64,000 bases of DNA from Labilibacter sediminis (GTDB lineage: Bacteria; Bacteroidota; Bacteroidia; Bacteroidales; Marinilabiliaceae). This document shows positions 1 through 64,000 of this stretch, in pieces (within the stretch, counting starts at the first letter, position 1; each line of letters starts with the position of its first letter). The notes under the pieces were generated by a model, which had not been told where the DNA came from, searched no databases, and saw nothing but the letters and a program-made list of their open reading frames with translations. A program made the translations under genes and the position numbers. The DNA is taken from assembly GCF_005877885.1 (NCBI RefSeq), contig NZ_VCHY01000003.1:1-64000 (forward strand), read 5' to 3'.

Positions 1-1
1 A

Positions 2-949
2 ACCGACTTAGGTCGCGCCACTAAAGGAGCTGCACAAGCTATGCTGTTGAAAGTAAACCTGTATACGCATAACTATGCCGATGCTGAAATTTGGGGCGAC
101 AGTGTAATTAGTTCCAACGAATATGGTTTATTGGCTAACTACGCTGATAATTACACCCTGGATGAAGAAAATGGATTAGAATCAGTATTTGAAGTTCAAT
201 ATGCAGAGGACCCAACTGGTGATTTTGGAGGATCCAATGGTGAAGGTGGAAACGGTTATACCCGCGGTACCTATACCATTATCCTAACCCGATCTCGTTC
301 TTCTCTTTTAGGTGGCGGATGGGGTTTTAATAAGCCCACTCAAAACCTCTATGATGAATATGAAATCAATGATCCTCGCAGGGATGCTACTATACTCAAT
401 CCAACAGATGAGGAAATAGAGAATCCGGAGCAGGAGATTTATTTGGGATCGCGTTATCTGAATCGCAAAACAGGAATGTATAATCCGGATAACAGCGCCA
501 TTGAACTGTCTCATCCTTCAAGAGGACCGCTCAATAAAAGAGAGATTCGTTATGCTGATGTGCTTTTAATGTATGCTGAGGCTTGCCTCGAAAACAATAA
601 TCTGACTGATGCAAAAACAGCACTGGAGGAAGTTAGGCAAAGAGCACGTCAGGGCAATGCAGCCATCTTACCAGCATTCCCTAATTACAATGGGTATACA
701 GATACTAAAGACGATCTGAGAAACGCTATTCGTCACGAACGCCGAGTTGAATTGGCTATGGAAGGACACCGATGGTACGACATATGCCGATGGAGAATTG
801 CCAAAGAAGTGATGGATGCTTATAAGGCTACAGAATCAGCAGAGGCTCAAAACCACATGGCTGAGTTCATCAAAGGCAAGCACGAGCTATTGCCTATACC
901 AAGTCAGGAAATTGATCTGAATCCCATGGATCAAAATCCTCAGTATTAA
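2..949 (+). CDS. susD: SusD/RagB-family outer-membrane glycan-binding lipoprotein, C-terminal part
   Basis: SusD proteins cap the SusC TonB-dependent channel and hold oligosaccharides for import. The reading frame is open from base 2, so the ATG at 41 is internal and the N-terminus with signal peptide lies before the window. The text before it reads TDLGRATKGAAQA, the usual SusD segment ahead of a TPR-like helix (AMLLKVNLY). Further on come RYADVLLMYAEA, then RHERRVELAMEGHRWYDICRW and the terminal LLPIPSQEIDLNP, all typical of the RagB/SusD C-terminal domain. It is the first gene of a run of same-strand glucanase genes, so beta-1,3-glucan fragments are its likely ligand (inference). Its SusC partner should lie just upstream. 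Confidence 0.93.
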   Translation, partial: TDLGRATKGAAQAMLLKVNLYTHNYADAEIWGDSVISSNEYGLLANYADNYTLDEENGLESVFEVQYAEDPTGDFGGSNGEGGNGYTRGTYTIILTRSRSSLLGGGWGFNKPTQNLYDEYEINDPRRDATILNPTDEEIENPEQEIYLGSRYLNRKTGMYNPDNSAIELSHPSRGPLNKREIRYADVLLMYAEACLENNNLTDAKTALEEVRQRARQGNAAILPAFPNYNGYTDTKDDLRNAIRHERRVELAMEGHRWYDICRWRIAKEVMDAYKATESAEAQNHMAEFIKGKHELLPIPSQEIDLNPMDQNPQY

Positions 950-1091
950 GAAATAATCAAATAACTATTAATAATTATTAAAACTATAAGCTAGAGTAAT
1001 CAGGGCTAAAATAAACCTTCAAATGGAGTGCCTCTTTTTGACAGGAGGTAAAGTTATGCCTTGATTATTAAAGCTTAGAAAAATTAAACAC

Positions 1092-2060
1092 ATGAAAACA
1101 AAATCATTATTGTTAGCGGCAAGTTTGTTTGCCTTAGTTTTATCGAGTTGTGGAAGCGATGACAAGAAGGAAGATCCGGGTATTGAGGTTAGCGGAATTT
1201 CAGTAGATCAAGAAACCCTTAGCATTGAAGTTGAATCTACTTCAACTATTGTGGCTACCCTTCAACCTGCGGGTGCTTCCGGCGATATCAGCTGGAGTTC
1301 ATCAGACCCTTCTGTTGCAGCAGTAAACAACGGGGTTGTAACTGCCTTAAAAACAGGAGAAGCCACTGTGGTCGCGTCTCACGGAGTTTTTACATCTACA
1401 TGCGAAATTACAGTAAGCCCTAAAACCATTGATCCGGAAGATTTACCTGCTTCACTCAAAGGTTCAAATTACACTATTATTCAAATAGATGAAATCTCTT
1501 TTAGCGCTATTCAAAGTAAAGTAATTAATGACGTACGTCCGGATGATACCAATAAGTTTTTGTATGTATGGGACGAAACATTGACCTACGGAACTTCTAC
1601 CGGTTTAAATTTCTTTGGACAATCAGAAGGTTGGGTAAGCCTAATTGTTGGAGGCGCTGGCTGGTCAGGTGCCGGATACTTTGTAGATGCTAATTATCCA
1701 CAAATCGATATGACTGATATGTACAATAATCCTGATGATTATGTATTCCATATTGGATTAAAAAGTACGCAACCTACCAGCTCATACCTTTTCATATTTA
1801 ATGATGGAACATCAGAAGCTAAGATATGCGTAGGTTCAAATAATTATGATGATGGAGGAGTTATATTTGAGCCATATGCTGACTTTACCCGTGATGGAGA
1901 ATGGCATTCTGTTGAGATCCCTGCAAGCAAATTAAGAGAATTGGGTGTGTTCTACAACAACCCATTTAATGATGTAAATGTATTTGCATTTTTGGCAGGT
2001 GGTGTTCAGGGAACAACGCTTGACTATGATGCAGCTTTCTTCTATAAGAAAGCAGAATAG
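1092..2060 (+). CDS. Surface glycan-binding lipoprotein with Big_2 domain (SGBP position)
   Basis: This 322-residue lipoprotein has a signal peptide ending in a lipobox (ALVLSSC, Cys20). A bacterial Ig-like group 2 domain follows at about residues 34-113 (SGISVDQETLSIEVESTST to GVVTALKTGEATVVAS). The C-terminal 200 residues look like a beta-sandwich that closes with GEWHSVEIPASKL and LDYDAAFFYK. No catalytic motif is visible. Position directly after susD is where PULs encode surface glycan-binding proteins, so glucan capture at the cell surface is the likely role (inference). The ending resembles the third domain of the protein at 6183-7580 in pattern. A hairpin with a T-run follows the gene. 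Confidence 0.75.
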   Translation: MKTKSLLLAASLFALVLSSCGSDDKKEDPGIEVSGISVDQETLSIEVESTSTIVATLQPAGASGDISWSSSDPSVAAVNNGVVTALKTGEATVVASHGVFTSTCEITVSPKTIDPEDLPASLKGSNYTIIQIDEISFSAIQSKVINDVRPDDTNKFLYVWDETLTYGTSTGLNFFGQSEGWVSLIVGGAGWSGAGYFVDANYPQIDMTDMYNNPDDYVFHIGLKSTQPTSSYLFIFNDGTSEAKICVGSNNYDDGGVIFEPYADFTRDGEWHSVEIPASKLRELGVFYNNPFNDVNVFAFLAGGVQGTTLDYDAAFFYKKAE

Positions 2061-2074
2061 ATTGTAATAAACAT

Positions 2075-2111
2075 ATTGTAGAGGGACAACTGGTCTCTCT
2101 GCAATTTTTCT
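2075..2111 (+). terminator. Hairpin with T-run after the SGBP gene
   Basis: The arms 2075-2086 (ATTGTAGAGGGA) and 2094-2105 (TCTCTCTGCAAT) pair over 12 bp with two G-U wobbles around a 7-base loop, followed by a T-rich stretch. It may end or reduce transcription between the transport/binding genes and the enzyme genes, giving graded expression in the operon (inference). Confidence 0.65.
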
Positions 2112-2175
2112 TTTCAAAATCAAACACCCAAAACCCATAAAATACATTTTGCAGCAGATTTTAGATAATTAAGTA

Positions 2176-3231
2176 ATGAAGAACATCTTTTTAATATTAG
2201 TAGCCCTTGTACATTTCTCCTGTATTTCATGTTCTAAAGATCAGGAAGAAGAACAAGTTATAAATGAGCTAAGGTTTGATCAAAGTGAGCTGATTATTAG
2301 CGTTGGAGAGAAAGCCAATATAAATGTAATAGAAGCACCTGTTACAAGTGAACCTGTGGTATGGTCTTCTGATAACGAAACGATAGCTACTGTATTTATG
2401 GGTACGGTTACAACACTTACCAGTGGTACGGCAACCATTACTGCAACCATGGGAGAATATACTGCCAGTTGCATCATTACTGTTCCTGAACGAACCTACG
2501 AATTGGTATGGTCAGATGAATTTGATGGCACAGCGTTAAACCCAGATAACTGGACCATTGAAGTGAATGGTAATGGAGGTGGTAACGGAGAATTACAATA
2601 TTACACAGACCGCCCGGGAAACGTGCGTGTGGAAGATGGATTCTTAATTCTGGAAGCCCGAAAAGAAGACTATTCAGGAAAAAGTTATACCTCGGGTCGT
2701 ATTATAACCAAAAATAAACAAGACTTTAAGTATGGTAAAATGGAGGCCCGCTTAAAAGTGCCATTAGGCAGAGGAACATGGCCGGCTTTTTGGATGTTGG
2801 GATATGGCTCTTGGCCAAGAGCTGGAGAGATTGACATTATGGAACATGTAGGATATGATCCTAAAAATTTTCACTGTGCATTACATACCCTAAATAAAAA
2901 CGGCATGAATGGTCAAAATGCCCATGCCAATCAAACTTTTGATACTAATGTAGCTGATGATTTTCATGTCATCACCATGGAATGGGTTGAAAACGAATTT
3001 ATGGGCTATGATCGGATTCATATGTATATAGATGGTATAAAAACAACCACCTTCTCAGAAACCAAACAACTTCAAGATAGTGGCGATTGGCCTTTTAATG
3101 ATCGATTCTTTTTTATTCTAAACCTTGCCATAGGAGGTTCGTGGGGAGGTGTTCAGGGTGTTGACGACAGCATGTTTGACAATCCGGTATTATACAAAGT
3201 AGATTACGTTAAAGTGTATCAGTTAAAGTAG
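2176..3231 (+). CDS. GH16 endo-beta-1,3-glucanase (laminarinase) lipoprotein with Big_2 domain
   Basis: GH16 enzymes cut beta-1,3 or beta-1,3/1,4-glucans with retention. The 351-residue protein has a lipoprotein-type signal (HFSCISCS, Cys16 or Cys19). A Big_2 domain follows at about residues 32-104, then the GH16 domain from about 108 to the end (LVWSDEFDGTALNPDNW at its start). The catalytic ExDxxE signature is GEIDIMEHVG with Glu218 as nucleophile and Glu223 as acid/base. The extra residue in that motif (E-I-D-I-M-E) is the laminarinase form rather than the lichenase form. WPAFWMLG and GELQYYTDRPGN are also typical of laminarinases. The next gene starts 6 to 33 bases downstream, so they are co-transcribed. 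Surface attachment through lipid is inferred from the lipobox and the PUL setting. Confidence 0.92.
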   Translation: MKNIFLILVALVHFSCISCSKDQEEEQVINELRFDQSELIISVGEKANINVIEAPVTSEPVVWSSDNETIATVFMGTVTTLTSGTATITATMGEYTASCIITVPERTYELVWSDEFDGTALNPDNWTIEVNGNGGGNGELQYYTDRPGNVRVEDGFLILEARKEDYSGKSYTSGRIITKNKQDFKYGKMEARLKVPLGRGTWPAFWMLGYGSWPRAGEIDIMEHVGYDPKNFHCALHTLNKNGMNGQNAHANQTFDTNVADDFHVITMEWVENEFMGYDRIHMYIDGIKTTTFSETKQLQDSGDWPFNDRFFFILNLAIGGSWGGVQGVDDSMFDNPVLYKVDYVKVYQLK

Positions 3232-3264
3232 GTTATCATGAAACAAGCATTTAAATTTAAAAAG

Positions 3265-4554
3265 ATGAAACAAGCATCATTAATTATAGGATTATTGATA
3301 ACTGTTCTCGCTTCTTGTACAAAGGAAGAAGATGGTGAGAAACCTTACGTTCCTAAAACTCCTGTTGAACAGTCGAGAAGTGAAAAGCGTGGTGTTGCGT
3401 TTAATTATCAATTTGTTGAAGATGTTACAACGTTGGCTTCTGGAATTTCCTGGTCTTACAACTGGGGACATAGTCAGGGTGTTATTTTTGATGATGTAAC
3501 AACTGAACATCAAATTGACTTCTGCCCTATGGCCTGGAATGGTGTGAATGAAGATATGCTCAGAGAATATGTTTCTCGCCATCCTGAATGTGAATACCTA
3601 TTGGCATTCAATGAGCCTAATTTAACAGATCAGGCCAATATGACGCCTCAACAAGCTGCTGAAAAATGGCCCCAAGTTAAAGAAATAGCTGATGAACTTA
3701 ATTTGAAAATCATATCGCCGGCCATGAATTATGGTACCTTACCTAACTATTCTGATCCAATTGTTTGGCTGGATGAATTCTTCACTTTAATACCTATAGA
3801 TGATATAGAAGGTATTTCAGTACACTGTTATATGCCTAATGCAACTGCTTTAAAAGGATTCATTGAGCGATTCGAAAAATATAATAAACCCATTTGGTTA
3901 ACCGAATTTTGTGCCTGGGAAGGGCATGTGACTCCCGAAAGCCAACAACAATATATGTCGGATGCGCTTAACTATTTAGAGAGCAGCTCAAATGTATATC
4001 GCTATGCGTGGTTTATACCACGATCAGGCAGTGGACCTGATGCTTTCCCATATATGCCTCTGCTTAAAAATACTTATCCGGTTGAGCTAACTGACCTTGG
4101 TATGATCTATACTCAAATGTCTTCGCAGGACAAGAGCATTTATTATGTGGAGCAACAACAAATAGAAGCTGAACACTATAGCTCCATAAGTATTGCAGAG
4201 AGTGCCAATGAAACTGGCTGGACCAATGGACCAAAAGTAAGAGTAACGACCGATGCGCCTAATGAAAATCTGGAACTGTACAACTTTTATGCAAACCAGT
4301 GGGTAGAGTATCAGATAGAAGCTGATAGGAGTAGAAACTATAATTTAGAAATACGCTACGCTACCTTTATTGATGCCGAAATAGAAATCAGCATTGATGG
4401 TGAATTGGTTAAAACAATTAGCCTCGGCAATACAACTCAGAATTACATTTGGAATACAGCTATTTTCTCTTTGCCATTATCCAACGGCAAGCAAACATTA
4501 CGATTAAAACTGACTGATGGTGCATGTTGTATAAATTGGTTAAAGTTTCTTTAA
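3265..4554 (+). CDS. GH128-like endo-beta-1,3-glucanase lipoprotein with C-terminal CBM6
   Basis: GH128 enzymes are small TIM-barrel endo-beta-1,3-glucanases. From the start at 3265 the protein has 429 residues, with signal MKQASLIIGLLI and lipobox TVLASC (Cys18). An in-frame ATG at 3238 would add nine charged residues before the signal; both starts lie in a 13-bp direct repeat, ATGAAACAAGCAT. I prefer 3265 because the signal then begins normally. The catalytic domain has KRGVAF, SWSYNW, FCPMAWNG, then LLAFNEPNL (Glu117, proposed acid/base) and IWLTEFCAW (Glu214, proposed nucleophile), the Glyco_hydro_cc pattern. From about residue 294 a CBM6-like domain follows (IEAEHYSSIS, NQWVEYQIEADR, CINWLKF). 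It is a tandem paralogue of the next gene. Confidence 0.88.
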   Translation: MKQASLIIGLLITVLASCTKEEDGEKPYVPKTPVEQSRSEKRGVAFNYQFVEDVTTLASGISWSYNWGHSQGVIFDDVTTEHQIDFCPMAWNGVNEDMLREYVSRHPECEYLLAFNEPNLTDQANMTPQQAAEKWPQVKEIADELNLKIISPAMNYGTLPNYSDPIVWLDEFFTLIPIDDIEGISVHCYMPNATALKGFIERFEKYNKPIWLTEFCAWEGHVTPESQQQYMSDALNYLESSSNVYRYAWFIPRSGSGPDAFPYMPLLKNTYPVELTDLGMIYTQMSSQDKSIYYVEQQQIEAEHYSSISIAESANETGWTNGPKVRVTTDAPNENLELYNFYANQWVEYQIEADRSRNYNLEIRYATFIDAEIEISIDGELVKTISLGNTTQNYIWNTAIFSLPLSNGKQTLRLKLTDGACCINWLKFL

Positions 4555-4621
4555 GCTAACATATTAGCTATTGAAATCTAACACACAAGTATGAAATATT
4601 ACTTAATGACAAATCCATAAA

Positions 4622-4650
4622 ACCTAACAGGTTTCCATAACCTGTTAGGT
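4622..4650 (+). repeat. Perfect 10-bp-stem hairpin between the two GH128 genes
   Basis: ACCTAACAGG at 4622-4631 and CCTGTTAGGT at 4641-4650 form a perfect stem with a 9-base loop. No T-run follows directly. It may be a dispersed palindromic repeat or an RNA-stabilizing or processing element within the operon. It lies in the 203-bp spacer before the second GH128 gene. Confidence 0.6.
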
Positions 4651-4757
4651 CTATAATAACAAAAATAAATCGCCACTTATCACTCTATTACTTGACATTA
4701 GTTATCAAATAATCATTTGTAAAAAAGTGTCATCTCTGATAGTTTAAATTTTATTTA

Positions 4758-6062
4758 ATGAAATACTTATACATTGTTTGGATATATATTGCTTTAGTTT
4801 GTTGTTCTGCCACTTGCAGTACTGATGTTGGTAATAACGACTACACCCCCAAAACACCAGTTAAACAAAACCGAAGTGCAAAAAGAGGTGTTTCCTTTGG
4901 CTTCCAGTTTATCGATGATATTCGTGTATTAAGTGAAGGAATGTCGTGGTCGTACAACTGGGCTCCTGCCCAAATAGCATCTTATGATGAAGTGGTGAAT
5001 AAACATGGGATTGACTACTGCCCGATGGCTTGGAACGGTGTTGATGAAAATGCACTTCGCGAATATGTCTCCAGGCATCCTGAATGTAAATACCTATTGG
5101 CTTTTAATGAACCAAACTTAACCGATCAGGCCAATATGACACCTCAGCAGGCGGCTCAAAAATGGGTAGACATTAAATCCATTGCTGACGAACTAGGTCT
5201 TAAAATCATATCTCCGGCCATGAATTATGGTACTCTTGAAAATTACCATGATCCAATTAATTGGCTGGATGAGTTTTTTGAATTGGTTCCCATAAACGAC
5301 ATCGACGGCATTTCTATTCATTGTTATATGGCCAGCCCATCTGCAGTAAAATGGTATATCGATCGATTCAAGAAATATGATAAACCCATTTGGTTAACTG
5401 AGTTTTGTGCCTGGGATGGACTAAACGAGGATAATTTTAGCATTGAAGGGCAGCAAAAGTATATGTCGGATGTATTTAATTACCTGGAAAGCGATCCTAT
5501 GGTTTACCGCTATGCCTGGTTCATTCCACGAGGTGAAGGCAGTGAAAACAATTTTCCATACATGTTTCTGCTAAAAAATTCCGCAGATGCCGAATTAACA
5601 AAACTGGGTAAAATTTTTAATCAGATATCTACTCAGGATAAAAATACATTTTACGTAGAGCAACAAACCATCGAAGCTGAACACTATAGTTCTATCAGTA
5701 TAGCAGATGGAGTTGATACCGAAGATTGGGTAAGTGGTCCGATGGTAAGAGCTACGTCTGAACAGAATGATGAATCGCTTGAACTATACAACTTTCTTCC
5801 GGATCAGTGGGTAGAGTATCAAATTGAGTTAGATAGAACCAAGGAGTTTTCTCTGGATATAAGACACGCTAATCAATCAGATGCTGTCATCAGCATATAC
5901 GTTGATGGCAAAGCAAACACCAGTTATGTATTACAAAATACAGCTGAGGACTATATCTGGGAAACATCTTCCATACCCCTATCCATAAAAGAAGGAAAAC
6001 ATACACTTAAAATCACTATTAACAAAGGTAATATTTGTATGAATTGGCTAAGGATTTCGTAG
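4758..6062 (+). CDS. Second GH128-like endo-beta-1,3-glucanase with CBM6 (tandem paralogue)
   Basis: This 434-residue protein matches the preceding gene along its whole length: KRGVSFGFQF, SWSYNW, YCPMAWNGV, LLAFNEPNLTDQANMTPQQA, SPAMNYGTL, IWLTEFCAWDG and a C-terminal CBM6-like domain (IEAEHYSSISIA, DQWVEYQIELDR, CMNWLRIS). Both catalytic glutamates (NEP and LTEF) are kept, so both copies are likely active. The signal peptide ends near CCSATCSTD (Cys20), a poorer lipobox than in the paralogue. The gene is separated from the first copy by 203 bp with a hairpin. The duplication points to functional split, for example different chain length or branching preference (inference). Linear or side-chain-bearing beta-1,3-glucan is the expected substrate. 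Confidence 0.87.
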   Translation: MKYLYIVWIYIALVCCSATCSTDVGNNDYTPKTPVKQNRSAKRGVSFGFQFIDDIRVLSEGMSWSYNWAPAQIASYDEVVNKHGIDYCPMAWNGVDENALREYVSRHPECKYLLAFNEPNLTDQANMTPQQAAQKWVDIKSIADELGLKIISPAMNYGTLENYHDPINWLDEFFELVPINDIDGISIHCYMASPSAVKWYIDRFKKYDKPIWLTEFCAWDGLNEDNFSIEGQQKYMSDVFNYLESDPMVYRYAWFIPRGEGSENNFPYMFLLKNSADAELTKLGKIFNQISTQDKNTFYVEQQTIEAEHYSSISIADGVDTEDWVSGPMVRATSEQNDESLELYNFLPDQWVEYQIELDRTKEFSLDIRHANQSDAVISIYVDGKANTSYVLQNTAEDYIWETSSIPLSIKEGKHTLKITINKGNICMNWLRIS

Positions 6063-6182
6063 TCTGAATGCGCTAATGACAAAGGTTTGTTAAAGCACAG
6101 TGAGTTACACCTATGCCTGCTTTCAAATCTGTTTTTAATAGTCAATTCATCAAAACTACCAATCATCTAAAATTTATTTATT

Positions 6183-7580
6183 ATGAAAAAAATTACTCTT
6201 TTCATGGCGGTGCTATGCATAGCCATAACCAATGCTTTTAGCCAAAATTTGGCTCTTAATAAAACAGCAACAGCTTCAACAGGTGATGCAGCCTTGGCTG
6301 TAGATGAAAATACCGGATCAAGATGGGAGTCAGCTCATGAAGATCCTCAATGGATTGCCATTGATTTGGAACAATCATACAACATAGGGCAGGTCGTTTT
6401 AAACTGGGAAGGAGCCTATGGCAAAGTATATGAAATACAGGTCTCAGAAAACGGAACCGATTGGACAACCATTCATTCTGAAACAAATTCAGATGGTGGA
6501 ATCGACGATATCCTGGTTACAGGTACCGGCCGTTATGTGAGAATGTATGGAACAGAAAGAGGAACACCTTGGGGGTATAGCCTATGGGAAATGGAAATAT
6601 ATGAAGCCGCAGCTGAAGGTAAAGATGCTTCGTTAACCAGTTTATCTGTTGATGGTATTAACCTAGAGGGCTTTAGCAACACAATGGATACTTATATCTA
6701 TGCTGTAGCAGATGGAACAATCGTTATTCCTACTGTAGTAGCTACTACAACTGACATCAATGCAAGCACTCAGATTACTGATGCAGCCTCAATACCTGGA
6801 ACAACAACAGTTTTAGTTACATCACAAGATGAAACAGTGACTAAAACATTTTACATTGAATTTATCATCGGTATACCCGGAGCTGCTGCCCCAACGCCTA
6901 CTCATGATGAAACCAATGTAATTTCTGTCTATAGCGATTTTTACACAAGCATTGCTACAAACCTTAATCCCGGGTGGGGACAATCAACTGTTTTTGAGGA
7001 AGTGCAGTTTGACGGGAACAATACTCTTAAGTATGGAAACTTAGATTATCAGGGGATGGAATATACCAACCCAACAGATGTTTCAGATATGGAGTATATT
7101 CATCTGGATTATTTTACCGGCGATGCTACCTCTTTCGAATTTTACCTGATAGCGGATGGTGAAAATGCCTATAACATTAACTCAGAGCTGGGTATTACAA
7201 CCGGAGAGTGGGTCGGTATTGATATCCCATTAAGTCATTATGCCGATGCAGGTCGTGATCTTACAGCTGCCTTCCAGTTTAAAACAACAGGTAACGGTAC
7301 CATTTATATGGATAATCTGTATTTCTGGAAATCTGTTCCTACAGCTATTAACAATATGGATGAATTAAACTTTTCTATTAGTCCAAACCCTGCAAGCAAC
7401 TATCTTAATATAAATGCATCTGAACACATTGAAATGGTTGAGATATTTGATTTAACAGGGAAAAGCGTTCTAAAAGAAACATCAAAAAAACTGGACGTAA
7501 GCTCTTTAACTCAAGGAGTATATTTAGTAAAGGTTCAAATTGAGGGTATTATTAAAACCACCAAGTTTATTAAGAAATAA
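6183..7580 (+). CDS. T9SS-secreted CBM32 / beta-sandwich glycan-binding protein
   Basis: This 465-residue exported protein has no visible catalytic motif. A signal peptide (MKKITLFMAVLCIAITNAFS) is followed by an F5/8 type C (CBM32) domain at about residues 22-140 (NLALNKTATAS, DPQWIAIDLEQSYNIGQV, GRYVRMYGTERGTPWGYSLW). Next is a cadherin-like beta-sandwich at about 147-232 (ASLTSLSVDGINLEGFS). A third domain at about 240-385 begins APTPTHDETNVISVYSDFYT and ends GTIYMDNLYFW, a module I associate with secreted beta-glucan proteins of this phylum. The end is a T9SS type A sorting domain (FSISPNPASNYLNI, GVYLVKVQIEGIIKTTKFIKK). It is probably secreted or attached to the surface by T9SS and binds glucan for the enzymes around it (inference). 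Confidence 0.82.
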   Translation: MKKITLFMAVLCIAITNAFSQNLALNKTATASTGDAALAVDENTGSRWESAHEDPQWIAIDLEQSYNIGQVVLNWEGAYGKVYEIQVSENGTDWTTIHSETNSDGGIDDILVTGTGRYVRMYGTERGTPWGYSLWEMEIYEAAAEGKDASLTSLSVDGINLEGFSNTMDTYIYAVADGTIVIPTVVATTTDINASTQITDAASIPGTTTVLVTSQDETVTKTFYIEFIIGIPGAAAPTPTHDETNVISVYSDFYTSIATNLNPGWGQSTVFEEVQFDGNNTLKYGNLDYQGMEYTNPTDVSDMEYIHLDYFTGDATSFEFYLIADGENAYNINSELGITTGEWVGIDIPLSHYADAGRDLTAAFQFKTTGNGTIYMDNLYFWKSVPTAINNMDELNFSISPNPASNYLNINASEHIEMVEIFDLTGKSVLKETSKKLDVSSLTQGVYLVKVQIEGIIKTTKFIKK

Positions 7581-7750
7581 ATACATCACTATTAAACCCT
7601 ACTAATTAGACACTTCTATTTGTTTCTTATTTAGATATTGAATTTACTTCCGAGTTCCCTGTCTCTGTCGACAAGCAGGCATCTGACAAATGAATGTAAA
7701 ATCTAAACAGCTTCCTTAAAGAAAGGGATGAATGTTCCTGTTTTATTGCT

Positions 7751-7785
7751 TAGGCTCTGTCACAATTAAAGGTTGACAGAGCCTA
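7751..7785. repeat. Perfect 12-bp inverted repeat (TAGGCTCTGTCA)
   Basis: TAGGCTCTGTCA at 7751-7762 and TGACAGAGCCTA at 7774-7785 are exact reverse complements around an 11-base spacer. No T-run follows, so a simple terminator is unlikely. A remnant of insertion-sequence ends or a structured RNA element are options. I see no transposase nearby. Confidence 0.6.
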
Positions 7786-7956
7786 CTTTAAACGCATTGA
7801 TACATAAAGTAGAAGATCTTTAAATTCAATAATTGATATAAACCACTCACAAAACCACATTGAACATGATAACTTAAATATTGGCAACCAAAAAGGATAA
7901 AAAAGAGAGGTGTAACCACCTAATAAATATATCTAACAAAACTAATTTCAACAGCT

Positions 7957-8172
7957 ATGCAAACAATTATTTCTAATATTCAGATAACAAATACTTTTTC
8001 CTGTATAAATATAAATGATATTGAGCATATGTCTTTTTTTGATAAAAATGGGCTTTCACAAAGCTATATCGGAGATGCAATAAAAAATAAGATCATTAAG
8101 TTTTTGCAAAATGAGGTTCTTGCAGTTGTAAATATGAAAGGTGGTAGTCTCGCGATTGTACTTCCTGATTAA
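7957..8172 (+). CDS. Small hypothetical protein (71 aa), doubtful
   Basis: The 71-residue ORF starts MQTIISNIQITNTFSCIN and ends GGSLAIVLPD. It has no signal peptide, no membrane segment and no motif I recognise. It sits alone in the 1.08-kb gap, follows no clear ribosome binding site, and could be a chance ORF in AT-rich DNA or a remnant. It is listed because it is on the same strand as the PUL and is the longest ORF in the gap. Confidence 0.25.
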   Translation: MQTIISNIQITNTFSCININDIEHMSFFDKNGLSQSYIGDAIKNKIIKFLQNEVLAVVNMKGGSLAIVLPD

Positions 8173-8516
8173 ATCGTTAAATAACAAACATTTCCTTCCT
8201 CTTTAGTTTAGTATTTCATTAGCAATATAGCTAAGGAGAAGTTAACGACAAGACAAAGAAGCTGTTTTTATGGTGTCTCTAAAAAGTATCTGGATAGTTA
8301 ATTGCTTGGTTTAGAGAACTCGATGAATTATCGGGAATAAACCCAGAGACCTTTTTGATGAGATGGAAAGACGTTTCGAATTACAAACGTCTACCCTTAT
8401 CTGTGACATAGCCATTACTTAATAGGAAATTAAAACATATACAAAAAATATTAACACTTGAAACTATCCTGATTAAGTATTAAACACATAACCTGCCAAG
8501 CTATAAAGGAAGGATT

Positions 8517-8606
8517 ATGAAAAAGCTTAATAACTCAGGGGCCTACGTGCTCATCATTCTTACACTCCCCGGCCTGATGGCTTGCAGGTTGATACTTAAG
8601 TCTTGA
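8517..8606 (+). CDS. 29-codon ORF resembling a bare lipoprotein signal peptide
   Basis: After an AAGGAAGG purine run (good ribosome binding site spacing), ATG at 8517 begins a 29-residue peptide: MKKLNNSGAY, then a hydrophobic core VLIILTLPG and a lipobox-like LMAC (Cys23), then RLILKS and stop. It is locally more GC-rich than its surroundings. It could be a tiny lipopeptide, a leader ORF or the 5' stub of a deleted lipoprotein gene. It ends 52 bases before the next GH16 gene. Confidence 0.35.
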   Translation: MKKLNNSGAYVLIILTLPGLMACRLILKS

Positions 8607-8658
8607 TAAAATTTAAACACCCAAAAAATTAATTCTATTTATTAATTAAAAACTCAAA

Positions 8659-10923
8659 ATGAAAAAAACTTTTCTACTTTTAGTGATGATGTATTGCTTA
8701 GTAAATATTAAGCTACATTCTCAAACATTAATTTGGGCCGATGAATTTAATGGTACCGAATTAGATCAGAACAATTGGAACTATGAAACAGGAACCGGAT
8801 TAAATGGGGACTGGGGTACATGCCAGGTAGATGCTGCTACAGATCGACCTGAAAATGTTAGTATATTACAAGGGATAAGTGACGCCGATGGTGGTGTTGT
8901 GGCTATAACAACCACAAAGGAAAATTACGTAGTTCCCGGAGGAGGAGGAACCAGACAATATACTAGTGGTAGAATTAATACACAAGGTAAAGTGTCATGG
9001 GGACCGGGACATCAGATTAAAGCCAGAATCTGGGCAAAGGATGTACGGTATGTCGGTCAGGGATTTGCTTTTTGGGCAATGCCCAATGAACTGCCTCAAG
9101 GAGAAACTCATCTTATGTGGCCTCAAGGTGGTGAAATCGATATTTTTGAATACAATGGATTGAATCCATACAACAACCTTGGAAGTGTTCATTATGCTAA
9201 CTGGTGGAATAATAATCAATGGATGGATGGTAACCATGTACACCACGGCGGAATTTACAGCTATGAGTCACAACAAGTTCCCGGAGAACAACCACAGTGG
9301 ATATATGTTGATTTAGGACAGTCTTATAATATAACGAGGGTAGTGTTGAATTGGGAATTTGCTTATGCCAGTCACTACCAGATTCAGGTATCAGATGATG
9401 CAATAAATTGGATCGATGTGTTTTCAACCTCTTCCGGAACTGGTGGTGTAGATGATATATCATTGTCAGGTAATGGTCGTTATGTACGTATGTTGGGTAC
9501 CGAAAGAGGAACCCAATATGGGTATTCTTTATGGGAGTTTGAAGTATATGAATCAGGGGCAAATCTGGCTTTAAATAAACCGGTTGTATCATCCTCCAAT
9601 GAGAATAGTAGTTTAGGAACAGAGTTTGCGGTTGACGGGAGCTCTTCTACAAGATGGGCCAGTGGTAATCTGGAAATGAATAGTGGACCGCTACCTCCAG
9701 CTCTTGATAATCCTAATACTGCCAGCTATACATGGCATGAATATGGTATAAATTGGTACGATGACCGTCTTGAATTTTTTGCAGATGATAATGTATACCA
9801 TATTCATTATTTCAATGATGGTGGACGTTTTACTGTTGATGGTCAGGATGAAGAAGCTATAAGTCTTATTGATGGAAAAAGAACGCTTGAATCGGAATAT
9901 TCAAACAGATTTTCAGAATGGCATCCATTTGAGCATAACTTTTATCTGATTTTAAGTGCCGGAGTTGGAGGAAGTTGTACCTATGGTGGTGCCATTGTTG
10001 ATGACGCTATTTTCCCTTGTTCTGTTTACGTTGATTGGATAAGAGTATACGATCTTAACGGAGGATCAAATTCACTTCCAACAGCTACTTATACCTATAC
10101 GGCTAACGATTTGATCGTAGACTTTGATGGATCAGGAAGTTCAGATAGTGATGGTTCAATAACCAGCTGGACTTGGGATTTTGGTAATGGAAATACGGCA
10201 AATGGACAAACAGTTAACCATACTTATGCAGCTGCAGGTAATTACACTGTTACCTTATCTGTTACTGATGATGCTGGTGGTACAGATTCAGAATCTAAGG
10301 TTGTTTCAGTAAGCTCAGGAGGATCTGGAGATCCGGTGAGTGTGCATGTACAATCAATAATAACTGGTACTCAGGATGCAGGAAGAGGTTCTAAACAAGG
10401 CACCGCTACTGTAACTATTCATAATGACCTTGAAGGCGTTGTTAGTGATGCAATGGTTACTGGTACATTCTCTGGTTCAATTAATGAAACAGTTTCAGGG
10501 GTAACAGATGTAAATGGAACCGTTATCTTAACGACAACAAGCACAGCAAAAGGTAAGGTTTCTGTTGACTTTTGCGTTGATAATGTAACACATAGTTCAC
10601 TTTCATACAATAATGTCTTGAATGATATTACTTGTTCCGGAGAATTAAAAAATGCATTACTGTCTGAAGAGGAAGTAACTGAACCATTTTCATTTAATAT
10701 TTATCCTAATCCTGTTATTGACTTATTAAATATTGAGATAATTGGGGATGATCAGGAAGCTAAAATCTGTATTTACGATATATCAGGAAAACAAGTATAT
10801 ACAACCATAGGCACATCAAACAATTACGTAGTGGTGAATATGTCCGACTTTGATGCAGGAATCTATTTAATTAGAGTATCAGGAAAAAATGGTGTTAAAA
10901 CAGAAAGAATAATCAAAAGATAA
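8659..10923 (+). CDS. T9SS-secreted GH16 beta-glucanase with an inserted, apparently circularly permuted CBM32, plus PKD
   Basis: This 754-residue protein has a signal peptide (1-21) and a GH16 domain starting at about 23 (LIWADEFNGTELDQNNW). The catalytic motif GEIDIFEYNG has Glu159 and Glu164. After HVHHGGIYSYE the GH16 fold breaks and a discoidin-like segment runs from about 203 to 343. It resumes at about 350 with TASYTWHEYGINWYDDRLEF and ends SVYVDWIRVYD at 465. Inside the insert the order is reversed against the CBM32 of the gene at 6183: the second part (PQWIYVDLGQSYNITRV to YSLWEFEVYES) comes first, and the first part (NLALNKPVVSSS to TRWASG) comes last. A PKD domain (about 476-552), an Ig-like domain (about 560-655) and a T9SS sorting domain (about 676-754, FNIYPNPVIDLLNI) follow. 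A terminator lies 26 bp after the stop. Confidence 0.9.
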   Translation: MKKTFLLLVMMYCLVNIKLHSQTLIWADEFNGTELDQNNWNYETGTGLNGDWGTCQVDAATDRPENVSILQGISDADGGVVAITTTKENYVVPGGGGTRQYTSGRINTQGKVSWGPGHQIKARIWAKDVRYVGQGFAFWAMPNELPQGETHLMWPQGGEIDIFEYNGLNPYNNLGSVHYANWWNNNQWMDGNHVHHGGIYSYESQQVPGEQPQWIYVDLGQSYNITRVVLNWEFAYASHYQIQVSDDAINWIDVFSTSSGTGGVDDISLSGNGRYVRMLGTERGTQYGYSLWEFEVYESGANLALNKPVVSSSNENSSLGTEFAVDGSSSTRWASGNLEMNSGPLPPALDNPNTASYTWHEYGINWYDDRLEFFADDNVYHIHYFNDGGRFTVDGQDEEAISLIDGKRTLESEYSNRFSEWHPFEHNFYLILSAGVGGSCTYGGAIVDDAIFPCSVYVDWIRVYDLNGGSNSLPTATYTYTANDLIVDFDGSGSSDSDGSITSWTWDFGNGNTANGQTVNHTYAAAGNYTVTLSVTDDAGGTDSESKVVSVSSGGSGDPVSVHVQSIITGTQDAGRGSKQGTATVTIHNDLEGVVSDAMVTGTFSGSINETVSGVTDVNGTVILTTTSTAKGKVSVDFCVDNVTHSSLSYNNVLNDITCSGELKNALLSEEEVTEPFSFNIYPNPVIDLLNIEIIGDDQEAKICIYDISGKQVYTTIGTSNNYVVVNMSDFDAGIYLIRVSGKNGVKTERIIKR

Positions 10924-10949
10924 TTTTATTATTTGATTATTAATATTGA

Positions 10950-10987
10950 AAAGGTTGTCCTTATTCTCTTTGGACAGCCTTTTTTCA
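10950..10987 (+). terminator. Rho-independent terminator after the T9SS GH16 gene
   Basis: AAAGGTTGTCC (10950-10960) pairs with GGACAGCCTTT (one G-U) around an 11-base loop and is followed by a run of T. The GH3 gene beyond it may therefore have its own promoter or depend on read-through. Confidence 0.85.
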
Positions 10988-11021
10988 ATCTGAGATTACT
11001 ATTAAAATTTAATATATCGAA

Positions 11022-13424
11022 ATGAAGAAAATAGTTTCATTGTTGTTAATCCTTATGACAGGATTAGCTTTATCTGCACAAAATACAAGTGTTGATAAGG
11101 ATATTACTAAGAGAGTGGAAAAACTTGTATCACAACTTACTTTAGAGGAAAAGGTGTCACTTTGCTCAGGTCGCGACGATTGGAGTACGCAACCTATTGA
11201 AAGATTAAACATTCCCTGGATTTGGATGGCTGATGGACCACATGGGTTACGTCGTGCACCTGCAACTAACAAAGCGGGTTATGGTGACCAAATACCTGCA
11301 ACTTGTTTCCCAACAGCTTCAGCACTTTCTGCAACCTGGGATGTAGATTTGGTTTATAAGGTAGGACAAGCGTTAGGTACAGAATGCCAGGCTCTGGATG
11401 TTAATGTGTTATTGGGACCTGGTGTAAACATCAAACGTTCTGTGTTGGGCGGAAGAAATTTCGAATATTTTTCTGAAGACCCGATTCTCTCAGGTGAGTT
11501 GGGAGCAGCATATATCAACGGAGTTCAAAATCAAGGGGTCGGGACTTCTTTAAAGCATTTTGCCGCTAACAATGTTGAAACAATGCGCATGTTTATGAAC
11601 TCTGATGTGGATGAAAGAACTTTTCATGAGATATACCTGACTCCCTTCGAAATTGCGGTTAAAAAAGCTCAGCCATGGACTGTAATGGCCTGTTATAATC
11701 GTGTTCAGGGAGAATATGGAACACAAAGCCCATATCTTTTAACTAAAATATTGAAAGAAGACTGGGGATTTGAAGGTATTGTTGTTTCTGATTGGTTCGC
11801 GATTGTTGATAGAGTAAAGGCCTTGAAAGCAGGAATGCATATTGAAATGCCCCATGTGAGTGATGTAAATGACAATATTTTACTTGAGGCTGTGAAAAAT
11901 GGTATTCTGGAAGAAACGGTCTTGGATAACATTGTTAGTGATATTCTACGCGTTGTGATAAAAGCTCAATCACTTAAAAAAGAAGGCGTGGATCAAAAAG
12001 TAGAGGAACACCATGCCTTTGCACGTAAAGTAGCTTCCCAAGCTGCTACCTTGTTAAAAAACAAGGATGAAGTACTGCCAGTTTCGAAAGAAAAATATAA
12101 AAAAGTGGCTATCATCGGAGAATTCGCCAAGTCTCCACGTTATCAAGGGAATGGCAGTTCAGAAGTTAGACCAACTCAATTGGATAACGTTTATGATATC
12201 ATTGAAAAGGAGTATGGCAAAGACATAAAGATCTCATACGCTCAAGGCTATACTTTAAAAGATGACAATGATGTTCGTTTAATTGATGAGGCTGTACAAG
12301 TTGCCCAGGAAGCTGATATCGCCTTGGTTTTTGCAGGCTTACCCTTATCGTACGAGTCAGAAGGTATCGATCGCAAACATATCGATATGCCAGCATCACA
12401 TAATCAATTAATTTTTGAAATAGCAAAAGTACAAAGTAATACTGTTGCGGTTTTAGCAAACGGCAGTGCAGTTGCGATGCCTTGGGTTAACGATGTTGAA
12501 GCCATTCTGGAAACGTGGTTAGGAGGTCAGGCTGGAGCCGGCGGTGTTGCTGATGTTTTATTTGGAACAGTGAATCCTTCCGGTAAATTAGCAGAATCCT
12601 TCCCGGTTAGATTGGAAGATACACCTACATCATTTAATTTCCCGGGCGAACAAGGAAATGTTTTGTACGGCGAAAGAATTTTTGTAGGATATCGCTACTA
12701 CGACGAAAAAAAGATTGAACCTCTGTTTCCTTTTGGACATGGATTATCATATACACAATTTGAGTATACCGACATGAAAGTATCTGCAAAGGAGATTTCC
12801 GATAAGAACTTTCTGGAAGTTGTTATTAGTGTGAAAAATTCAGGTTCAGTTAAAGGAAAAGAAACAGTACAACTTTATGTCACAGATAAGGAATGTACAT
12901 TACAAAGGCCAGTAAAAGAATTGAAGAAGTTTGCAAAAGTTGAGCTGGCGCCAGGTGAAGAAAAAGAAATAACATTCAAATTAAACAGCCGCGACTTTTC
13001 ATATTATGATGCGAAAAGAGATATGTGGATTGCTGAGAGTGGACAATTTTTAATTTCTGCAGCTGCTTCTTCTCGAGATATCAGAAAAACTGCAACAATC
13101 GTATTAAATTCAACCCAACAAATTCCAATGCTGGTTGATGAGTATACCTTTGTTAAGGAGCTATGGGAAAATGAAAAGACACGTGAGCTGCTAAAGGAAT
13201 ATTTTCCAAATTGGATCAAAGGATGGGTTCCTGAAGGAAAATCGATGGATAATGCCAATATTCCTGGATTTTTCCTTGAACACCCAATAATTAAATACCC
13301 ATATATTACGAATAACGAAATAACTCATGAGGAAGTTAAAGAGCTGATAAAAAAATGTGATGGTATTACTTTTATACCCGAAGTTGTTAAATTTAAAGAT
13401 GTTGAAAATGTAAGTTTTGAATAA
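11022..13424 (+). CDS. GH3 beta-glucosidase, periplasmic
   Basis: This 800-residue enzyme likely releases glucose from beta-1,3-gluco-oligosaccharides in the periplasm. The cleavable signal is MKKIVSLLLILMTGLALSAQ with no lipobox and no T9SS tail. GH3 N-terminal landmarks are MADGPHGLRR (about 69-78), GPGVNIKRSVLGGRNFEYFS, TSLKHFAANN (Lys178-His179) and the nucleophile in GIVVSDWFA (Asp257). The C-terminal domain has GNGSSEVRP and the acid/base region, then a FnIII-like domain (LEVVISVKNSGSVKGKETVQ) to about residue 700. About 95 further residues follow (from MLVDEYTFVKELW), a helical tail seen in some GH3 glucosidases. It closes the PUL; a hairpin terminator follows. Confidence 0.93.
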   Translation: MKKIVSLLLILMTGLALSAQNTSVDKDITKRVEKLVSQLTLEEKVSLCSGRDDWSTQPIERLNIPWIWMADGPHGLRRAPATNKAGYGDQIPATCFPTASALSATWDVDLVYKVGQALGTECQALDVNVLLGPGVNIKRSVLGGRNFEYFSEDPILSGELGAAYINGVQNQGVGTSLKHFAANNVETMRMFMNSDVDERTFHEIYLTPFEIAVKKAQPWTVMACYNRVQGEYGTQSPYLLTKILKEDWGFEGIVVSDWFAIVDRVKALKAGMHIEMPHVSDVNDNILLEAVKNGILEETVLDNIVSDILRVVIKAQSLKKEGVDQKVEEHHAFARKVASQAATLLKNKDEVLPVSKEKYKKVAIIGEFAKSPRYQGNGSSEVRPTQLDNVYDIIEKEYGKDIKISYAQGYTLKDDNDVRLIDEAVQVAQEADIALVFAGLPLSYESEGIDRKHIDMPASHNQLIFEIAKVQSNTVAVLANGSAVAMPWVNDVEAILETWLGGQAGAGGVADVLFGTVNPSGKLAESFPVRLEDTPTSFNFPGEQGNVLYGERIFVGYRYYDEKKIEPLFPFGHGLSYTQFEYTDMKVSAKEISDKNFLEVVISVKNSGSVKGKETVQLYVTDKECTLQRPVKELKKFAKVELAPGEEKEITFKLNSRDFSYYDAKRDMWIAESGQFLISAAASSRDIRKTATIVLNSTQQIPMLVDEYTFVKELWENEKTRELLKEYFPNWIKGWVPEGKSMDNANIPGFFLEHPIIKYPYITNNEITHEEVKELIKKCDGITFIPEVVKFKDVENVSFE

Positions 13425-13556
13425 CATTACTTAAAACCTATTCATTTAATGTCATTGAAAATTAGTTACTAACTAATATTTCAAAGGAAGTATTCTTCTG
13501 AAGACTTATACCAATACTACATTACACATTTTAAATTGTTTAATATTTAAATATTG

Positions 13557-13595
13557 CAAAGGTTGCCCTCCGAGAAAGAGCAACCTTTGTTATTT
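13557..13595. terminator. Bidirectional terminator between the GH3 gene and the convergent hydrolase
   Basis: CAAAGGTTGC (13557-13566) and GCAACCTTTG (13580-13589) form a perfect 10-bp stem around a 13-base loop, with a T-rich run on the + side. It separates the PUL from the opposite-strand gene that ends at 13615. Confidence 0.8.
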
Positions 13596-13614
13596 TAATA
13601 TAGTCGTTTATAAC

Positions 13615-14871
13615 TTATTCGGAGAGTGCAACCATAATGCCTATTCCTTCAAGTATTTGTTGCATTGTAAAATTACAATGCCCGGGTACTGGTTCTGTTA
13701 AATATACCAGATCTGTTCGCAAAGGATCTGCTTTATCTATAAAAGCATTCAAGTGCCATATAGGTGTTACATGATCTCCCATGGTATGCATAAATACCAC
13801 AGGTACATTAGGCGACCCTGAACTTTCATAAAGTTTATTCACTCTATGTAAAGCTTGCTTATCGCCGGAAATACGCATGACTCTTTCATTCAGATCAGTA
13901 TAGTTAATGGGGTATGGCAATACTCCTGAATAGATACTATCCACATTATTAAACGGAACACCATGTACTCTTTTAACCATATCATTTGTAGCCATAATAT
14001 TAAAGCGTAAAATATCTTTGGCCAATAATGGATAATATCCAGGAGGAACACCATCAACAGGAACTTTAGCAATATGCAAGAGAGCTGGAAGTTTCCATGG
14101 ATGCATGCCTATTACCGTTAAAAGTGGCAATTCTAAATCGCCATTACTCCATGCCTGCATGACTACCGGAGGTACGTAAGCGGGACTTCCTAAATTTAAA
14201 CCTAATTCATTTAACTCATCTTCATATATGTAATTAAACAACACATGAAAATCTCCAAAATATTGGAGTTGTCGATTAAAATCTCCAATAGGACCGCATA
14301 CTATTATTCCTGCATCAAATATCTTTTGATTTCTCTCTAGTGTTTTTAAGGTCACCAAACCACCTTCAGATACTCCTCCCAAAAAGATTTTGTCTGGCTT
14401 ATAATGAGCCTTAATCATATTACCTAAAAAAAGTATATCAGTAATAGCTTCCTTCACAGCAAAACCATTTTGACTATAACTGGTGGCTGCATATGCAAAG
14501 CTTTTTCCTGTTTGAGGATTAGGCAGTGTAATCAGATCTTTAACCGTCATTGGCGGTGAGGGTATCAGCACATCATCGGGCAATTCAATCGGGTCAGTAG
14601 GGTCAACATAACCATGAGCATAAACAATAAAGTATCCATTCCAGTTTACAGGAATAGCAATTTCAATAATATCGTTGTTAATAGTTCCCTGATAATGTAT
14701 GGCTTCGCCTGCCTGATACTTAGGCAACATGCGGGAAGCTTTCAGGGCCGGGGCATTTTGCACCTCTTCCGGGAAAGGTTCTTCGGTACAATATGTGGTT
14801 AAAAAGAAAAACATTCCTCCCAACAACAAAATATACCAAATTTTTACGGCGTAATTTTTTAAGTTTTTCAT
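13615..14871 (-). CDS. Lipoprotein alpha/beta hydrolase
   Basis: The 418-residue protein begins with a signal and lipobox-like FLTTYC (Cys28). The centre has FLGGVSEGG, a GxSxG nucleophile elbow (Ser168). The C-terminal part has HTMGDHVTPIWH, which offers the acid, and VPGHCNF, which offers the histidine of the triad. The family resembles extracellular esterases with a large lid; I cannot name the substrate. The oxyanion region looks like WNGYFIVYAHGY near residues 77-88. It is convergent with the PUL and separated by a terminator, so a role in glucan use is not implied. A short spacer separates it from the upstream DoxX-like gene. Confidence 0.7.
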   Translation of the reverse strand: MKNLKNYAVKIWYILLLGGMFFFLTTYCTEEPFPEEVQNAPALKASRMLPKYQAGEAIHYQGTINNDIIEIAIPVNWNGYFIVYAHGYVDPTDPIELPDDVLIPSPPMTVKDLITLPNPQTGKSFAYAATSYSQNGFAVKEAITDILFLGNMIKAHYKPDKIFLGGVSEGGLVTLKTLERNQKIFDAGIIVCGPIGDFNRQLQYFGDFHVLFNYIYEDELNELGLNLGSPAYVPPVVMQAWSNGDLELPLLTVIGMHPWKLPALLHIAKVPVDGVPPGYYPLLAKDILRFNIMATNDMVKRVHGVPFNNVDSIYSGVLPYPINYTDLNERVMRISGDKQALHRVNKLYESSGSPNVPVVFMHTMGDHVTPIWHLNAFIDKADPLRTDLVYLTEPVPGHCNFTMQQILEGIGIMVALSE

Positions 14872-14948
14872 GACTGCTATATTTTAAAAGCAGTATTAAT
14901 GTATAGCGTCACGTAACTTTCGTCAAGTAAAAATGAGCTTTTTTTTTT

Positions 14949-15308
14949 CTAGCTTACCTTTTTCTCTAAAACATATGATGAAATAACTAATAGCACGCCC
15001 AATAAAGCAGGCATAAATTCTCCATCTCCTACAGCCATATGTGCCGTAAAGGCAAGTAAAGTATTAAAAAAGAAACCTGCATATCCCCACTCTAGTATTG
15101 CTCTGCTCTTCTTTGTCCAGATGGCAATCAGCCCTAAAATTTTAGCAATGGCTAAAGGCAGTACCAAATAAGCCGGAAATCCAAGCGTTTCAAAATTTTG
15201 CTGAACCATAGCTGTTTTTAACAAATACATGGAAGCAGAAAAAATCATCAGCAGGGTTAACAAACCTGTACTTATCCAATAAGTTATTTTAATAGCCTTA
15301 CTTTTCAT
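14949..15308 (-). CDS. DoxX-like small membrane protein
   Basis: This 119-residue protein has four predicted membrane helices: ISTGLLTLLMIFSASMYLL, AYLVLPLAIAKILGLIAIW, WGYAGFFFNTLLAFTAHMA and a last one near ALLGVLLVISSYV. The length, the LPLAIAKILG motif and the acidic residue in the last loop (GDGEFMPAL) fit the DoxX-like family. Members are often linked to redox or thiol stress, but the function is not settled. It may be transcribed with the following hydrolase gene, 77 bp downstream. Confidence 0.75.
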   Translation of the reverse strand: MKSKAIKITYWISTGLLTLLMIFSASMYLLKTAMVQQNFETLGFPAYLVLPLAIAKILGLIAIWTKKSRAILEWGYAGFFFNTLLAFTAHMAVGDGEFMPALLGVLLVISSYVLEKKVS

Positions 15309-15621
15309 TGTTCGCGTTTTTAGGTTTTTAAAATCATCAACCTAATTGTAACAAAGAAACACCTGATATTGTTGAGTCAAAACCTTACAGACCATTAATA
15401 ATCAGATGTTTCATTTCCAACAAGTTACCGTATAAGTACATTTGCTTCGTACTTTATAAATAAAACCATTAAAAGATTGAACTCCACTGCATATGAATAG
15501 CTCTTACGTTCAGAGCTTTCGAATCAGTCAAAAAATATGAGCAAATTATTTTCCTTTTTTAAGCTCAAATCAAATTAAGTATTGGATTTATATTTTAGTC
15601 AGTCGAATTGATATATAACCA
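15309..15621. other. Spacer between the DoxX-like gene and the M16 operon terminator
   Basis: About 310 bases of AT-rich sequence lie upstream of the DoxX-like gene. I see only a weak 6-bp hairpin (AGCTCT/AGAGCT near 15500). No ORF or RNA gene is recognisable. It should hold the promoter of the - strand DoxX-like gene. Confidence 0.5.
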
Positions 15622-15655
15622 CAAAAAAAAGCTTGCCTTATAAAAAAGACAAGCT
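15622..15655 (-). terminator. Terminator of the M16 peptidase operon
   Basis: Read on the - strand, AGCTTGTCTT and AAGGCAAGCT pair over 10 bp (one G-U) around a 6-base loop and are followed by eight T. It ends the transcript carrying both M16 genes. Confidence 0.85.
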
Positions 15656-15690
15656 CTAATAAATTTGCTATTGTTACCTATCGAATAGCA

Positions 15691-17748
15691 TTAATTATTG
15701 AAAACATCATCATCAATTCCTTTATTTACTTCAACAGAAACCACTTTTACATCTAACATTTGTGGTCCCATGCTTTGCGAAAGACTCATCGGATACTGAA
15801 CTCCGTCAACTTCCTTATAATTACCATAAACTGTAGTAGAGCTACCATTTACATTACTGGTAACTTCTTTTACTTTAAGTCCTGTTTCAGTGTTAAAAAA
15901 CATGGTTGTTTCTTTTTCTGCCGGATTAACCACCATCAGTTTATAAACATCTTGTCCGTCAACCTTATCTTTACCAATTAAGTTTAATTTATAACCAAGC
16001 TCTGCATACTTTAACTCAGGAAATAACATGGCACCATACTTCATGGATTCCAATTCATCTCCTTCTAACTGTTTTTGCTGTCCTTGCGCTACCATCACCC
16101 CTTTAACACCATCATAAACCTGTTTACTTAAAAGCGTTTCTCCCATTAAAGTTTCCACACAAATTTTATTGGGTGCTTTTTGTTTAGTAATTAAAGCCAA
16201 CTCCATTCCTTGTACCGAAATGCTGGCATTAACTTCAACATCTGAAATGGCTTGTAATTTTTCTGCTCCGCCAAGAGCTGTAATATAATTATCAATAACT
16301 TTTTCGGCTGTTAGTCCCTTAGGTAATCCTGTTCGAACTACTTTTTCCGCATAAAAATCATATTCCTGTACTTCCTGTCCATTGGCAATATTTTTCATCA
16401 ATGGTTCAATAACACTCACATCACCAACAGCCAGATACAATGCGTTTTGTGGTTTAATAAATTTTTCCGCAGCTGCTTTTACATCCTCCACCGTAACTGC
16501 CTCTAAACGCTCCATGTAAGTCTCATAGTAATCATCAGGCAGATTGTACTTGTCTATATTTACAGCAAAACGTGCTATGGTAGAAGGGCTCTCTAAAGAA
16601 CGACCAAAACTACCTGCCATGGCATTTTTAACAAGTTGAAGATGATCGGCATCCACTTTTTCATCAATCATGCGCTGCATTTCTTTTTCAACCTCAACAA
16701 AAGCACTGTCTGTAATGCCGGCTCTTACATTTGATGATGCCTTAAAGTAACCCACATACTCATCAGAACTGATTCTGGAATAAGCACCGTAAGTCCAGGC
16801 CTTATCTTCTCGTAAATTTTGAATTAAACGAGCACTAAAGCCTCCGCCACCAAGTACTCTGTTCATTACAGATGCCTTTAAAGCATCAGGCGTTCCCGGC
16901 TTAAGGTTAATTGGGTACGACACTGTAATATAAGATTGGTTACCGCCATCTTTATTACCCATGGCATAAATTGGCTTATCAAAGCCTGCCGGCACTTTAA
17001 ATTCCTCCGATGGAACTTCTTTAGCTTCCCATTGGCTAAAATATTTCCTGGCCGTTTTTTTGGCATCTTTAACCGTAATATCTCCTACAATTACAAGATA
17101 CGCCACATTTGGTCGGAAATAAGTTTCGTAATATCCTTTACAATCATCAATGGTAATATTCTCGATGGTAGCTTCTGTTAATATCTCACCATAAGCACTC
17201 TCTTTACCATACATTAAAGCCGATGAAATATTGGCAGAGATTGATTTTGGCTCATCCTTGGCACTTTTTAACCCTGTTAATGATTGCTTCACCAACTTAT
17301 CTAATTCTTCCTGTGGGAATACAGGATTATACAGCACATCTGTCATCAGCTCCAGCAATTCAGTTGAGTGCTTTTTTAATGAACTTGCATATATACCATT
17401 TCGGCTTGTACTTAATGATGCTCCAATAAAATCGATCTGCTCATCAAGCTGATCTTTTGACTTTGTTGTAGTACCGGAACGTAATAAATCACCTGCAAAA
17501 CTTGAATAACCAGCCTTATCTCCTTCATAAACAGGATCTAAATCGAGCTTTAACGAATACGAAACCACCGGTAACTTATGATTTTCAACAACAATTACCT
17601 TTAAGCCGTTTTTTAGTTCAAACTTGGTGTATTCTCCTAATTGTAGTTTTGTGGCTGGACCAGCTTCCGGGGCCTTTGTCCTATCTACCTGAGCTTGCGA
17701 AACAACTACAGATAAAACAAAAAGTATTAATAAAAATATATTTTTCAT
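15691..17748 (-). CDS. Inactive M16-family peptidase subunit with LolA-like C-terminal domain
   Basis: Starting at 17748 (MKNIFLLILFVLSVVVSQAQ, a normal signal peptide; the ATG at 17769 only adds seven residues) this protein has 685 residues. The first about 455 residues are a two-lobed M16 unit. At the place where active members have HxxEH it reads AGYSSFAGDLLRSG, so the zinc site is gone. Such subunits pair with an active partner, here the gene immediately upstream (17830-19161). Residues about 480-685 are a separate domain (TAEKVIDNYITALGGAEKLQ, VDGQDVYKLMVV, MFFNTETGLKVKEVT, VQYPMSLSQ), which resembles LolA-like outer-membrane lipoprotein sorting folds. This fusion could help recognise lipoprotein or membrane-bound substrates (inference). 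Confidence 0.85.
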   Translation of the reverse strand: MKNIFLLILFVLSVVVSQAQVDRTKAPEAGPATKLQLGEYTKFELKNGLKVIVVENHKLPVVSYSLKLDLDPVYEGDKAGYSSFAGDLLRSGTTTKSKDQLDEQIDFIGASLSTSRNGIYASSLKKHSTELLELMTDVLYNPVFPQEELDKLVKQSLTGLKSAKDEPKSISANISSALMYGKESAYGEILTEATIENITIDDCKGYYETYFRPNVAYLVIVGDITVKDAKKTARKYFSQWEAKEVPSEEFKVPAGFDKPIYAMGNKDGGNQSYITVSYPINLKPGTPDALKASVMNRVLGGGGFSARLIQNLREDKAWTYGAYSRISSDEYVGYFKASSNVRAGITDSAFVEVEKEMQRMIDEKVDADHLQLVKNAMAGSFGRSLESPSTIARFAVNIDKYNLPDDYYETYMERLEAVTVEDVKAAAEKFIKPQNALYLAVGDVSVIEPLMKNIANGQEVQEYDFYAEKVVRTGLPKGLTAEKVIDNYITALGGAEKLQAISDVEVNASISVQGMELALITKQKAPNKICVETLMGETLLSKQVYDGVKGVMVAQGQQKQLEGDELESMKYGAMLFPELKYAELGYKLNLIGKDKVDGQDVYKLMVVNPAEKETTMFFNTETGLKVKEVTSNVNGSSTTVYGNYKEVDGVQYPMSLSQSMGPQMLDVKVVSVEVNKGIDDDVFNN

Positions 17749-17829
17749 GTGTTTAATATTTTGAATCATAATTTAAGGAATTCAGATATCTTAAAACAGA
17801 TACCTGACATCAAATAAATGACCTTAGTT

Positions 17830-19161
17830 TTAATTGTTTTTTACAGAATTAGGAAGGTAATAAATTACAACCCTGTTTTGATCAGTGAAATATTTATTGG
17901 CCACACGTTTAATATCTTCACGTGTTACAGCTAAATATTTATCCAACTCCTGATTAATTAAATCTGTATTCTTGTAAAAAGTATAGTTTGAAGCCAGATT
18001 TTCTGCAATCGTAGCCATTCTTCGATTCCCGTTTACAACCTGATTTTCAACCTGATTTTTAAGTTTTGTAAACTCACGTTCCGAAATAAGATCATTTTTA
18101 ACCTTATTTATTTCCTCATTCATGGCATCTTCTAAATCTTTAACATTTACTCCAGTATTTGGCAATGCATAGGCCAACACCACACCCGGATCTTGCAAGC
18201 CAAGAGGAATAGAAGCCACCTGCATAGCCTTTTGCTGATTATCGACCAATTCTTTATACAACCTTGAGCTTTGACCTCCTGATAAAACTTTATTTAATAA
18301 GTCAACCGCATAATAATCATCAGTTCCCACAGCAGGAACATGGTACGCCTGAATAATCAATGGTAATTGTACCGCACCATAAACCGTATCTCTTACTTCC
18401 GCTGATTGGGGATCATCAAACACTTTTGGTCTGTGCATTTTCTTAGTTCCTCGAGGAATTTCAGAAAAATATCTTGTAGCCATTTCTTTGGCAGTCTCTT
18501 TATTAATATCTCCTGCTATAACCAGACAGGCATTATTGGGCACGTAATAAGTTTCATAAAAATTCACAAAATCCTTATCCTTTGCGCTCATTATGTGCTC
18601 AGGATCACCAATTACAGGCCACTTATATGGATGCTTTTTATAAGCCCTCTCCATAGTCACCTTTAATAAGTCGCCATATGGAGTATTATCATATCGTTGC
18701 TTTTTTTCCTCTATAACTACTCTCTTTTGCGTTGCAATACCAATGGAATCTACTTTGGCATGAAGCATACGCTCTGATTCCAACCACAAACCAAGCTCTA
18801 ACTGATTGGATGGTAAAATTTCGTAGTAATGGGTATAGTCGTACCAAGTACCTGCATTTAAAGTACCTCCCGCCCTTTCAACATAATTTGAATATTCATG
18901 ACGTTCAATGTTTTCTGTTCCTTCAAACATCAGGTGCTCAAAAAAATGTGCAAAACCTGTAAGTTCAGGATTCTCATTTTTTGATCCTACATTATACATC
19001 ACCGAAACCGCCACAATTGGCGTTGAGTTATCCTGATGTAATATCACATGCAATCCATTATCCAAATCAAACTCCTCAAATTTGATTTGATTTGTTTGAG
19101 CTTTCATGTTTATGCTTGTAAAAATGCAAGCAAGAACAAACAAAATTTTAAACTTTACCAT
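17830..19161 (-). CDS. M16-family zinc peptidase, active subunit
   Basis: This 443-residue exported peptidase has a signal peptide (MVKFKILFVLACIFTSINMKAQ). The zinc motif is intact: GFAHFFEHLMFEG, with His72, Glu75 and His76, and a downstream glutamate in KRVVIEEKKQRYDN as third ligand. The C-lobe has GGQSSRLYKELV, typical of M16B processing-peptidase types. It is first in a two-gene operon with the inactive subunit, and the two probably form a periplasmic clamshell peptidase that degrades peptides or misfolded fragments. Its start is followed on the upstream side by a 383-bp intergenic region with GTAC-rich palindromes. Confidence 0.9.
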   Translation of the reverse strand: MVKFKILFVLACIFTSINMKAQTNQIKFEEFDLDNGLHVILHQDNSTPIVAVSVMYNVGSKNENPELTGFAHFFEHLMFEGTENIERHEYSNYVERAGGTLNAGTWYDYTHYYEILPSNQLELGLWLESERMLHAKVDSIGIATQKRVVIEEKKQRYDNTPYGDLLKVTMERAYKKHPYKWPVIGDPEHIMSAKDKDFVNFYETYYVPNNACLVIAGDINKETAKEMATRYFSEIPRGTKKMHRPKVFDDPQSAEVRDTVYGAVQLPLIIQAYHVPAVGTDDYYAVDLLNKVLSGGQSSRLYKELVDNQQKAMQVASIPLGLQDPGVVLAYALPNTGVNVKDLEDAMNEEINKVKNDLISEREFTKLKNQVENQVVNGNRRMATIAENLASNYTFYKNTDLINQELDKYLAVTREDIKRVANKYFTDQNRVVIYYLPNSVKNN

Positions 19162-19280
19162 TTAAGTGTTTTTTAATTTTTATAAAATTGGGTTTTAAGA
19201 GACGTGAGCTTCAATGATTATACCAGTTTTCATTATACTCAATGAGACAACACATTAGTTGATTTATAGTTATGAACAAA

Positions 19281-19335
19281 CTGTACGTTATCGTACGATA
19301 AAATAAATTGAATGTACGATATGATACAGTACATT
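19281..19335. promoter_or_regulatory. Cluster of GTAC-centred palindromes in a divergent promoter region
   Basis: TATCGTACGATA (19289-19300) is a perfect 12-bp palindrome. Just downstream, AATGTAC (19311-19317) and GTACATT (19329-19335) form an inverted repeat with an 11-base spacer, and TGTACG also occurs at 19282-19287. The cluster lies between the M16 operon (-) and the DUF6452 gene (+), in a 383-bp region with no convincing ORF. Repeated TGTACG words suggest an operator for a dimeric regulator. The regulator is unknown. Confidence 0.5.
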
Positions 19336-19544
19336 ATGCTGTAAACCAAGAGGTATGCAATATACAATTTAGGATTAAAATTACATTTCATAATAATACT
19401 TTTTATTACCGTAATCGCGATTCAAAACAAATTTGCCTAAACTATTCATTCATTGCCTCTATTTCGTTAATATTGCAATATCAATTATAACAGAGGAAAA
19501 GTAGCAATGTTTACTAAAACTAACTCAACAGAAAATCAATTTTA

Positions 19545-20015
19545 ATGAGAATCAGGATACTATTCTTTTCACTTATTTTTATAGCTGTAGTTTATGCCTG
19601 TACAAGTGACGACAGTGATTTTTGCTTATCGAATCAACAATCCGTGCAATCAGGATTTTATAGTTCCAGTTACAGCACTGACAGGGATACAACAGTAAGC
19701 GATGTTGTTATTTACAGCACTGGTATTGATAGTATAACCTACGATACTGCTACTGTGAGCAAAACATTTTTACCCTTATCTATGCATAACGACACCTCTG
19801 AATATATTATTGAGATTAATAAATTGAAGGATACGGTATCTTTTGTGCATACCAAAGAACTTAACTTTGTTTCGGGCGAATGCGGTTTCATTTTTACATT
19901 TGAGCTGGATACCATTTTATATTCAGACAATCAAATTATTGATTCAGTGGCTATTGACTACCCTTCTATTGTTTACGGCGAAAATATCGAAAATGTTAAA
20001 ATATATCTTTACTAG
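19545..20015 (+). CDS. DUF6452-like lipoprotein
   Basis: A 156-residue lipoprotein (lipobox VVYAC, Cys19) with few features: a CLSNQQ segment soon after the signal, then a predicted beta-strand-rich region (VVIYSTGIDSITYDT, FIFTFELDTI). A conserved-looking SGECGF with a second cysteine lies near residue 110. Size, layout and the overlap with a DUF6048-type gene fit the DUF6452 family of Bacteroidota, whose function is unknown. The last 23 bases overlap the next gene, which implies translational coupling. Confidence 0.6.
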   Translation: MRIRILFFSLIFIAVVYACTSDDSDFCLSNQQSVQSGFYSSSYSTDRDTTVSDVVIYSTGIDSITYDTATVSKTFLPLSMHNDTSEYIIEINKLKDTVSFVHTKELNFVSGECGFIFTFELDTILYSDNQIIDSVAIDYPSIVYGENIENVKIYLY

Positions 20016-20766
20016 CATACTTTTTTTAGCGATTGGTTTTAGCTCTTTTGGCCAGGATTATACACAACCCAGCGGGCAAAACAGAAATGGCAACAACCAG
20101 CAACGTCCTGAAGACGAAGAAGGAACTCCTCGTCAGAAAAAAGAGAAGCTACCTTATCCGAATAAGAAAAGGGGAACATCTTTTGGCGTTGATATCACCC
20201 AGTTTTTTGTACCTGTTTTTGATGATGACAGAATTGTTGCAGAAGCCAACATCAGAACCAATTTTAAGAAACGAATGTTTTTAACTGGCTCTTTGGGCTA
20301 CGAAAAAATATCATTCGACGACAAATCTTATCACTACGATTCGGATGGTGTTTTTGCCAGGGTAGGTATTGATTATGATATTTTTATTGTAGATGAACCT
20401 GATAACAACGACAACATTTTAATTGGATTAAGGTACGGAATGGCCATTCAGGATCATGGTTCAGATTTAATTACAATAGAAGATGGTTATTGGGGTAATT
20501 ATGAGACTTCCATCGACAATTACAGCTTAAATTCGCACTGGGTTGAGCTGGTTGCAGGATTAAGATCCGAAGTGCTTAAAAACTTATATTTTAGCTGGTT
20601 TATTCGCGTAAAAGGAAAAATACATTCTAACAATACAGAGGTACTGGAGCCATACAGAATACCCGGATATGGAAAAGGAGCAAACGCTATCAATCTGGGC
20701 TTCTCTTACAACGTTGCCTATCAAATTCCATGGGGAAATAAAAACAGAAAGGCCCCAACTCCGTAA
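19993..20766 (+). CDS. DUF6048-like outer-membrane beta-barrel protein
   Basis: The start at 19993 (MLKYIFTSILFLAIGFSSFGQ, a clear signal peptide) is chosen over an upstream in-frame start that would add 50 residues overlapping the previous gene. The mature 235 residues begin with a polar, low-complexity stretch (QPSGQNRNGNNQQRPEDEE) and then alternate strands such as TSFGVDITQFFVPVF, RMFLTGSLGYEKI, ILIGLRYGMAI and WVELVAGLRSEV, as in a small outer-membrane barrel. The pairing with the preceding lipoprotein is typical of DUF6452/DUF6048. The pair probably forms an envelope complex (inference). Confidence 0.65.
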   Translation: MLKYIFTSILFLAIGFSSFGQDYTQPSGQNRNGNNQQRPEDEEGTPRQKKEKLPYPNKKRGTSFGVDITQFFVPVFDDDRIVAEANIRTNFKKRMFLTGSLGYEKISFDDKSYHYDSDGVFARVGIDYDIFIVDEPDNNDNILIGLRYGMAIQDHGSDLITIEDGYWGNYETSIDNYSLNSHWVELVAGLRSEVLKNLYFSWFIRVKGKIHSNNTEVLEPYRIPGYGKGANAINLGFSYNVAYQIPWGNKNRKAPTP

Positions 20767-20799
20767 ATGAGACCTTTTATATTTGTAAGGAAAAAGAAC

Positions 20800-21501
20800 C
20801 TAATACAACATCTTTAACACCCTGTTTTCAAGCCCTTTATAAATACACAATGCATCACTGCTCACTCCATCAAGTTGCGCGGCGATTTTTAGTACTTCCC
20901 AGGCCATATAGCTTCCTATAATTCCCGGAACCGCACCAATCACGCCCAATACTTTACCATTGTCTTGTGGAGCGCTGGGAAAAACATCAGAATATGCCGG
21001 ACTTCCCTGGTAGTTAAAAACAGAATACTGTCCTTCAAAATCGGCAACTGAACCATGTACAAACGGCTTGTTTTGCAGCTGAGTATATTTATCAATGAGA
21101 TACCTGGAGTTAAAGTTATCTGTAGCGCCCACCACAATATCATACTCACTAATAATAGCTTCAGCATTATCTTCTGTCAGGAAATCTGTAGACACTACAT
21201 ATTCCACTTCTGAATTGAGCTTACTTAATTTATTTGCGGCCAGCTTAGCTTTATACAAGCCTATTTCATCTTCGCGATATAAAATTTGACGCTGCAGGTT
21301 AGAAACACTGACTTTATCCGCATCTATAATTCCTATTTTACCTACACCCGCACCTGCCAGATATTGCAATACGGGACAACCTAATCCGCCGGCACCCACT
21401 ACCAATACACGGGTTGTTTTTAGCTTTTCCTGACCTTCTTTACCAAAACCCGGTAAAATAACCTGACGGTTATACCTGTCTAATTCTTCCTGCTTTAACA
21501 T
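20800..21501 (-). CDS. thiF: ThiF/MoeB-type adenylyltransferase without zinc cysteines
   Basis: ThiF adenylates the C-terminal Gly-Gly of ThiS before sulfur transfer. The 233-residue protein has the Rossmann motif VVGAGGLGCPVLQYLAGAGVG, the DxDxVSxSNLQRQ element (IIDADKVSVSNLQRQILY) and ATDNFNSRYLI, all of the E1-like family. Two known ThiF/MoeB features are missing. The CxxC zinc pairs are absent (SPAYSDVFPSAP stands where PCYRCLFP is common), and the usual NCAEAGV segment with a cysteine reads DNGKVLGVIGAVPG. Adenylation should still work, but a covalent acyl-disulfide step through that cysteine should not. It is last in the thiamine operon, 12 bp after thiH. Confidence 0.85.
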   Translation of the reverse strand: MLKQEELDRYNRQVILPGFGKEGQEKLKTTRVLVVGAGGLGCPVLQYLAGAGVGKIGIIDADKVSVSNLQRQILYREDEIGLYKAKLAANKLSKLNSEVEYVVSTDFLTEDNAEAIISEYDIVVGATDNFNSRYLIDKYTQLQNKPFVHGSVADFEGQYSVFNYQGSPAYSDVFPSAPQDNGKVLGVIGAVPGIIGSYMAWEVLKIAAQLDGVSSDALCIYKGLENRVLKMLY

Positions 21502-21513
21502 GTACCTTAATAT

Positions 21514-22641
21514 TTACATTAAACACTGATCCCAATCTTTCCAAACCGTCTCATATCCCTTACTCTGAATCACTTCTGATATTTTATCCGGTGTTCTGCA
21601 ATCCGATACTTCAAATTGCTTTAATTCCTTATCGGGATTTGCATACCCTCCCGGCTCTGTTTTACTTCCGGCACTCATATTGGTAATTCCCAAACCAATC
21701 ATATTGTTTCTGAATACAGGATTCTCTCTTGTACTCAATGATATTTCCAATTCCTGATTAAAAATACGATAAGCACATATGAGCTGAACCAACTGTTTAT
21801 CATTTACCGGATAGTTAGGCTCAAAGCTTCCGGCATGAGGACGTAAACGCGGGAATGATATACTGTATTTTGTTTGCCAATATTTTCGTTCCAGATACTG
21901 CAAATGCATAGCAGTAAAAAGACTATCGGTTCTCCAATCCTCCAGCCCCAATAAACAGCCTAAACCTATCCTGTGAATATTGGCCTTACCAAGGCGATCA
22001 GGCGTTTCTATGCGATATTTAAAATCTGCTTTTTTCCCTCTCGGGTGATAGATAGAATAACGCTCTGCATGATAGGTTTCCTGATAAATATATACCGTAT
22101 TTAAACCCTGCTTTTGCAAACGTTCATATTCAGGCAAATCCATGGGAGCAATTTCCACAGATATCTGTGCAAAATGAGGTTTTAAAAAGTCAATCACTTC
22201 CTCCACATAATCAATACCACATTTGCCCGGATGCTCTCCTGTAACCAGTAACAAATGCTCAAATCCCATGGATTTAATTACCTCAACTTCTTTTAAAATC
22301 TCATCCTTACTCAGGGTGTGACGTGCTATCTTGTTTTTACAGTTAAATCCACAATAAATACACCCATTGGCACACTCATTCGACAGGTAAAGAGGTATAT
22401 AAAGTTGAACAGTATGTCCGAAACGTTTTTGTGTAAGCCGATGACTTAAAGCCGCCATTTCTTCGAGATGCGACTCTGCCGCCGGCGAAACCAATGCCTT
22501 AAAATCCTCTAAATCGGGTTTTTCACACCGCAGTGCCCTTTGAACATCTGCGCTGGTTTTTGCCATAATTGACTGCGCTTCTTCGTCCCAATTATATTGC
22601 TGATGTACTGAATAAAACGACATACTTTTCTGAAAATACAA
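21514..22641 (-). CDS. thiH: ThiH, radical-SAM tyrosine lyase (2-iminoacetate synthase)
   Basis: ThiH splits tyrosine to make dehydroglycine for the thiazole ring. The 375-residue protein has the radical-SAM cluster motif CANGCIYCGF near residue 89, then LLVTGEHPGKCGIDYVEE, IAPMDLPEYERLQ, VYIYQETYHAERY and SFPRLRPHAG, all characteristic of ThiH. A C-terminal GITNMSAGSKTEPGGY supports the call. It lies between thiG and thiF. Its start is only 15 bp from the end of a 267-bp inverted-repeat element that separates it from thiG. Confidence 0.95.
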   Translation of the reverse strand: MYFQKSMSFYSVHQQYNWDEEAQSIMAKTSADVQRALRCEKPDLEDFKALVSPAAESHLEEMAALSHRLTQKRFGHTVQLYIPLYLSNECANGCIYCGFNCKNKIARHTLSKDEILKEVEVIKSMGFEHLLLVTGEHPGKCGIDYVEEVIDFLKPHFAQISVEIAPMDLPEYERLQKQGLNTVYIYQETYHAERYSIYHPRGKKADFKYRIETPDRLGKANIHRIGLGCLLGLEDWRTDSLFTAMHLQYLERKYWQTKYSISFPRLRPHAGSFEPNYPVNDKQLVQLICAYRIFNQELEISLSTRENPVFRNNMIGLGITNMSAGSKTEPGGYANPDKELKQFEVSDCRTPDKISEVIQSKGYETVWKDWDQCLM

Positions 22642-22655
22642 TGAAAATTTCTATT

Positions 22656-22922
22656 AACCTGAGTTCGACATAAAATTATTGGCTCAGACCGCTTATTAAT
22701 ATTGAGTTTCAAGAAATATTTGTGAAGGTATAGCGGGCTATATCAAACAAATATGACGCAGAAAATCGATGTTAATAAGTGGTTTTACTTGAACTTTTTA
22801 TTAAAACACTAATCTACTGCGTAAAATAATATTAACATAGCTCGCTATGCCAATATTATTTCACTTGTACATCAGTATTTTAAATAAAATCTGAGCTAAA
22901 TAATTTTAATCGAACTCAGGTT
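22656..22922. mobile_element. MITE-like element between thiG and thiH
   Basis: The ends are inverted repeats: AACCTGAGTTCGA at 22656-22668 matches the reverse complement of 22910-22922 exactly, and similarity continues (TAAAATTATT, then GCTCAG) to about 32 bp per side. ATT flanks both ends (22653-22655 and 22923-22925), a possible 3-bp target duplication. Inside, each half has its own palindromic core: TATAGCGGGCTATA near 22728 and CATAGCTCGCTATG near 22836, so single strands could fold into paired hairpins. There is no ORF. It fits a miniature inverted-repeat transposable element that would need a transposase from elsewhere. It sits in the operon without breaking a gene. Confidence 0.75.
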
Positions 22923-22942
22923 ATTACATTATCACCAACTAA

Positions 22943-23716
22943 CTACAGTTGATTTAAAAAACTGGTTAAAGGACTGCTGGCTTCTGCCTGATGACGAACT
23001 GCACCGGGTTCGGATAAACGTGCTATCCTGCCTGCCTGCACACTCATTTTAAAGGCCTCTCCCATCTTCACCGGATCAGAAGCCACTGCAATGGCAGTAT
23101 TCACCAAAACGGCATCCGCTCCAAGCTCCATGGCTTCGGCAGCATGCGAAGGCACGCCTATTCCTGCATCTACCACCACAGGCAGGTTAGATTGCTCAAT
23201 GATGATCTTTAAAAACTCTCTGGTTTTTAATCCCTGGTTACTCCCAATGGGTGATCCCAAAGGCATAACCGCTGACGCACCGGCATCTTCAAGTTTCTTA
23301 CACAAAACGGGATCTGCATGAATATAGGGCAATATTACAAATCCATCTTTAGCCAACTCATAACATGCCTTTAGAGTTTCTTCTCCATCGGGCAATAAGT
23401 ATTTTGGATCAGGATGAATTTCTAGTTTTAGCCAGTTTGTTCCTAAAGCTTCTCTGGCCAATTGAGCCGCAAAAATGGCTTCTTTGGCATTACGTACACC
23501 ACTGGTATTTGGCAATAGATTAACTCCCGGAATCTGTAAATGATTGATCATTTCATCTACACCACTTTTCATATCAACCCTTTTTAAGGCCACCGTTACC
23601 AATTCCGATTCAGAGGCTACAATAGCATCCTTCATTAACTGATTAGAACCAAATTTTCCGGTGCCGGTAAAAAGGCGCGAACTAAAAGTTTTATCTGCTA
23701 TGATTAATTTATCCAT
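22943..23716 (-). CDS. thiG: ThiG, thiazole synthase
   Basis: ThiG makes the thiazole phosphate from deoxyxylulose phosphate, dehydroglycine and ThiS thiocarboxylate. I use the start at 23716 ([20 protein letters not shown]), 10 bp after the thiD stop. The upstream ATG at 23755 would overlap thiD and adds residues not seen in the family. Landmarks are [43 protein letters not shown] (Schiff-base lysine region), [14 protein letters not shown] and [20 protein letters not shown]. Length (257 residues) is normal. A 227-bp stretch after the stop, nearly all MITE, separates it from thiH. Confidence 0.96.
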
Positions 23717-23726
23717 TGTAATTTTA

Positions 23727-26223
<2,497 letters not shown>

Positions 26224-26270
26224 TTATTGTTTGTTTTATTTTGAGTAATAAAATGATCACAGAGATTTTT

Positions 26271-26474
26271 TCAACCTCCCTTAGTGGCAGATATAATAAG
26301 TACCTGATCATTTGCATTTAACCGGGTAGAACTCCAGTTTTTTTGAAGAATAATTTGGTTGTTGATGGCCAAAGCCACCCCTTTTGTAGATGGAAAATTC
26401 AGCTCCTTGAAAAGATCTGACACCGCAATACCAGAAGAAACTTCTTTTTCTTCATCATTGATAAAAATAACCAT
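26271..26474 (-). CDS. thiS: ThiS, sulfur-carrier protein
   Basis: A 67-residue ubiquitin-like protein ending in KGG, the C-terminus that is adenylated and thiocarboxylated. It has the family's short beta-grasp pattern: MVIFINDEEKEV, GVALAINNQIILQKNW and NDQVLIISATKGG. First gene of the thiamine operon, downstream of the TPP riboswitch. The order thiS-thiC-thiD-thiG-thiH-thiF follows on the same strand. Confidence 0.93.
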   Translation of the reverse strand: MVIFINDEEKEVSSGIAVSDLFKELNFPSTKGVALAINNQIILQKNWSSTRLNANDQVLIISATKGG

Positions 26475-26602
26475 ACATTAAAAAATTTAAAGCCTATGGA
26501 AAGATGTTTCAATCGTCAATAAAATACTGACAAACAAAACCCTACTTTCTCATTCAAGACTGAATTAAAACATATGGTGCTAATAAGTTATACTGAGGAA
26601 AT

Positions 26603-26678
26603 CACTAATCCCTTTACAGCATTATCTGTACAGGTTCAATGGGTATAATCTCAGCCTGAAATATTAGGCACCCCTTAA
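26603..26678 (-). promoter_or_regulatory. TPP (THI-box) riboswitch
   Basis: On the - strand the RNA reads AGGGGTGCC, then CAGGCTGAGATTATACCC, then TTGAACCTG and AGATAATGCTGTAAAGGGA. These are the core parts of the TPP aptamer: the P1-side GGGGTGC, the CUGAGA pyrimidine-sensor loop, the ACC and GAACCUG segments and a GATAATGC pyrophosphate-helix element. It lies about 125 bp before thiS and immediately after a TATATTTG promoter element. TPP binding should turn the operon down, probably at translation or by termination in the leader. Confidence 0.95.
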
Positions 26679-26688
26679 AAAACGTTGG

Positions 26689-26696
26689 CAAATATA
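26689..26696 (-). promoter_or_regulatory. TATATTTG promoter -7 element of the thi operon
   Basis: TATATTTG on the - strand matches the Bacteroidota -7 consensus TAnnTTTG exactly and ends about 10 bp before the first riboswitch bases, so the transcript would start with the aptamer. A clear -33 TTTG is not visible. Confidence 0.6.
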
Positions 26697-26830
26697 ATTA
26701 TTTATTCATCAGGAACACTATGATTTTTATTATCCTGACTAAATCTAAATGTGAATGTTTAAGAAATATAAAGCGAAATGAGGTTGTAAATGTGTCAATG
26801 TCGTTTAACTAATTTGATTAATCGCACAAT

Positions 26831-29800
26831 TTACAACCACTTATCAATCAGCATGGCCAAATCATCGAGTTTCACAGGTTTTCCGATATAATCATTCATG
26901 CCTGCCTCTATACACACTTCTCTATCTCCTTTCATAGCATTTGCTGTCATGGCAATAATTGGTGTTGTTACTTTATGTTGACGTAAAGCTTTAGTGGCAT
27001 CTAAACCGTTTAAAACCGGCATTTGTACATCCATCAATACCAAATCAAATTTAAAATCGCCACTGGTTATCATTTCTACAGCCTCTTTACCATTGTTAGC
27101 AATGGCAGTCTTAAGACCTATTTTATCCAACATTTTTTCAGCAATCTTCTGATTAATTAAATTATCTTCTACCAGTAAGATTATCTTATCCTTGATCTTT
27201 TCTTCGAAAGAACGATCTCCACCATCTTCCTCAACGGATTTTTCTTCGTTACCAAAGAACATTTCGTTAATGGTTTGAAATAATTGGGTATGCTTGATTG
27301 GTTTTTGTACTACCTCATCGATGCTCTTAAAGTCCCATTTTTCACTCCATTTGGCATCCGAAGTGAATAATATGATTTTAGTTTTTGGAATATTTTCTTT
27401 AATCGCAAATAAGAAACTCTCATCTGCCGTACTAAAAACATGAGAATCTATAATAACTAAATCGAAATCTAATGTTTTCTGTATAGCCTCAATAGCCGAT
27501 TTTTCATCGAAACAGCTTTGAGATATAATCCCCCAGTTATTAAGTGTTTTTTTAAGCAGTAAAACATTTGTTTTATGGTTATCTACCACAAGTGTTTTTA
27601 TCTCCTTAAACTTCTTATCCTGAAGCTCTTCTGTTGATTGATTTTTATCTATGACAAACGGCAACATAAAATGGAAAATAGATCCCGGATTTTCCTTACT
27701 CCATGCAAAATTAGGATTAGGACTTTCTACCCATATTTTACCTCCCATTAACTCAATAAGCATTTTTGAAATACTTGTCCCCAATCCGGTACCACCAAAC
27801 TTACGTGTTGTAGAACCATCTGCCTGGGTAAAGGATTCAAATATTTTTTCGAGCTTATCTTTAGGGATGCCAATGCCTGAATCCTCAACCATAAAATGAA
27901 GCGACATCTGTGAGCCAATTTGCTTGCTCACCTCAACTTTTAACACCACCTCTCCTTCCGAGGTAAACTTAATGGAGTTCCCCAACAGATTAATTAATAC
28001 CTGAATTAATCTACTTTCATCACCAATTAAAATACTTGGAATCGTTTGCTCAACGTTACTTATAAGTTCAATCCCCTTTTCATTGGTTTTAAACGACATT
28101 TGATCCATTAAATAATCGATGGTTGATCTGATATTAAACGGATAAGGTTCGATCTTCATCTTACCAGCCTCGATTTTTGAGAAATCAAGGATATCATTAA
28201 TAATATTCAATAAGTTTTCACAAGAACGGCTAATAATAGAAACAACATTATTTTGTTCTGCCGTCATTTCCGTGTTACTTAACAACTCCGTAGCTCCAAT
28301 AATACCGTTCATAGGCGTTCTGATTTCGTGACTCATATTGGCCAGAAACTCCGATTTGGCTTTATTGGATTCCGCTTCTTTTTGCTGTACTTCCTTTTGA
28401 GCACTAATATCCATAAACGCCTCCAGATACACGTTTTCGTGATTCAGACGTATTGGAATAATATTTTTCAGAATAGAACGAGACCTATTATTTTGTTTTA
28501 CCTCAAGTCTTTCTTCTAATATTGAAACAACAATACGGGTTGTTGGATCAGATACATGCTCCTCTTTTTGGGTAATAAAGACTTCGGAATAATCCTGGCC
28601 CTTCATAGCCTCAATCACCTCACGTTGGTTTTTATAACCCATTATTTTAGCCGCAGTATCGTTGGCCTGAATAATTTCTTTATCGCCATTCACAATCAGA
28701 ATACCCACCGGCAAATTCTCCATAATAGTTTTCATGGTTTCTATGGACTCCTCCAATGAGTGCGTAAGAATTCTCTTTTCGGTAATATCTTCTTTTATGG
28801 CAATAAAACTGGAAATCGTATTGGACTTATTTAAAACAGGTGAAATCAACACTTTTTCCCAATACAACTCTCCATTCTTTTTACGGTTATTCACCTCCCC
28901 GGTCCATATTTTACCTTCCTGAATGGTTTGCCAGAAAGTTGGAGAAATTTCTCCGTTGTTATCGTGAAAAAGATCAATATTTGTCTTTAATACCTCAGCT
29001 TTGGTATAACCGGTAATATCTTCAAAACCTTTATTTACGTACTCCACATTACCTTTTGTATTGGTAATCATAATGGAAATAGGGCTCTGCTCAACAGCCT
29101 GAAGAAGTTTGTCATTATTTTCTTCTGCCCGCATTCTGTTAATGATAACTTTCTTAATCTGGATGATTAAATAATAAGTAGTTATTGCTGCCAGTAATGA
29201 AAAGAAGAAAAGACTCAGGTATTTAATGTTATTGTACTTGTTTAAAATATTGATGCTTGCATTGTTTAAAGAGATAACGTTTTTATTGATTTCATAAGAA
29301 ATCTGATTTTCTATTTCATTAATTCTTGAAAATAAAGTTTCTGACTGCTTGATATAAAAATTAATGGTTTGCTGGTATTTCTCGTAATCCAATGCAGGTT
29401 TTTCAAGGTTAGGTCCTATAATGCCCGCTATCTTTGATGCCAAAAGCTGTAAGTCATTTACCTTTGGAGCGAGCTCTCTGATTTCCGGTATAGAGCCCAT
29501 AAACTCATCCACTTCATGAACGATTACTTCTGTAATTATTTCCTGATCCTGAAGATTTACAGGTTTAACTTCATTAAGCGTTCCCCCATTATCCAGAATA
29601 TCAACAATGTTTAAACATTCAGCAACCAGTCCGTTTATGCTGTTTTGTGTATTCTTAAGTTGTTGTGGGTGATCAATTCCTGAGAAATCTTTAAATAAAA
29701 GATTTAGTTTTAAAATATTCTTCTGGAGTACTTTATCTATTTTTTGCTTTTGCTCCTGATTATGAATTACCTTTTGATACTTAAGAATATAGTTTTGGTC

Positions 29801-29962
29801 GAAATAATTTTCAATAACCAAAATAGCCATAATTGTAAGTAAAAATATAGCTAGAAGCAGATAAAGTTTAACAATGATTGGTTCACCAAAGACCTTTATT
29901 TTTTTTTGTGATTTTTCAGTATTTACCACCGATATAGATTTATCAAAAATGTGTTGAATCAA
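26831..29962 (-). CDS. Hybrid sensor histidine kinase (two PAS, HisKA, HATPase, two receivers)
   Basis: This 1043-residue membrane kinase has TM1 at about 31-51 and TM2 at about 240-265, with a helical periplasmic sensor between. The PAS domains follow (PISIMITNTKGNVEYVNKGF at about 292, then a second from about 410). The HisKA H-box is FLANMSHEIRTPMNG with His545. The HATPase has GNSIKF, DSGIGIPKD and GGTGLGTSI. The first receiver (about 790-900) is degenerate around VVDNHKTN and IIDSHVF. The second (about 925-1043) is normal (LLVEDNLINQ, DLVLMDVQMPVLNG). It starts 16 bp after a ModA-like lipoprotein gene, likely its ligand-binding partner. A long inverted repeat (26781-26794 with 26825-26838) overlaps its end. 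Confidence 0.9.
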   Translation of the reverse strand: MIQHIFDKSISVVNTEKSQKKIKVFGEPIIVKLYLLLAIFLLTIMAILVIENYFDQNYILKYQKVIHNQEQKQKIDKVLQKNILKLNLLFKDFSGIDHPQQLKNTQNSINGLVAECLNIVDILDNGGTLNEVKPVNLQDQEIITEVIVHEVDEFMGSIPEIRELAPKVNDLQLLASKIAGIIGPNLEKPALDYEKYQQTINFYIKQSETLFSRINEIENQISYEINKNVISLNNASINILNKYNNIKYLSLFFFSLLAAITTYYLIIQIKKVIINRMRAEENNDKLLQAVEQSPISIMITNTKGNVEYVNKGFEDITGYTKAEVLKTNIDLFHDNNGEISPTFWQTIQEGKIWTGEVNNRKKNGELYWEKVLISPVLNKSNTISSFIAIKEDITEKRILTHSLEESIETMKTIMENLPVGILIVNGDKEIIQANDTAAKIMGYKNQREVIEAMKGQDYSEVFITQKEEHVSDPTTRIVVSILEERLEVKQNNRSRSILKNIIPIRLNHENVYLEAFMDISAQKEVQQKEAESNKAKSEFLANMSHEIRTPMNGIIGATELLSNTEMTAEQNNVVSIISRSCENLLNIINDILDFSKIEAGKMKIEPYPFNIRSTIDYLMDQMSFKTNEKGIELISNVEQTIPSILIGDESRLIQVLINLLGNSIKFTSEGEVVLKVEVSKQIGSQMSLHFMVEDSGIGIPKDKLEKIFESFTQADGSTTRKFGGTGLGTSISKMLIELMGGKIWVESPNPNFAWSKENPGSIFHFMLPFVIDKNQSTEELQDKKFKEIKTLVVDNHKTNVLLLKKTLNNWGIISQSCFDEKSAIEAIQKTLDFDLVIIDSHVFSTADESFLFAIKENIPKTKIILFTSDAKWSEKWDFKSIDEVVQKPIKHTQLFQTINEMFFGNEEKSVEEDGGDRSFEEKIKDKIILLVEDNLINQKIAEKMLDKIGLKTAIANNGKEAVEMITSGDFKFDLVLMDVQMPVLNGLDATKALRQHKVTTPIIAMTANAMKGDREVCIEAGMNDYIGKPVKLDDLAMLIDKWL

Positions 29963-29978
29963 TAATTTGGGTATAAAT

Positions 29979-30785
29979 TTAAAAAATTAATGTTTTCCTC
30001 CTATTAAATCCATACTTTCTAAATATTGAAATTCCTTCTTCACCTATTGCGTAGTCGAGAAACTGCCTGGCCAATTGAGGATGATTTGATGTGGATAAAA
30101 TGCCAGCATATATTTCAGAAGGAGATTGGTCAATCTCCGGAATAGGAAATACTTCGGCATATTCTATATTCCCGTTATTATAAATATCGCACTTCCAGTT
30201 GACCACCAGTTGTGCTTCTTTATTTTTTAAACTTTTTACCAATCCCCTGCTGTCTGTGGAAAGTGCAACCACATTTAAAATTACATCATCATACAATCCG
30301 TTTTTCTTTAAAAGAATTCTGGTATCATGGCCCAGGGAACTGGTTTCAGGATTGGCTATAATGACAGCATGTTTTTTTTGTGCCAATGTAGAAAAATCAC
30401 CATTATATCCTGACGGGTTTCCTTTTGCCGTCATCACAACAAGTGGATTATATCCAACAAAAACCGAATCAATAATAAATGGAGACTGATTGCTTTTTAG
30501 TTTTAGAAAACCTGCCCTGGAAGCCGGAAAATAAATATCTCCCTTTAAAGAATAACGAATTAAGCTACTTAAATTTTGAGAACAATCGTTATGTAATTTA
30601 ATTTTACAGTTTAAATTGGTCTCAAACTTGGTTTTTAATTCCATTAAAGCAGGCACCATTGCATTCTCACAGTAAATCAATATCTCTTTATCCTGACTTG
30701 ATGTGTCTATTGAGCTACTTTTCTTCGTTTTTTTACACGAAGCTGAAAAGAACAAAATTAATAATACATAAAGAATGATTCTCAC
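29979..30785 (-). CDS. ModA-like extracytoplasmic solute-binding lipoprotein
   Basis: A 268-residue lipoprotein (LFFSASC, Cys17). The mature part has the start of a type II binding fold (EILIYCENAMVPALMELKTK, where ModA has a similar opening), then GDIYFPASRAGF, FVGYNPLVVMTAKGNPSG, VIIANPETSSLGHDTRILLKK, VVNWKCDIY and a C-terminal hinge segment HPQLARQFLDYAIGEEGISIF. The pattern is that of molybdate/tungstate and related anion-binding proteins. No ABC permease or ATPase gene is near; instead the hybrid kinase follows 16 bp downstream. A sensory partner role is therefore more likely than transport (inference). The ligand is unknown. Confidence 0.78.
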   Translation of the reverse strand: MRIILYVLLILFFSASCKKTKKSSSIDTSSQDKEILIYCENAMVPALMELKTKFETNLNCKIKLHNDCSQNLSSLIRYSLKGDIYFPASRAGFLKLKSNQSPFIIDSVFVGYNPLVVMTAKGNPSGYNGDFSTLAQKKHAVIIANPETSSLGHDTRILLKKNGLYDDVILNVVALSTDSRGLVKSLKNKEAQLVVNWKCDIYNNGNIEYAEVFPIPEIDQSPSEIYAGILSTSNHPQLARQFLDYAIGEEGISIFRKYGFNRRKTLIF

Positions 30786-30903
30786 CGTACTTGTTTTTAG
30801 AACACACTGGCTTTTACGACCTTATAGCATTAGCAAGTTACGGAGAAAGAATAATGTGGAAAGAAATTTTAATCACATAATCACCAGCGTTTGTCAAATA
30901 GAA

Positions 30904-31977
30904 CTAACGTTTAATGAAGTGCTTACGTATCCAGCGCGGCACAATCACTCCTCCAATAAACAGATAAGGATAGTAACTTACAGCCCTCCAGAGAAATGCA
31001 AGGGTTACGCCCGTACCCAAAGGCACAATGCCTGCCAAAAATTCTTTAAACACATATTCGGCAAAACCACTACCTCCCGGAGTTGGACTCACCAACATCA
31101 TAATCCACATGACCAGCTGTTTTCCAAAAACCAACAGGTGATCATCAAGGTTTAGATAAGCAAAACCAAAAAATGAGACAATAATTGTGTTAACAACCCA
31201 ATAACGACTGATCCAGCTTAAGGATGTAGCTAAAAATGCCTGCACCCATTTTTTTAATGGCCAAGTTTTAAATTCTTTGGATGTATTAATTAAGTCAGTG
31301 CCAGATTCATTGGCTCCCGGTCGCCATTTACGTATAATAGGTAGTTTAAAAATCCACAGCAATAGAAATTTTAATCCTCTGGGATTTACAAACAGTCCGT
31401 AGGTAATAATAACTGTGTAAATGAATTTTAATCCATACCCTGTGAGGGTAAATATCATAAAATGGTTTTTATACCAAGGCACATTCTCCTGTATGCCAAA
31501 ACCAAAGATATCGCTGCGCCCTATTAAAATCATCACAATGGGGAAAGCCAGGATAAAAAACAGCTCATCCAGAAAAGAAGTCACCATGACAATGGCTGTA
31601 CTTCGGCCAAGCCTGATTCCTTCTTTGTTTAAGAAGAATATGGCCACACTGGTTCCTCCAATGGCCGATGGTGTAATGGCAGATGTAAATTCCCAAAGCA
31701 TAATAACCGAGAAAGCTTTTCTCCAGGTAAGCTGATTATTGGACAGTAATCGGATTCGAATGATATATCCAAAATCGCGAATAACCATAAAGAGAATAGA
31801 AACAAACAGCCAAAACAGTGTTTGCCAGGTAAATTGCAGCACATCCAGACTCCCTGGTTTATACTCTCGGTAAAGCATAAACGCAGAAAATCCTATTCCT
31901 ATAATCATCGGTAAGATAATTTTAGATGGACGTATGCTTTTAACAATTTTACCGGAGTTATCCTGGGATTGGGTCAT
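30904..31977 (-). CDS. Flippase-like / lysylphosphatidylglycerol synthase TM-domain membrane protein
   Basis: A 357-residue protein with about eight membrane helices (PMIIGIGFSAFMLY, LQFTWQTLFWLFVSILFMVI, LDELFFILAFPIVMILIG, and others). It has the conserved family segments GGTSVAIFFLNKEG near residue 110 and PTPGGSGFAEYVFK near 300, as in the UPF0104/AglD-type domain (PF03706) of MprF N-termini and related transporters. There is no C-terminal synthase domain. Lipid or lipid-linked precursor flipping is the likely role, but no substrate can be read from the sequence. Confidence 0.8.
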   Translation of the reverse strand: MTQSQDNSGKIVKSIRPSKIILPMIIGIGFSAFMLYREYKPGSLDVLQFTWQTLFWLFVSILFMVIRDFGYIIRIRLLSNNQLTWRKAFSVIMLWEFTSAITPSAIGGTSVAIFFLNKEGIRLGRSTAIVMVTSFLDELFFILAFPIVMILIGRSDIFGFGIQENVPWYKNHFMIFTLTGYGLKFIYTVIITYGLFVNPRGLKFLLLWIFKLPIIRKWRPGANESGTDLINTSKEFKTWPLKKWVQAFLATSLSWISRYWVVNTIIVSFFGFAYLNLDDHLLVFGKQLVMWIMMLVSPTPGGSGFAEYVFKEFLAGIVPLGTGVTLAFLWRAVSYYPYLFIGGVIVPRWIRKHFIKR

Positions 31978-32162
31978 AATATTTAAAGGGAATTGTATTT
32001 GAGTTGCAAACCAAAACCATAAAAGTACGCAATTATTGGATAATATGTGATTTATAAAAATAAATTGTAGGATAACATATAACTTACAATATTCTCGTAA
32101 CTAATTTAATGTAGGTAGAAAATGTCATAAATTATATATCTATTTACAAAACAGTATAGAAA

Positions 32163-32196
32163 CAAAAAAGCGTTTACAGTTGTGACCTGTAAACGC
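32163..32196 (-). terminator. Terminator of the chemoreceptor gene
   Basis: GCGTTTACAG (32170-32179) and CTGTAAACGC (32187-32196) form a perfect 10-bp stem with a 7-base loop; on the - strand a TTTTTTG tract follows. It lies 48 bp after the MCP stop. Confidence 0.9.
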
Positions 32197-32243
32197 CTAT
32201 ACTAAATCATAAGATATGGTTTAATCATAGCGCTTAAGAAATG

Positions 32244-33971
32244 CTAAAATGAATCATACTCATCAACAAGTTTCTCCGAATTATTAATCCTAATCTCAAC
32301 TCCTTTCTCCTGCACAAACTCTGATTGTTCTTTTTTATTATTTATTGGATGTTCGTTGGTCGTTCGCAACTTAGCGTTACCTTTTTCATTATCCACCTCA
32401 GTGCTTATCTTAAAGAAGGCTATAATCTCACGAAGTAAGGAAGTCTGTGTTGACATCTCTTCTGAACTGGTAGCCATCTCTTCTGAAGCTGCAGCATTCT
32501 GCTGTGTTACCTTATTCAGCTGATTGATAGCCGAATTAACCTGATCAGCTCCTGTTTTTTGCTCCATGCTTGATGCTGCAATTTCCTGTACAAGGATCGC
32601 TGTCCTCTCAATATCGGGAACCATCTGATTCAACAAATCGCTTGACTTTTCTGTTATCTTAACTCCCTGGAATGAAAGTTTTAATATTTCATCGGCAGCG
32701 GCCTTACTATGGTCTGCCAGTTTTCTGACTTCACCGGCTACTACTGCGAATCCTCTTCCGTGCTCTCCGGCGCGAGCTGCTTCAACCGCTGCGTTAAGAG
32801 CAAGTATATTGGTTTGAAATGCTATATCATTTACAATGGTGATTTTCTCAGATATTTTTTTGATCGTGGCCAGACTCTCATCCGCTGCCTCTTTTACATC
32901 ACTAATGCCTTTAGAAGCTACCATTGCAATTTGCTCCGTTTGTTGTGCATTCTCGGTATTTTGCTGAATGTTAGATGACATTTCTTCCATGGAGGCACTC
33001 ACTTCTTCAGTGGAAGAAGCCTGCTCAGAAGCACCTTGTGATATTTGTTGAGAAACCGTACTTAGTTCAATGCTGGCACTTGCTATATTATCGGTTCCTG
33101 AAATTACATTAGAAACAATCTCATTTAACTTTACTGCCATTTCTTCAAGAAATTTTACCAAACGTCCCACTTCATCGGTTTGCCTATTTGTACTTTTAAC
33201 TGTTAAATCTCCTGCGGCAATTTGTTCCGTTATTAACACTGCTTCTTTAAGCGGACGGGTAATAATGCGATTTATAATGATAGTAAGAAATAATGCAATA
33301 ATAAGCGCAAGGAATAGCGTAATGCTCACTTCCATTTGGGATGCTTTCTGAACCGTAATTGTTTCTGCTATAATCACATCCAACACTTCCTCTTCTAATT
33401 CCTCTTCTAACATCTCCAAACGTGTAATTAATGTTGAGCACACCTCATCAGCTTTTTCATCTAATTTCTCTATTTGAATATGTAATGCCTGATAAGCTGC
33501 CTCATCGTGTACAGATTCAATCTGCTTTATCTTTAATTGATACACTTGCTCAATCAATGGCTTTACATCTTTAACGTAGCTTTTCTCAACCTCGTTTAAA
33601 ACATTAACTAACTGACGTTTATAACTATCAAACTCCATACCCCAGTCATCCAGACTACATATATTAATGGCATTACCCAGGTTTTCATGTACGACTGTAA
33701 TTATTGCTTCACGGTTCTTATTAATATCATTCAAACTGCCCAATTCATCTTGCTCAATAAGCTCCATAATTATCAGCTGCTCACAGCGCAGACTAAACTT
33801 TGCCTCCATAATATTATCGGCAATTGTGGTACTTTGTACTACATCATTGGTATTTTCCTCTAAATGATTAACTATAAATACCTCTCGTAATCCCAGCAAT
33901 AAAAGAATAACTGTAATCACACCAAATCCTATAGCTAGTTTTGTTCCAATATTTAAATTTTTAAATTTCAT
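32244..33971 (-). CDS. Methyl-accepting chemotaxis protein
   Basis: A 575-residue receptor with TM1 at about 13-30, a mainly helical periplasmic sensor to about 205, TM2 (about 208-230, [21 protein letters not shown]) and a HAMP domain ([21 protein letters not shown]). The signalling domain carries the hairpin tip [37 protein letters not shown], the most conserved part of all MCPs. A charged tail without a CheR pentapeptide ends the protein. No che genes occur in the window. The sensor is a probable four-helix bundle, so its ligand cannot be told. The OprB-type porin gene lies just upstream on the same strand. Confidence 0.93.
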
Positions 33972-33997
33972 GGCATATAATTTTTTCTATCAAATTG

Positions 33998-35164
33998 TTA
34001 AAATGATATATATGATCGTATCAAACCTACCAAAGCATTATTAGTGCCATACTGGGCACCCGGATTTATAATGTATTGGAATTCTGGCTGAACTGTAAAA
34101 TACTTATTGATTTTTGCTTTATACATACACTCAATTGCTGATTCAAAGGTTTTATAAGGCAACAAATTCACATTAGTCAGATGATGACTGATGAGAGCAT
34201 TGGCAATGGCAATACCAAAAACATCATCGCTACGCCGGGTAAAAGGTGAACTAATATTAAAACCAAAGGCCCAATAAAAATCAATCATATTCCTGTCGGA
34301 AGGTGCCACGCCCAATTGTCCGAATGCTCCAATCTTCGACTTATTTTTTTGGCCGAAATGCATTAGATATTGATCTGCCATCAGAAAGCACCCATAGTTA
34401 CCTTTTATCCTAGAAACAGAGTCGCCCAGATTTAGATAGTACCCACTATGGTAATAAGCACCTAATTTATAGCAGCTAGTTGTCTGTTTATCTCCCGATC
34501 CATTGAAATGAATCTCAGCAATAGAGAATAGCCCCTCATCAGCATTCACCTTAATGTTGGTACAATAAGGGTCTTCATCGAGATTAAGAGGATCTCCGTC
34601 ATACACAGCTAATTGGCAGCCTAACTGAGAGGATATAGCATATCTAAGAACCATACCCAACGTATTCTTAGGAAATATAGAAACTGGCATATTAACTGAA
34701 ATAAGGGGCATTATACCAAATGAACTATTAATATATTCCCCTGCATATTCACTGGTCAGGAATTCAGAATTAAGATCATGAACCCCTAAAAGGATACTCA
34801 GCTTATTAAAAGACTGCCTATACCATAGCTGATAGAGGTAAGTATAATTACCATTTTCAATATTGGAAATACATTGTATATCATTAATCATGTTGGCAGA
34901 TGGTCTTGCTCCGTGTGTATTTTCCACCTGAAGGTAAAACTCTCCATTTTTCCACAAGCCAGCATTACCAGTATTAAGCGAAAGGCACAAATCAACCATC
35001 CCCAGATATGCAGAACCCGGATTATGCATACTATTGGAATAACCAAACACATCGCCTGTATAAACCACCTCATAACTTAATGCTTTACCTCCTTCCTGTG
35101 AGATGGCAGACTGACTGCTCACCCAAATGATTACAAACAATAAAAGAAATTTTAGCTGCTGCAT
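33998..35164 (-). CDS. OprB-type carbohydrate-selective porin
   Basis: The start at 35164 (MQQLKFLLLFVIIWVSSQSAIS) gives a 388-residue protein with signal peptide. The longer frame from 35281 would overlap the neighbouring gene and lacks a signal at its N-terminus. The mature part shows strand patterns of an outer-membrane barrel: ALSYEVVYTGDVFGY, GLWKNGEFYLQVENTHG, LWYRQSFNKLSILLGVHDLN, FDIYWAFGFNISSPFT and a last strand ending LVGLIRSYISF with terminal Phe. The GVHDLNSEF and ALNYR-like stretches fit PF04966 (OprB). It may admit sugars or phenolics. The adjacent MCP and response regulators could sense the same substrate (inference). Confidence 0.75.
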   Translation of the reverse strand: MQQLKFLLLFVIIWVSSQSAISQEGGKALSYEVVYTGDVFGYSNSMHNPGSAYLGMVDLCLSLNTGNAGLWKNGEFYLQVENTHGARPSANMINDIQCISNIENGNYTYLYQLWYRQSFNKLSILLGVHDLNSEFLTSEYAGEYINSSFGIMPLISVNMPVSIFPKNTLGMVLRYAISSQLGCQLAVYDGDPLNLDEDPYCTNIKVNADEGLFSIAEIHFNGSGDKQTTSCYKLGAYYHSGYYLNLGDSVSRIKGNYGCFLMADQYLMHFGQKNKSKIGAFGQLGVAPSDRNMIDFYWAFGFNISSPFTRRSDDVFGIAIANALISHHLTNVNLLPYKTFESAIECMYKAKINKYFTVQPEFQYIINPGAQYGTNNALVGLIRSYISF

Positions 35165-35268
35165 CTTAATTGCATTTATACTTATTATTATTGATGGAGT
35201 TAAGTTTTTGAACACCATTGTACCCTCACTGCACTTTTTAATTCCTGGGATAAACAAATATTTATTAA

Positions 35269-35703
35269 CTACATTTTCCATCTTTTACTACTTGAATTTC
35301 GTGAAGGCTTAGCCGAAAAGTATTTACCTCCATGGATCACTGTTTCTATTGCTTCTCTTAACTCGTTAGTTTCAAAATTTTTTAACAAAAAGCCTTTAGC
35401 TCCTGCCAATATCATATCATTCTTATACTTGGAATTGTCATACATACTGAGGGCTATTATTTTTATGGAGTCATTTATTTCAAGTACTTTGCGGGTAGCT
35501 GTAATCCCATCCATCTCAGGCATTTTAATATCCATAAATACCAAATCGGGTATTTCTTGATGTATGTAACACAGGGATTCTTTTGCTGAACACGTTTCAT
35601 CAATCTTACAATACTGAAAAAGGCGTCTTAAGGTCAGTACCAAAGCTTGACGATAGAACTTATTATCATCAACAATAAGTATGTGAATATTCCTTTGTTG
35701 CAT
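35269..35703 (-). CDS. Receiver-only protein (REC domain without output)
   Basis: The receiver domain is complete (IHILIVDDNKFYRQAL, LVFMDIKMPEMDG with the phospho-acceptor Asp58 counted from 35703, LSMYDNS and a lysine in GFLLKN). The protein ends after a short basic tail (SRNSSSKRWKM) where NarL-type regulators continue into an HTH. The start at 35703 (MQQRNI) removes four residues from the frame opening at 35715. The receiver is like that of the NarL regulator at 36151 (GGKYFSA versus GQQYYSA at the end), so it may be a shortened relative serving as a phosphate sink for the CHASE kinase. It could also be a remnant of a gene deletion. Confidence 0.75.
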   Translation of the reverse strand: MQQRNIHILIVDDNKFYRQALVLTLRRLFQYCKIDETCSAKESLCYIHQEIPDLVFMDIKMPEMDGITATRKVLEINDSIKIIALSMYDNSKYKNDMILAGAKGFLLKNFETNELREAIETVIHGGKYFSAKPSRNSSSKRWKM

Positions 35704-36150
35704 ACACTTAAACATACTACAACAAAACTACCCGCGAACACGAATACAAACAACTACATACCTACGTAAATCTGAGCTAACATAAATTACGTGCATGTAC
35801 TAAATAAATTGAGTATAACTACGTAGATAAACGAGTCAACAGGTCTGTTATAGATTCTGATGATGCCAATGTGGAAACTAGATCACGTTACAAAACCATC
35901 AGAAAGGTTTTGTGCGAATATTATAGCTTGTTTTGGTTTAGCCCTTGGGACAATGCTTTAAATAAGTAGATTGCTTTTGTATCGGACTATTTATTAATAT
36001 GTTTTTTGCTTCTTTTTTTTTCATCACAAACAAAAAGAAAATCAGCTCCGGGACGAAACTCCAATAAATCAATAATACATAGTACATTATTGATATTGAA
36101 TTTACGACTCCATTAAACCTTGAATTAAAGCAACTTAGATAGATTACTGA
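35704..36150. other. Spacer between the two response-regulator genes
   Basis: About 440 bases with no ORF over 40 codons that I trust. There are several TACGTA-like words (near 35760, 35790 and 35820), which may be regulator binding sites or promoter elements for the receiver-only gene. A TTTTTTTT run lies near 36010. No RNA gene is recognisable. Confidence 0.4.
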
Positions 36151-36795
36151 TTAGAAATTAATCATCCCATTTTGGACAGCATAAGCAATGAGTTGAGCCG
36201 TATTTTTAGAGCCTATTTTCATATTAATATTAGCCCGATGTGTAGTTACAGTGCGCAGGCTTATAAATAATTTATCTGCAATTTCCTGATTAATATATCC
36301 CTGCGCAACATATTTAATGATTTCAACTTCTCGTTTAGTAAGCTTTGAGACCTTATCCTCCATAGGAATGTCCTTTTTTACATACTGATTGGTAAAAAAA
36401 GGCATAAATTCGGCAGAATAATATTGCTGCCCTTTTGATACGGTTTGTAAAGCCATCTCAAGCTCTTTTATTTCTGCATTTTTTAATAAAAAGCCATCTA
36501 CTCCGATCTCCAGCATTCGTTTAAAATTCTCTTCGTCCCCAAACATTGACAAAACGATAATTTTGGTCTGTGGCAGTACAATATGTAATTGTTTCGCAGC
36601 CTCAATCCCATCCATCTCAGGCATTTTAATATCCATGATCACTACATCAGGTTTTTTCAGTTTGGCTTCTTCAAGCAACTCGATACCATTTGATGCTTCA
36701 CCAACAACTTCAGCATATTTAAGACGATTAATGGTCATTATTACTCCTTTACGGAAGAATGCATGATCATCAACCACAATAATTTTAAGCTTCAT
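36151..36795 (-). CDS. NarL/LuxR-family response regulator
   Basis: A 214-residue regulator: receiver domain with Asp55 (VVIMDIKMPEMDG), Thr/Ser switch in VLSMFGDE and lysine in GFLLKNAEIKE, then a linker and a LuxR-type HTH (KLTKREVEIIKYVAQGYINQEIADKLFISLRTVTTHRAN). The gene starts 13 bp after the CHASE-PAS kinase, a standard cognate pair. DNA targets are unknown; the OprB gene and the receiver-only gene nearby are candidates. Confidence 0.93.
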   Translation of the reverse strand: MKLKIIVVDDHAFFRKGVIMTINRLKYAEVVGEASNGIELLEEAKLKKPDVVIMDIKMPEMDGIEAAKQLHIVLPQTKIIVLSMFGDEENFKRMLEIGVDGFLLKNAEIKELEMALQTVSKGQQYYSAEFMPFFTNQYVKKDIPMEDKVSKLTKREVEIIKYVAQGYINQEIADKLFISLRTVTTHRANINMKIGSKNTAQLIAYAVQNGMINF

Positions 36796-36808
36796 AGTAT
36801 AATATTCA

Positions 36809-39613
36809 TTAAATGCCTGTATTCATATATATATCAAACTGAAATCCTTTCTGTGGACTACTAACAACATTGTATTTGCCATCAATAGAACTTAATCGTC
36901 CTATTACACTACGCAATCCAATGCCGTGATGATCGTTTACAGCCTTATTAAAGTCAAACCCTTTTCCATCATCAGCATAACGGCAAGTTAACTTTTGTCC
37001 CTCACACAGCAAATCAATTTTTATATTTTTAGCCACAGCATGCTTTATTGTATTATTAATTAACTCTATTATAATTCGATAAAGAGCCAACTCCCTGCTT
37101 TTATCATCCAACGATTCGATATTAATATTGAGGTTTATCTTAAGCGCGCTAACTTTTTCTATTCTATAACAAAAAGACTTTAATGCTGCTTTTATCCCAT
37201 AGCTGGTAAGCACGTTTGGCATTAGATCGTTAGATATTGAACGTGTTTTTTCAACTGCCGAGTTAACAAAGTCACTTAAATATTCAATCATCGACAAACG
37301 TTTCTCCCTATCGTCGTTATTATAAGCAAGCTCTTTAATATAGAGCTTTATTCCAGATAAGAAAGGTCCCAACTCATCATGAAGATCTTCCGCAAATTTT
37401 CTTCGTTCTGCTTCCTGGGTTTCTATGATGGTATTTAAAATTTCTTTATCATGTTGTTTTTGCCGTGTAATATCACGCGTTATAGTTAAGATATGAGGAA
37501 CCCCATCAATATGAATAAAGTTTGCAGACATCATACCTGTGATTAACTGTCCGTTTTTACACCGGAACACAGCTTCCAGGTTTTTACACTGTCCCTTCTG
37601 ATTCAACTCACTTAATAAAGCCTCCCTATCAGCCTTTATATGCCATAAGTTTAGATCTAGTGCCGAATGTCCAATTGCATCATTACGACTAAAACCTGTA
37701 ATAGCTGTAAAACCCTCATTTACGTCAACATAATAACCATCCATAGTTGTAATACAAACCGCATCCGGACTAGTAATAAAGGCCGCTCTGTATTTAGCTT
37801 CACTCTCACGGATCACCTGTTCAGCATTTTTCTGCTGGGTCACATCCTGTGCTACACCAATTGCTCTTATCAATATTCCCTGCTCATCAACAATAAAATC
37901 AGCTCTTTGTCTTATCCACTTAATCTTTTTGTTGGTAATAATACGATGCTCCACATTATACGAATGCTCCTTAATACCCTTTTCCCATTGTTTTTCAACA
38001 AAATTACGATCATCAGGATGAACAGTATCCAAAAATCGTTCATAGCTAAGTCTTGAATTTTCGGGCAGGTCAAACAAACGGAAGTTTTCCTTTGTCCAAT
38101 ACATCCGAGTATTCTGAAAATCATATTCCCATGTACCAATCTGTCCTATTTCCTGTGCTTTCTCCAAGTAGTATTGTTTCTTTTTGATCTCTGCTTCAAT
38201 ATTCTTCTTTTCTGTGATATCACTAAAAATACAATGGGTTTGTTTAAAAGAACCATCCATGTTATACATTACGTTACCATCCAGGCTAACAACAATATGC
38301 TTTCCATCTTTAGTAACCAGTACTAACTCAGCATTTCGAACTTTTCCGGACTGGATAAAAGTATTAAAGGATTTATTAAACTTTAGTTTTGAGTCTACAC
38401 TCATAAACTCATAAAAACAATGACCTATAACTTCGTTTTTTTGATATCCCATAAGGGTTAACCAAGCCTTATTAACATCAATAAAGCAACCTTCTTTATT
38501 TAACGACTGGTAACTCAACGGTGCCTTCTCATACAATATCCGGAACTTTTCTTCACTTTGCTTAAGAACACTTTCAATCTTCTTTTTATCTTCAATTTCA
38601 ATCTGTAACCGCTTTGTAATATTTTCTATTTTTAAAGTCCGGAATTTCCAGATAAGCATATAAACCGAGAGAATAACGGTAATTATCAAACCAATATATA
38701 GCATCATATTGGCATCTTCATAGACAGTTACCGGTGTAAAAGTTTGAAACTCCAAATTCAGTAACTTATTATAAAAGGGAATCTTAAAAGAGTGAGTATA
38801 TGTTTGCCTTTGCCTGACTTTAACAATATCTACAGGAGCATGATACTCTGCTAACAAGATTGGATTAATACTATCTGTATGATCATTAATCGTTACAGAA
38901 ATATTTTCTTCCTTAAATTGCGCTAAAGTATGTTCAAGTATCTTATCCAATTGCAGGCGTGCAATCAGCAAGGCCTCAACATCTTTACTCTCTAATTTAT
39001 TATAAATAGGCAGAATCGTCAACATGCCCGACATGGTTGTATCACCGATCGTAAGCGCACAGTTTGTTAAAGTTAACTGTCGATTATTAAGGGAGGATTG
39101 AATGCTGGCATAAACCATCTTCTTTGAAGCAAAATCGAATCCACGAAATGCGTTATTCATAATTTTATTCGGACAGGAATACACCGCCGGATAATATCTC
39201 ATTCGCTCTCTAGCCGGTATAAATTCACCTTGTTCATCAATCTCTTGAAGTTGAAAGTCGAGAATACCTTGTTGCTGCAATTTTAGCCTTAATGTATTGA
39301 GAGTAACACTATCGTATATTTCATTCACCCAACAAATATTTTGTATTCCCTTATAGGACTTTAGTATGGGAGATGCAAGTTGCTCAAATTCCTGGTTAGG
39401 TATATCCCAGTCATGTTCAAAAAGCCTCAACAGATTAAAAATTGTATTAAACTCGTTTACAATAGCAATTTTGCGCTCGCGTACATGCTGATTTATATAT
39501 TCACCCTGAAATTCATGGGCTTCATTTTTCTCATAAACATAAAGCTTAAAAGAAATTACAATACCAAAAATCAGCAGAAAAAAAATGGATGAATACCTTT
39601 TAAGATTGTGCAT
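36809..39613 (-). CDS. CHASE- and PAS-domain sensor histidine kinase (HisKA_3 type)
   Basis: A 934-residue kinase. TM1 lies at about 10-25. The periplasmic part (about 30-300) has a CHASE-like sensor (FEQLASPILKSYKGIQNICWV, MRYYPAVYSCP, NAFRGFDFAS). TM2 is near 305-325 (MMLYIGLIITVILSVYMLIW). Three PAS domains follow (about 355-470, 480-600, 605-715). The HisKA_3 H-box is RRKFAEDLHDELGPFLSG with His745, and the HATPase ends with DDGKGFDF and GIGLRSVIGRL. HisKA_3 kinases pair with NarL-type regulators, and one follows after 13 bp. Many CHASE domains bind small aromatic or cytokinin-like ligands, but the ligand here is not known. Confidence 0.92.
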   Translation of the reverse strand: MHNLKRYSSIFFLLIFGIVISFKLYVYEKNEAHEFQGEYINQHVRERKIAIVNEFNTIFNLLRLFEHDWDIPNQEFEQLASPILKSYKGIQNICWVNEIYDSVTLNTLRLKLQQQGILDFQLQEIDEQGEFIPARERMRYYPAVYSCPNKIMNNAFRGFDFASKKMVYASIQSSLNNRQLTLTNCALTIGDTTMSGMLTILPIYNKLESKDVEALLIARLQLDKILEHTLAQFKEENISVTINDHTDSINPILLAEYHAPVDIVKVRQRQTYTHSFKIPFYNKLLNLEFQTFTPVTVYEDANMMLYIGLIITVILSVYMLIWKFRTLKIENITKRLQIEIEDKKKIESVLKQSEEKFRILYEKAPLSYQSLNKEGCFIDVNKAWLTLMGYQKNEVIGHCFYEFMSVDSKLKFNKSFNTFIQSGKVRNAELVLVTKDGKHIVVSLDGNVMYNMDGSFKQTHCIFSDITEKKNIEAEIKKKQYYLEKAQEIGQIGTWEYDFQNTRMYWTKENFRLFDLPENSRLSYERFLDTVHPDDRNFVEKQWEKGIKEHSYNVEHRIITNKKIKWIRQRADFIVDEQGILIRAIGVAQDVTQQKNAEQVIRESEAKYRAAFITSPDAVCITTMDGYYVDVNEGFTAITGFSRNDAIGHSALDLNLWHIKADREALLSELNQKGQCKNLEAVFRCKNGQLITGMMSANFIHIDGVPHILTITRDITRQKQHDKEILNTIIETQEAERRKFAEDLHDELGPFLSGIKLYIKELAYNNDDREKRLSMIEYLSDFVNSAVEKTRSISNDLMPNVLTSYGIKAALKSFCYRIEKVSALKINLNINIESLDDKSRELALYRIIIELINNTIKHAVAKNIKIDLLCEGQKLTCRYADDGKGFDFNKAVNDHHGIGLRSVIGRLSSIDGKYNVVSSPQKGFQFDIYMNTGI

Positions 39614-40267
39614 AATAGATTTAAATCAGTTCAAGCCTTAAACAAATATATAAAGATTGTCAGGCACTTCAAATACTCACTATCAATTTCAGAAAAAGGC
39701 AAAATCACATAAAAACACAATTGTTATCAATAGGCTTTCAGATACATTTTGATGCACCACTGTATATTGAAAATCACTATTAACCGATTAAATTTTTCAA
39801 GCTTGTAAATTATTGGATATTTGTCTCAAGCCGACGGGCTTTTCATTTTTGCCAACAGCTGCAAAAACGGAAACAAAAAAAGCCGCCGCTGACATGAAAA
39901 ATCTAAAAATCATTGCTCTTCGCTAAAAGAAAAGAACTCGCTAAAGCTCAAACAGCTTTTCTTTCTTAACGCTACGCTTAATGATTTTCTTAACGTTTTT
40001 ACATGAAGGCGGTTTAGTTACCTCGACAAAATGCCTAATTCATTAACCTACTACTCCTCAAATTAACACAATACACCATATTAAGATTAGTCGGTCCGTA
40101 ATGATTGAAAATATTTTTTTTTGGTACAGCATGAAAACATACCTTCTGTGAACGTGGTCAGTTTCGCTCTGCAGGTTTGCCTTTAATTCGGCTCCATGCA
40201 ATCTTTCAAAAGTTGTCCCCACAACCAAAGAAAGAAAAACTTATGCCTCAAATTTGCATCTCTCTAA
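39614..40267. other. 650-bp gene-poor gap with structured repeat
   Basis: No convincing ORF. The core is the imperfect inverted repeat at 39878-40015. To its right, 40080-40240 contains coding-like but stop-broken sequence (on the - strand, fragments such as SFFGCGDNF and WSRIKGKPAE) that looks like decayed or dispersed repeat DNA. I cannot assign it to a family. Confidence 0.45.
39878..40015. repeat. Imperfect 138-bp inverted repeat
   Basis: The left arm (AAAGCCGCC, CATGAAAAATC, AAAATCATT from about 39878 to 39914) meets its reverse complement on the right (AATGATTTT, GTTTTTACATG, GGCGGTTT from about 39980 to 40015). The middle also folds (AGAAAAG near 39928 with CTTTTCTT near 39956). As RNA or single-stranded DNA it would make a long hairpin. 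It is consistent with a dispersed palindromic element. Confidence 0.6.
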
Positions 40268-40888
40268 TTACTTAAGGTATACTTGTGAGATATCATTTAC
40301 AACACTCCAATACATTTCTGCTACTCCTTCCTTAATCTTTACAGTATACGTGGTAAGTCCGAAATCCCACGTCCTATACAAGGAAGACCATTGCTCATTT
40401 AAATCACCGGGCGAAAAAGTAATCGGTCCTGTATGATAAGATCCATCCCAATCGTAATACGAAGGCTCTCCCGGATGATACTGTTCAGTAAACGAGTAGG
40501 TGCCGACCTCACTCAGTTTGAATCTTTCAATTGTTTCAACATACTGATAGTTATCCTGTCGCACCAAACAAAAGCTATAGTATAAACTATACGTCTTATC
40601 CTTTTTCAGTATTAACGATCCTGATATAGAATCTAAAACAAGACCATCCCTAAAATATTGATAACTGGTATATTCTTCCCCATCGAGTGAAAACTTTAAA
40701 GAATACAATTTATAGGTATTATAAAGCCTAACCTCATGTTCCCGTTTCCCAATATTATCAAAATCAGGATCAAAAGTACATCCATGAAGAAAGCCAAGGA
40801 ACAAACAATAGAGCACACCTAAGCTCCAAAATTTAGTAAGGAGTTTATAACAGCTAACTGTTTTTTTATTTAAGGCTTTGTTATTCAT
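40268..40888 (-). CDS. Hypothetical lipoprotein (206 aa)
   Basis: Start 40888 (MNNKALNKKTV) precedes a long signal (LLTKFWSLGVLYCLFLGFLHGC, Cys36 as lipobox cysteine); the frame is also open from 40933. The mature protein is rich in Tyr and strands (VRLYNTYKLYSLKFSLDGEEY, GSLILKKDKTYSLYYSFCLV, GTYSFTEQY), which suggests a lipocalin-like or small beta-sandwich fold. I recognise no family. It stands alone on the - strand beyond a large gap. Confidence 0.6.
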   Translation of the reverse strand: MNNKALNKKTVSCYKLLTKFWSLGVLYCLFLGFLHGCTFDPDFDNIGKREHEVRLYNTYKLYSLKFSLDGEEYTSYQYFRDGLVLDSISGSLILKKDKTYSLYYSFCLVRQDNYQYVETIERFKLSEVGTYSFTEQYHPGEPSYYDWDGSYHTGPITFSPGDLNEQWSSLYRTWDFGLTTYTVKIKEGVAEMYWSVVNDISQVYLK

Positions 40889-41031
40889 CTCTGATACCTT
40901 TAATTTAGAAAACAACATACCGATATAAAACAATCTTTTCCAAAGCTTTAAACTTTGGAAAAGGTCAGAAATTCATAAATAAAGCCATAATTCTCCCGGT
41001 ATAAACCCTAATAATGGATATATGGTCTTAT

Positions 41032-42318
41032 TTATTTTATCAATATCATCTTTCTTGTCTGCACTATCACCTGACCAACTCTCATTTCATAATAATAAAT
41101 TCCATTGGGGTAGTAATGATTTTCGAACTTTATAGTATAATTCCCTGGTAATTGGTATTCATTAACCAAACTCTCAAGCTTAATTCCTGCACTATTATAA
41201 AGAGAAATAGAGACAACTCCCGGCATTTGAATCTGATAATTAATTTCAGTATTAAAATAAACCGGGTTAGGATAATTCTGATCCATGGAAAAAAGCTTCA
41301 TCTCCGAATCCGGATTAATGCTGGTGGCCACTCCACCGGTAGAAGTATGCAAAACTACTCCCGGATAACCTATACCTCCCCCTACTATCCAACCTTCTGT
41401 ATCACTTATAAAATGAACATCCCACAACTCACAACTTTGGTCACAATCCTGATCTGTCCAGGTATATCCATAATCTGCAGAATAAACTATATTGCCACCA
41501 TTACCCACAGCCCATGCCTTTCCTGTTGTGATCATATCAACTGCCTGCCACCTATATCCTGAGTTTGCTCTATTTTCCCATGTTGCTCCACCATTTTCTG
41601 TATATAGAATGGTTGCCACCAATCCCACAGCAACACCTTTGACTGAATTTGCAAATGAAACTCCATTTAATTTTCTTTCAGTAGGATTTGTCTGCTCTTC
41701 AAAACTGACACCTCCGTCAATAGTATTCATTATGGTGAAGTTATACTGAGCATCAGGAGTTCCAACAAACCAACCCGTATTCTCATCTACCAGCCAGCAT
41801 GCATTAAAATTCCCGTTGCCACATCCACCTCCAAGTTGAGTCCAGCTATCTCCGGGAATCTGAGATTTCCATACATGTCCTAAACCTCCTGTAGCATAAA
41901 TTGTGTATACTTTTTCAGATTCAGAATAAGAAAAATCTATTTCATTTACGTGAGTAGCAACACTTTGAGGCAAATCAATTCTTGTCCAGTTTACTCCCCT
42001 ATCAACTGTTTTAAGCACAAAAGCTCCTCCACTTTCAGGATCTCCGGCTACAAATCCAGTATCACGATTTAAAAACGTAACTGTTAAAAAATCGTCAGTG
42101 TAACCAGTATTCACAACATTCCAACTGCTTCCTCCATTTGAGGAATGTAATACTGTTCCGGATTGTCCTACAGCCCACACATGCTCAGCATCTACAGCAT
42201 ACACTCCCAACAAACCTGCATAAGTTGAAGAAGGCGTTTGATTTGTCCATCCACTTTGTCCCCAACAATTAAATGTAAAAAGGCTCACAACAATTGATAT
42301 AAGTAATAAAAAACGCAT
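41032..42318 (-). CDS. Ycf48/sortilin-like beta-propeller with T9SS sorting domain
   Basis: A 428-residue exported protein (MRFLLLISIVVSLFTFNCWG signal). It has repeated propeller blades of the BNR/Ycf48 type: GVYAVDAEHVWAVGQSGTVLHSSNGG, FLNRDTGFVAGDPES, TGWFVGTPDAQYN, KGVAVGLVATILYTENGGATW, TGKAWAVGNGGNIVYSADYG and TEGWIVGGGIGYPGVVLHTS. The tail is a T9SS type A sorting domain (FSMDQNYPNPVYFNTEINYQ, GIYYYEMRVGQVIVQTRKMILIK). Secretion by T9SS is expected; the function of such propellers in this phylum is mostly unknown. Confidence 0.85.
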   Translation of the reverse strand: MRFLLLISIVVSLFTFNCWGQSGWTNQTPSSTYAGLLGVYAVDAEHVWAVGQSGTVLHSSNGGSSWNVVNTGYTDDFLTVTFLNRDTGFVAGDPESGGAFVLKTVDRGVNWTRIDLPQSVATHVNEIDFSYSESEKVYTIYATGGLGHVWKSQIPGDSWTQLGGGCGNGNFNACWLVDENTGWFVGTPDAQYNFTIMNTIDGGVSFEEQTNPTERKLNGVSFANSVKGVAVGLVATILYTENGGATWENRANSGYRWQAVDMITTGKAWAVGNGGNIVYSADYGYTWTDQDCDQSCELWDVHFISDTEGWIVGGGIGYPGVVLHTSTGGVATSINPDSEMKLFSMDQNYPNPVYFNTEINYQIQMPGVVSISLYNSAGIKLESLVNEYQLPGNYTIKFENHYYPNGIYYYEMRVGQVIVQTRKMILIK

Positions 42319-43285
42319 CTCTAAAAAATTTTAAAGTACATTGAGTAGTAACTAAGGCAATCAAAGTCATTAACTATCTGACTGGAGAAGGAATGGCAAG
42401 TAATTTCTTACCTCGAACAACACCACAATATCTATTAGATAATTGTTAATATCAGCATATCAAAAACGCGTTTATTAAATTTAAAACACAGATGAAGTTT
42501 AGTCAACCTTTTTATTATGAATAAAGGCATATTGACTCCGACGTAATTCGATATTGCCTCGTAATTACTTCGGATACACTTCTGTAAAAAAACATATATA
42601 AATCACATGAAACTCAGACCAAACTCACATATATGTGAGTTTGGTCTGAGTTTCATATAAGTTTATTGTGAATTATATCCCACTTTGTTACGAGGAAATC
42701 CCGATGTTGGCATGGAGTTGTTAGTATGCAATGCAAAGCGTTTGCACATAATCGGCTAAGGAATAAGGTTTAATTGATAAGTACAATCCTACTAAAACAC
42801 AAAAATGCGCATTTTGTATAAAAATAGTTTCAAAACTGCGCAAAAGATGATTCCTCAAAAGTAATGCATTTGAGCAATACAGGAAAAGTTAATGAAAAAA
42901 GACACTGATTCAACAACCAATCCCCTTTCTCCACTATAAATTCACATACTTTGTTGTACTCAAATCCAATTTGTGGTTATTAGGATATATGAGCTGATGG
43001 TTGAAATAGTCTTTTAAACCCGCATTATGTATTAGAACTTCGTCATGAGGATTGAAAGTGCAATAAAACAAGACTTTACCGAAACGAGGCATAGCATCGT
43101 TCTGGTGAGTTGAGGTGAAGTAACGAAGTGACTTGTTTTGAAGGAATTTCAATGTGTAATAGATTTTCTAATGCATATTGTGGGTTAAATCAATGCAAAT
43201 TGGGTTCAGACAAAATCTTATCTGAAGTAATTTATTTAGACCCAAGATATAAAAAGAAACAATCTAATTTTCTTAACTTTAATAG
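42319..43285. other. 967-bp gap between divergent genes, with 50-bp palindrome
   Basis: The main feature is a perfect 50-bp palindrome (42607-42656). A weaker hairpin lies near 42510-42545 (AGTCAA with TTGACT, CCTTTTTATT with AATAAAGG). A 72-codon - strand ORF at 42934-43152 is present but is rejected as a gene. The promoters of the T9SS propeller gene (-) and the TonB-dependent receptor operon (+) should lie here, but I see no clear TAnnTTTG near the starts. Confidence 0.5.
42607..42656. repeat. Perfect 50-bp palindrome
   Basis: The 25-base left arm starts ATGAAACTCAGACC and the right arm is its exact reverse complement, with an ATATAT centre (42629-42634) and no unpaired loop. Such an uninterrupted palindrome is rare in AT-rich spacer DNA. 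It lies between divergent genes, so it terminates neither. It may be a recombination or replication-linked element, a transposon-derived end pair or an operator. Confidence 0.85.
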
Positions 43286-45298
43286 GTGCATTTCAAATCC
43301 TTAATAGACGCTTTGATGCCTGTTATAAATCTCATTAGACCAATCCTCATTATGCTTATATGGATTCTAGCAAATTCACACTATTCCTTTGCTCAAAATG
43401 ACAGCCTTGATCTTTACCAATACAGCCTTGCTGATCTTTCAAAATTAAAAGTCATTTCTGCTTCAAAAATCCTCAAAACCATAAATGAAGTTCCTGCTAC
43501 AATACGGATCATAACAGCTGAAGATATCAAAGCAAATGGATATTTTACCTTAGAAGAATCGCTCGCAGACCTGCAGGGATTTCAATTTAGAAACATACAG
43601 GGATTTAACAGCTATGTTTTTCAGCGAGGAATACCCAGTCAAAATAATTTGATTCTTATTTTAGTTAATGGCATTCAGATAAATGAACTGAACTCCGGAG
43701 GATTTTATGGGGGTGGACAATATAACTTATCTAATGTTGAACGAATAGAAGTGGTGTATGGTCCGGCGTCTGTGATTTATGGAACAAATGCAATTTCAGG
43801 AATTGTGAATATCATTACCAAAAAGTCGTCTGAAAAAGAAAGTCTAAAAATCAATGGTCTTTTGGGATCTTTTAACACCCACTATGCAGATGCCAGTTAT
43901 TGTTACACTAACCCCCAAAGGGATTTTGGCATACGTCTGTCTACAATGATTAAGACAACAGAAAAAGCTAACTTAATAGGAGCCGAGGGTGATTACAACT
44001 GGACTGAGAAAATGGAAAATTACGAAGATGATTATTCATTTGATGCCACTTTTCATTTTAAAGATTTCAAAGCCGGCCTTATTTTCCAAAACAAACAATC
44101 TTCACGTACCACCAATAACCCTTCTGTTGAAACAGATTACCGGGATTATGGCACATTGTGGAATATTCGTTTCATAAATGCCTACATGAGCCATATATAT
44201 GAACATTCCAATAACCTCTCTCTAACAACTACTATCTACAACCGAAATGCAACTGTTCTTGATAATACTATTGCTTCTATAAATGATACTTCACAAGTTG
44301 GTTACTACCGTCCAAACTATTTAATCGGTTTTGAAAGTATTTTTGACTACTATGTAAACAAAAGGCTTTTGCTCAACGGGGGCATACTTTTTGAATATGA
44401 AAGGTTAGCAGATTCGTTTTCTAAAACCATTAGTAATTCCCCAAATGAAAATCCACCTGTGCCGTCCAAACCACAAATGATGGATAATCACTTAACCAGC
44501 CTGTTTATTGAAACGCAATACAAACCTTCTTCGTTTTTAAGTTTGATTGGAGGTTTACGTCTTGATAATAGTAGCATCTACAACCAGGTTGTTACTCCAC
44601 GACTGGGTGTAGTTTTTATTTATAAAAACTGGATTACAAAAGCCTTATATACGGAAGCTTTCAGGGCACCTAAACCTTGGGATTATACAAGTGGAGCGGG
44701 AAACCCGGATCTGAAGCCGGAGAAAATGAAATCATATGAACTATCACTTCATTATTCCCAATCAGAACATCTTAATTTTGAGATGTCTCTATATAAAAAC
44801 AATCTGAATGACGGGATTATTAAGGAATCCCTAGAGGATGATAACTTCAGATGGATAAACAGCAGTAAAATCAGCACTGATGGTATAGAACTATCATTGC
44901 AATATTCAAAACATAAAATCAAAACCTACCTTAATTACACATATAATTACAGTACAAATGAGGATAAAGAGCTAATTCCGGAAATAGCTATACATGGTAT
45001 TAACTCCGGAATAACCTATTCAGCCAACAACCATTTAAAATTTAATATCAGGGCCAATTATTCAGGAAAAAGAAAAAGCCCAATAACGATAACCTCCACA
45101 GGAAAGGATTTCATTGAACCTTTTGTAATTTTTCACGGAACAGTTTCTGTTTTTAACTATAGCCACTATGACCTTCAATTCATTGTAAAAAACATATTCA
45201 ATAAAAAATATTACCATACTCCGAATCTAAATCAAACTGTAGAAAGATACCGTCAACCACAAAGAACTCTTATGCTGAAAATAGGATATACCTTTTAG
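43286..45298 (+). CDS. TonB-dependent outer-membrane receptor
   Basis: A 670-residue receptor. The N-terminus has a hydrophobic signal (LIRPILIMLIWILANSHYSFA); the ATG at 43316 is an alternative start. The plug domain is clear: VISASKILKTINEVPATIRII, GFNSYVFQRGIPSQNNLILIL, NVERIEVVYGPASVIYGTNAISGIVNI. A barrel of about 500 residues follows, ending RTLMLKIGYTF. There is no carboxypeptidase-like N-terminal domain, so it is of the short vitamin B12/siderophore-like kind rather than SusC. The next gene is a YfiR-domain kinase 94 bp downstream, which suggests transport tied to sensing. No cognate SusD or siderophore gene is near. Confidence 0.9.
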   Translation: MHFKSLIDALMPVINLIRPILIMLIWILANSHYSFAQNDSLDLYQYSLADLSKLKVISASKILKTINEVPATIRIITAEDIKANGYFTLEESLADLQGFQFRNIQGFNSYVFQRGIPSQNNLILILVNGIQINELNSGGFYGGGQYNLSNVERIEVVYGPASVIYGTNAISGIVNIITKKSSEKESLKINGLLGSFNTHYADASYCYTNPQRDFGIRLSTMIKTTEKANLIGAEGDYNWTEKMENYEDDYSFDATFHFKDFKAGLIFQNKQSSRTTNNPSVETDYRDYGTLWNIRFINAYMSHIYEHSNNLSLTTTIYNRNATVLDNTIASINDTSQVGYYRPNYLIGFESIFDYYVNKRLLLNGGILFEYERLADSFSKTISNSPNENPPVPSKPQMMDNHLTSLFIETQYKPSSFLSLIGGLRLDNSSIYNQVVTPRLGVVFIYKNWITKALYTEAFRAPKPWDYTSGAGNPDLKPEKMKSYELSLHYSQSEHLNFEMSLYKNNLNDGIIKESLEDDNFRWINSSKISTDGIELSLQYSKHKIKTYLNYTYNYSTNEDKELIPEIAIHGINSGITYSANNHLKFNIRANYSGKRKSPITITSTGKDFIEPFVIFHGTVSVFNYSHYDLQFIVKNIFNKKYYHTPNLNQTVERYRQPQRTLMLKIGYTF

Positions 45299-45392
45299 TA
45301 GGATCTAATGATATTTTTTAATCATTAACTTAAAATCTGCCGATAAGGTCAGTGATAGAAGAGAAAAAGTAAAAATCGTAAAGTAAGATGTT

Positions 45393-47336
45393 ATGAACAA
45401 GAAAGTGTTTCTCATCTCGAACTTGATTATTTGTTTAGTCTATTCATTTAGCTCAAGCGCACAGGTCCATCGCTCCGAATTAATTGGTGCTTATTTGTAC
45501 AACTTTGCCAAATATACCACCTGGCCTAATGAGCATCAACTGAATAGTTATCATATAGCCTTAATAAGCGAAAACCCAGAAATCATCCACGAAGTTAAGA
45601 AAATGGCAGCGTCCAAAAAAATAAGGAATTTACCAATTAAACTGTCTATCCTCTCTTCTCCTTCTCTATCCCTACAAGCACAACTGATCTTTTTAACCCG
45701 CGAAAAATCAAATTATTTCCTGGAAACATTCGATGCCATTGAAGGAAGCCCAACACTTCTTGTTAGCGAAAATTTCCATGACAAAAGAGTTGTAATGATT
45801 AATCTTTATGACACACCTGATAAGAAACTCCTATTTGAAGTAAATAAAGCCAACATTATAAATCAGAACCTTTCCATAGATCCTGAAATATTACTCATTG
45901 GTGGTACTGAGATTGATGTGGCTGATTTATACCGACAGTCTCAGTTAAGTTTACGCAGTCTCCAAAAGCGTATGGATATAATGAATGATTCATTACAACT
46001 AATCCAGGCAAAAGCTGCTACCACTTCAGCAACTATAAAAAAGCAGCAGGTAAAAATCACAGAACAGGAAATGTTTTTGGAACAGTATAAAGAAGAAGTT
46101 CAAAGACAACAAGAGGAACTAAACTTACAATTAACAGAAATAGGAGATCATGAAATTTTATTGGAGCAACAATATGATTCGATTTTAAGCCAAGGAAATA
46201 TCATTATTCAACAAAAGGCTGAAGTGGAGCACCGAAATCAAATACTGAAAAAGCTGGAACAGGATATTGATGACAAAAACCAGGACCTCGAAAAAAAGAA
46301 TAAAGTCTTAGGTGATCAAACAATTACTATAGAGCGCCAAAAAGATATCCTCTTTCTCTCCATTGCCGTAATTTTCTTAATTGCAGCTTTGGCAATTACC
46401 TTATACCGGGAGTATCGGAATAATAAAAGAATCAACATCAAACTAAGGGAACAAAAAGATGAAATCGAAGACATCAACGAAGAACTAGTTACTACTAATG
46501 AAAGTCTATCCGACACACTCTCTAAACTTAAATCAACACAATCTCAATTAGTACATTCCGAAAAAATGGCGTCATTAGGGGTCTTGACCGCCGGCATAGC
46601 TCACGAAATAAACAACCCAATAAATTTTGTTTATACCGGAATAAACAGCATCCGAAAAGACTTTGAGGACCTTACGCTTATTTTGAATGAAATTCGCAAT
46701 TTACCAACTGAAAAAGATGACCTTGAACAGGTAATTCAAAAGATTCAAAATCTCAAAACTGAATATGACTTTAACGAAATAATAGAAATTATTCCGGAAA
46801 CCATAAGTGATATTCAAACGGGTGCCATACGTACTGCAGAAATAGTTAAAGGCCTGCGTGATTTTTCACGCATTGAGAAAGATGAAAAGCATATGGCAAA
46901 TATTCATGAAGGATTGGAATCTGCGTTATTGCTGTTGCGCAACAAATACAAACATCATATAACAATTGAGAGAAACTTTGGTCAATTACCCGAAATTGAA
47001 TGTTTACCGGGTAAACTCAACCAAGCATTTCTTAACATTCTAAGTAATGCTATTGACGCCATTGAAGAAGAAGGTAAGATTGAAATCACAACCTATTCTG
47101 ACGATGATCAATTGTATGTCAGTATAAAAGACAATGGAAAAGGAATCCCACAAAATATTCATAAAAAACTTTTCGATCCCTTTTTTACCACCAAAGAAGT
47201 GGGAAAAGGAGTTGGTTTAGGCTTGGCCATTACCTTTAGCATTATCAAGGAACATAACGGTACCATCGAAGTTAAAAGTGAAGAAAAACGCGGTAGTGAA
47301 TTCATTATTTCCTTACCTTTAAGACTAGACAGTTAA
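45393..47336 (+). CDS. YfiR-domain (DUF4154) sensor histidine kinase
   Basis: A 647-residue kinase with a signal-like N-terminus (LIICLVYSFSSSAQ). A YfiR-type domain follows at about 25-180 (ELIGAYLYNFAKYTTWPNE, IALISENPEIIHEVKKMAA, TLLVSENFHDKRVVMINLY). Next come a long coiled coil (about 185-310, rich in Gln/Glu), one TM helix at about 315-337 and the kinase core. The H-box is SLGVLTAGIAHEINNPINFV with His404, and the HATPase has NAIDAI, DNGKGIPQN and GKGVGLGLAITFSII. YfiR senses redox/envelope state and blocks the cyclase YfiN in Pseudomonas; here it is fused to a kinase. The stop overlaps the next gene's ATG by one base. Confidence 0.9.
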   Translation: MNKKVFLISNLIICLVYSFSSSAQVHRSELIGAYLYNFAKYTTWPNEHQLNSYHIALISENPEIIHEVKKMAASKKIRNLPIKLSILSSPSLSLQAQLIFLTREKSNYFLETFDAIEGSPTLLVSENFHDKRVVMINLYDTPDKKLLFEVNKANIINQNLSIDPEILLIGGTEIDVADLYRQSQLSLRSLQKRMDIMNDSLQLIQAKAATTSATIKKQQVKITEQEMFLEQYKEEVQRQQEELNLQLTEIGDHEILLEQQYDSILSQGNIIIQQKAEVEHRNQILKKLEQDIDDKNQDLEKKNKVLGDQTITIERQKDILFLSIAVIFLIAALAITLYREYRNNKRINIKLREQKDEIEDINEELVTTNESLSDTLSKLKSTQSQLVHSEKMASLGVLTAGIAHEINNPINFVYTGINSIRKDFEDLTLILNEIRNLPTEKDDLEQVIQKIQNLKTEYDFNEIIEIIPETISDIQTGAIRTAEIVKGLRDFSRIEKDEKHMANIHEGLESALLLLRNKYKHHITIERNFGQLPEIECLPGKLNQAFLNILSNAIDAIEEEGKIEITTYSDDDQLYVSIKDNGKGIPQNIHKKLFDPFFTTKEVGKGVGLGLAITFSIIKEHNGTIEVKSEEKRGSEFIISLPLRLDS

Positions 47337-47734
47337 TGCTATTTCAATTAATGGGAGATCCAAAACCAACGGTACTATACGTAGATGATGAAGAAATAAA
47401 CCTTCGGATATTCAAATCTACATTTCGACGGAAATATATTGTACTGACAGCAAACTCAGCCAAAAAAGGATTGCAGATATTAAAAGAAAGAAAAGTAAAT
47501 CTTGTCATAACCGATCAGCGCATGCCGGAAATGACCGGTGTTGAGTTTTTAAAGGAGATTCAGATACGTTTTCCTCATATCCCTCCGAGTCGACTTATGA
47601 TTTCGGGATATAGTGATACGGATGCAATAGATGAAGCTTTTAAAGTATGCCAGCTTTATAGATTTATTTCTAAACCATGGAATGCACAGGAATTAGACCT
47701 CATAATGATAGAAGCCATTAATCATGATGGATGA
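47336..47734 (+). CDS. Single-domain response regulator (RpfG-like receiver)
   Basis: A 132-residue receiver: VLYVDDEEINLRIF, phospho-acceptor Asp60 in LVITDQRMPEMTGVEFL, GYSDTDAIDEAFK and FISKPWNAQELDL with the conserved lysine. The pattern TDQRMPxMTG and KPWN is that of receivers in RpfG/HD-GYP-type regulators, but no output domain is present. The first ATG overlaps the kinase stop (TAATG); one at 47351 is an alternative. It is likely the direct phosphate acceptor of the YfiR kinase, passing signal on by protein contact or phosphorelay (inference). Confidence 0.85.
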   Translation: MLFQLMGDPKPTVLYVDDEEINLRIFKSTFRRKYIVLTANSAKKGLQILKERKVNLVITDQRMPEMTGVEFLKEIQIRFPHIPPSRLMISGYSDTDAIDEAFKVCQLYRFISKPWNAQELDLIMIEAINHDG

Positions 47735-49229
47735 TAAGAAACACAACATATTATATGTAGATGATGAGGAGAGTAATATTCGTATTTTTAAAAATACTTT
47801 CCGACGACATTATAACATCCATACGGCCTTAACCGGAAAAGAAGGATTGCAAATTCTTGATGAAAAACGGATTGATTTAATTATTACCGATCAGCGTATG
47901 CCGGGAATGAGTGGATTGGAATTTCTTAAAAAAGCTGTTCACAAATACCCTGAATTAAATCGTATTCTCATTACAGCCTACTCAGATTATGATGTGCTTC
48001 ATAGAGCTATTAACGAAGCCCAGATATTCCAATACATCGAAAAACCATGGGACCAAAAAGATGTAGAGACCATAATTGAGCATGCACTGGAAGTCCATCG
48101 CCTAAGGCAGGAAAAGGAACAATTAACAAGTGATTTAAAAGAAAGTGAAGAGAAATTTCGGGAAATGGCAGAAAATATCAACGATGTATTCTGGCTTAAA
48201 ACAGAAAATAAAATCCTTTATATTAGTCCTTCTTTTGAAAAGATTTGGGGGATAACCTCCGAAAAAATGTACAACAACCTTCATTTTTTTATCCATGGCA
48301 TTCAACCCGAAGACGAACAAAAAATGAAAGAGGTACTACACAGCAACGAATATTTAGAAAAGGGAATATTTGACAAAGAATATAGGATCCTTAATACAGA
48401 TCATGAAATTAGATGGATACGTGCACGTTCGTTTCCTATATATGATGAAAATAAAACAGTGGTACGTCAAGCTGGTATTGCATCAGACATAACCAGGCAA
48501 AAGGAAGCAGAAATGGGCTTAATAAAAGCTAAAGAAAAAGCAGAAGAAAACGATCAGTTAAAGTCTGCCTTTTTGGCTAATATGTCACACGAAATCAGGA
48601 CTCCCATGAATGGAATTATTGGATTTACTGAGTTGCTTAGCAATATTGATGTATCCAATGAGGAACAAAAATACTACATCTCGATCATCAATGAATGTTG
48701 CCACCAACTTTTAACTATAGTAGGTGATATCCTTGATTTCTCAAAAATAGAAACTGGTCAGGTAGAATTGCACAAAAAATACCATAATATAGAAAAGTTA
48801 TTAAATGAGTCGTATAACTTCTTTTCACAGCAAGCGTCCGACAAAAATATTCAGTTATCCTATCAAATTGATCTGGAAGATGAAAAACCTGAAATTTTTA
48901 CTGATAAAAGCTTGTTTACTCAAATACTCAACAACCTGCTTTGCAATGCTATTAAATTCACCGATGAAGGAAGCGTTAATTTTGGTTGTAAGAAACAAAA
49001 AGATAAGCTGATTTTTTACATATCTGACACCGGGATTGGAATTCCTCAGGATTTGACAAAAAAAATTTTTGAGCGTTTCCTTCGAGTACGCTCTAAAAAA
49101 GCCCAACAATATAGGGGTACAGGATTAGGTCTTTCTATCGTTAAAGGATATATTGATTTATTAGGAGGAAAAATTTGGCTGGAATCTATCCTGAACAAAG
49201 GAACGACCTTTTACTTCACTATTACATAA
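47724..49229 (+). CDS. Receiver-PAS-histidine kinase (reversed hybrid kinase)
   Basis: A 501-residue cytosolic protein: receiver at 1-130 (ILYVDDEESNIRIF, phospho-acceptor Asp56 in LIITDQRMPGMSG, IEKPWDQKDVE), then a PAS domain at about 143-265 (VFWLKTENKILYISPSFEKIWG), HisKA with His289 (FLANMSHEIRTPMNG) and HATPase (NAIKFTDEGS, DTGIGIPQD, GTGLGLSIVKGY). It has no membrane segment. It overlaps the receiver gene by 11 bp, so the three signalling genes are translationally coupled. A receiver at the front means it is itself controlled by phosphorylation; it could be the last relay stage. No DNA-binding output lies in the operon. Confidence 0.92.
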   Translation: MMDDKKHNILYVDDEESNIRIFKNTFRRHYNIHTALTGKEGLQILDEKRIDLIITDQRMPGMSGLEFLKKAVHKYPELNRILITAYSDYDVLHRAINEAQIFQYIEKPWDQKDVETIIEHALEVHRLRQEKEQLTSDLKESEEKFREMAENINDVFWLKTENKILYISPSFEKIWGITSEKMYNNLHFFIHGIQPEDEQKMKEVLHSNEYLEKGIFDKEYRILNTDHEIRWIRARSFPIYDENKTVVRQAGIASDITRQKEAEMGLIKAKEKAEENDQLKSAFLANMSHEIRTPMNGIIGFTELLSNIDVSNEEQKYYISIINECCHQLLTIVGDILDFSKIETGQVELHKKYHNIEKLLNESYNFFSQQASDKNIQLSYQIDLEDEKPEIFTDKSLFTQILNNLLCNAIKFTDEGSVNFGCKKQKDKLIFYISDTGIGIPQDLTKKIFERFLRVRSKKAQQYRGTGLGLSIVKGYIDLLGGKIWLESILNKGTTFYFTIT

Positions 49230-49278
49230 CTCATCTCTTGCCAGATACTTTCTTATTATGGATTAACATTCTATACTT

Positions 49279-49497
49279 TTGGAACATTACTCCATGGATT
49301 TGCTACAAAAAACTAGACAGGAAAAGGCTAAAGCATTTTGGTTTTTCTCTTATGCTTGTAATGGGATGAATGTAAAAAATATTGCCAATATAAAATACAA
49401 AGACTTTATAGATGTTGAAACTTTCTTTTATTATCGAAATAAGATAGAGTTTGCTGAAATTCTATTTACAAATAGAAAAGATGCGGAAATTTTATAA
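49279..49497 (+). pseudogene. Tyrosine recombinase (integrase) fragment
   Basis: The 72-codon frame contains QEKAKAFWFFSYACNGMNVK followed by NIANIKYKDF, which matches the start of the catalytic domain in Bacteroidota tyrosine recombinases (usual form KARDYWMFSYLCNGMNxKDIALLKYKNI). The rest of the catalytic domain (R-H-R-H-Y) and the N-terminal SAM-like domain are missing, so it is not functional. It ends directly before a duplicated tRNA-flank sequence, which supports a decayed integrated element. Confidence 0.65.
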
Positions 49498-49565
49498 ACA
49501 AAAAAAGCGCCCGATGTGAAAGCTGAAAGCTTCCGAACGCCTTGATTTTCAATGCAGAGAATATC
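49496..49565. repeat. att-like duplicate of the tRNA-Ala flank (copy A)
   Basis: Bases 49496-49565 repeat the 3' flank and last bases of the tRNA-Ala gene (copy B at 50732-50794). Shared stretches are AAACAAAAAAAGCGCCCGA, CCGAACGCCTTGAT and GAGAATATC, with a 7-base difference in the middle. The tail (GAGAATATC) includes the 3' end of the tRNA. This is what an old integration at a tRNA 3' end or a duplicated tRNA region leaves behind. Confidence 0.65.
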
Positions 49566-49602
49566 TTCATCGGGTAATCATTTATTCTCAATTAAAGAAA
49601 CA

Positions 49603-50502
49603 TCATAATTCATCATAATCAATAGATTCTTCATCTAAACCTCTTATTAACATAGCTACAGAAGCAGAGGCTAATACGAATTTAACATCTTCATCTAACT
49701 CATTATGAAACCAAATGTACAATCTATCGTGCCAATGATTTTGAATGGCAGCAACTGCCTTGCCATCTAAATAAAATTCAAAGCCTTTAGGATAACCTCT
49801 TATTAAGGAAAATTTTGTGCCTTTGATATAGCTTATTTCCTTTATTTCTATTTCTGTTATTCCATTAGACAAGGCTGCATGAAATCTGGTTGTTGTGTCA
49901 GTTTCAGAGTATTCTTCATGGATATAAGTTAAAGGTGATATGGCTAACAGATTCCAGGTGGTACTATCTTTTGGAAATAAAAAGTGGGCAGAAAAACTTT
50001 TAAAACCTTCAGTCAATCCAAAACCACTCCATTTAAAAAATGTTCTGTTGAACCAATTGTTTTTAGCTTCAACGCTAAGGTCTATTTCAATATTATGATG
50101 ATCCTTAGTTTCTTTTATACCAATGATGGTAACATTAATTATTGAATCAACAGCAAAGTTTGTAATGGAGTTTTCTGTAATGTTGGCTATCACTGAATCT
50201 TTTGCAGGATTAATTAATAGGAAAGAACTCTTTTTTCTTGATGATATTTCAATATTATCCGGGAAGAAATAATTATCACGTTTAGTTTTAGTAACAGTCC
50301 ATCCTCCTTTTCTGGATATAATTTTGTAGCCGCCAAACTCATACTTGGGAATAGCGCCAATACCTTTAGGTTTAATCTTGATAGGTGTACTATTTGCTTT
50401 AAGCTCAGGATTAACATTTAATTTGTTTTGTCCAGATGTAAAAGAACTACTAAAACTTAATAAGATACACAGTATAAACCGGATCGTTTTATAAGGTTTC
50501 AT
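49603..50502 (-). CDS. Hypothetical secreted protein between the tRNA-flank repeats
   Basis: Start 50502 (MKPYKTIRFILCILLSFSSSFTSG, a signal peptide) gives 299 residues; the frame opens earlier at 50532. The mature part has many strands (GGWTVTKTKRDNYFFPDN, SSFLLINPAKDSV, TKFSLIRGYPKGFEFYLDGK) and ends with a hydrophobic helix-like segment DEDVKFVLASASVAMLIRGL, then DEESIDYDEL. The end slightly recalls a LURP/tubby-like fold, but this is weak. I do not recognise the family. It lies between the duplicated tRNA flanks, so it may be cargo of an old element. Confidence 0.6.
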   Translation of the reverse strand: MKPYKTIRFILCILLSFSSSFTSGQNKLNVNPELKANSTPIKIKPKGIGAIPKYEFGGYKIISRKGGWTVTKTKRDNYFFPDNIEISSRKKSSFLLINPAKDSVIANITENSITNFAVDSIINVTIIGIKETKDHHNIEIDLSVEAKNNWFNRTFFKWSGFGLTEGFKSFSAHFLFPKDSTTWNLLAISPLTYIHEEYSETDTTTRFHAALSNGITEIEIKEISYIKGTKFSLIRGYPKGFEFYLDGKAVAAIQNHWHDRLYIWFHNELDEDVKFVLASASVAMLIRGLDEESIDYDEL

Positions 50503-50731
50503 ATTGAATATTTTAGATGGATGCTCAGTCACTATAATTAATTCATAGTGATGTTACAAATATTCTATTTAAGTTAAAGTAAGTTTATCTGAAAGTCAAT
50601 GCATTAACTAGCTTCAAAACTACTGAAGCCAGATTAAATTTTATATTTGAAAATGTATTATTAGACAAGCTAATTTATTTTACAAACGGCAATACAGACA
50701 AATTAGCCTATAAGTATAAATCTAGGTGTAA

Positions 50732-50794
50732 AAACAAAAAAAGCGCCCGAGGTGGAAGCCCCCGAACGCCTTGATCTTCAATGTGGAGAATATC
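50732..50794. repeat. att-like duplicate of the tRNA-Ala flank (copy B)
   Basis: This is the copy attached to the intact tRNA-Ala gene. It covers the GC-rich sequence followed (on the - strand) by seven T, possibly the tRNA terminator, and the last 11 bases of the tRNA. It pairs with 49496-49565. Confidence 0.65.
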
Positions 50795-50857
50795 GGAATC
50801 GAACCGATGACCTTTTGACTGCCAGTCAAACGCTCTAGCCAACTGAGCTAATCCCCC
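50784..50857 (-). tRNA. tRNA-Ala (GGC)
   Basis: The - strand folds as a full cloverleaf. The acceptor is GGGGGAT against ATTCTCC with the G3-U70 pair that marks alanine tRNAs, the D-arm is AGCTCAGTTGGCTAGAGC, the anticodon arm is TTTGA-CTGGCAG-TCAAA with anticodon GGC (50821-50823), and the T-arm is ATCGGTTCGATTCCGAT. The discriminator is A (50784) and no CCA is encoded, as is usual for this phylum. Confidence 0.97.
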
Positions 50858-51140
50858 ATTATTTTTGAGCGATGCAAATATAGTGATTTTTTATATTCTG
50901 CAAAATCTACATGTTAAAAAGCATGTATTTAGCTTAAGCTATTGACAGCTTGTGTATAGGGCCATATATTAACATGAAAATTGTCATAAGAGCAGAAAAA
51001 AAAGAATAATTAAACGTGTTTTTTATAATAAAGTCCTATTTTTATGCACTCAAAAATTCAATTGTAATACTAAGAAGTAAAAATAGTTGATAGCCTTCTT
51101 TTAAAATGGTTATCTTTAGGCACCAAAATTTAATTTTATT

Positions 51141-51821
51141 ATGGAAGTAAAAAAGTCGCCAAAAGCAGATCTTGAAAGCAAAAAAACGGTTTTCATGCAG
51201 ATCGGTTTAGTAGTGGTTTTGGCTTTAGTATTAATTGCATTCGAATGGTCAACAAGTGATGTAGACGCTGACAAGTTCGATATGTTAGATGATGTTGAAG
51301 CTGAAGAGGAGATCGTTCCTATTACCAGACAGGAAGAAGTTAAACCACCGCCACCACCACCACCGCCAAAGGTTACTGATGTATTAAACATTGTGGATGA
51401 TGACGTTGAGCTTGACGAAGAGCTTGATATTGAAGACACTGAAATTGATGAAGATACTGAAGTTGAATTTGATATTTCTCTTGAAGAAGAGGAGTCGGAT
51501 GATGCACCGGTTTTCTTTATTGTAGAAGAAATGCCTGTATTCCCGGGAGGAGACACTGAATTGAGAAAATATATTGCTCAGTCGGTAAAATATCCGGTAA
51601 TTGCACAAGAAAACGGTATACAAGGTCGTGTATATGTGCAGTTTGTTGTAGGTACAGACGGAGCTGTTACTCAGGTAAAAGTAGCACGTGGGGTTGATCC
51701 AAACCTTGACAAAGAAGCTATCCGAGTAGTTCAGTCGATGCCTAAATGGAAACCAGGTAAGCAACGTGGTAAAGCCGTAAAAGTATCATATACTGTACCA
51801 ATTAACTTTGTACTTCAGTAG
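51141..51821 (+). CDS. tonB: TonB-family energy transducer
   Basis: A 226-residue TonB: short cytoplasmic start, one membrane helix (IGLVVVLALVLIAFEW, about 30-45), a stretch with poly-proline (KPPPPPPPPKVTD), a very acidic linker (about 75-120, repeated ELDEE/DTEIDEDTE) and the C-terminal TonB domain (PVFPGGDTELRKYIAQSVKY, GRVYVQFVVGTDGAVTQVKV, SYTVPINFVLQ). It energises outer-membrane receptors, which could include the SusC of the PUL and the receptor at 43286. The gene stands alone with its own terminator. Confidence 0.95.
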   Translation: MEVKKSPKADLESKKTVFMQIGLVVVLALVLIAFEWSTSDVDADKFDMLDDVEAEEEIVPITRQEEVKPPPPPPPPKVTDVLNIVDDDVELDEELDIEDTEIDEDTEVEFDISLEEEESDDAPVFFIVEEMPVFPGGDTELRKYIAQSVKYPVIAQENGIQGRVYVQFVVGTDGAVTQVKVARGVDPNLDKEAIRVVQSMPKWKPGKQRGKAVKVSYTVPINFVLQ

Positions 51822-51842
51822 TATACTTTTATTACAATATTG

Positions 51843-51873
51843 AAGAGGCATCCTTACAGATGCCTCTTTTTTT
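51843..51873 (+). terminator. Terminator of tonB
   Basis: GAGGCATC (51845-51852) and GATGCCTC (51859-51866) pair perfectly around a 6-base loop, with T at 51867-51873. Confidence 0.9.
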
Positions 51874-51916
51874 GTGCATATACCATAACAAATCATTCTA
51901 TTACAGCTAAAAAGAG

Positions 51917-51924
51917 TATCTTTG
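51917..51924 (+). promoter_or_regulatory. TATCTTTG promoter -7 element of hflX
   Basis: TATCTTTG matches the Bacteroidota TAnnTTTG -7 consensus and ends 21 bp before the hflX ATG, giving a short leader. The tonB terminator lies just upstream, so the gene needs its own promoter. Confidence 0.6.
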
Positions 51925-51945
51925 TTGCCTTAATTTAATACGTGA

Positions 51946-53163
51946 ATGCGAGAACAGATATCTACACATAAAGAGTTAGAAAAAGTAATATTAGTAGGAC
52001 TAAGAACACCAGGTATAACTGAATCATTATTAGATGAATATTTAGATGAATTGGCATTCCTGGCAGAAACAGCAGGAGCTATTCCTGTAAAAAGATATAC
52101 CCAGAGTTTACCTCTTCCTGACAACAAAACCTTTGTAGGAAGTGGAAAGCTTGAAGAAATTTTAGAAGGTGTAAAGGTATACGAAGTACAGTCTGTTATT
52201 TTTGATGATGAGCTTAGCCCATCGCAATTAAGAAACCTGGAGCGAATTTTAAAAGTACGTATTCTGGATAGAACCAATTTAATTCTGGATATTTTCGCCC
52301 ATAATGCAAAAACAGCTAGTGCCAAAACACAGGTAGAGCTGGCCCAATACCAGTATTTATTACCTCGCCTTACACGTATGTGGACACACCTTGAACGTCA
52401 GCGTGGAGGTATCGGAATGAGAGGACCGGGGGAAAAAGAAATTGAAACTGACCGAAGAATTATTCGCGATAAGATTTCGAAATTAAAAAACGATCTGGTT
52501 AAAATAGACAAGCAAAAAGCCACGCAAAGAAAAAACAGGGGTAAAATGGTTCGTGTAGCCTTAGTTGGTTATACCAATGTGGGTAAATCAACACTCATGA
52601 ATACCTTAAGTAAATCGAGTGTATTTGCCGAAAATAAATTATTCGCAACCTTAGATACAACGGTCAGAAAGGTAGTAGTGGGTAACCTGCCCTTTTTATT
52701 GGCTGATACTGTAGGTTTTATTCGTAAGCTCCCTCACCATTTAGTTGATTCATTTAAATCTACGCTTGATGAGGTAAGAGAAGCTGATATTTTGGTTCAC
52801 GTTGTTGATATTTCGCATGCCGGCTTTGAACAACAAATTCAAATTGTAAATCAAACCTTGCAAGAACTAGATAAAACTGAGAAAAAAATGATCATGGTAT
52901 TCAATAAAATTGATGCCTTTACCTATGTTCCTAAAGATGAAGATGATTTAACTCCAAAAGAACAGGAAAACTATTCTTTGGAGGATCTAAGAAAAAGCTG
53001 GATGGCGAAAGACCTGGATACAGTATTTATATCAGCTAAAAACAAGGACAATCTTGAGGATTTTAAAGAATTAATATACAACGAAGTGCGTAAAATTCAC
53101 ACCGCACGCTTCCCGTATAACGATTTCTTATACCCAAATATTAATTTTGAAGAAGAAAGCTAG
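51946..53163 (+). CDS. hflX: HflX ribosome-associated GTPase
   Basis: A 405-residue GTPase that in other bacteria splits stalled or hibernating ribosomes. The N-terminal HflX domain (about 10-190) has ELSPSQLRNLERIL, VLDRTNLILDIFA-like sequence (ILDRTNLILDIF), TRMWTHLERQRGGIGMRGPGE and a coiled-coil linker. The G domain has GYTNVGKSTLMNTL (G1), DTVGFIRKLPHHLV (G3) and FNKIDAF (G4). It is followed by a hairpin shared with the convergent asd gene. Confidence 0.96.
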   Translation: MREQISTHKELEKVILVGLRTPGITESLLDEYLDELAFLAETAGAIPVKRYTQSLPLPDNKTFVGSGKLEEILEGVKVYEVQSVIFDDELSPSQLRNLERILKVRILDRTNLILDIFAHNAKTASAKTQVELAQYQYLLPRLTRMWTHLERQRGGIGMRGPGEKEIETDRRIIRDKISKLKNDLVKIDKQKATQRKNRGKMVRVALVGYTNVGKSTLMNTLSKSSVFAENKLFATLDTTVRKVVVGNLPFLLADTVGFIRKLPHHLVDSFKSTLDEVREADILVHVVDISHAGFEQQIQIVNQTLQELDKTEKKMIMVFNKIDAFTYVPKDEDDLTPKEQENYSLEDLRKSWMAKDLDTVFISAKNKDNLEDFKELIYNEVRKIHTARFPYNDFLYPNINFEEES

Positions 53164-53191
53164 AGGAAAAATAAATATACTACAAACAAAA

Positions 53192-53220
53192 AAAAAAGCT
53201 ACCCTTAGGTAGCTTTTTTT
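53192..53220. terminator. Bidirectional terminator between hflX and asd
   Basis: AAAAAAGCTACC and GGTAGCTTTTTT pair around a CTTA loop, with A and T tracts on both sides, so it can end transcripts from either direction. Confidence 0.9.
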
Positions 53221-53239
53221 ATATCATGTAATTCAATCT

Positions 53240-54250
53240 TTACTTTACCAAACCTTCAGCAATCATATATTCTGCAATTTGAACTGCATTTAAGGCTGCT
53301 CCTTTTTTAATTTGATCGCTTACACACCAAAATGCAATTCCATTTGGATTTGAGATATCCTTACGAATTCGACCTACAAATACATCATCCTCGCCTGCTA
53401 AGTTAAAAGGCATTGGATATTGATTCTCTTCAGGCTTATCAATAACAGTGATTCCGTTTGTTTTATCGCACTCTGCTCTGAATTCTTCAGGAGAGACAGG
53501 CACTTCTGTTTCGGCCCAAATAGCCTCTGAATGTGCACGTAAAACAGGAACACGAACCGTTGTAGCACTTACCTCAATATCTGAATGCATAATTTTCTTA
53601 GTCTCATTATACATCTTCATCTCCTCTTTTGTGTATCCATTATCTGTAAATACATCGATATGAGGAATCACATTCATCAATAATTGATGTGCAAAAGCTT
53701 CTACTTTAAGCTCATCGTCATTAGCAAATGCTTTAATTTGAGCAAGCAATTCTTCCATTCCTGATGCTCCGGCTCCACTTGCCGATTGATATGACGAGAT
53801 ATGTACTCTTTTGATATGTGAAATATTTTCAAGCGCCTTTAATGCTACCACCATCTGAATGGTAGTACAGTTAGGGTTAGCAATAATTTTACGAGGTGCA
53901 TTTTTACAATCTTCAGCATTTACTTCAGGTACTACCAAAGGCACATCCTCATCCATTCTGAATGCACTCGAATTATCAATCATAATAGCACCATGCTTAG
54001 TGATCGTGTCAGCAAATTCTTTTGAGATTCCACCACCTGCAGAAGTTAAAGCAATATCAATATCTTTAAAGTCATCATTATGCTTAAGTTCCTTCACTAC
54101 TAAGTCATCACCTTTAAACTTATATACCTTACCTGCACTACGTGCTGAACCAAACAAAACAAGTTCATCTAATGGGAAATTTCTCTCTTCCAGCACTTGT
54201 AAAAACTCTTGTCCTACTGCGCCACTCGCACCAACGACTGCTACTTTCAT
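53240..54250 (-). CDS. asd: Aspartate-semialdehyde dehydrogenase
   Basis: A 336-residue enzyme of the aspartate pathway (threonine, methionine, lysine/diaminopimelate). The NADP motif is [18 protein letters not shown], followed by [10 protein letters not shown], the catalytic cysteine in [11 protein letters not shown] (Cys128), [16 protein letters not shown] and [13 protein letters not shown] with the catalytic histidine. Length and order of motifs are normal. It is convergent with hflX and divergent from the lamin-tail gene. Confidence 0.97.
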
Positions 54251-54326
54251 TGAAAAAAAATTAATAATTTATACTATAATTTATGTACTGATAGGCAATT
54301 TAATTAAATTGCTCTAGCTGGTGATG

Positions 54327-54340
54327 ATGATAATTATCAT
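54327..54340. promoter_or_regulatory. 14-bp perfect palindrome ATGATAATTATCAT
   Basis: This palindrome lies in the 124-bp region between divergent asd (-) and the lamin-tail gene (+). GATAATTATC recalls half of a Fur box (GATAATGATAATCATTATC), but one palindrome is weak evidence. Confidence 0.35.
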
Positions 54341-54374
54341 GCAAAAATATAGAATTTACACCTAACCAAACACT

Positions 54375-56945
54375 ATGAAACCACTTTTTTTACTGTTTTT
54401 ACTTTTTCCTTCAATAATTTACGGCCAAATAAAAGAAAACTGGGATGATGATAATTTCTCATCTCCCCTGCTTTGGCATGGAACTTTAACAAAATTTACC
54501 GTCGACAAAGAGTTAAAACTTTTAAAACTAAATGCTCCTTCAACAAAATCAGACGCCTACATTTGCACCCCCAGTCCACTGATAAATAATGCCACCTGGT
54601 CCTTTTCCGTAAACATGGAATTTAACCCTTCAAGCACGAATTATGCCAAAATATTTCTAAATGCTAACCAAAAAGAATTTAATGAAAAACTTGAAGGCTA
54701 TTATGTGATGATTGGTGGCACAACGGATGAAATTTCGCTATGGAAACAACATGGAGGCCACAATGTAAAAATCATAGATGGAACAGATGATTCAGTTGGT
54801 CTGAGTTCGGTTGCTGCAGTAATTACTGTAGAACGCAATGAGCTAGGCAACTGGATCTTAAAAAGAAATATTAATCAAACTGAAACGATAGTTGAAGGTG
54901 AAGCTTTCGACAATCAACTTTTTTCCAGCAACTACTTCGGAATATATTGCAAGTACACATCAACACGAAGTAATAAGTTTAGCTTTGGTCCTATTCATAT
55001 TTCAGGCACTCCATTTGAAGATAACGAAGCACCCCACGTATTAAACCATGAAGTTGTTTCGGACAACCAGGTAAGCATTAGTTTTAACGAAAGCATTCAG
55101 ACATCAAAAAACCCGGAGGTAAACTTTACCTTACTCCCCCAAGATATAAATCCTGACAAAGTATCGTTAAGTAATGAGAATATAGATTTGTTCTTTGAAA
55201 ATACCTTTCCGGATGATTACTCCGGACTATTACAAATTATCGGTATAAAGGACAATTATGGCAATAAAATTAAAGATACCACGCTGAATATTTCATATCA
55301 CAAACCCGAAAGGTTTGACATTGTGTTTTCTGAACTTATGATTGATCCGATTCCCTCAATGGGATTACCGGAAGCAGAGTACATTGAAATATTTAACAGA
55401 AATGACTACTCCATCAATATTGAAAACTGGGAACTAACAATTAATGACAAAAATGTCTTACTTCCTGCATACGACATTGATCCCAAAAGTTATCTCATCA
55501 TTACGCACCACAACTCAATGGTAGAATGGCCGGAAGAGCCGAATATAATAGGTATAAACGGACTGCCAGCGTTAATCAACAGCTCAGGTACACTTATTCT
55601 CAGAAATGCTGACTTGCAGGTATGCGATGTTGTTCAATATCCTTTTTATACTGCAAACAACAACCACAAAAGTGATGGAGGCTGGTCGCTCGAACGAATC
55701 GATTGCAACAATTTACAAAGTAATAACAACTGGAACTATTCAGAGAATTTAACCAGTGGTACACCGGGTAAGCTTAACTCCATCACTTCTGTTAATCCTG
55801 ACCTTGAGCCTCCTTTTGTAAAACACGTTTCTTATATCTCTGAAAATACTTTTACTTACACTTTTAGTGAGAGCATTGACACCACTGGCTTTTTGAACAA
55901 CAAAAACGTAAACATTGAAAATGTAGAGGTAAGAGAGATTAATGTAGATTCCATATTTCTGGACAAAATTTCACTTACTTTTTATGAAAATTTAAACCCA
56001 AACACTATTTACCACACCAATTTTGAATTCACCCCAAAAGATTTTGCCGGAAATGCACTAGCCAATAAGCATTCATTGAAAATTGGTATTCCTGAGCCGA
56101 CAGATAGTTTTAACATATGCATTAATGAGCTGCTTTTTAACCCAAATCCTGAAGAGTATGATTTTGTGGAGCTCTATAACCGATCCAATAAAATACTAAA
56201 TAAAAGTGAGTTTTATCTTTCTTCGGTAACTTATGGAGTGCCCGAGAAACTATTCCCCATCGACAACAAAAACCAACTTCTTTTTCCCGGGGAATATATG
56301 GTGATATCTGAAGACACTAATTGGTTTCGAAACAAAAACATTGTCACTGAACAATTACTGATGGCAAAGCTTCCCAGCCTAAATGATGATGCTGGAAACA
56401 TTGCTATCACAAAAATTAATGGTGAAATAATCGACTATCTGGAGTATACTGATGATATGCATTTTGAACTATTAAGAAGCACAGAAGGTGTTTCGCTTGA
56501 GCGGATTAATCCCAACGCACCTACTAATAACAATAACAACTGGCACTCCGCTTCGTCTGCTTCTAAATATTCTACACCTGGTCAGAAAAACTCGCAATTT
56601 TCGGCATTAGCCATACATGAGAATACAGAATGGGTTTGGCTGGAAGATGAAGAATTTAGCCCCAACAGCGACGGGTACAGTGATTTTTTGCAAATAAACT
56701 ATCAACTGCCAGAACCCGGCTGGTCAGCAACCCTTCAGGTATATGATCGTTATGGTAGAACCGTTAAAACCATTTGCAATAATGATTTACTAAGCACATC
56801 GGGATTTTATATTTGGGATGGGACAACATACAATAATGCAAAAGCAGAAATTGGAATCTATCTGGTATTCATTGAATCGTTTTCGCCCAAAGGTGAAATT
56901 AAAAAGGAAAAGTTAGTTGCTGTTTTATCGGCCGGGAGAAAGTAA
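54375..56945 (+). CDS. Secreted lamin-tail-domain (LTD) protein with gliding/T9SS type C-terminal domain
   Basis: An 856-residue exported protein (signal MKPLFLLFLLFPSIIYG). The front (about 25-215) looks like a concanavalin/laminin-G-type beta-sandwich (WSFSVNMEFNPSSTNYAKIF). Two lamin-tail domains follow, FSELMIDPIPSMGLPEAEYI (about 317) and NICINELLFNPNPEEYDFVE (about 577). The first LTD is preceded, and the second is also preceded, by Ig-like strands of the SESIDTT/NESIQTS type. The end is FSPNSDGYSDFLQINYQL, VYDRYGRTVKTI and WDGTTYNNAKAEIGIYLV, close to the gliding-motility-associated or FlgD-like C-terminal domain used by T9SS. Surface location is expected; the role is unknown. Confidence 0.82.
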   Translation: MKPLFLLFLLFPSIIYGQIKENWDDDNFSSPLLWHGTLTKFTVDKELKLLKLNAPSTKSDAYICTPSPLINNATWSFSVNMEFNPSSTNYAKIFLNANQKEFNEKLEGYYVMIGGTTDEISLWKQHGGHNVKIIDGTDDSVGLSSVAAVITVERNELGNWILKRNINQTETIVEGEAFDNQLFSSNYFGIYCKYTSTRSNKFSFGPIHISGTPFEDNEAPHVLNHEVVSDNQVSISFNESIQTSKNPEVNFTLLPQDINPDKVSLSNENIDLFFENTFPDDYSGLLQIIGIKDNYGNKIKDTTLNISYHKPERFDIVFSELMIDPIPSMGLPEAEYIEIFNRNDYSINIENWELTINDKNVLLPAYDIDPKSYLIITHHNSMVEWPEEPNIIGINGLPALINSSGTLILRNADLQVCDVVQYPFYTANNNHKSDGGWSLERIDCNNLQSNNNWNYSENLTSGTPGKLNSITSVNPDLEPPFVKHVSYISENTFTYTFSESIDTTGFLNNKNVNIENVEVREINVDSIFLDKISLTFYENLNPNTIYHTNFEFTPKDFAGNALANKHSLKIGIPEPTDSFNICINELLFNPNPEEYDFVELYNRSNKILNKSEFYLSSVTYGVPEKLFPIDNKNQLLFPGEYMVISEDTNWFRNKNIVTEQLLMAKLPSLNDDAGNIAITKINGEIIDYLEYTDDMHFELLRSTEGVSLERINPNAPTNNNNNWHSASSASKYSTPGQKNSQFSALAIHENTEWVWLEDEEFSPNSDGYSDFLQINYQLPEPGWSATLQVYDRYGRTVKTICNNDLLSTSGFYIWDGTTYNNAKAEIGIYLVFIESFSPKGEIKKEKLVAVLSAGRK

Positions 56946-57018
56946 TCACATGCTTTCCCCGGCGATAATAAGATACTTAATTTATTTGTCTTTATACTTG
57001 TGTCTTACGACTAAAGAA

Positions 57019-57831
57019 CTACAACGAAGCAACCAATTCTTTAATTACTAAGGTCATAGTTGGTTCAGCTTTGGCTGCTACAATTTGAACCTCCTCGTGT
57101 GATACTTCAACAATTTCGCCGGGTACACCTGAGTCAGTTACAATAGAAACCCCGAAACATGTCACATCCATATGTCGCGCCACAATCACTTCCGGTACAG
57201 TTGACATGCCAACCACATCTGCCCCTAAAACCCTAAACATCTTATATTCTGCCGGCGTTTCAAATGTAGGTCCTGTAGTTCCTACATAAACACCTCTTTT
57301 AAGTTGCACATTGTTTCTTTCAGAAATTTCAAATGCCTTTGCAATTAGTTTCTTAGAATAAGCCTGACTCATATCCGGAAACCTTGGACCCAGCTCCTCC
57401 ATATTTTTGCCAATTAAAGGATTGGTTCCAAACATATTTATATGATCTTCAATCACCATCACATCACCAACAACAAAATCCGGATTTAGTCCCCCGCTTG
57501 CATTACTCACCAAAAGAGTATCAATTCCCATCATCTTGAAAACCCGCACAGGAAACGTAACCTGATCCATACCATATCCTTCGTAATAATGGAAACGCCC
57601 CTGCATGGCCACTACTTCTTTTCCTCCCAAAGAACCAAAAATTAAACGACCGTGATGACCTTCAACAGTTGATACCGGAAAATTAGGAATCTGATCATAA
57701 TCCATTGTCGATTTAATGTCAATTTCCTGCACCAATCCTCCCAGTCCGGTTCCTAAAATAATTCCAATTTTGGCTTCGGTTTGCGTTTGCTGTAAGATAT
57801 AATTAGCGGTTTCTTTTATTTTCTTTAACAT
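57019..57831 (-). CDS. punA: Purine-nucleoside phosphorylase (PNP-I, trimeric type)
   Basis: A 270-residue enzyme that splits inosine and guanosine with phosphate. Landmarks are IGIILGTGLGGLVQEI, GHHGRLIFG, MQGRFHYYEGY, TLLVSNASGGLNPDF, FETPAEYKMFRVLGADVVGMS and TVPEVIVARHMDVTC, the trimeric mammalian-like PNP pattern. Its start lies inside the lpxK end with a 29-bp overlap, so the two genes are coupled although they serve different pathways. Confidence 0.95.
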   Translation of the reverse strand: MLKKIKETANYILQQTQTEAKIGIILGTGLGGLVQEIDIKSTMDYDQIPNFPVSTVEGHHGRLIFGSLGGKEVVAMQGRFHYYEGYGMDQVTFPVRVFKMMGIDTLLVSNASGGLNPDFVVGDVMVIEDHINMFGTNPLIGKNMEELGPRFPDMSQAYSKKLIAKAFEISERNNVQLKRGVYVGTTGPTFETPAEYKMFRVLGADVVGMSTVPEVIVARHMDVTCFGVSIVTDSGVPGEIVEVSHEEVQIVAAKAEPTMTLVIKELVASL

Positions 57832-58882
57832 AGCTCATAATTTTTTCGGTGAATTGATTTTGTTGATTGTTCAATATCTGAATTTCAATAGGTACATACC
57901 AGATATCTTTTGATATTGAATCGTTTTCTTCCAGTACTTGTCTAAATCTTACCGAATCCTTTTCGGTAGTCATGATTATTTTTTTGGAAGAATTTATCTT
58001 ATTAAACTGACTTTGTATTTTTTCTAAATCCTCAGCATTAAACTGATAATGATCAGGGTAATACAAAGTATGAACTTGCTTTGAGACTCTACTTAAATAC
58101 TGAAACAAAGATGCCGGATTCGCTATTCCTGTGACTAGCAACACATCTGCATTCAACAATGCTTCATCACTTAAATGAACCTTTGTATTATACAAAGGCT
58201 CCGGTTTTTGGTAGGTTATGGTTGAAAAGAAAACCGACTGATGTGCTTCAGGTTTCAATTTGGATAAAATCCGCATACGCTTCTTTTCATTTAACTCAGA
58301 AGGACATTTGCTCACTAAAATTATATCAGCCCTTCTCTTACCATTCATTGGCTCGCGTAAATCCCCTGCAGGCAACATTACATCTCTCCATAAAGGTCGG
58401 TTATAATCCATCACCAAGATGCTTAATCCCGGCTTAACATATCGATGCTGATAAGCATCATCCATCACAATAACTTCCGGAGGATTTGGTAAAGCCAGAA
58501 GTTCATTTACACCTTCTACCCTTTTTTCGGCAACAGCGACCTGTAAACGCTCAAACTTATCTTTAATTTGTTTAGGCTCATCTCCAATATCATAGGCTGT
58601 ACTCGATGGGTCTGCAAGCACTACTCCTTTAGTTTTTCGTTTATAACCACGACTAAGCAATGCAAGGCTATAATTTTGCTGTAATGTTTTAATGATAAAC
58701 TCTGTCAATGGTGTTTTACCGGTACCTCCAACCGTAATATTACCAACCGAGATTAAAGGCACCTGGTACTCTTGAACAGGCAGTTTACCCTTATCAAACA
58801 TTCGATTACGAATGCGAATAACCAAACCATAAACGAGCGCTATGGGAAACAGGATTAAGCGTATGTATTTTACAAACTTCAT
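57803..58882 (-). CDS. lpxK: Tetraacyldisaccharide 4'-kinase (lipid A)
   Basis: LpxK adds the 4'-phosphate of lipid A. Start 58882 (MKFVKYIRLILFPIALVYGL) is preferred because the longer frame (58906) would include a terminator hairpin in its first codons. The 359 residues include an N-terminal membrane helix, the Walker A VGNITVGGTGKTPLTEFI, GYKRKTKG, VIVMDDAYQHRYV and a DHYQF segment. The last codons overlap punA. The sppA gene lies upstream behind a terminator. Confidence 0.94.
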   Translation of the reverse strand: MKFVKYIRLILFPIALVYGLVIRIRNRMFDKGKLPVQEYQVPLISVGNITVGGTGKTPLTEFIIKTLQQNYSLALLSRGYKRKTKGVVLADPSSTAYDIGDEPKQIKDKFERLQVAVAEKRVEGVNELLALPNPPEVIVMDDAYQHRYVKPGLSILVMDYNRPLWRDVMLPAGDLREPMNGKRRADIILVSKCPSELNEKKRMRILSKLKPEAHQSVFFSTITYQKPEPLYNTKVHLSDEALLNADVLLVTGIANPASLFQYLSRVSKQVHTLYYPDHYQFNAEDLEKIQSQFNKINSSKKIIMTTEKDSVRFRQVLEENDSISKDIWYVPIEIQILNNQQNQFTEKIMSYVKENKRNR

Positions 58883-58887
58883 GACGG

Positions 58888-58919
58888 AAAAAAGGCTGCT
58901 CTTCAAAGACCAGCCTTTT
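58888..58919 (-). terminator. Terminator of sppA, just before lpxK
   Basis: On the - strand AAAAGGCTG and CAGCCTTTT pair around a 12-base loop and are followed by more T. It lies between the sppA stop (58943) and the lpxK ATG (58882). Confidence 0.85.
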
Positions 58920-58942
58920 GGTATTTATTCTTTAAAAAATTT

Positions 58943-60709
58943 CTAGTTCAGCTCCAATTCGTATGGTAAACGTGCCTGGATAGGTTTTATTTGTTTTACA
59001 CTATTGATAAGCTTCACTTCTTCGTAATTGATACCTAAAAAAGTTTGTCCAACAAAGGCTTTAGCTTCATTCTGCATGCCTTTAAGGATTTCTTCCAATG
59101 GCGAAAGTTGCTCAGGCAATTCTTTAATTCTATAGTTTTCGAGACCTGCTTTTTCACTGGCGATTTCAATAGCCGTATCAATACCTCCCATCACATCAAC
59201 AAGGTTTAGGTCTACAGCATTTTCTCCACTCCAAACTCTACCCTGGCCAACTTCATCAATTGCCTGTGTGCTTGTATTTCTTCCTTCCGCACAACGCGAA
59301 ATAAATACATCATAAAAACGCTCAACAGACGCTTGAAAAACAGCTTTTTCTTCTTTGTTAAAAGGACGCGTAACAGTAGGGATATCTGCAAACTTATTGG
59401 TTTTAACACCATCAAATGTGATTCCCAACTTCTTATTCATTAATTTCTTCATGTTAGGAATCATCCCAAACACACCTATTGAACCTGTTAAGGTAACGGG
59501 ATTAGCTACAATTGTATCAGCCGCACATGCTATATAATACCCGCCTGAAGCAGCCAAGTCGCCCATAGATACAATTACCGGCTTTGTTTCTTTACACAAC
59601 TTCACTTCTCTCCAAATAATATCAGACCCCATACCTGAACCTCCTGGTGAGTTGATTCTTAAAACAACAGCTTTTATGGATTTATCGGTACGCGCATCGC
59701 GTATGGTCTTACTTAATTTCTCAGAATCGATTCCTTTATCACTTCCTCCATCAATTTCACCTTCGGCATAAATAACAGCAATTTTGTCTTTAACCAAACC
59801 TTTTGTTTCTTTTGGCAGATATACAAAATCATAGTCGGTTAGTGATACCTGTACAATATCCTCCTCCAGCTCTGTATCTGTTAATTCTTTTACTTCAGCC
59901 AATACTTCATCTTTATACAATAAGCCATCCACTAAGTTATAATCCTCAAATATCTTATTCTCAGAAAACATTGGCATTTGATCAGCTAAAATATTCAGGC
60001 TGTCAACCGATACTCCTCTTGAATCAGAAATACCGTTCAATACATGATTCCAAATAGATCCGGTATACTTAATGGTTTGTTCTTTAGCAGGCTCACTCAT
60101 ATGATCCAGTATAAATGGTTCAACTGCTGATTTAAATTTACCATGCTTAAAAATCTGCATCTCAATTCCAAGGCTCTCCAATGCTCCCTTAAAATAAGTA
60201 CGCTGCGAACTTAAACCCTTATATTCTAACAATCCCTGAGGTGGCATATACACTTTTGTGGCAGTTGATGCCAGATAATATCCTTTTTGTGTATAAATTG
60301 GAGCAAAGGCATAAATAAATTTTCCGGATTTTTTAAAATCTATCAAGGCATTCCGAATTTCATTTAACGTAGCATAACCAGCTTGAGGCACACCTGCTTT
60401 TAAATAAATCCCTACAATTTTATCATCTCTTTTTGCCTTTTTTATATTTTCTAAAATAATATTTAAACCAATTTCTTTTTGTCCGAATGGAGATTCTCCA
60501 AACAACTCGGCTAACGGATCGCTTACAGTCCTTTCCTTAATCACCTTATCTAAATCAATGGTTAATAAAGTGTTTTCTTCCACTTTAACCACTTTGTCGC
60601 CACTCGCAGCAATGCCTGCAATTATAGCTACAAATATTAATACAATAAAAATTGCGGTGATTATTGAACCTATTACCGTTAGAAGTAAAGACTTGAAAAA
60701 TTTTGCCAT
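58943..60709 (-). CDS. sppA: Signal peptide peptidase SppA (67-kDa type)
   Basis: A 588-residue membrane protease that degrades cleaved signal peptides. One N-terminal membrane helix (LTVIGSIITAIFIVLIFVAIIAG) is followed by two tandem S49 domains. The second has IAVIYAEGEIDGG, RINSPGGSGMGSDIIW and the nucleophile serine in GDLAASGGYYIACAAD, then GSIGVFG and a lysine-dyad position in the first domain (FKHGKFKSAVEPF). Length is typical of the double-domain form. It is divergent from folK and has a TACATTTG element upstream. Confidence 0.95.
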   Translation of the reverse strand: MAKFFKSLLLTVIGSIITAIFIVLIFVAIIAGIAASGDKVVKVEENTLLTIDLDKVIKERTVSDPLAELFGESPFGQKEIGLNIILENIKKAKRDDKIVGIYLKAGVPQAGYATLNEIRNALIDFKKSGKFIYAFAPIYTQKGYYLASTATKVYMPPQGLLEYKGLSSQRTYFKGALESLGIEMQIFKHGKFKSAVEPFILDHMSEPAKEQTIKYTGSIWNHVLNGISDSRGVSVDSLNILADQMPMFSENKIFEDYNLVDGLLYKDEVLAEVKELTDTELEEDIVQVSLTDYDFVYLPKETKGLVKDKIAVIYAEGEIDGGSDKGIDSEKLSKTIRDARTDKSIKAVVLRINSPGGSGMGSDIIWREVKLCKETKPVIVSMGDLAASGGYYIACAADTIVANPVTLTGSIGVFGMIPNMKKLMNKKLGITFDGVKTNKFADIPTVTRPFNKEEKAVFQASVERFYDVFISRCAEGRNTSTQAIDEVGQGRVWSGENAVDLNLVDVMGGIDTAIEIASEKAGLENYRIKELPEQLSPLEEILKGMQNEAKAFVGQTFLGINYEEVKLINSVKQIKPIQARLPYELELN

Positions 60710-60744
60710 AACTTTGTGTTAAATTTTTGTTTAAGATATAAAAA

Positions 60745-60752
60745 CAAATGTA
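60745..60752 (-). promoter_or_regulatory. TACATTTG promoter -7 element of sppA
   Basis: TACATTTG on the - strand matches TAnnTTTG. It lies 36 bp before the sppA ATG in the 102-bp region divergent from folK. Confidence 0.5.
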
Positions 60753-60811
60753 TTAAAACTTATTTAAGTAATTACCATCGTATATAAAAGGGCTAATCAA
60801 ATTACCATATC

Positions 60812-61318
60812 ATGCATCAAATTATTTTACTTATTGGAGGAAATGAAGGAAATACCCATGAATATATTGCCAAAGCAAAAGCATTCATTGAAAAAAAGAT
60901 TGGTAAAATTGTTAAAGAGTCGAGCATAGTTGAAAGTGAACCATGGGGATTTGAACATGCCCAAAACTTCCTTAACCAGGTTATTGAAGTAGAGTCAAGT
61001 CTCACTCCTCATGAAACCCTTAAGAACGGACAAGAAATAGAAAAAACCCTTGGGAGAAAAGCTAAAACCACAACTGGTTATGAAGGCAGACCAATGGATA
61101 TTGATATTCTTTTTTACGACAATCTGGAGATCTCAGAAGAAGACCTAACCATACCGCACCCAAGAATGCACGAACGAAAATTCACGATGGTTCCATTGGC
61201 TGAGAAATGGAATAATTACATTCATCCAACATTTCGAAAAACAATGAAACAGCTATTGGATGAATGTAATGATGACGGATGGATTAAGATACGCTTAAAG
61301 TTTGCTACCAAAAGCTAA
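60812..61318 (+). CDS. folK: FolK, 6-hydroxymethyl-7,8-dihydropterin pyrophosphokinase
   Basis: A 168-residue folate-pathway enzyme: ILLIGGNEGNTHEYIAKA (a variant of the usual LGSNxG), SSIVESEPWGFEHAQNFLNQV, GRKAKTTTGYEGRPMDIDIL with the DxD metal site and IPHPRMHERKFTMVPLAE. Its last 24 bases overlap the end of the convergent upp gene. Confidence 0.94.
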   Translation: MHQIILLIGGNEGNTHEYIAKAKAFIEKKIGKIVKESSIVESEPWGFEHAQNFLNQVIEVESSLTPHETLKNGQEIEKTLGRKAKTTTGYEGRPMDIDILFYDNLEISEEDLTIPHPRMHERKFTMVPLAEKWNNYIHPTFRKTMKQLLDECNDDGWIKIRLKFATKS

Positions 61319-61948
61319 ATCACCAGCATCTCCTAATCCGGGTATGATATACTTTTTATCATTTAATTCTTTATCCACAGCTCCAATCCAAAGTGTAATC
61401 ATATCTGCTGGCATATTGTTTTTAACATACTCTACCCCTTCTTCACTGGCAATAATTGAGGCAATATGAATGTGCTTAGGGTTACCCTTTGTTAACAATG
61501 CTTTGTATGCCAACTCCATTGAAGCACCACTGGCCAACATTGGATCTGTTAAAATAACGGTCTTCCCTTCGATAGATGGAGAAGATATATACTCAATATG
61601 AATATCAAATTCGCCTTTTTCATTGTATTTTCTGTAGGCTGAAACAAAAGCATTTTCAGCACTATCAAAATAATTCAATACACCTTGATGCAATGGTAAA
61701 CCAGCTCTTAATATGGTGGCAATTACCACATTATCAGAATGAACAAATTCATGCGAAACACCCAGCGGTGTTTGAATATCAATACTTTTATAAGGCAACT
61801 CCTTACTGATTTCATACGCCAAAATCTCTCCCATCCTCTCGATATTTCTTCTAAACCTTAACGGGTCGGTCTGAATTTCCTTGTCTCTTATCTCAGCGAT
61901 GTACTGATTAAATAATGAATTCTTTTTGTTGAAAATGTGGGTTTCCAT
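61295..61948 (-). CDS. upp: Uracil phosphoribosyltransferase
   Basis: Upp makes UMP from uracil and PRPP. Start 61948 (METHIFNKKNS) gives 217 residues and lies 10 bp after the DegT stop; the in-frame ATG at 61969 would overlap that gene. Landmarks are LRAGLPLHQGVLNYFDSA, the PRPP loop VILTDPMLASGASMELAY, HIASIIASEEGVEYV and the C-terminal uracil-binding GLGDAGDLAFG. Tail-to-tail overlap with folK is 24 bp. Confidence 0.94.
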   Translation of the reverse strand: METHIFNKKNSLFNQYIAEIRDKEIQTDPLRFRRNIERMGEILAYEISKELPYKSIDIQTPLGVSHEFVHSDNVVIATILRAGLPLHQGVLNYFDSAENAFVSAYRKYNEKGEFDIHIEYISSPSIEGKTVILTDPMLASGASMELAYKALLTKGNPKHIHIASIIASEEGVEYVKNNMPADMITLWIGAVDKELNDKKYIIPGLGDAGDLAFGSKL

Positions 61949-61958
61949 TCTATTAAAT

Positions 61959-63065
61959 TTATAATTCAAATTGATTGATACTTTCTATGATATACGAAAC
62001 CTGCTCTTCATCTAACAAAGGATACATAGGAATACTTAATATCTCCAGGTGTATTTTTTCTGTTATTGGCAATTCGTATTTATTATATTCGCAATATGCC
62101 TCCTGCTTATGTGGGGGAACCGGATAATGGCACATTGTTCCTATTCCTTTATGATTTAAATATTCTATTAATTGCTCCCTATGCTCACATCTAATCACAA
62201 ATAAATGCCATACATTCGCTTGTGTATGTTCATAAGAAGGTAAGATGATATGTTTATTTTTTATTTCACTACAATACCTTTCCGCAATTCTCTGACGACT
62301 TAAATTCTCTTCATCGAGCTTTTTAAGCTTAATGCTTAAAAACCCAGCCTGTAGTTCATCTAATCGGGAATTTACACCTTTGTATTTATTGTAATATTTT
62401 TGCTCAGAACCATAATTTGCTATTGTTCTTATGACATCTGCAAGTTGCTTATCATTAGTGGTCACTGCTCCGCCATCACCTAATGCTCCTAAATTTTTAC
62501 CCGGGTAAAAACTAAATCCGGCAGCATCACCCATCGCTCCGGTCTTAGTACCTTTATGGCTTGCTCCAATCGCCTGTGCATTATCTTCAATAAGCAATAA
62601 CTTATGCTTTTTACATGTAGCTTGTAGGTCTTCTATCCGGGAAACCAATCCGTACAAATGAACATTTAATACCGCCTTAGTTTTGGGCGTTATTGATTCT
62701 TCTACTGTTTTAGGATTCAGATTATAAGTATTGATATCCGGTTCTACAAACACGGGTACCAAACCATTTTCAGTGATGGACAAAACAGTAGCAATATAAG
62801 TATTGGCTGGTACTATTACCTCATCACCTTTATTTAGCCTGCCCATTTCAATATAAGCCCTGAATATTAAGGTTAAGGCATCTAAACCATTTCCTACACC
62901 TATGGCATATTTAACTCCAATATAAGCTGCAAGCTCGTTTTCAAAGCTTCTGACTTGCTCTCCTAAAATATACCATCCCGAATCTAAAAAAGATTCAAAC
63001 GACTTCTCAAATTCCTCCTTATACTGAAGATTTTGACTACGTAAATCTAAAAATGGTATATGCAT
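61959..63065 (-). CDS. DegT/DnrJ/EryC1-family sugar aminotransferase
   Basis: A 368-residue PLP enzyme of nucleotide-sugar synthesis (N-terminal [50 protein letters not shown]). The cofactor lysine is in [21 protein letters not shown], and the aspartate of the pyridoxal site is in [13 protein letters not shown]. The neighbour is a divergent FdtA-like 3,4-ketoisomerase, so it is probably the FdtB/QdtB-like transaminase that makes a dTDP-3-amino-3,6-dideoxyhexose (inference). Its transcript seems to run on into upp. Confidence 0.85.
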
Positions 63066-63112
63066 CGAATCACTCTTTGTTACTAATTGATCTGAGAAAA
63101 TTTAATAATGCC

Positions 63113-63120
63113 TATATTTG
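63113..63120 (+). promoter_or_regulatory. TATATTTG promoter -7 element of the ketoisomerase gene
   Basis: TATATTTG matches TAnnTTTG and lies 24 bp before ATG 63145. It overlaps the alternative TTG start at 63118, which makes that longer frame unlikely. Confidence 0.6.
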
Positions 63121-63144
63121 AGCGTTTGCAAAGATAGAAAATCC

Positions 63145-63558
63145 ATGACTTATAACGAGGTTACACCTATAGAACTTCCTAAAATAAAAGATTTAAGAGG
63201 CAATTTAAGCTTCCTTGAAGAACATAATCATGTTCCTTTTAAAATAAATCGCACCTATTGGATTTATGATGTTCCGGGTGGAGAAGAACGTGGTGGGCAT
63301 GCTTTTAAAAATACCACTGAATTTATTGTTCCTTTATCAGGAGGATTTTCCGTTGAAGTTATAAATGGAGAAGAAAAACAAACCTTTGAGCTCAACAAAA
63401 CCAATTGTGGGATACTGATTCCCAAACTTACCTGGCGCAAAATAACCAATTTCTTATCGAATAGTGTTTGCTTAATTGTTGCCGACACAAAATTTGAAGA
63501 TTGCCAATATATTCGTGATTATAACGATTATATTAAAACATATAATGAATTAAAATAA
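63145..63558 (+). CDS. FdtA/QdtA-like dTDP-4-oxo-6-deoxyglucose 3,4-ketoisomerase (cupin)
   Basis: A 137-residue single-domain cupin: PIELPKIKDLRGNLSFLEEH, YWIYDVPGGEERGGHAFKNT with the active-site histidine segment, TEFIVPLSGGFSVEVING, LIPKLTWRKITNF and VCLIVADTKFEDCQYIRDYN. These are the segments of the FdtA/WxcM-like sugar ketoisomerases. Start 63145 is chosen over the upstream TTG because of the promoter element. Works before the DegT aminotransferase in deoxyamino-sugar synthesis. Confidence 0.88.
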   Translation: MTYNEVTPIELPKIKDLRGNLSFLEEHNHVPFKINRTYWIYDVPGGEERGGHAFKNTTEFIVPLSGGFSVEVINGEEKQTFELNKTNCGILIPKLTWRKITNFLSNSVCLIVADTKFEDCQYIRDYNDYIKTYNELK

Positions 63559-63560
63559 GA

Positions 63561-64000
63561 ATGTACGCAAGCTTAAAATCACTTTTACACAAAATATTAC
63601 CTCAAAAATCATTATTCAAACACGAACTATTTTTGAGATCATTTTATGCCATGTTTTTTATTGGTAACAACTACCAGTGCAATATTTGCCTTAAAAAACT
63701 ACGGTCATTCAAAAAAGTTGGAGAGGATAAACTTTGTCCTTCATGTGGCAGCTTACCAAGAAATAGACGACTCTGGGATATTTTAAATAAATCTTATTTA
63801 AAGGATAGTATGACCGTTTTAGATTTTTCTCCTTCCAGAAATCTGTATAGAGTTCTAAAAAAGAAAAACATAATCTACACGGCTTCTGATTTATCTGGTC
63901 ATTTTATTTCTGATGTTAAATACGACATTACCAATATTTCATCTGCTGACAATTGTTACGATTTAATCATTTGCTATCATATACTCGAACATGTTATTAA
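63561..64000 (+). CDS. SAM-dependent methyltransferase with zinc-ribbon front, truncated by the window end
   Basis: The frame opens at 63561, 2 bp after the ketoisomerase stop, and runs off the end (146 codons seen). After about 40 residues comes a zinc-ribbon-like CNICLKKLRSF with LCPSCGSLPRNRRL. A class I methyltransferase core follows (TVLDFSPSRNLYRVL, TASDLSGHFISDVKYDI, DLIICYHILEHVI; the usual motif is HVLEHV). Similar proteins occur in polysaccharide clusters. Its C-terminus and substrate are not visible. Confidence 0.75.
   Translation, partial: MYASLKSLLHKILPQKSLFKHELFLRSFYAMFFIGNNYQCNICLKKLRSFKKVGEDKLCPSCGSLPRNRRLWDILNKSYLKDSMTVLDFSPSRNLYRVLKKKNIIYTASDLSGHFISDVKYDITNISSADNCYDLIICYHILEHVI

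Follow-up and report, generated by a model that had tools for sequence, protein, structure and literature searches.

A circularly permuted CBM32 domain nested in GH16 enzymes of Bacteroidota and Gammaproteobacteria

In the 64,000-nucleotide stretch of Labilibacter sediminis DNA analysed here (the window), the gene at 8659-10923 encodes a GH16 protein, P0001, whose sequence is interrupted by a CBM32 domain with its two parts in reversed order. That this permutation and its conservation are real is nearly certain. With a probability of roughly 0.8 we read P0001 as a secreted, endo-beta-1,3-glucanase-like GH16 enzyme carrying a complete, permuted CBM32 nested in one loop of its jelly roll, the module being kept by selection and probably binding glucan. 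The gene is built up as follows:

8659-10923, + strand: GH16 glucanase gene with nested, rotated CBM32, PKD domain and T9SS tail (open frame of 754 aa, P0001)
8722-9282, + strand: first GH16 segment, residues 22-208 (aligned to the insert-free relatives L009 and L010)
9283-9555, + strand: second, larger part of the CBM32, residues 209-299, which comes first (match to 4zy9_A 43-136; half-profile 125 bits)
9556-9561, + strand: joint GA, 2 residues, linking the old C-terminus with the old N-terminus (profile borders)
9562-9666, + strand: first, smaller part of the CBM32, residues 302-336, which comes second (match to 4zy9_A 7-42; half-profile 42.5 bits)
9667-10062, + strand: second GH16 segment, residues 337-468 (aligned with L009 and L010)
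10093-10299, + strand: PKD domain, residues 479-547 (PF18911)
10699-10914, + strand: T9SS C-terminal sorting domain, residues 681-752 (PF18962, TIGR04183)

Searches of P0001 against Pfam and NCBIfam yielded matches to PF18911, PF18962, PF00754, PF00722 and TIGR04183. Based on the TIGR04183 match and a signal peptide recognised by eye, P0001 is expected to undergo export and sorting through the T9SS. The hallmark of laminarinase-type GH16 enzymes is an ExDxxE catalytic motif located on one strand. In P0001 this motif is intact within the first GH16 segment as E159-I-D161-I-F-E164 (9133-9150), and its E, D and E columns are invariant across the 12 inserted proteins aligned. In phmmer searches against the PDB, laminarinases matched residues 22 to about 180, and other GH16 chains matched residues 391-467. 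The GH16 sequence runs up to YSYESQQVP (residue 208) and picks up again at about residue 337, and the insert spans residues of about 209-336, corresponding to 9283-9666 of the window. The original prediction, which had placed the insert at 9265-9687, was right about the location, and the borders proved slightly narrower. The Pfam borders were off, with PF00754 at 184-293 and PF00722 covering just 30 residues (353-382). Automatic annotation would misread P0001, the profiles being misled by the rotation of the insert and the splitting of the host, and enzymes of this kind represent an annotation trap, as they are easily misread from Pfam borders. An antisense frame of 131 aa (9197-9592, - strand) overlaps the insert, probably existing only as a side effect of the sequence coded opposite.

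Within the insert, the second part of the domain (GEQPQWIYVDL...EFEVYES) is followed by GA and then by the first part (NLALNK...STRWASG). Using phmmer, residues 43-136 of PDB 4zy9_A were placed on query residues 208-297 and residues 7-42 on query residues 301-336, the reverse of their order in the 4zy9_A chain. We modelled the first and second parts of CBM32 separately as half-profiles, trained on 53 normal-order domains that were not inserts, and determined the order from hits scoring above 40 bits with the second-part profile and above 8 bits with the first-part profile. The scores of the window insert, 125.0 bits for the second part and 42.5 bits for the first, are within the range of intact domains. 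Both profile parts are present in the insert, each once and in a chain order reversed from the usual one; the old ends are joined, and the new ends lie elsewhere, between the segment ending in RWAS and the strand beginning with PQWIYVDL. This is the pattern of a circular permutation. With the GA joint and the two half-profile scores, the proposed second-then-first order with a nearly gap-free join was confirmed.

The first part followed the second, and never preceded it, in all 17 inserts examined, the window included. In contrast, all 63 distinct CBM32 domains found elsewhere (second part above 40 bits) displayed the usual order, so that unpermuted homologues exist. Chance is therefore excluded by the comparison of 17/17 rotated inserts with 63/63 normal domains. 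Of the latter, 53 had also trained the half-profiles; the remaining 10, from plasmid records, lay outside the training set and behaved like the 53. The CBM32 encoded by the gene at 6183-7580, said by the original prediction to be in normal order, scored 43.7 bits for the first part and then 129.5 bits for the second, in agreement with that claim. By profile borders, the joint between the former ends measured 2-6 residues in the 17 inserts versus 5-16 residues in 15 tandem CBM32 pairs.

We then swapped the two parts of the insert in silico. The two phmmer matches to 4zy9_A (105.2 and 15.9 bits) became a single match of 141.4 bits along residues 8-136 of the chain, bearing out the expectation that the insert would align as one CBM32 once rotated. 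Likewise, the PF00754 score rose from 70.8 to 82.1 bits and the start on the profile moved from position 31 to position 4. Against PDB CBM32 modules of a glucanase/chitosanase, the rotated insert gave one match each (128-142 bits). Matches of the insert to both PF00754 and PF22633 were above the cut-off.

Within the family to which the window's genome belongs, a search of 71 genomes (E values up to 1e-30) recovered two homologues that lack the insert. Compared to these, the insert fills the loop between YSYE..VP and YGGYP (SGPLP in the window). The second GH16 segment of P0001 starts with SGPLPP, which aligns to YGGYPA/YGGYPP of insert-free relatives and is likely a remnant of the host loop. 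A contig collection of 84,980 species was scanned with two short GH16 patterns, an approach that covers relatives bearing both patterns. Of the 76 loci returned, 75 contained this GH16 (counted from rows scoring above 80 bits; L091, a weak match, was excluded). A short loop of about 14-35 residues was present in 64 of the 75 loci and a long insert in 11. All 11 inserts were rotated CBM32 domains, and none of these inserts in the 75 GH16 loci was in normal order.

A profile of the inserted proteins was additionally searched against whole genomes (E values up to 1e-60), using genome sets that overlap and of which the larger ones are samples. Among 393 genomes of the order to which the window belongs, and among 395 of the phylum, a single genome each time had an inserted gene, namely that of the window itself. 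The order of Cellvibrio mixtus contributed 2 genomes out of 293 and the Cellvibrio mixtus family 8 out of 144; in the Chitinophaga pinensis family 1 genome out of 244 had such a gene, and in the Hymenobacter family 3 out of 150. After removal of duplicates, 17 distinct inserted genes were obtained (window, L016-L026, L107, L110, L111, L116 and L117), distributed over two phyla. The 16 genes besides that of the window, from Cellvibrio, Microbulbifer, Chitinophaga, Hymenobacter and others, share the loop, the order and, within a few residues, the breakpoint; a search for the same architecture in other genomes, suggested with the original prediction, was thus successful. Many columns of the insert, W, E, R and D among them, show no variation across the 12 inserted proteins aligned.

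The genome of the window contains 17 places matching PF00754. One is the insert itself, and three (L126, L127 and L128) are of the same type in normal order and had also trained the half-profiles; at the remaining 13, half-profile scores were weak or missing. Twelve plasmid records matched the query, none covering more than 80% of it. No permuted CBM32 outside the GH16 loop was detected among the 10 domains, all normal, from five of these 12 records (L118-L122), and a DNA-level plasmid search gave zero matches. Four or more divergent discoidin domains are additionally encoded at the locus of one insert-free relative, L029 from an Owenweeksia MAG.

We calculated dN/dS by the Nei-Gojobori method for 15 close pairs, the insert being taken with a few surrounding loop residues. 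The ratios, which are rough since dS exceeded 1 in many pairs, were 0.013-0.233 for the insert (defined in 14 of 15 pairs), 0.007-0.155 for the GH16 core (defined in 15 pairs) and 0.019-0.265 for the first tail CBM32, which is in normal order (11 defined of the 12 pairs having one). The insert exceeded the GH16 core in dN in every one of the 15 pairs. Constraint on the insert is clear, and it is under purifying selection. Taken together, the profile order, the rotation test, the 16 further genes and the signature of purifying selection uphold the central claim of a circularly permuted CBM32 nested in GH16.

Structure prediction from the single sequence was useless (pLDDT 32). Using an alignment of 54 natural sequences, 12 of them inserted, a model of residues 21-470 was obtained with a mean pLDDT of 85.4 and a pTM of 0.77. 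The GH16 strands were confident. Strands were also predicted for the larger CBM32 part, with block means of 78-94 and dips to 66 and 49, while the block means of the smaller part were 83 and then 53, 54 and 53, the low blocks being model residues 291-320. Foldseek searches with the predicted model returned laminarinases and other endo-beta-1,3(4)-glucanases, and among the top 20 matches, 18 had TM scores (normalised by target) of 0.75-0.86; the other two were multidomain chains of 480 residues (0.40 and 0.42). No chain described as CBM32 or discoidin was among the 50 Foldseek matches listed. In the model, the two GH16 segments form one predicted jelly-roll fold around the insert. The prediction supports nesting of the insert in GH16, with the smaller CBM32 part as a low-confidence region. 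In the structural check proposed earlier, the model was confident for GH16 and most of the larger part and weak for the smaller part, which stayed mostly at pLDDT 53-54.

Several other explanations for the insert were considered. The permuted domain may fold and yet serve as a rigid spacer or loop cover that binds no sugar, a role with which its faster divergence relative to the GH16 core would be compatible. However, the many invariant insert columns and the low dN/dS, similar to the values for the tail CBM32s in normal order, suggest that more than shape is maintained, and we consider a mere spacer unlikely. A different proposal is that the two halves do not pair with each other, complementing a second molecule or a neighbouring CBM32 by domain swap. 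The shortness of the joint could be taken in this sense, as could the further C-terminal CBM32s occurring in 13 of the 17 inserted proteins. Against it, no additional CBM32 was found in the same chain of the other four (window, L023, L116 and L117). As the termini of discoidin domains lie close together in space, a short joint is moreover no obstacle to pairing within the insert, which leaves the domain swap very improbable.

Two half domains left behind by a deletion in a tandem CBM32 pair, a non-functional remnant, had been named as an alternative from the outset. The sequence order alone would fit such an event, and the set is rich in tandem CBM32s, with the 15 pairs mentioned above. It is contradicted by the conservation of both halves, with clear profile scores, in 17 genes of two phyla and by the dN/dS of the insert; we rejected decayed half-domains as having hardly any likelihood. 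An assembly error within 9200-9700, which was to have overturned the original prediction, is conceivable in a draft genome of 372 contigs, but 16 further genes, from assemblies other than this one, have the parts in this order at the corresponding position. Misassembly was rejected on these grounds, its probability being negligible.

The preferred reading, a maintained CBM32 nested within a glucanase, is in line with the surroundings of the gene, which comprise the following features:

41-949, + strand: SusD-like gene (PF07980, 139 bits)
2176-3231, + strand: ordinary GH16 protein (PF00722, 70.5 bits)
3238-4554 and 4758-6062, + strand: two tandem Glyco_hydro_cc genes with CBM6/CBM35-like tails (PF11790, 177 and 179.2 bits)
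6243-6605, + strand: normal-order CBM32 serving as control (L127), in the gene at 6183-7580
11022-13424, + strand: GH3 gene (PF01915, PF00933)

The SusD-like gene suggests a polysaccharide utilisation locus. The tandem Glyco_hydro_cc genes at 3238-6062, which we take to be GH128-like, apparently originated from a local duplication. The combination of SusD, GH16, two Glyco_hydro_cc, CBM32 and GH3 proteins would fit the use of beta-1,3-glucan, and judged by this context P0001 probably cuts beta-1,3-glucan. By its sequence, the chain leaves the GH16 loop, builds a whole CBM32 and returns, the short joint closing the old ends. Held by two linkers rather than one, the module probably binds glucan of the enzyme's own substrate and may keep the catalytic face on the glucan, thereby steadying the enzyme. 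The original prediction also suggested that its binding site could lie next to the cleft. That the nested module binds glucan is likely; the closest solved relatives of the insert are chitosanase/glucanase modules, a kinship that does not by itself prove glucan binding.

Comparison with known systems showed that GH16 laminarinases (PDB 2vy0, 3iln, 4crq, 5wut and 6jh5) share the host fold and the catalytic region with P0001. Their chains of about 230-265 residues leave no space for an inserted module of such size. CBM36 and CBM60 are reportedly related by a circular permutation, said to have been described by Montanier in J Biol Chem in 2010. That case would also be a natural circular permutation among carbohydrate-binding modules; there, however, two whole families are said to be set apart by it, whereas the rotation in P0001 occurs within one family and coincides with nesting. 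The closest solved relatives of both halves of the insert are the CBM32 modules of PDB 4zy9, 4zxe, 4zz5, 2rv9 and 2rva, which we take to be DD1/DD2 of Paenibacillus IK-5. Unlike the insert, these modules are in normal order and form a C-terminal appendage that is not nested in a catalytic domain. The IK-5 modules are described as CBM32 domains at the C-terminus of a chitosanase which bind chitosan, chitin and cellulose (PMC12154041).

Carbohydrate-binding modules nested in the catalytic domain of enzymes from polysaccharide utilisation loci, as in P0001, have been described for the GH10 xylanases Xyn10C and Pm25, in which a CBM4 is located between beta3 and alpha3, and for SusG (GH13) with its inserted CBM58 (PMC7848910). 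In these enzymes the host is GH10 or GH13 and the module CBM4 or CBM58, and the sections of that article on them mention no rotation, in contrast to the GH16 jelly roll and rotated CBM32 of P0001. The GH26 mannanases BcWH2/BuGH26 similarly contain an internal binding domain within the catalytic sequence (PMC13357471); host and module differ from those of P0001, and no permutation appears in the main text of that article. No description of a GH16-nested permuted CBM32 was found in those parts of the open-licence literature that were searched, although a description elsewhere is possible, and CBM32 is not mentioned in the main text of the Chitinophaga pinensis GH16/glucan articles consulted. Inserted modules and circular permutations are thus each known, and here they are joined in one maintained enzyme design occurring in two phyla. 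The arrangement represents a natural experiment on making a domain insertable, as rotation brings both ends to one loop.

Insertion into a pre-existing loop is indicated by those 64 loci, out of 75, whose loop is empty, together with the loop remnants, which read SGPLPP in the window and YG(N/G)YPP in Cellvibrio/Microbulbifer; in the genes of Chitinophaga and Hymenobacter no remnant is recognisable. In a tree of 91 GH16 cores (built without L100, a duplicate, and frames below 120 bits), the inserted genes formed three groups, requiring 3 state changes: the window, eight genes of Chitinophaga/Flavihumibacter/Hymenobacter, and eight of Cellvibrio/Microbulbifer and kin. AU tests on the GH16 core rejected a single clade of all 17 (p 0.03) and a grouping of the window with the Chitinophaga/Hymenobacter group alone (p 0.017), and did not reject a clade of the 16 genes without the window (p 0.10). 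Such non-monophyly is unexpected under a simple single insertion.

The CBM32 tree, from which 4 domains of L029 were left out, united 16 inserts in one clade (94/91, just below the starred level) and placed the window insert apart from them, beside a normal-order CBM32 (91/87, not starred). A CBM32 clade of all 17 permuted domains was not rejected (p 0.245). In a second, smaller build, also without the long rows L013_414, L004_477, L005_502 and L088-L090, the permuted domains needed two changes (one in 27% of bootstraps). An RNP located two to three residues after RW.S is common to the 16 inserts and absent from the window. Separate trees of the two GH16 segments, built without 10 duplicate loci, revealed no difference that would point to recombination at the insert, with 3 changes each in poorly resolved trees.

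We concluded that a single origin of the 16 inserts is likely, including transfer between Bacteroidota and Gammaproteobacteria. A Glyco_hydro_cc/CBM6/F5-8C gene lies near the inserted gene in L016 (Cellvibrio) and L018 (Microbulbifer), and Glyco_hydro_cc genes are also found in the window, in keeping with a locus having been transferred. For the inserted gene of Hymenobacter, a single neighbour was scanned; it encodes a DUF5916 protein and offers no glucan context. Most likely, and by the simplest route, a unit lying out of phase within a tandem array of CBM32s entered the GH16 loop; an intermediate of this kind was not detected among the relatives found.

It is possible, though doubtful, that the same rotation arose at the same loop more than once, in the window and separately in the Cellvibrio/Chitinophaga/Hymenobacter genes, perhaps also independently between the latter two groups. 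The 3 changes, the AU rejection at p 0.03, the placement of the window CBM32 and the missing RNP at its junction speak for this idea. On the other side stands the clade of 17 CBM32 domains at p 0.245, and losses or recombination could produce the same picture. If repeated origin were true, the GH16 loop would take up a CBM32 only with its ends moved to the RWAS/PQWI loop, which would amount to a structural rule of nesting. The Microbulbifer genes adjacent to that of the nested enzyme (L018:1876-5820, L019:1801-6012) code for proteins exceeding 1300 aa in length; the L018 protein combines GH16, PKD, Glyco_hydro_cc, CBM6 and discoidin domains, and that of L019 was judged by its sequence only.
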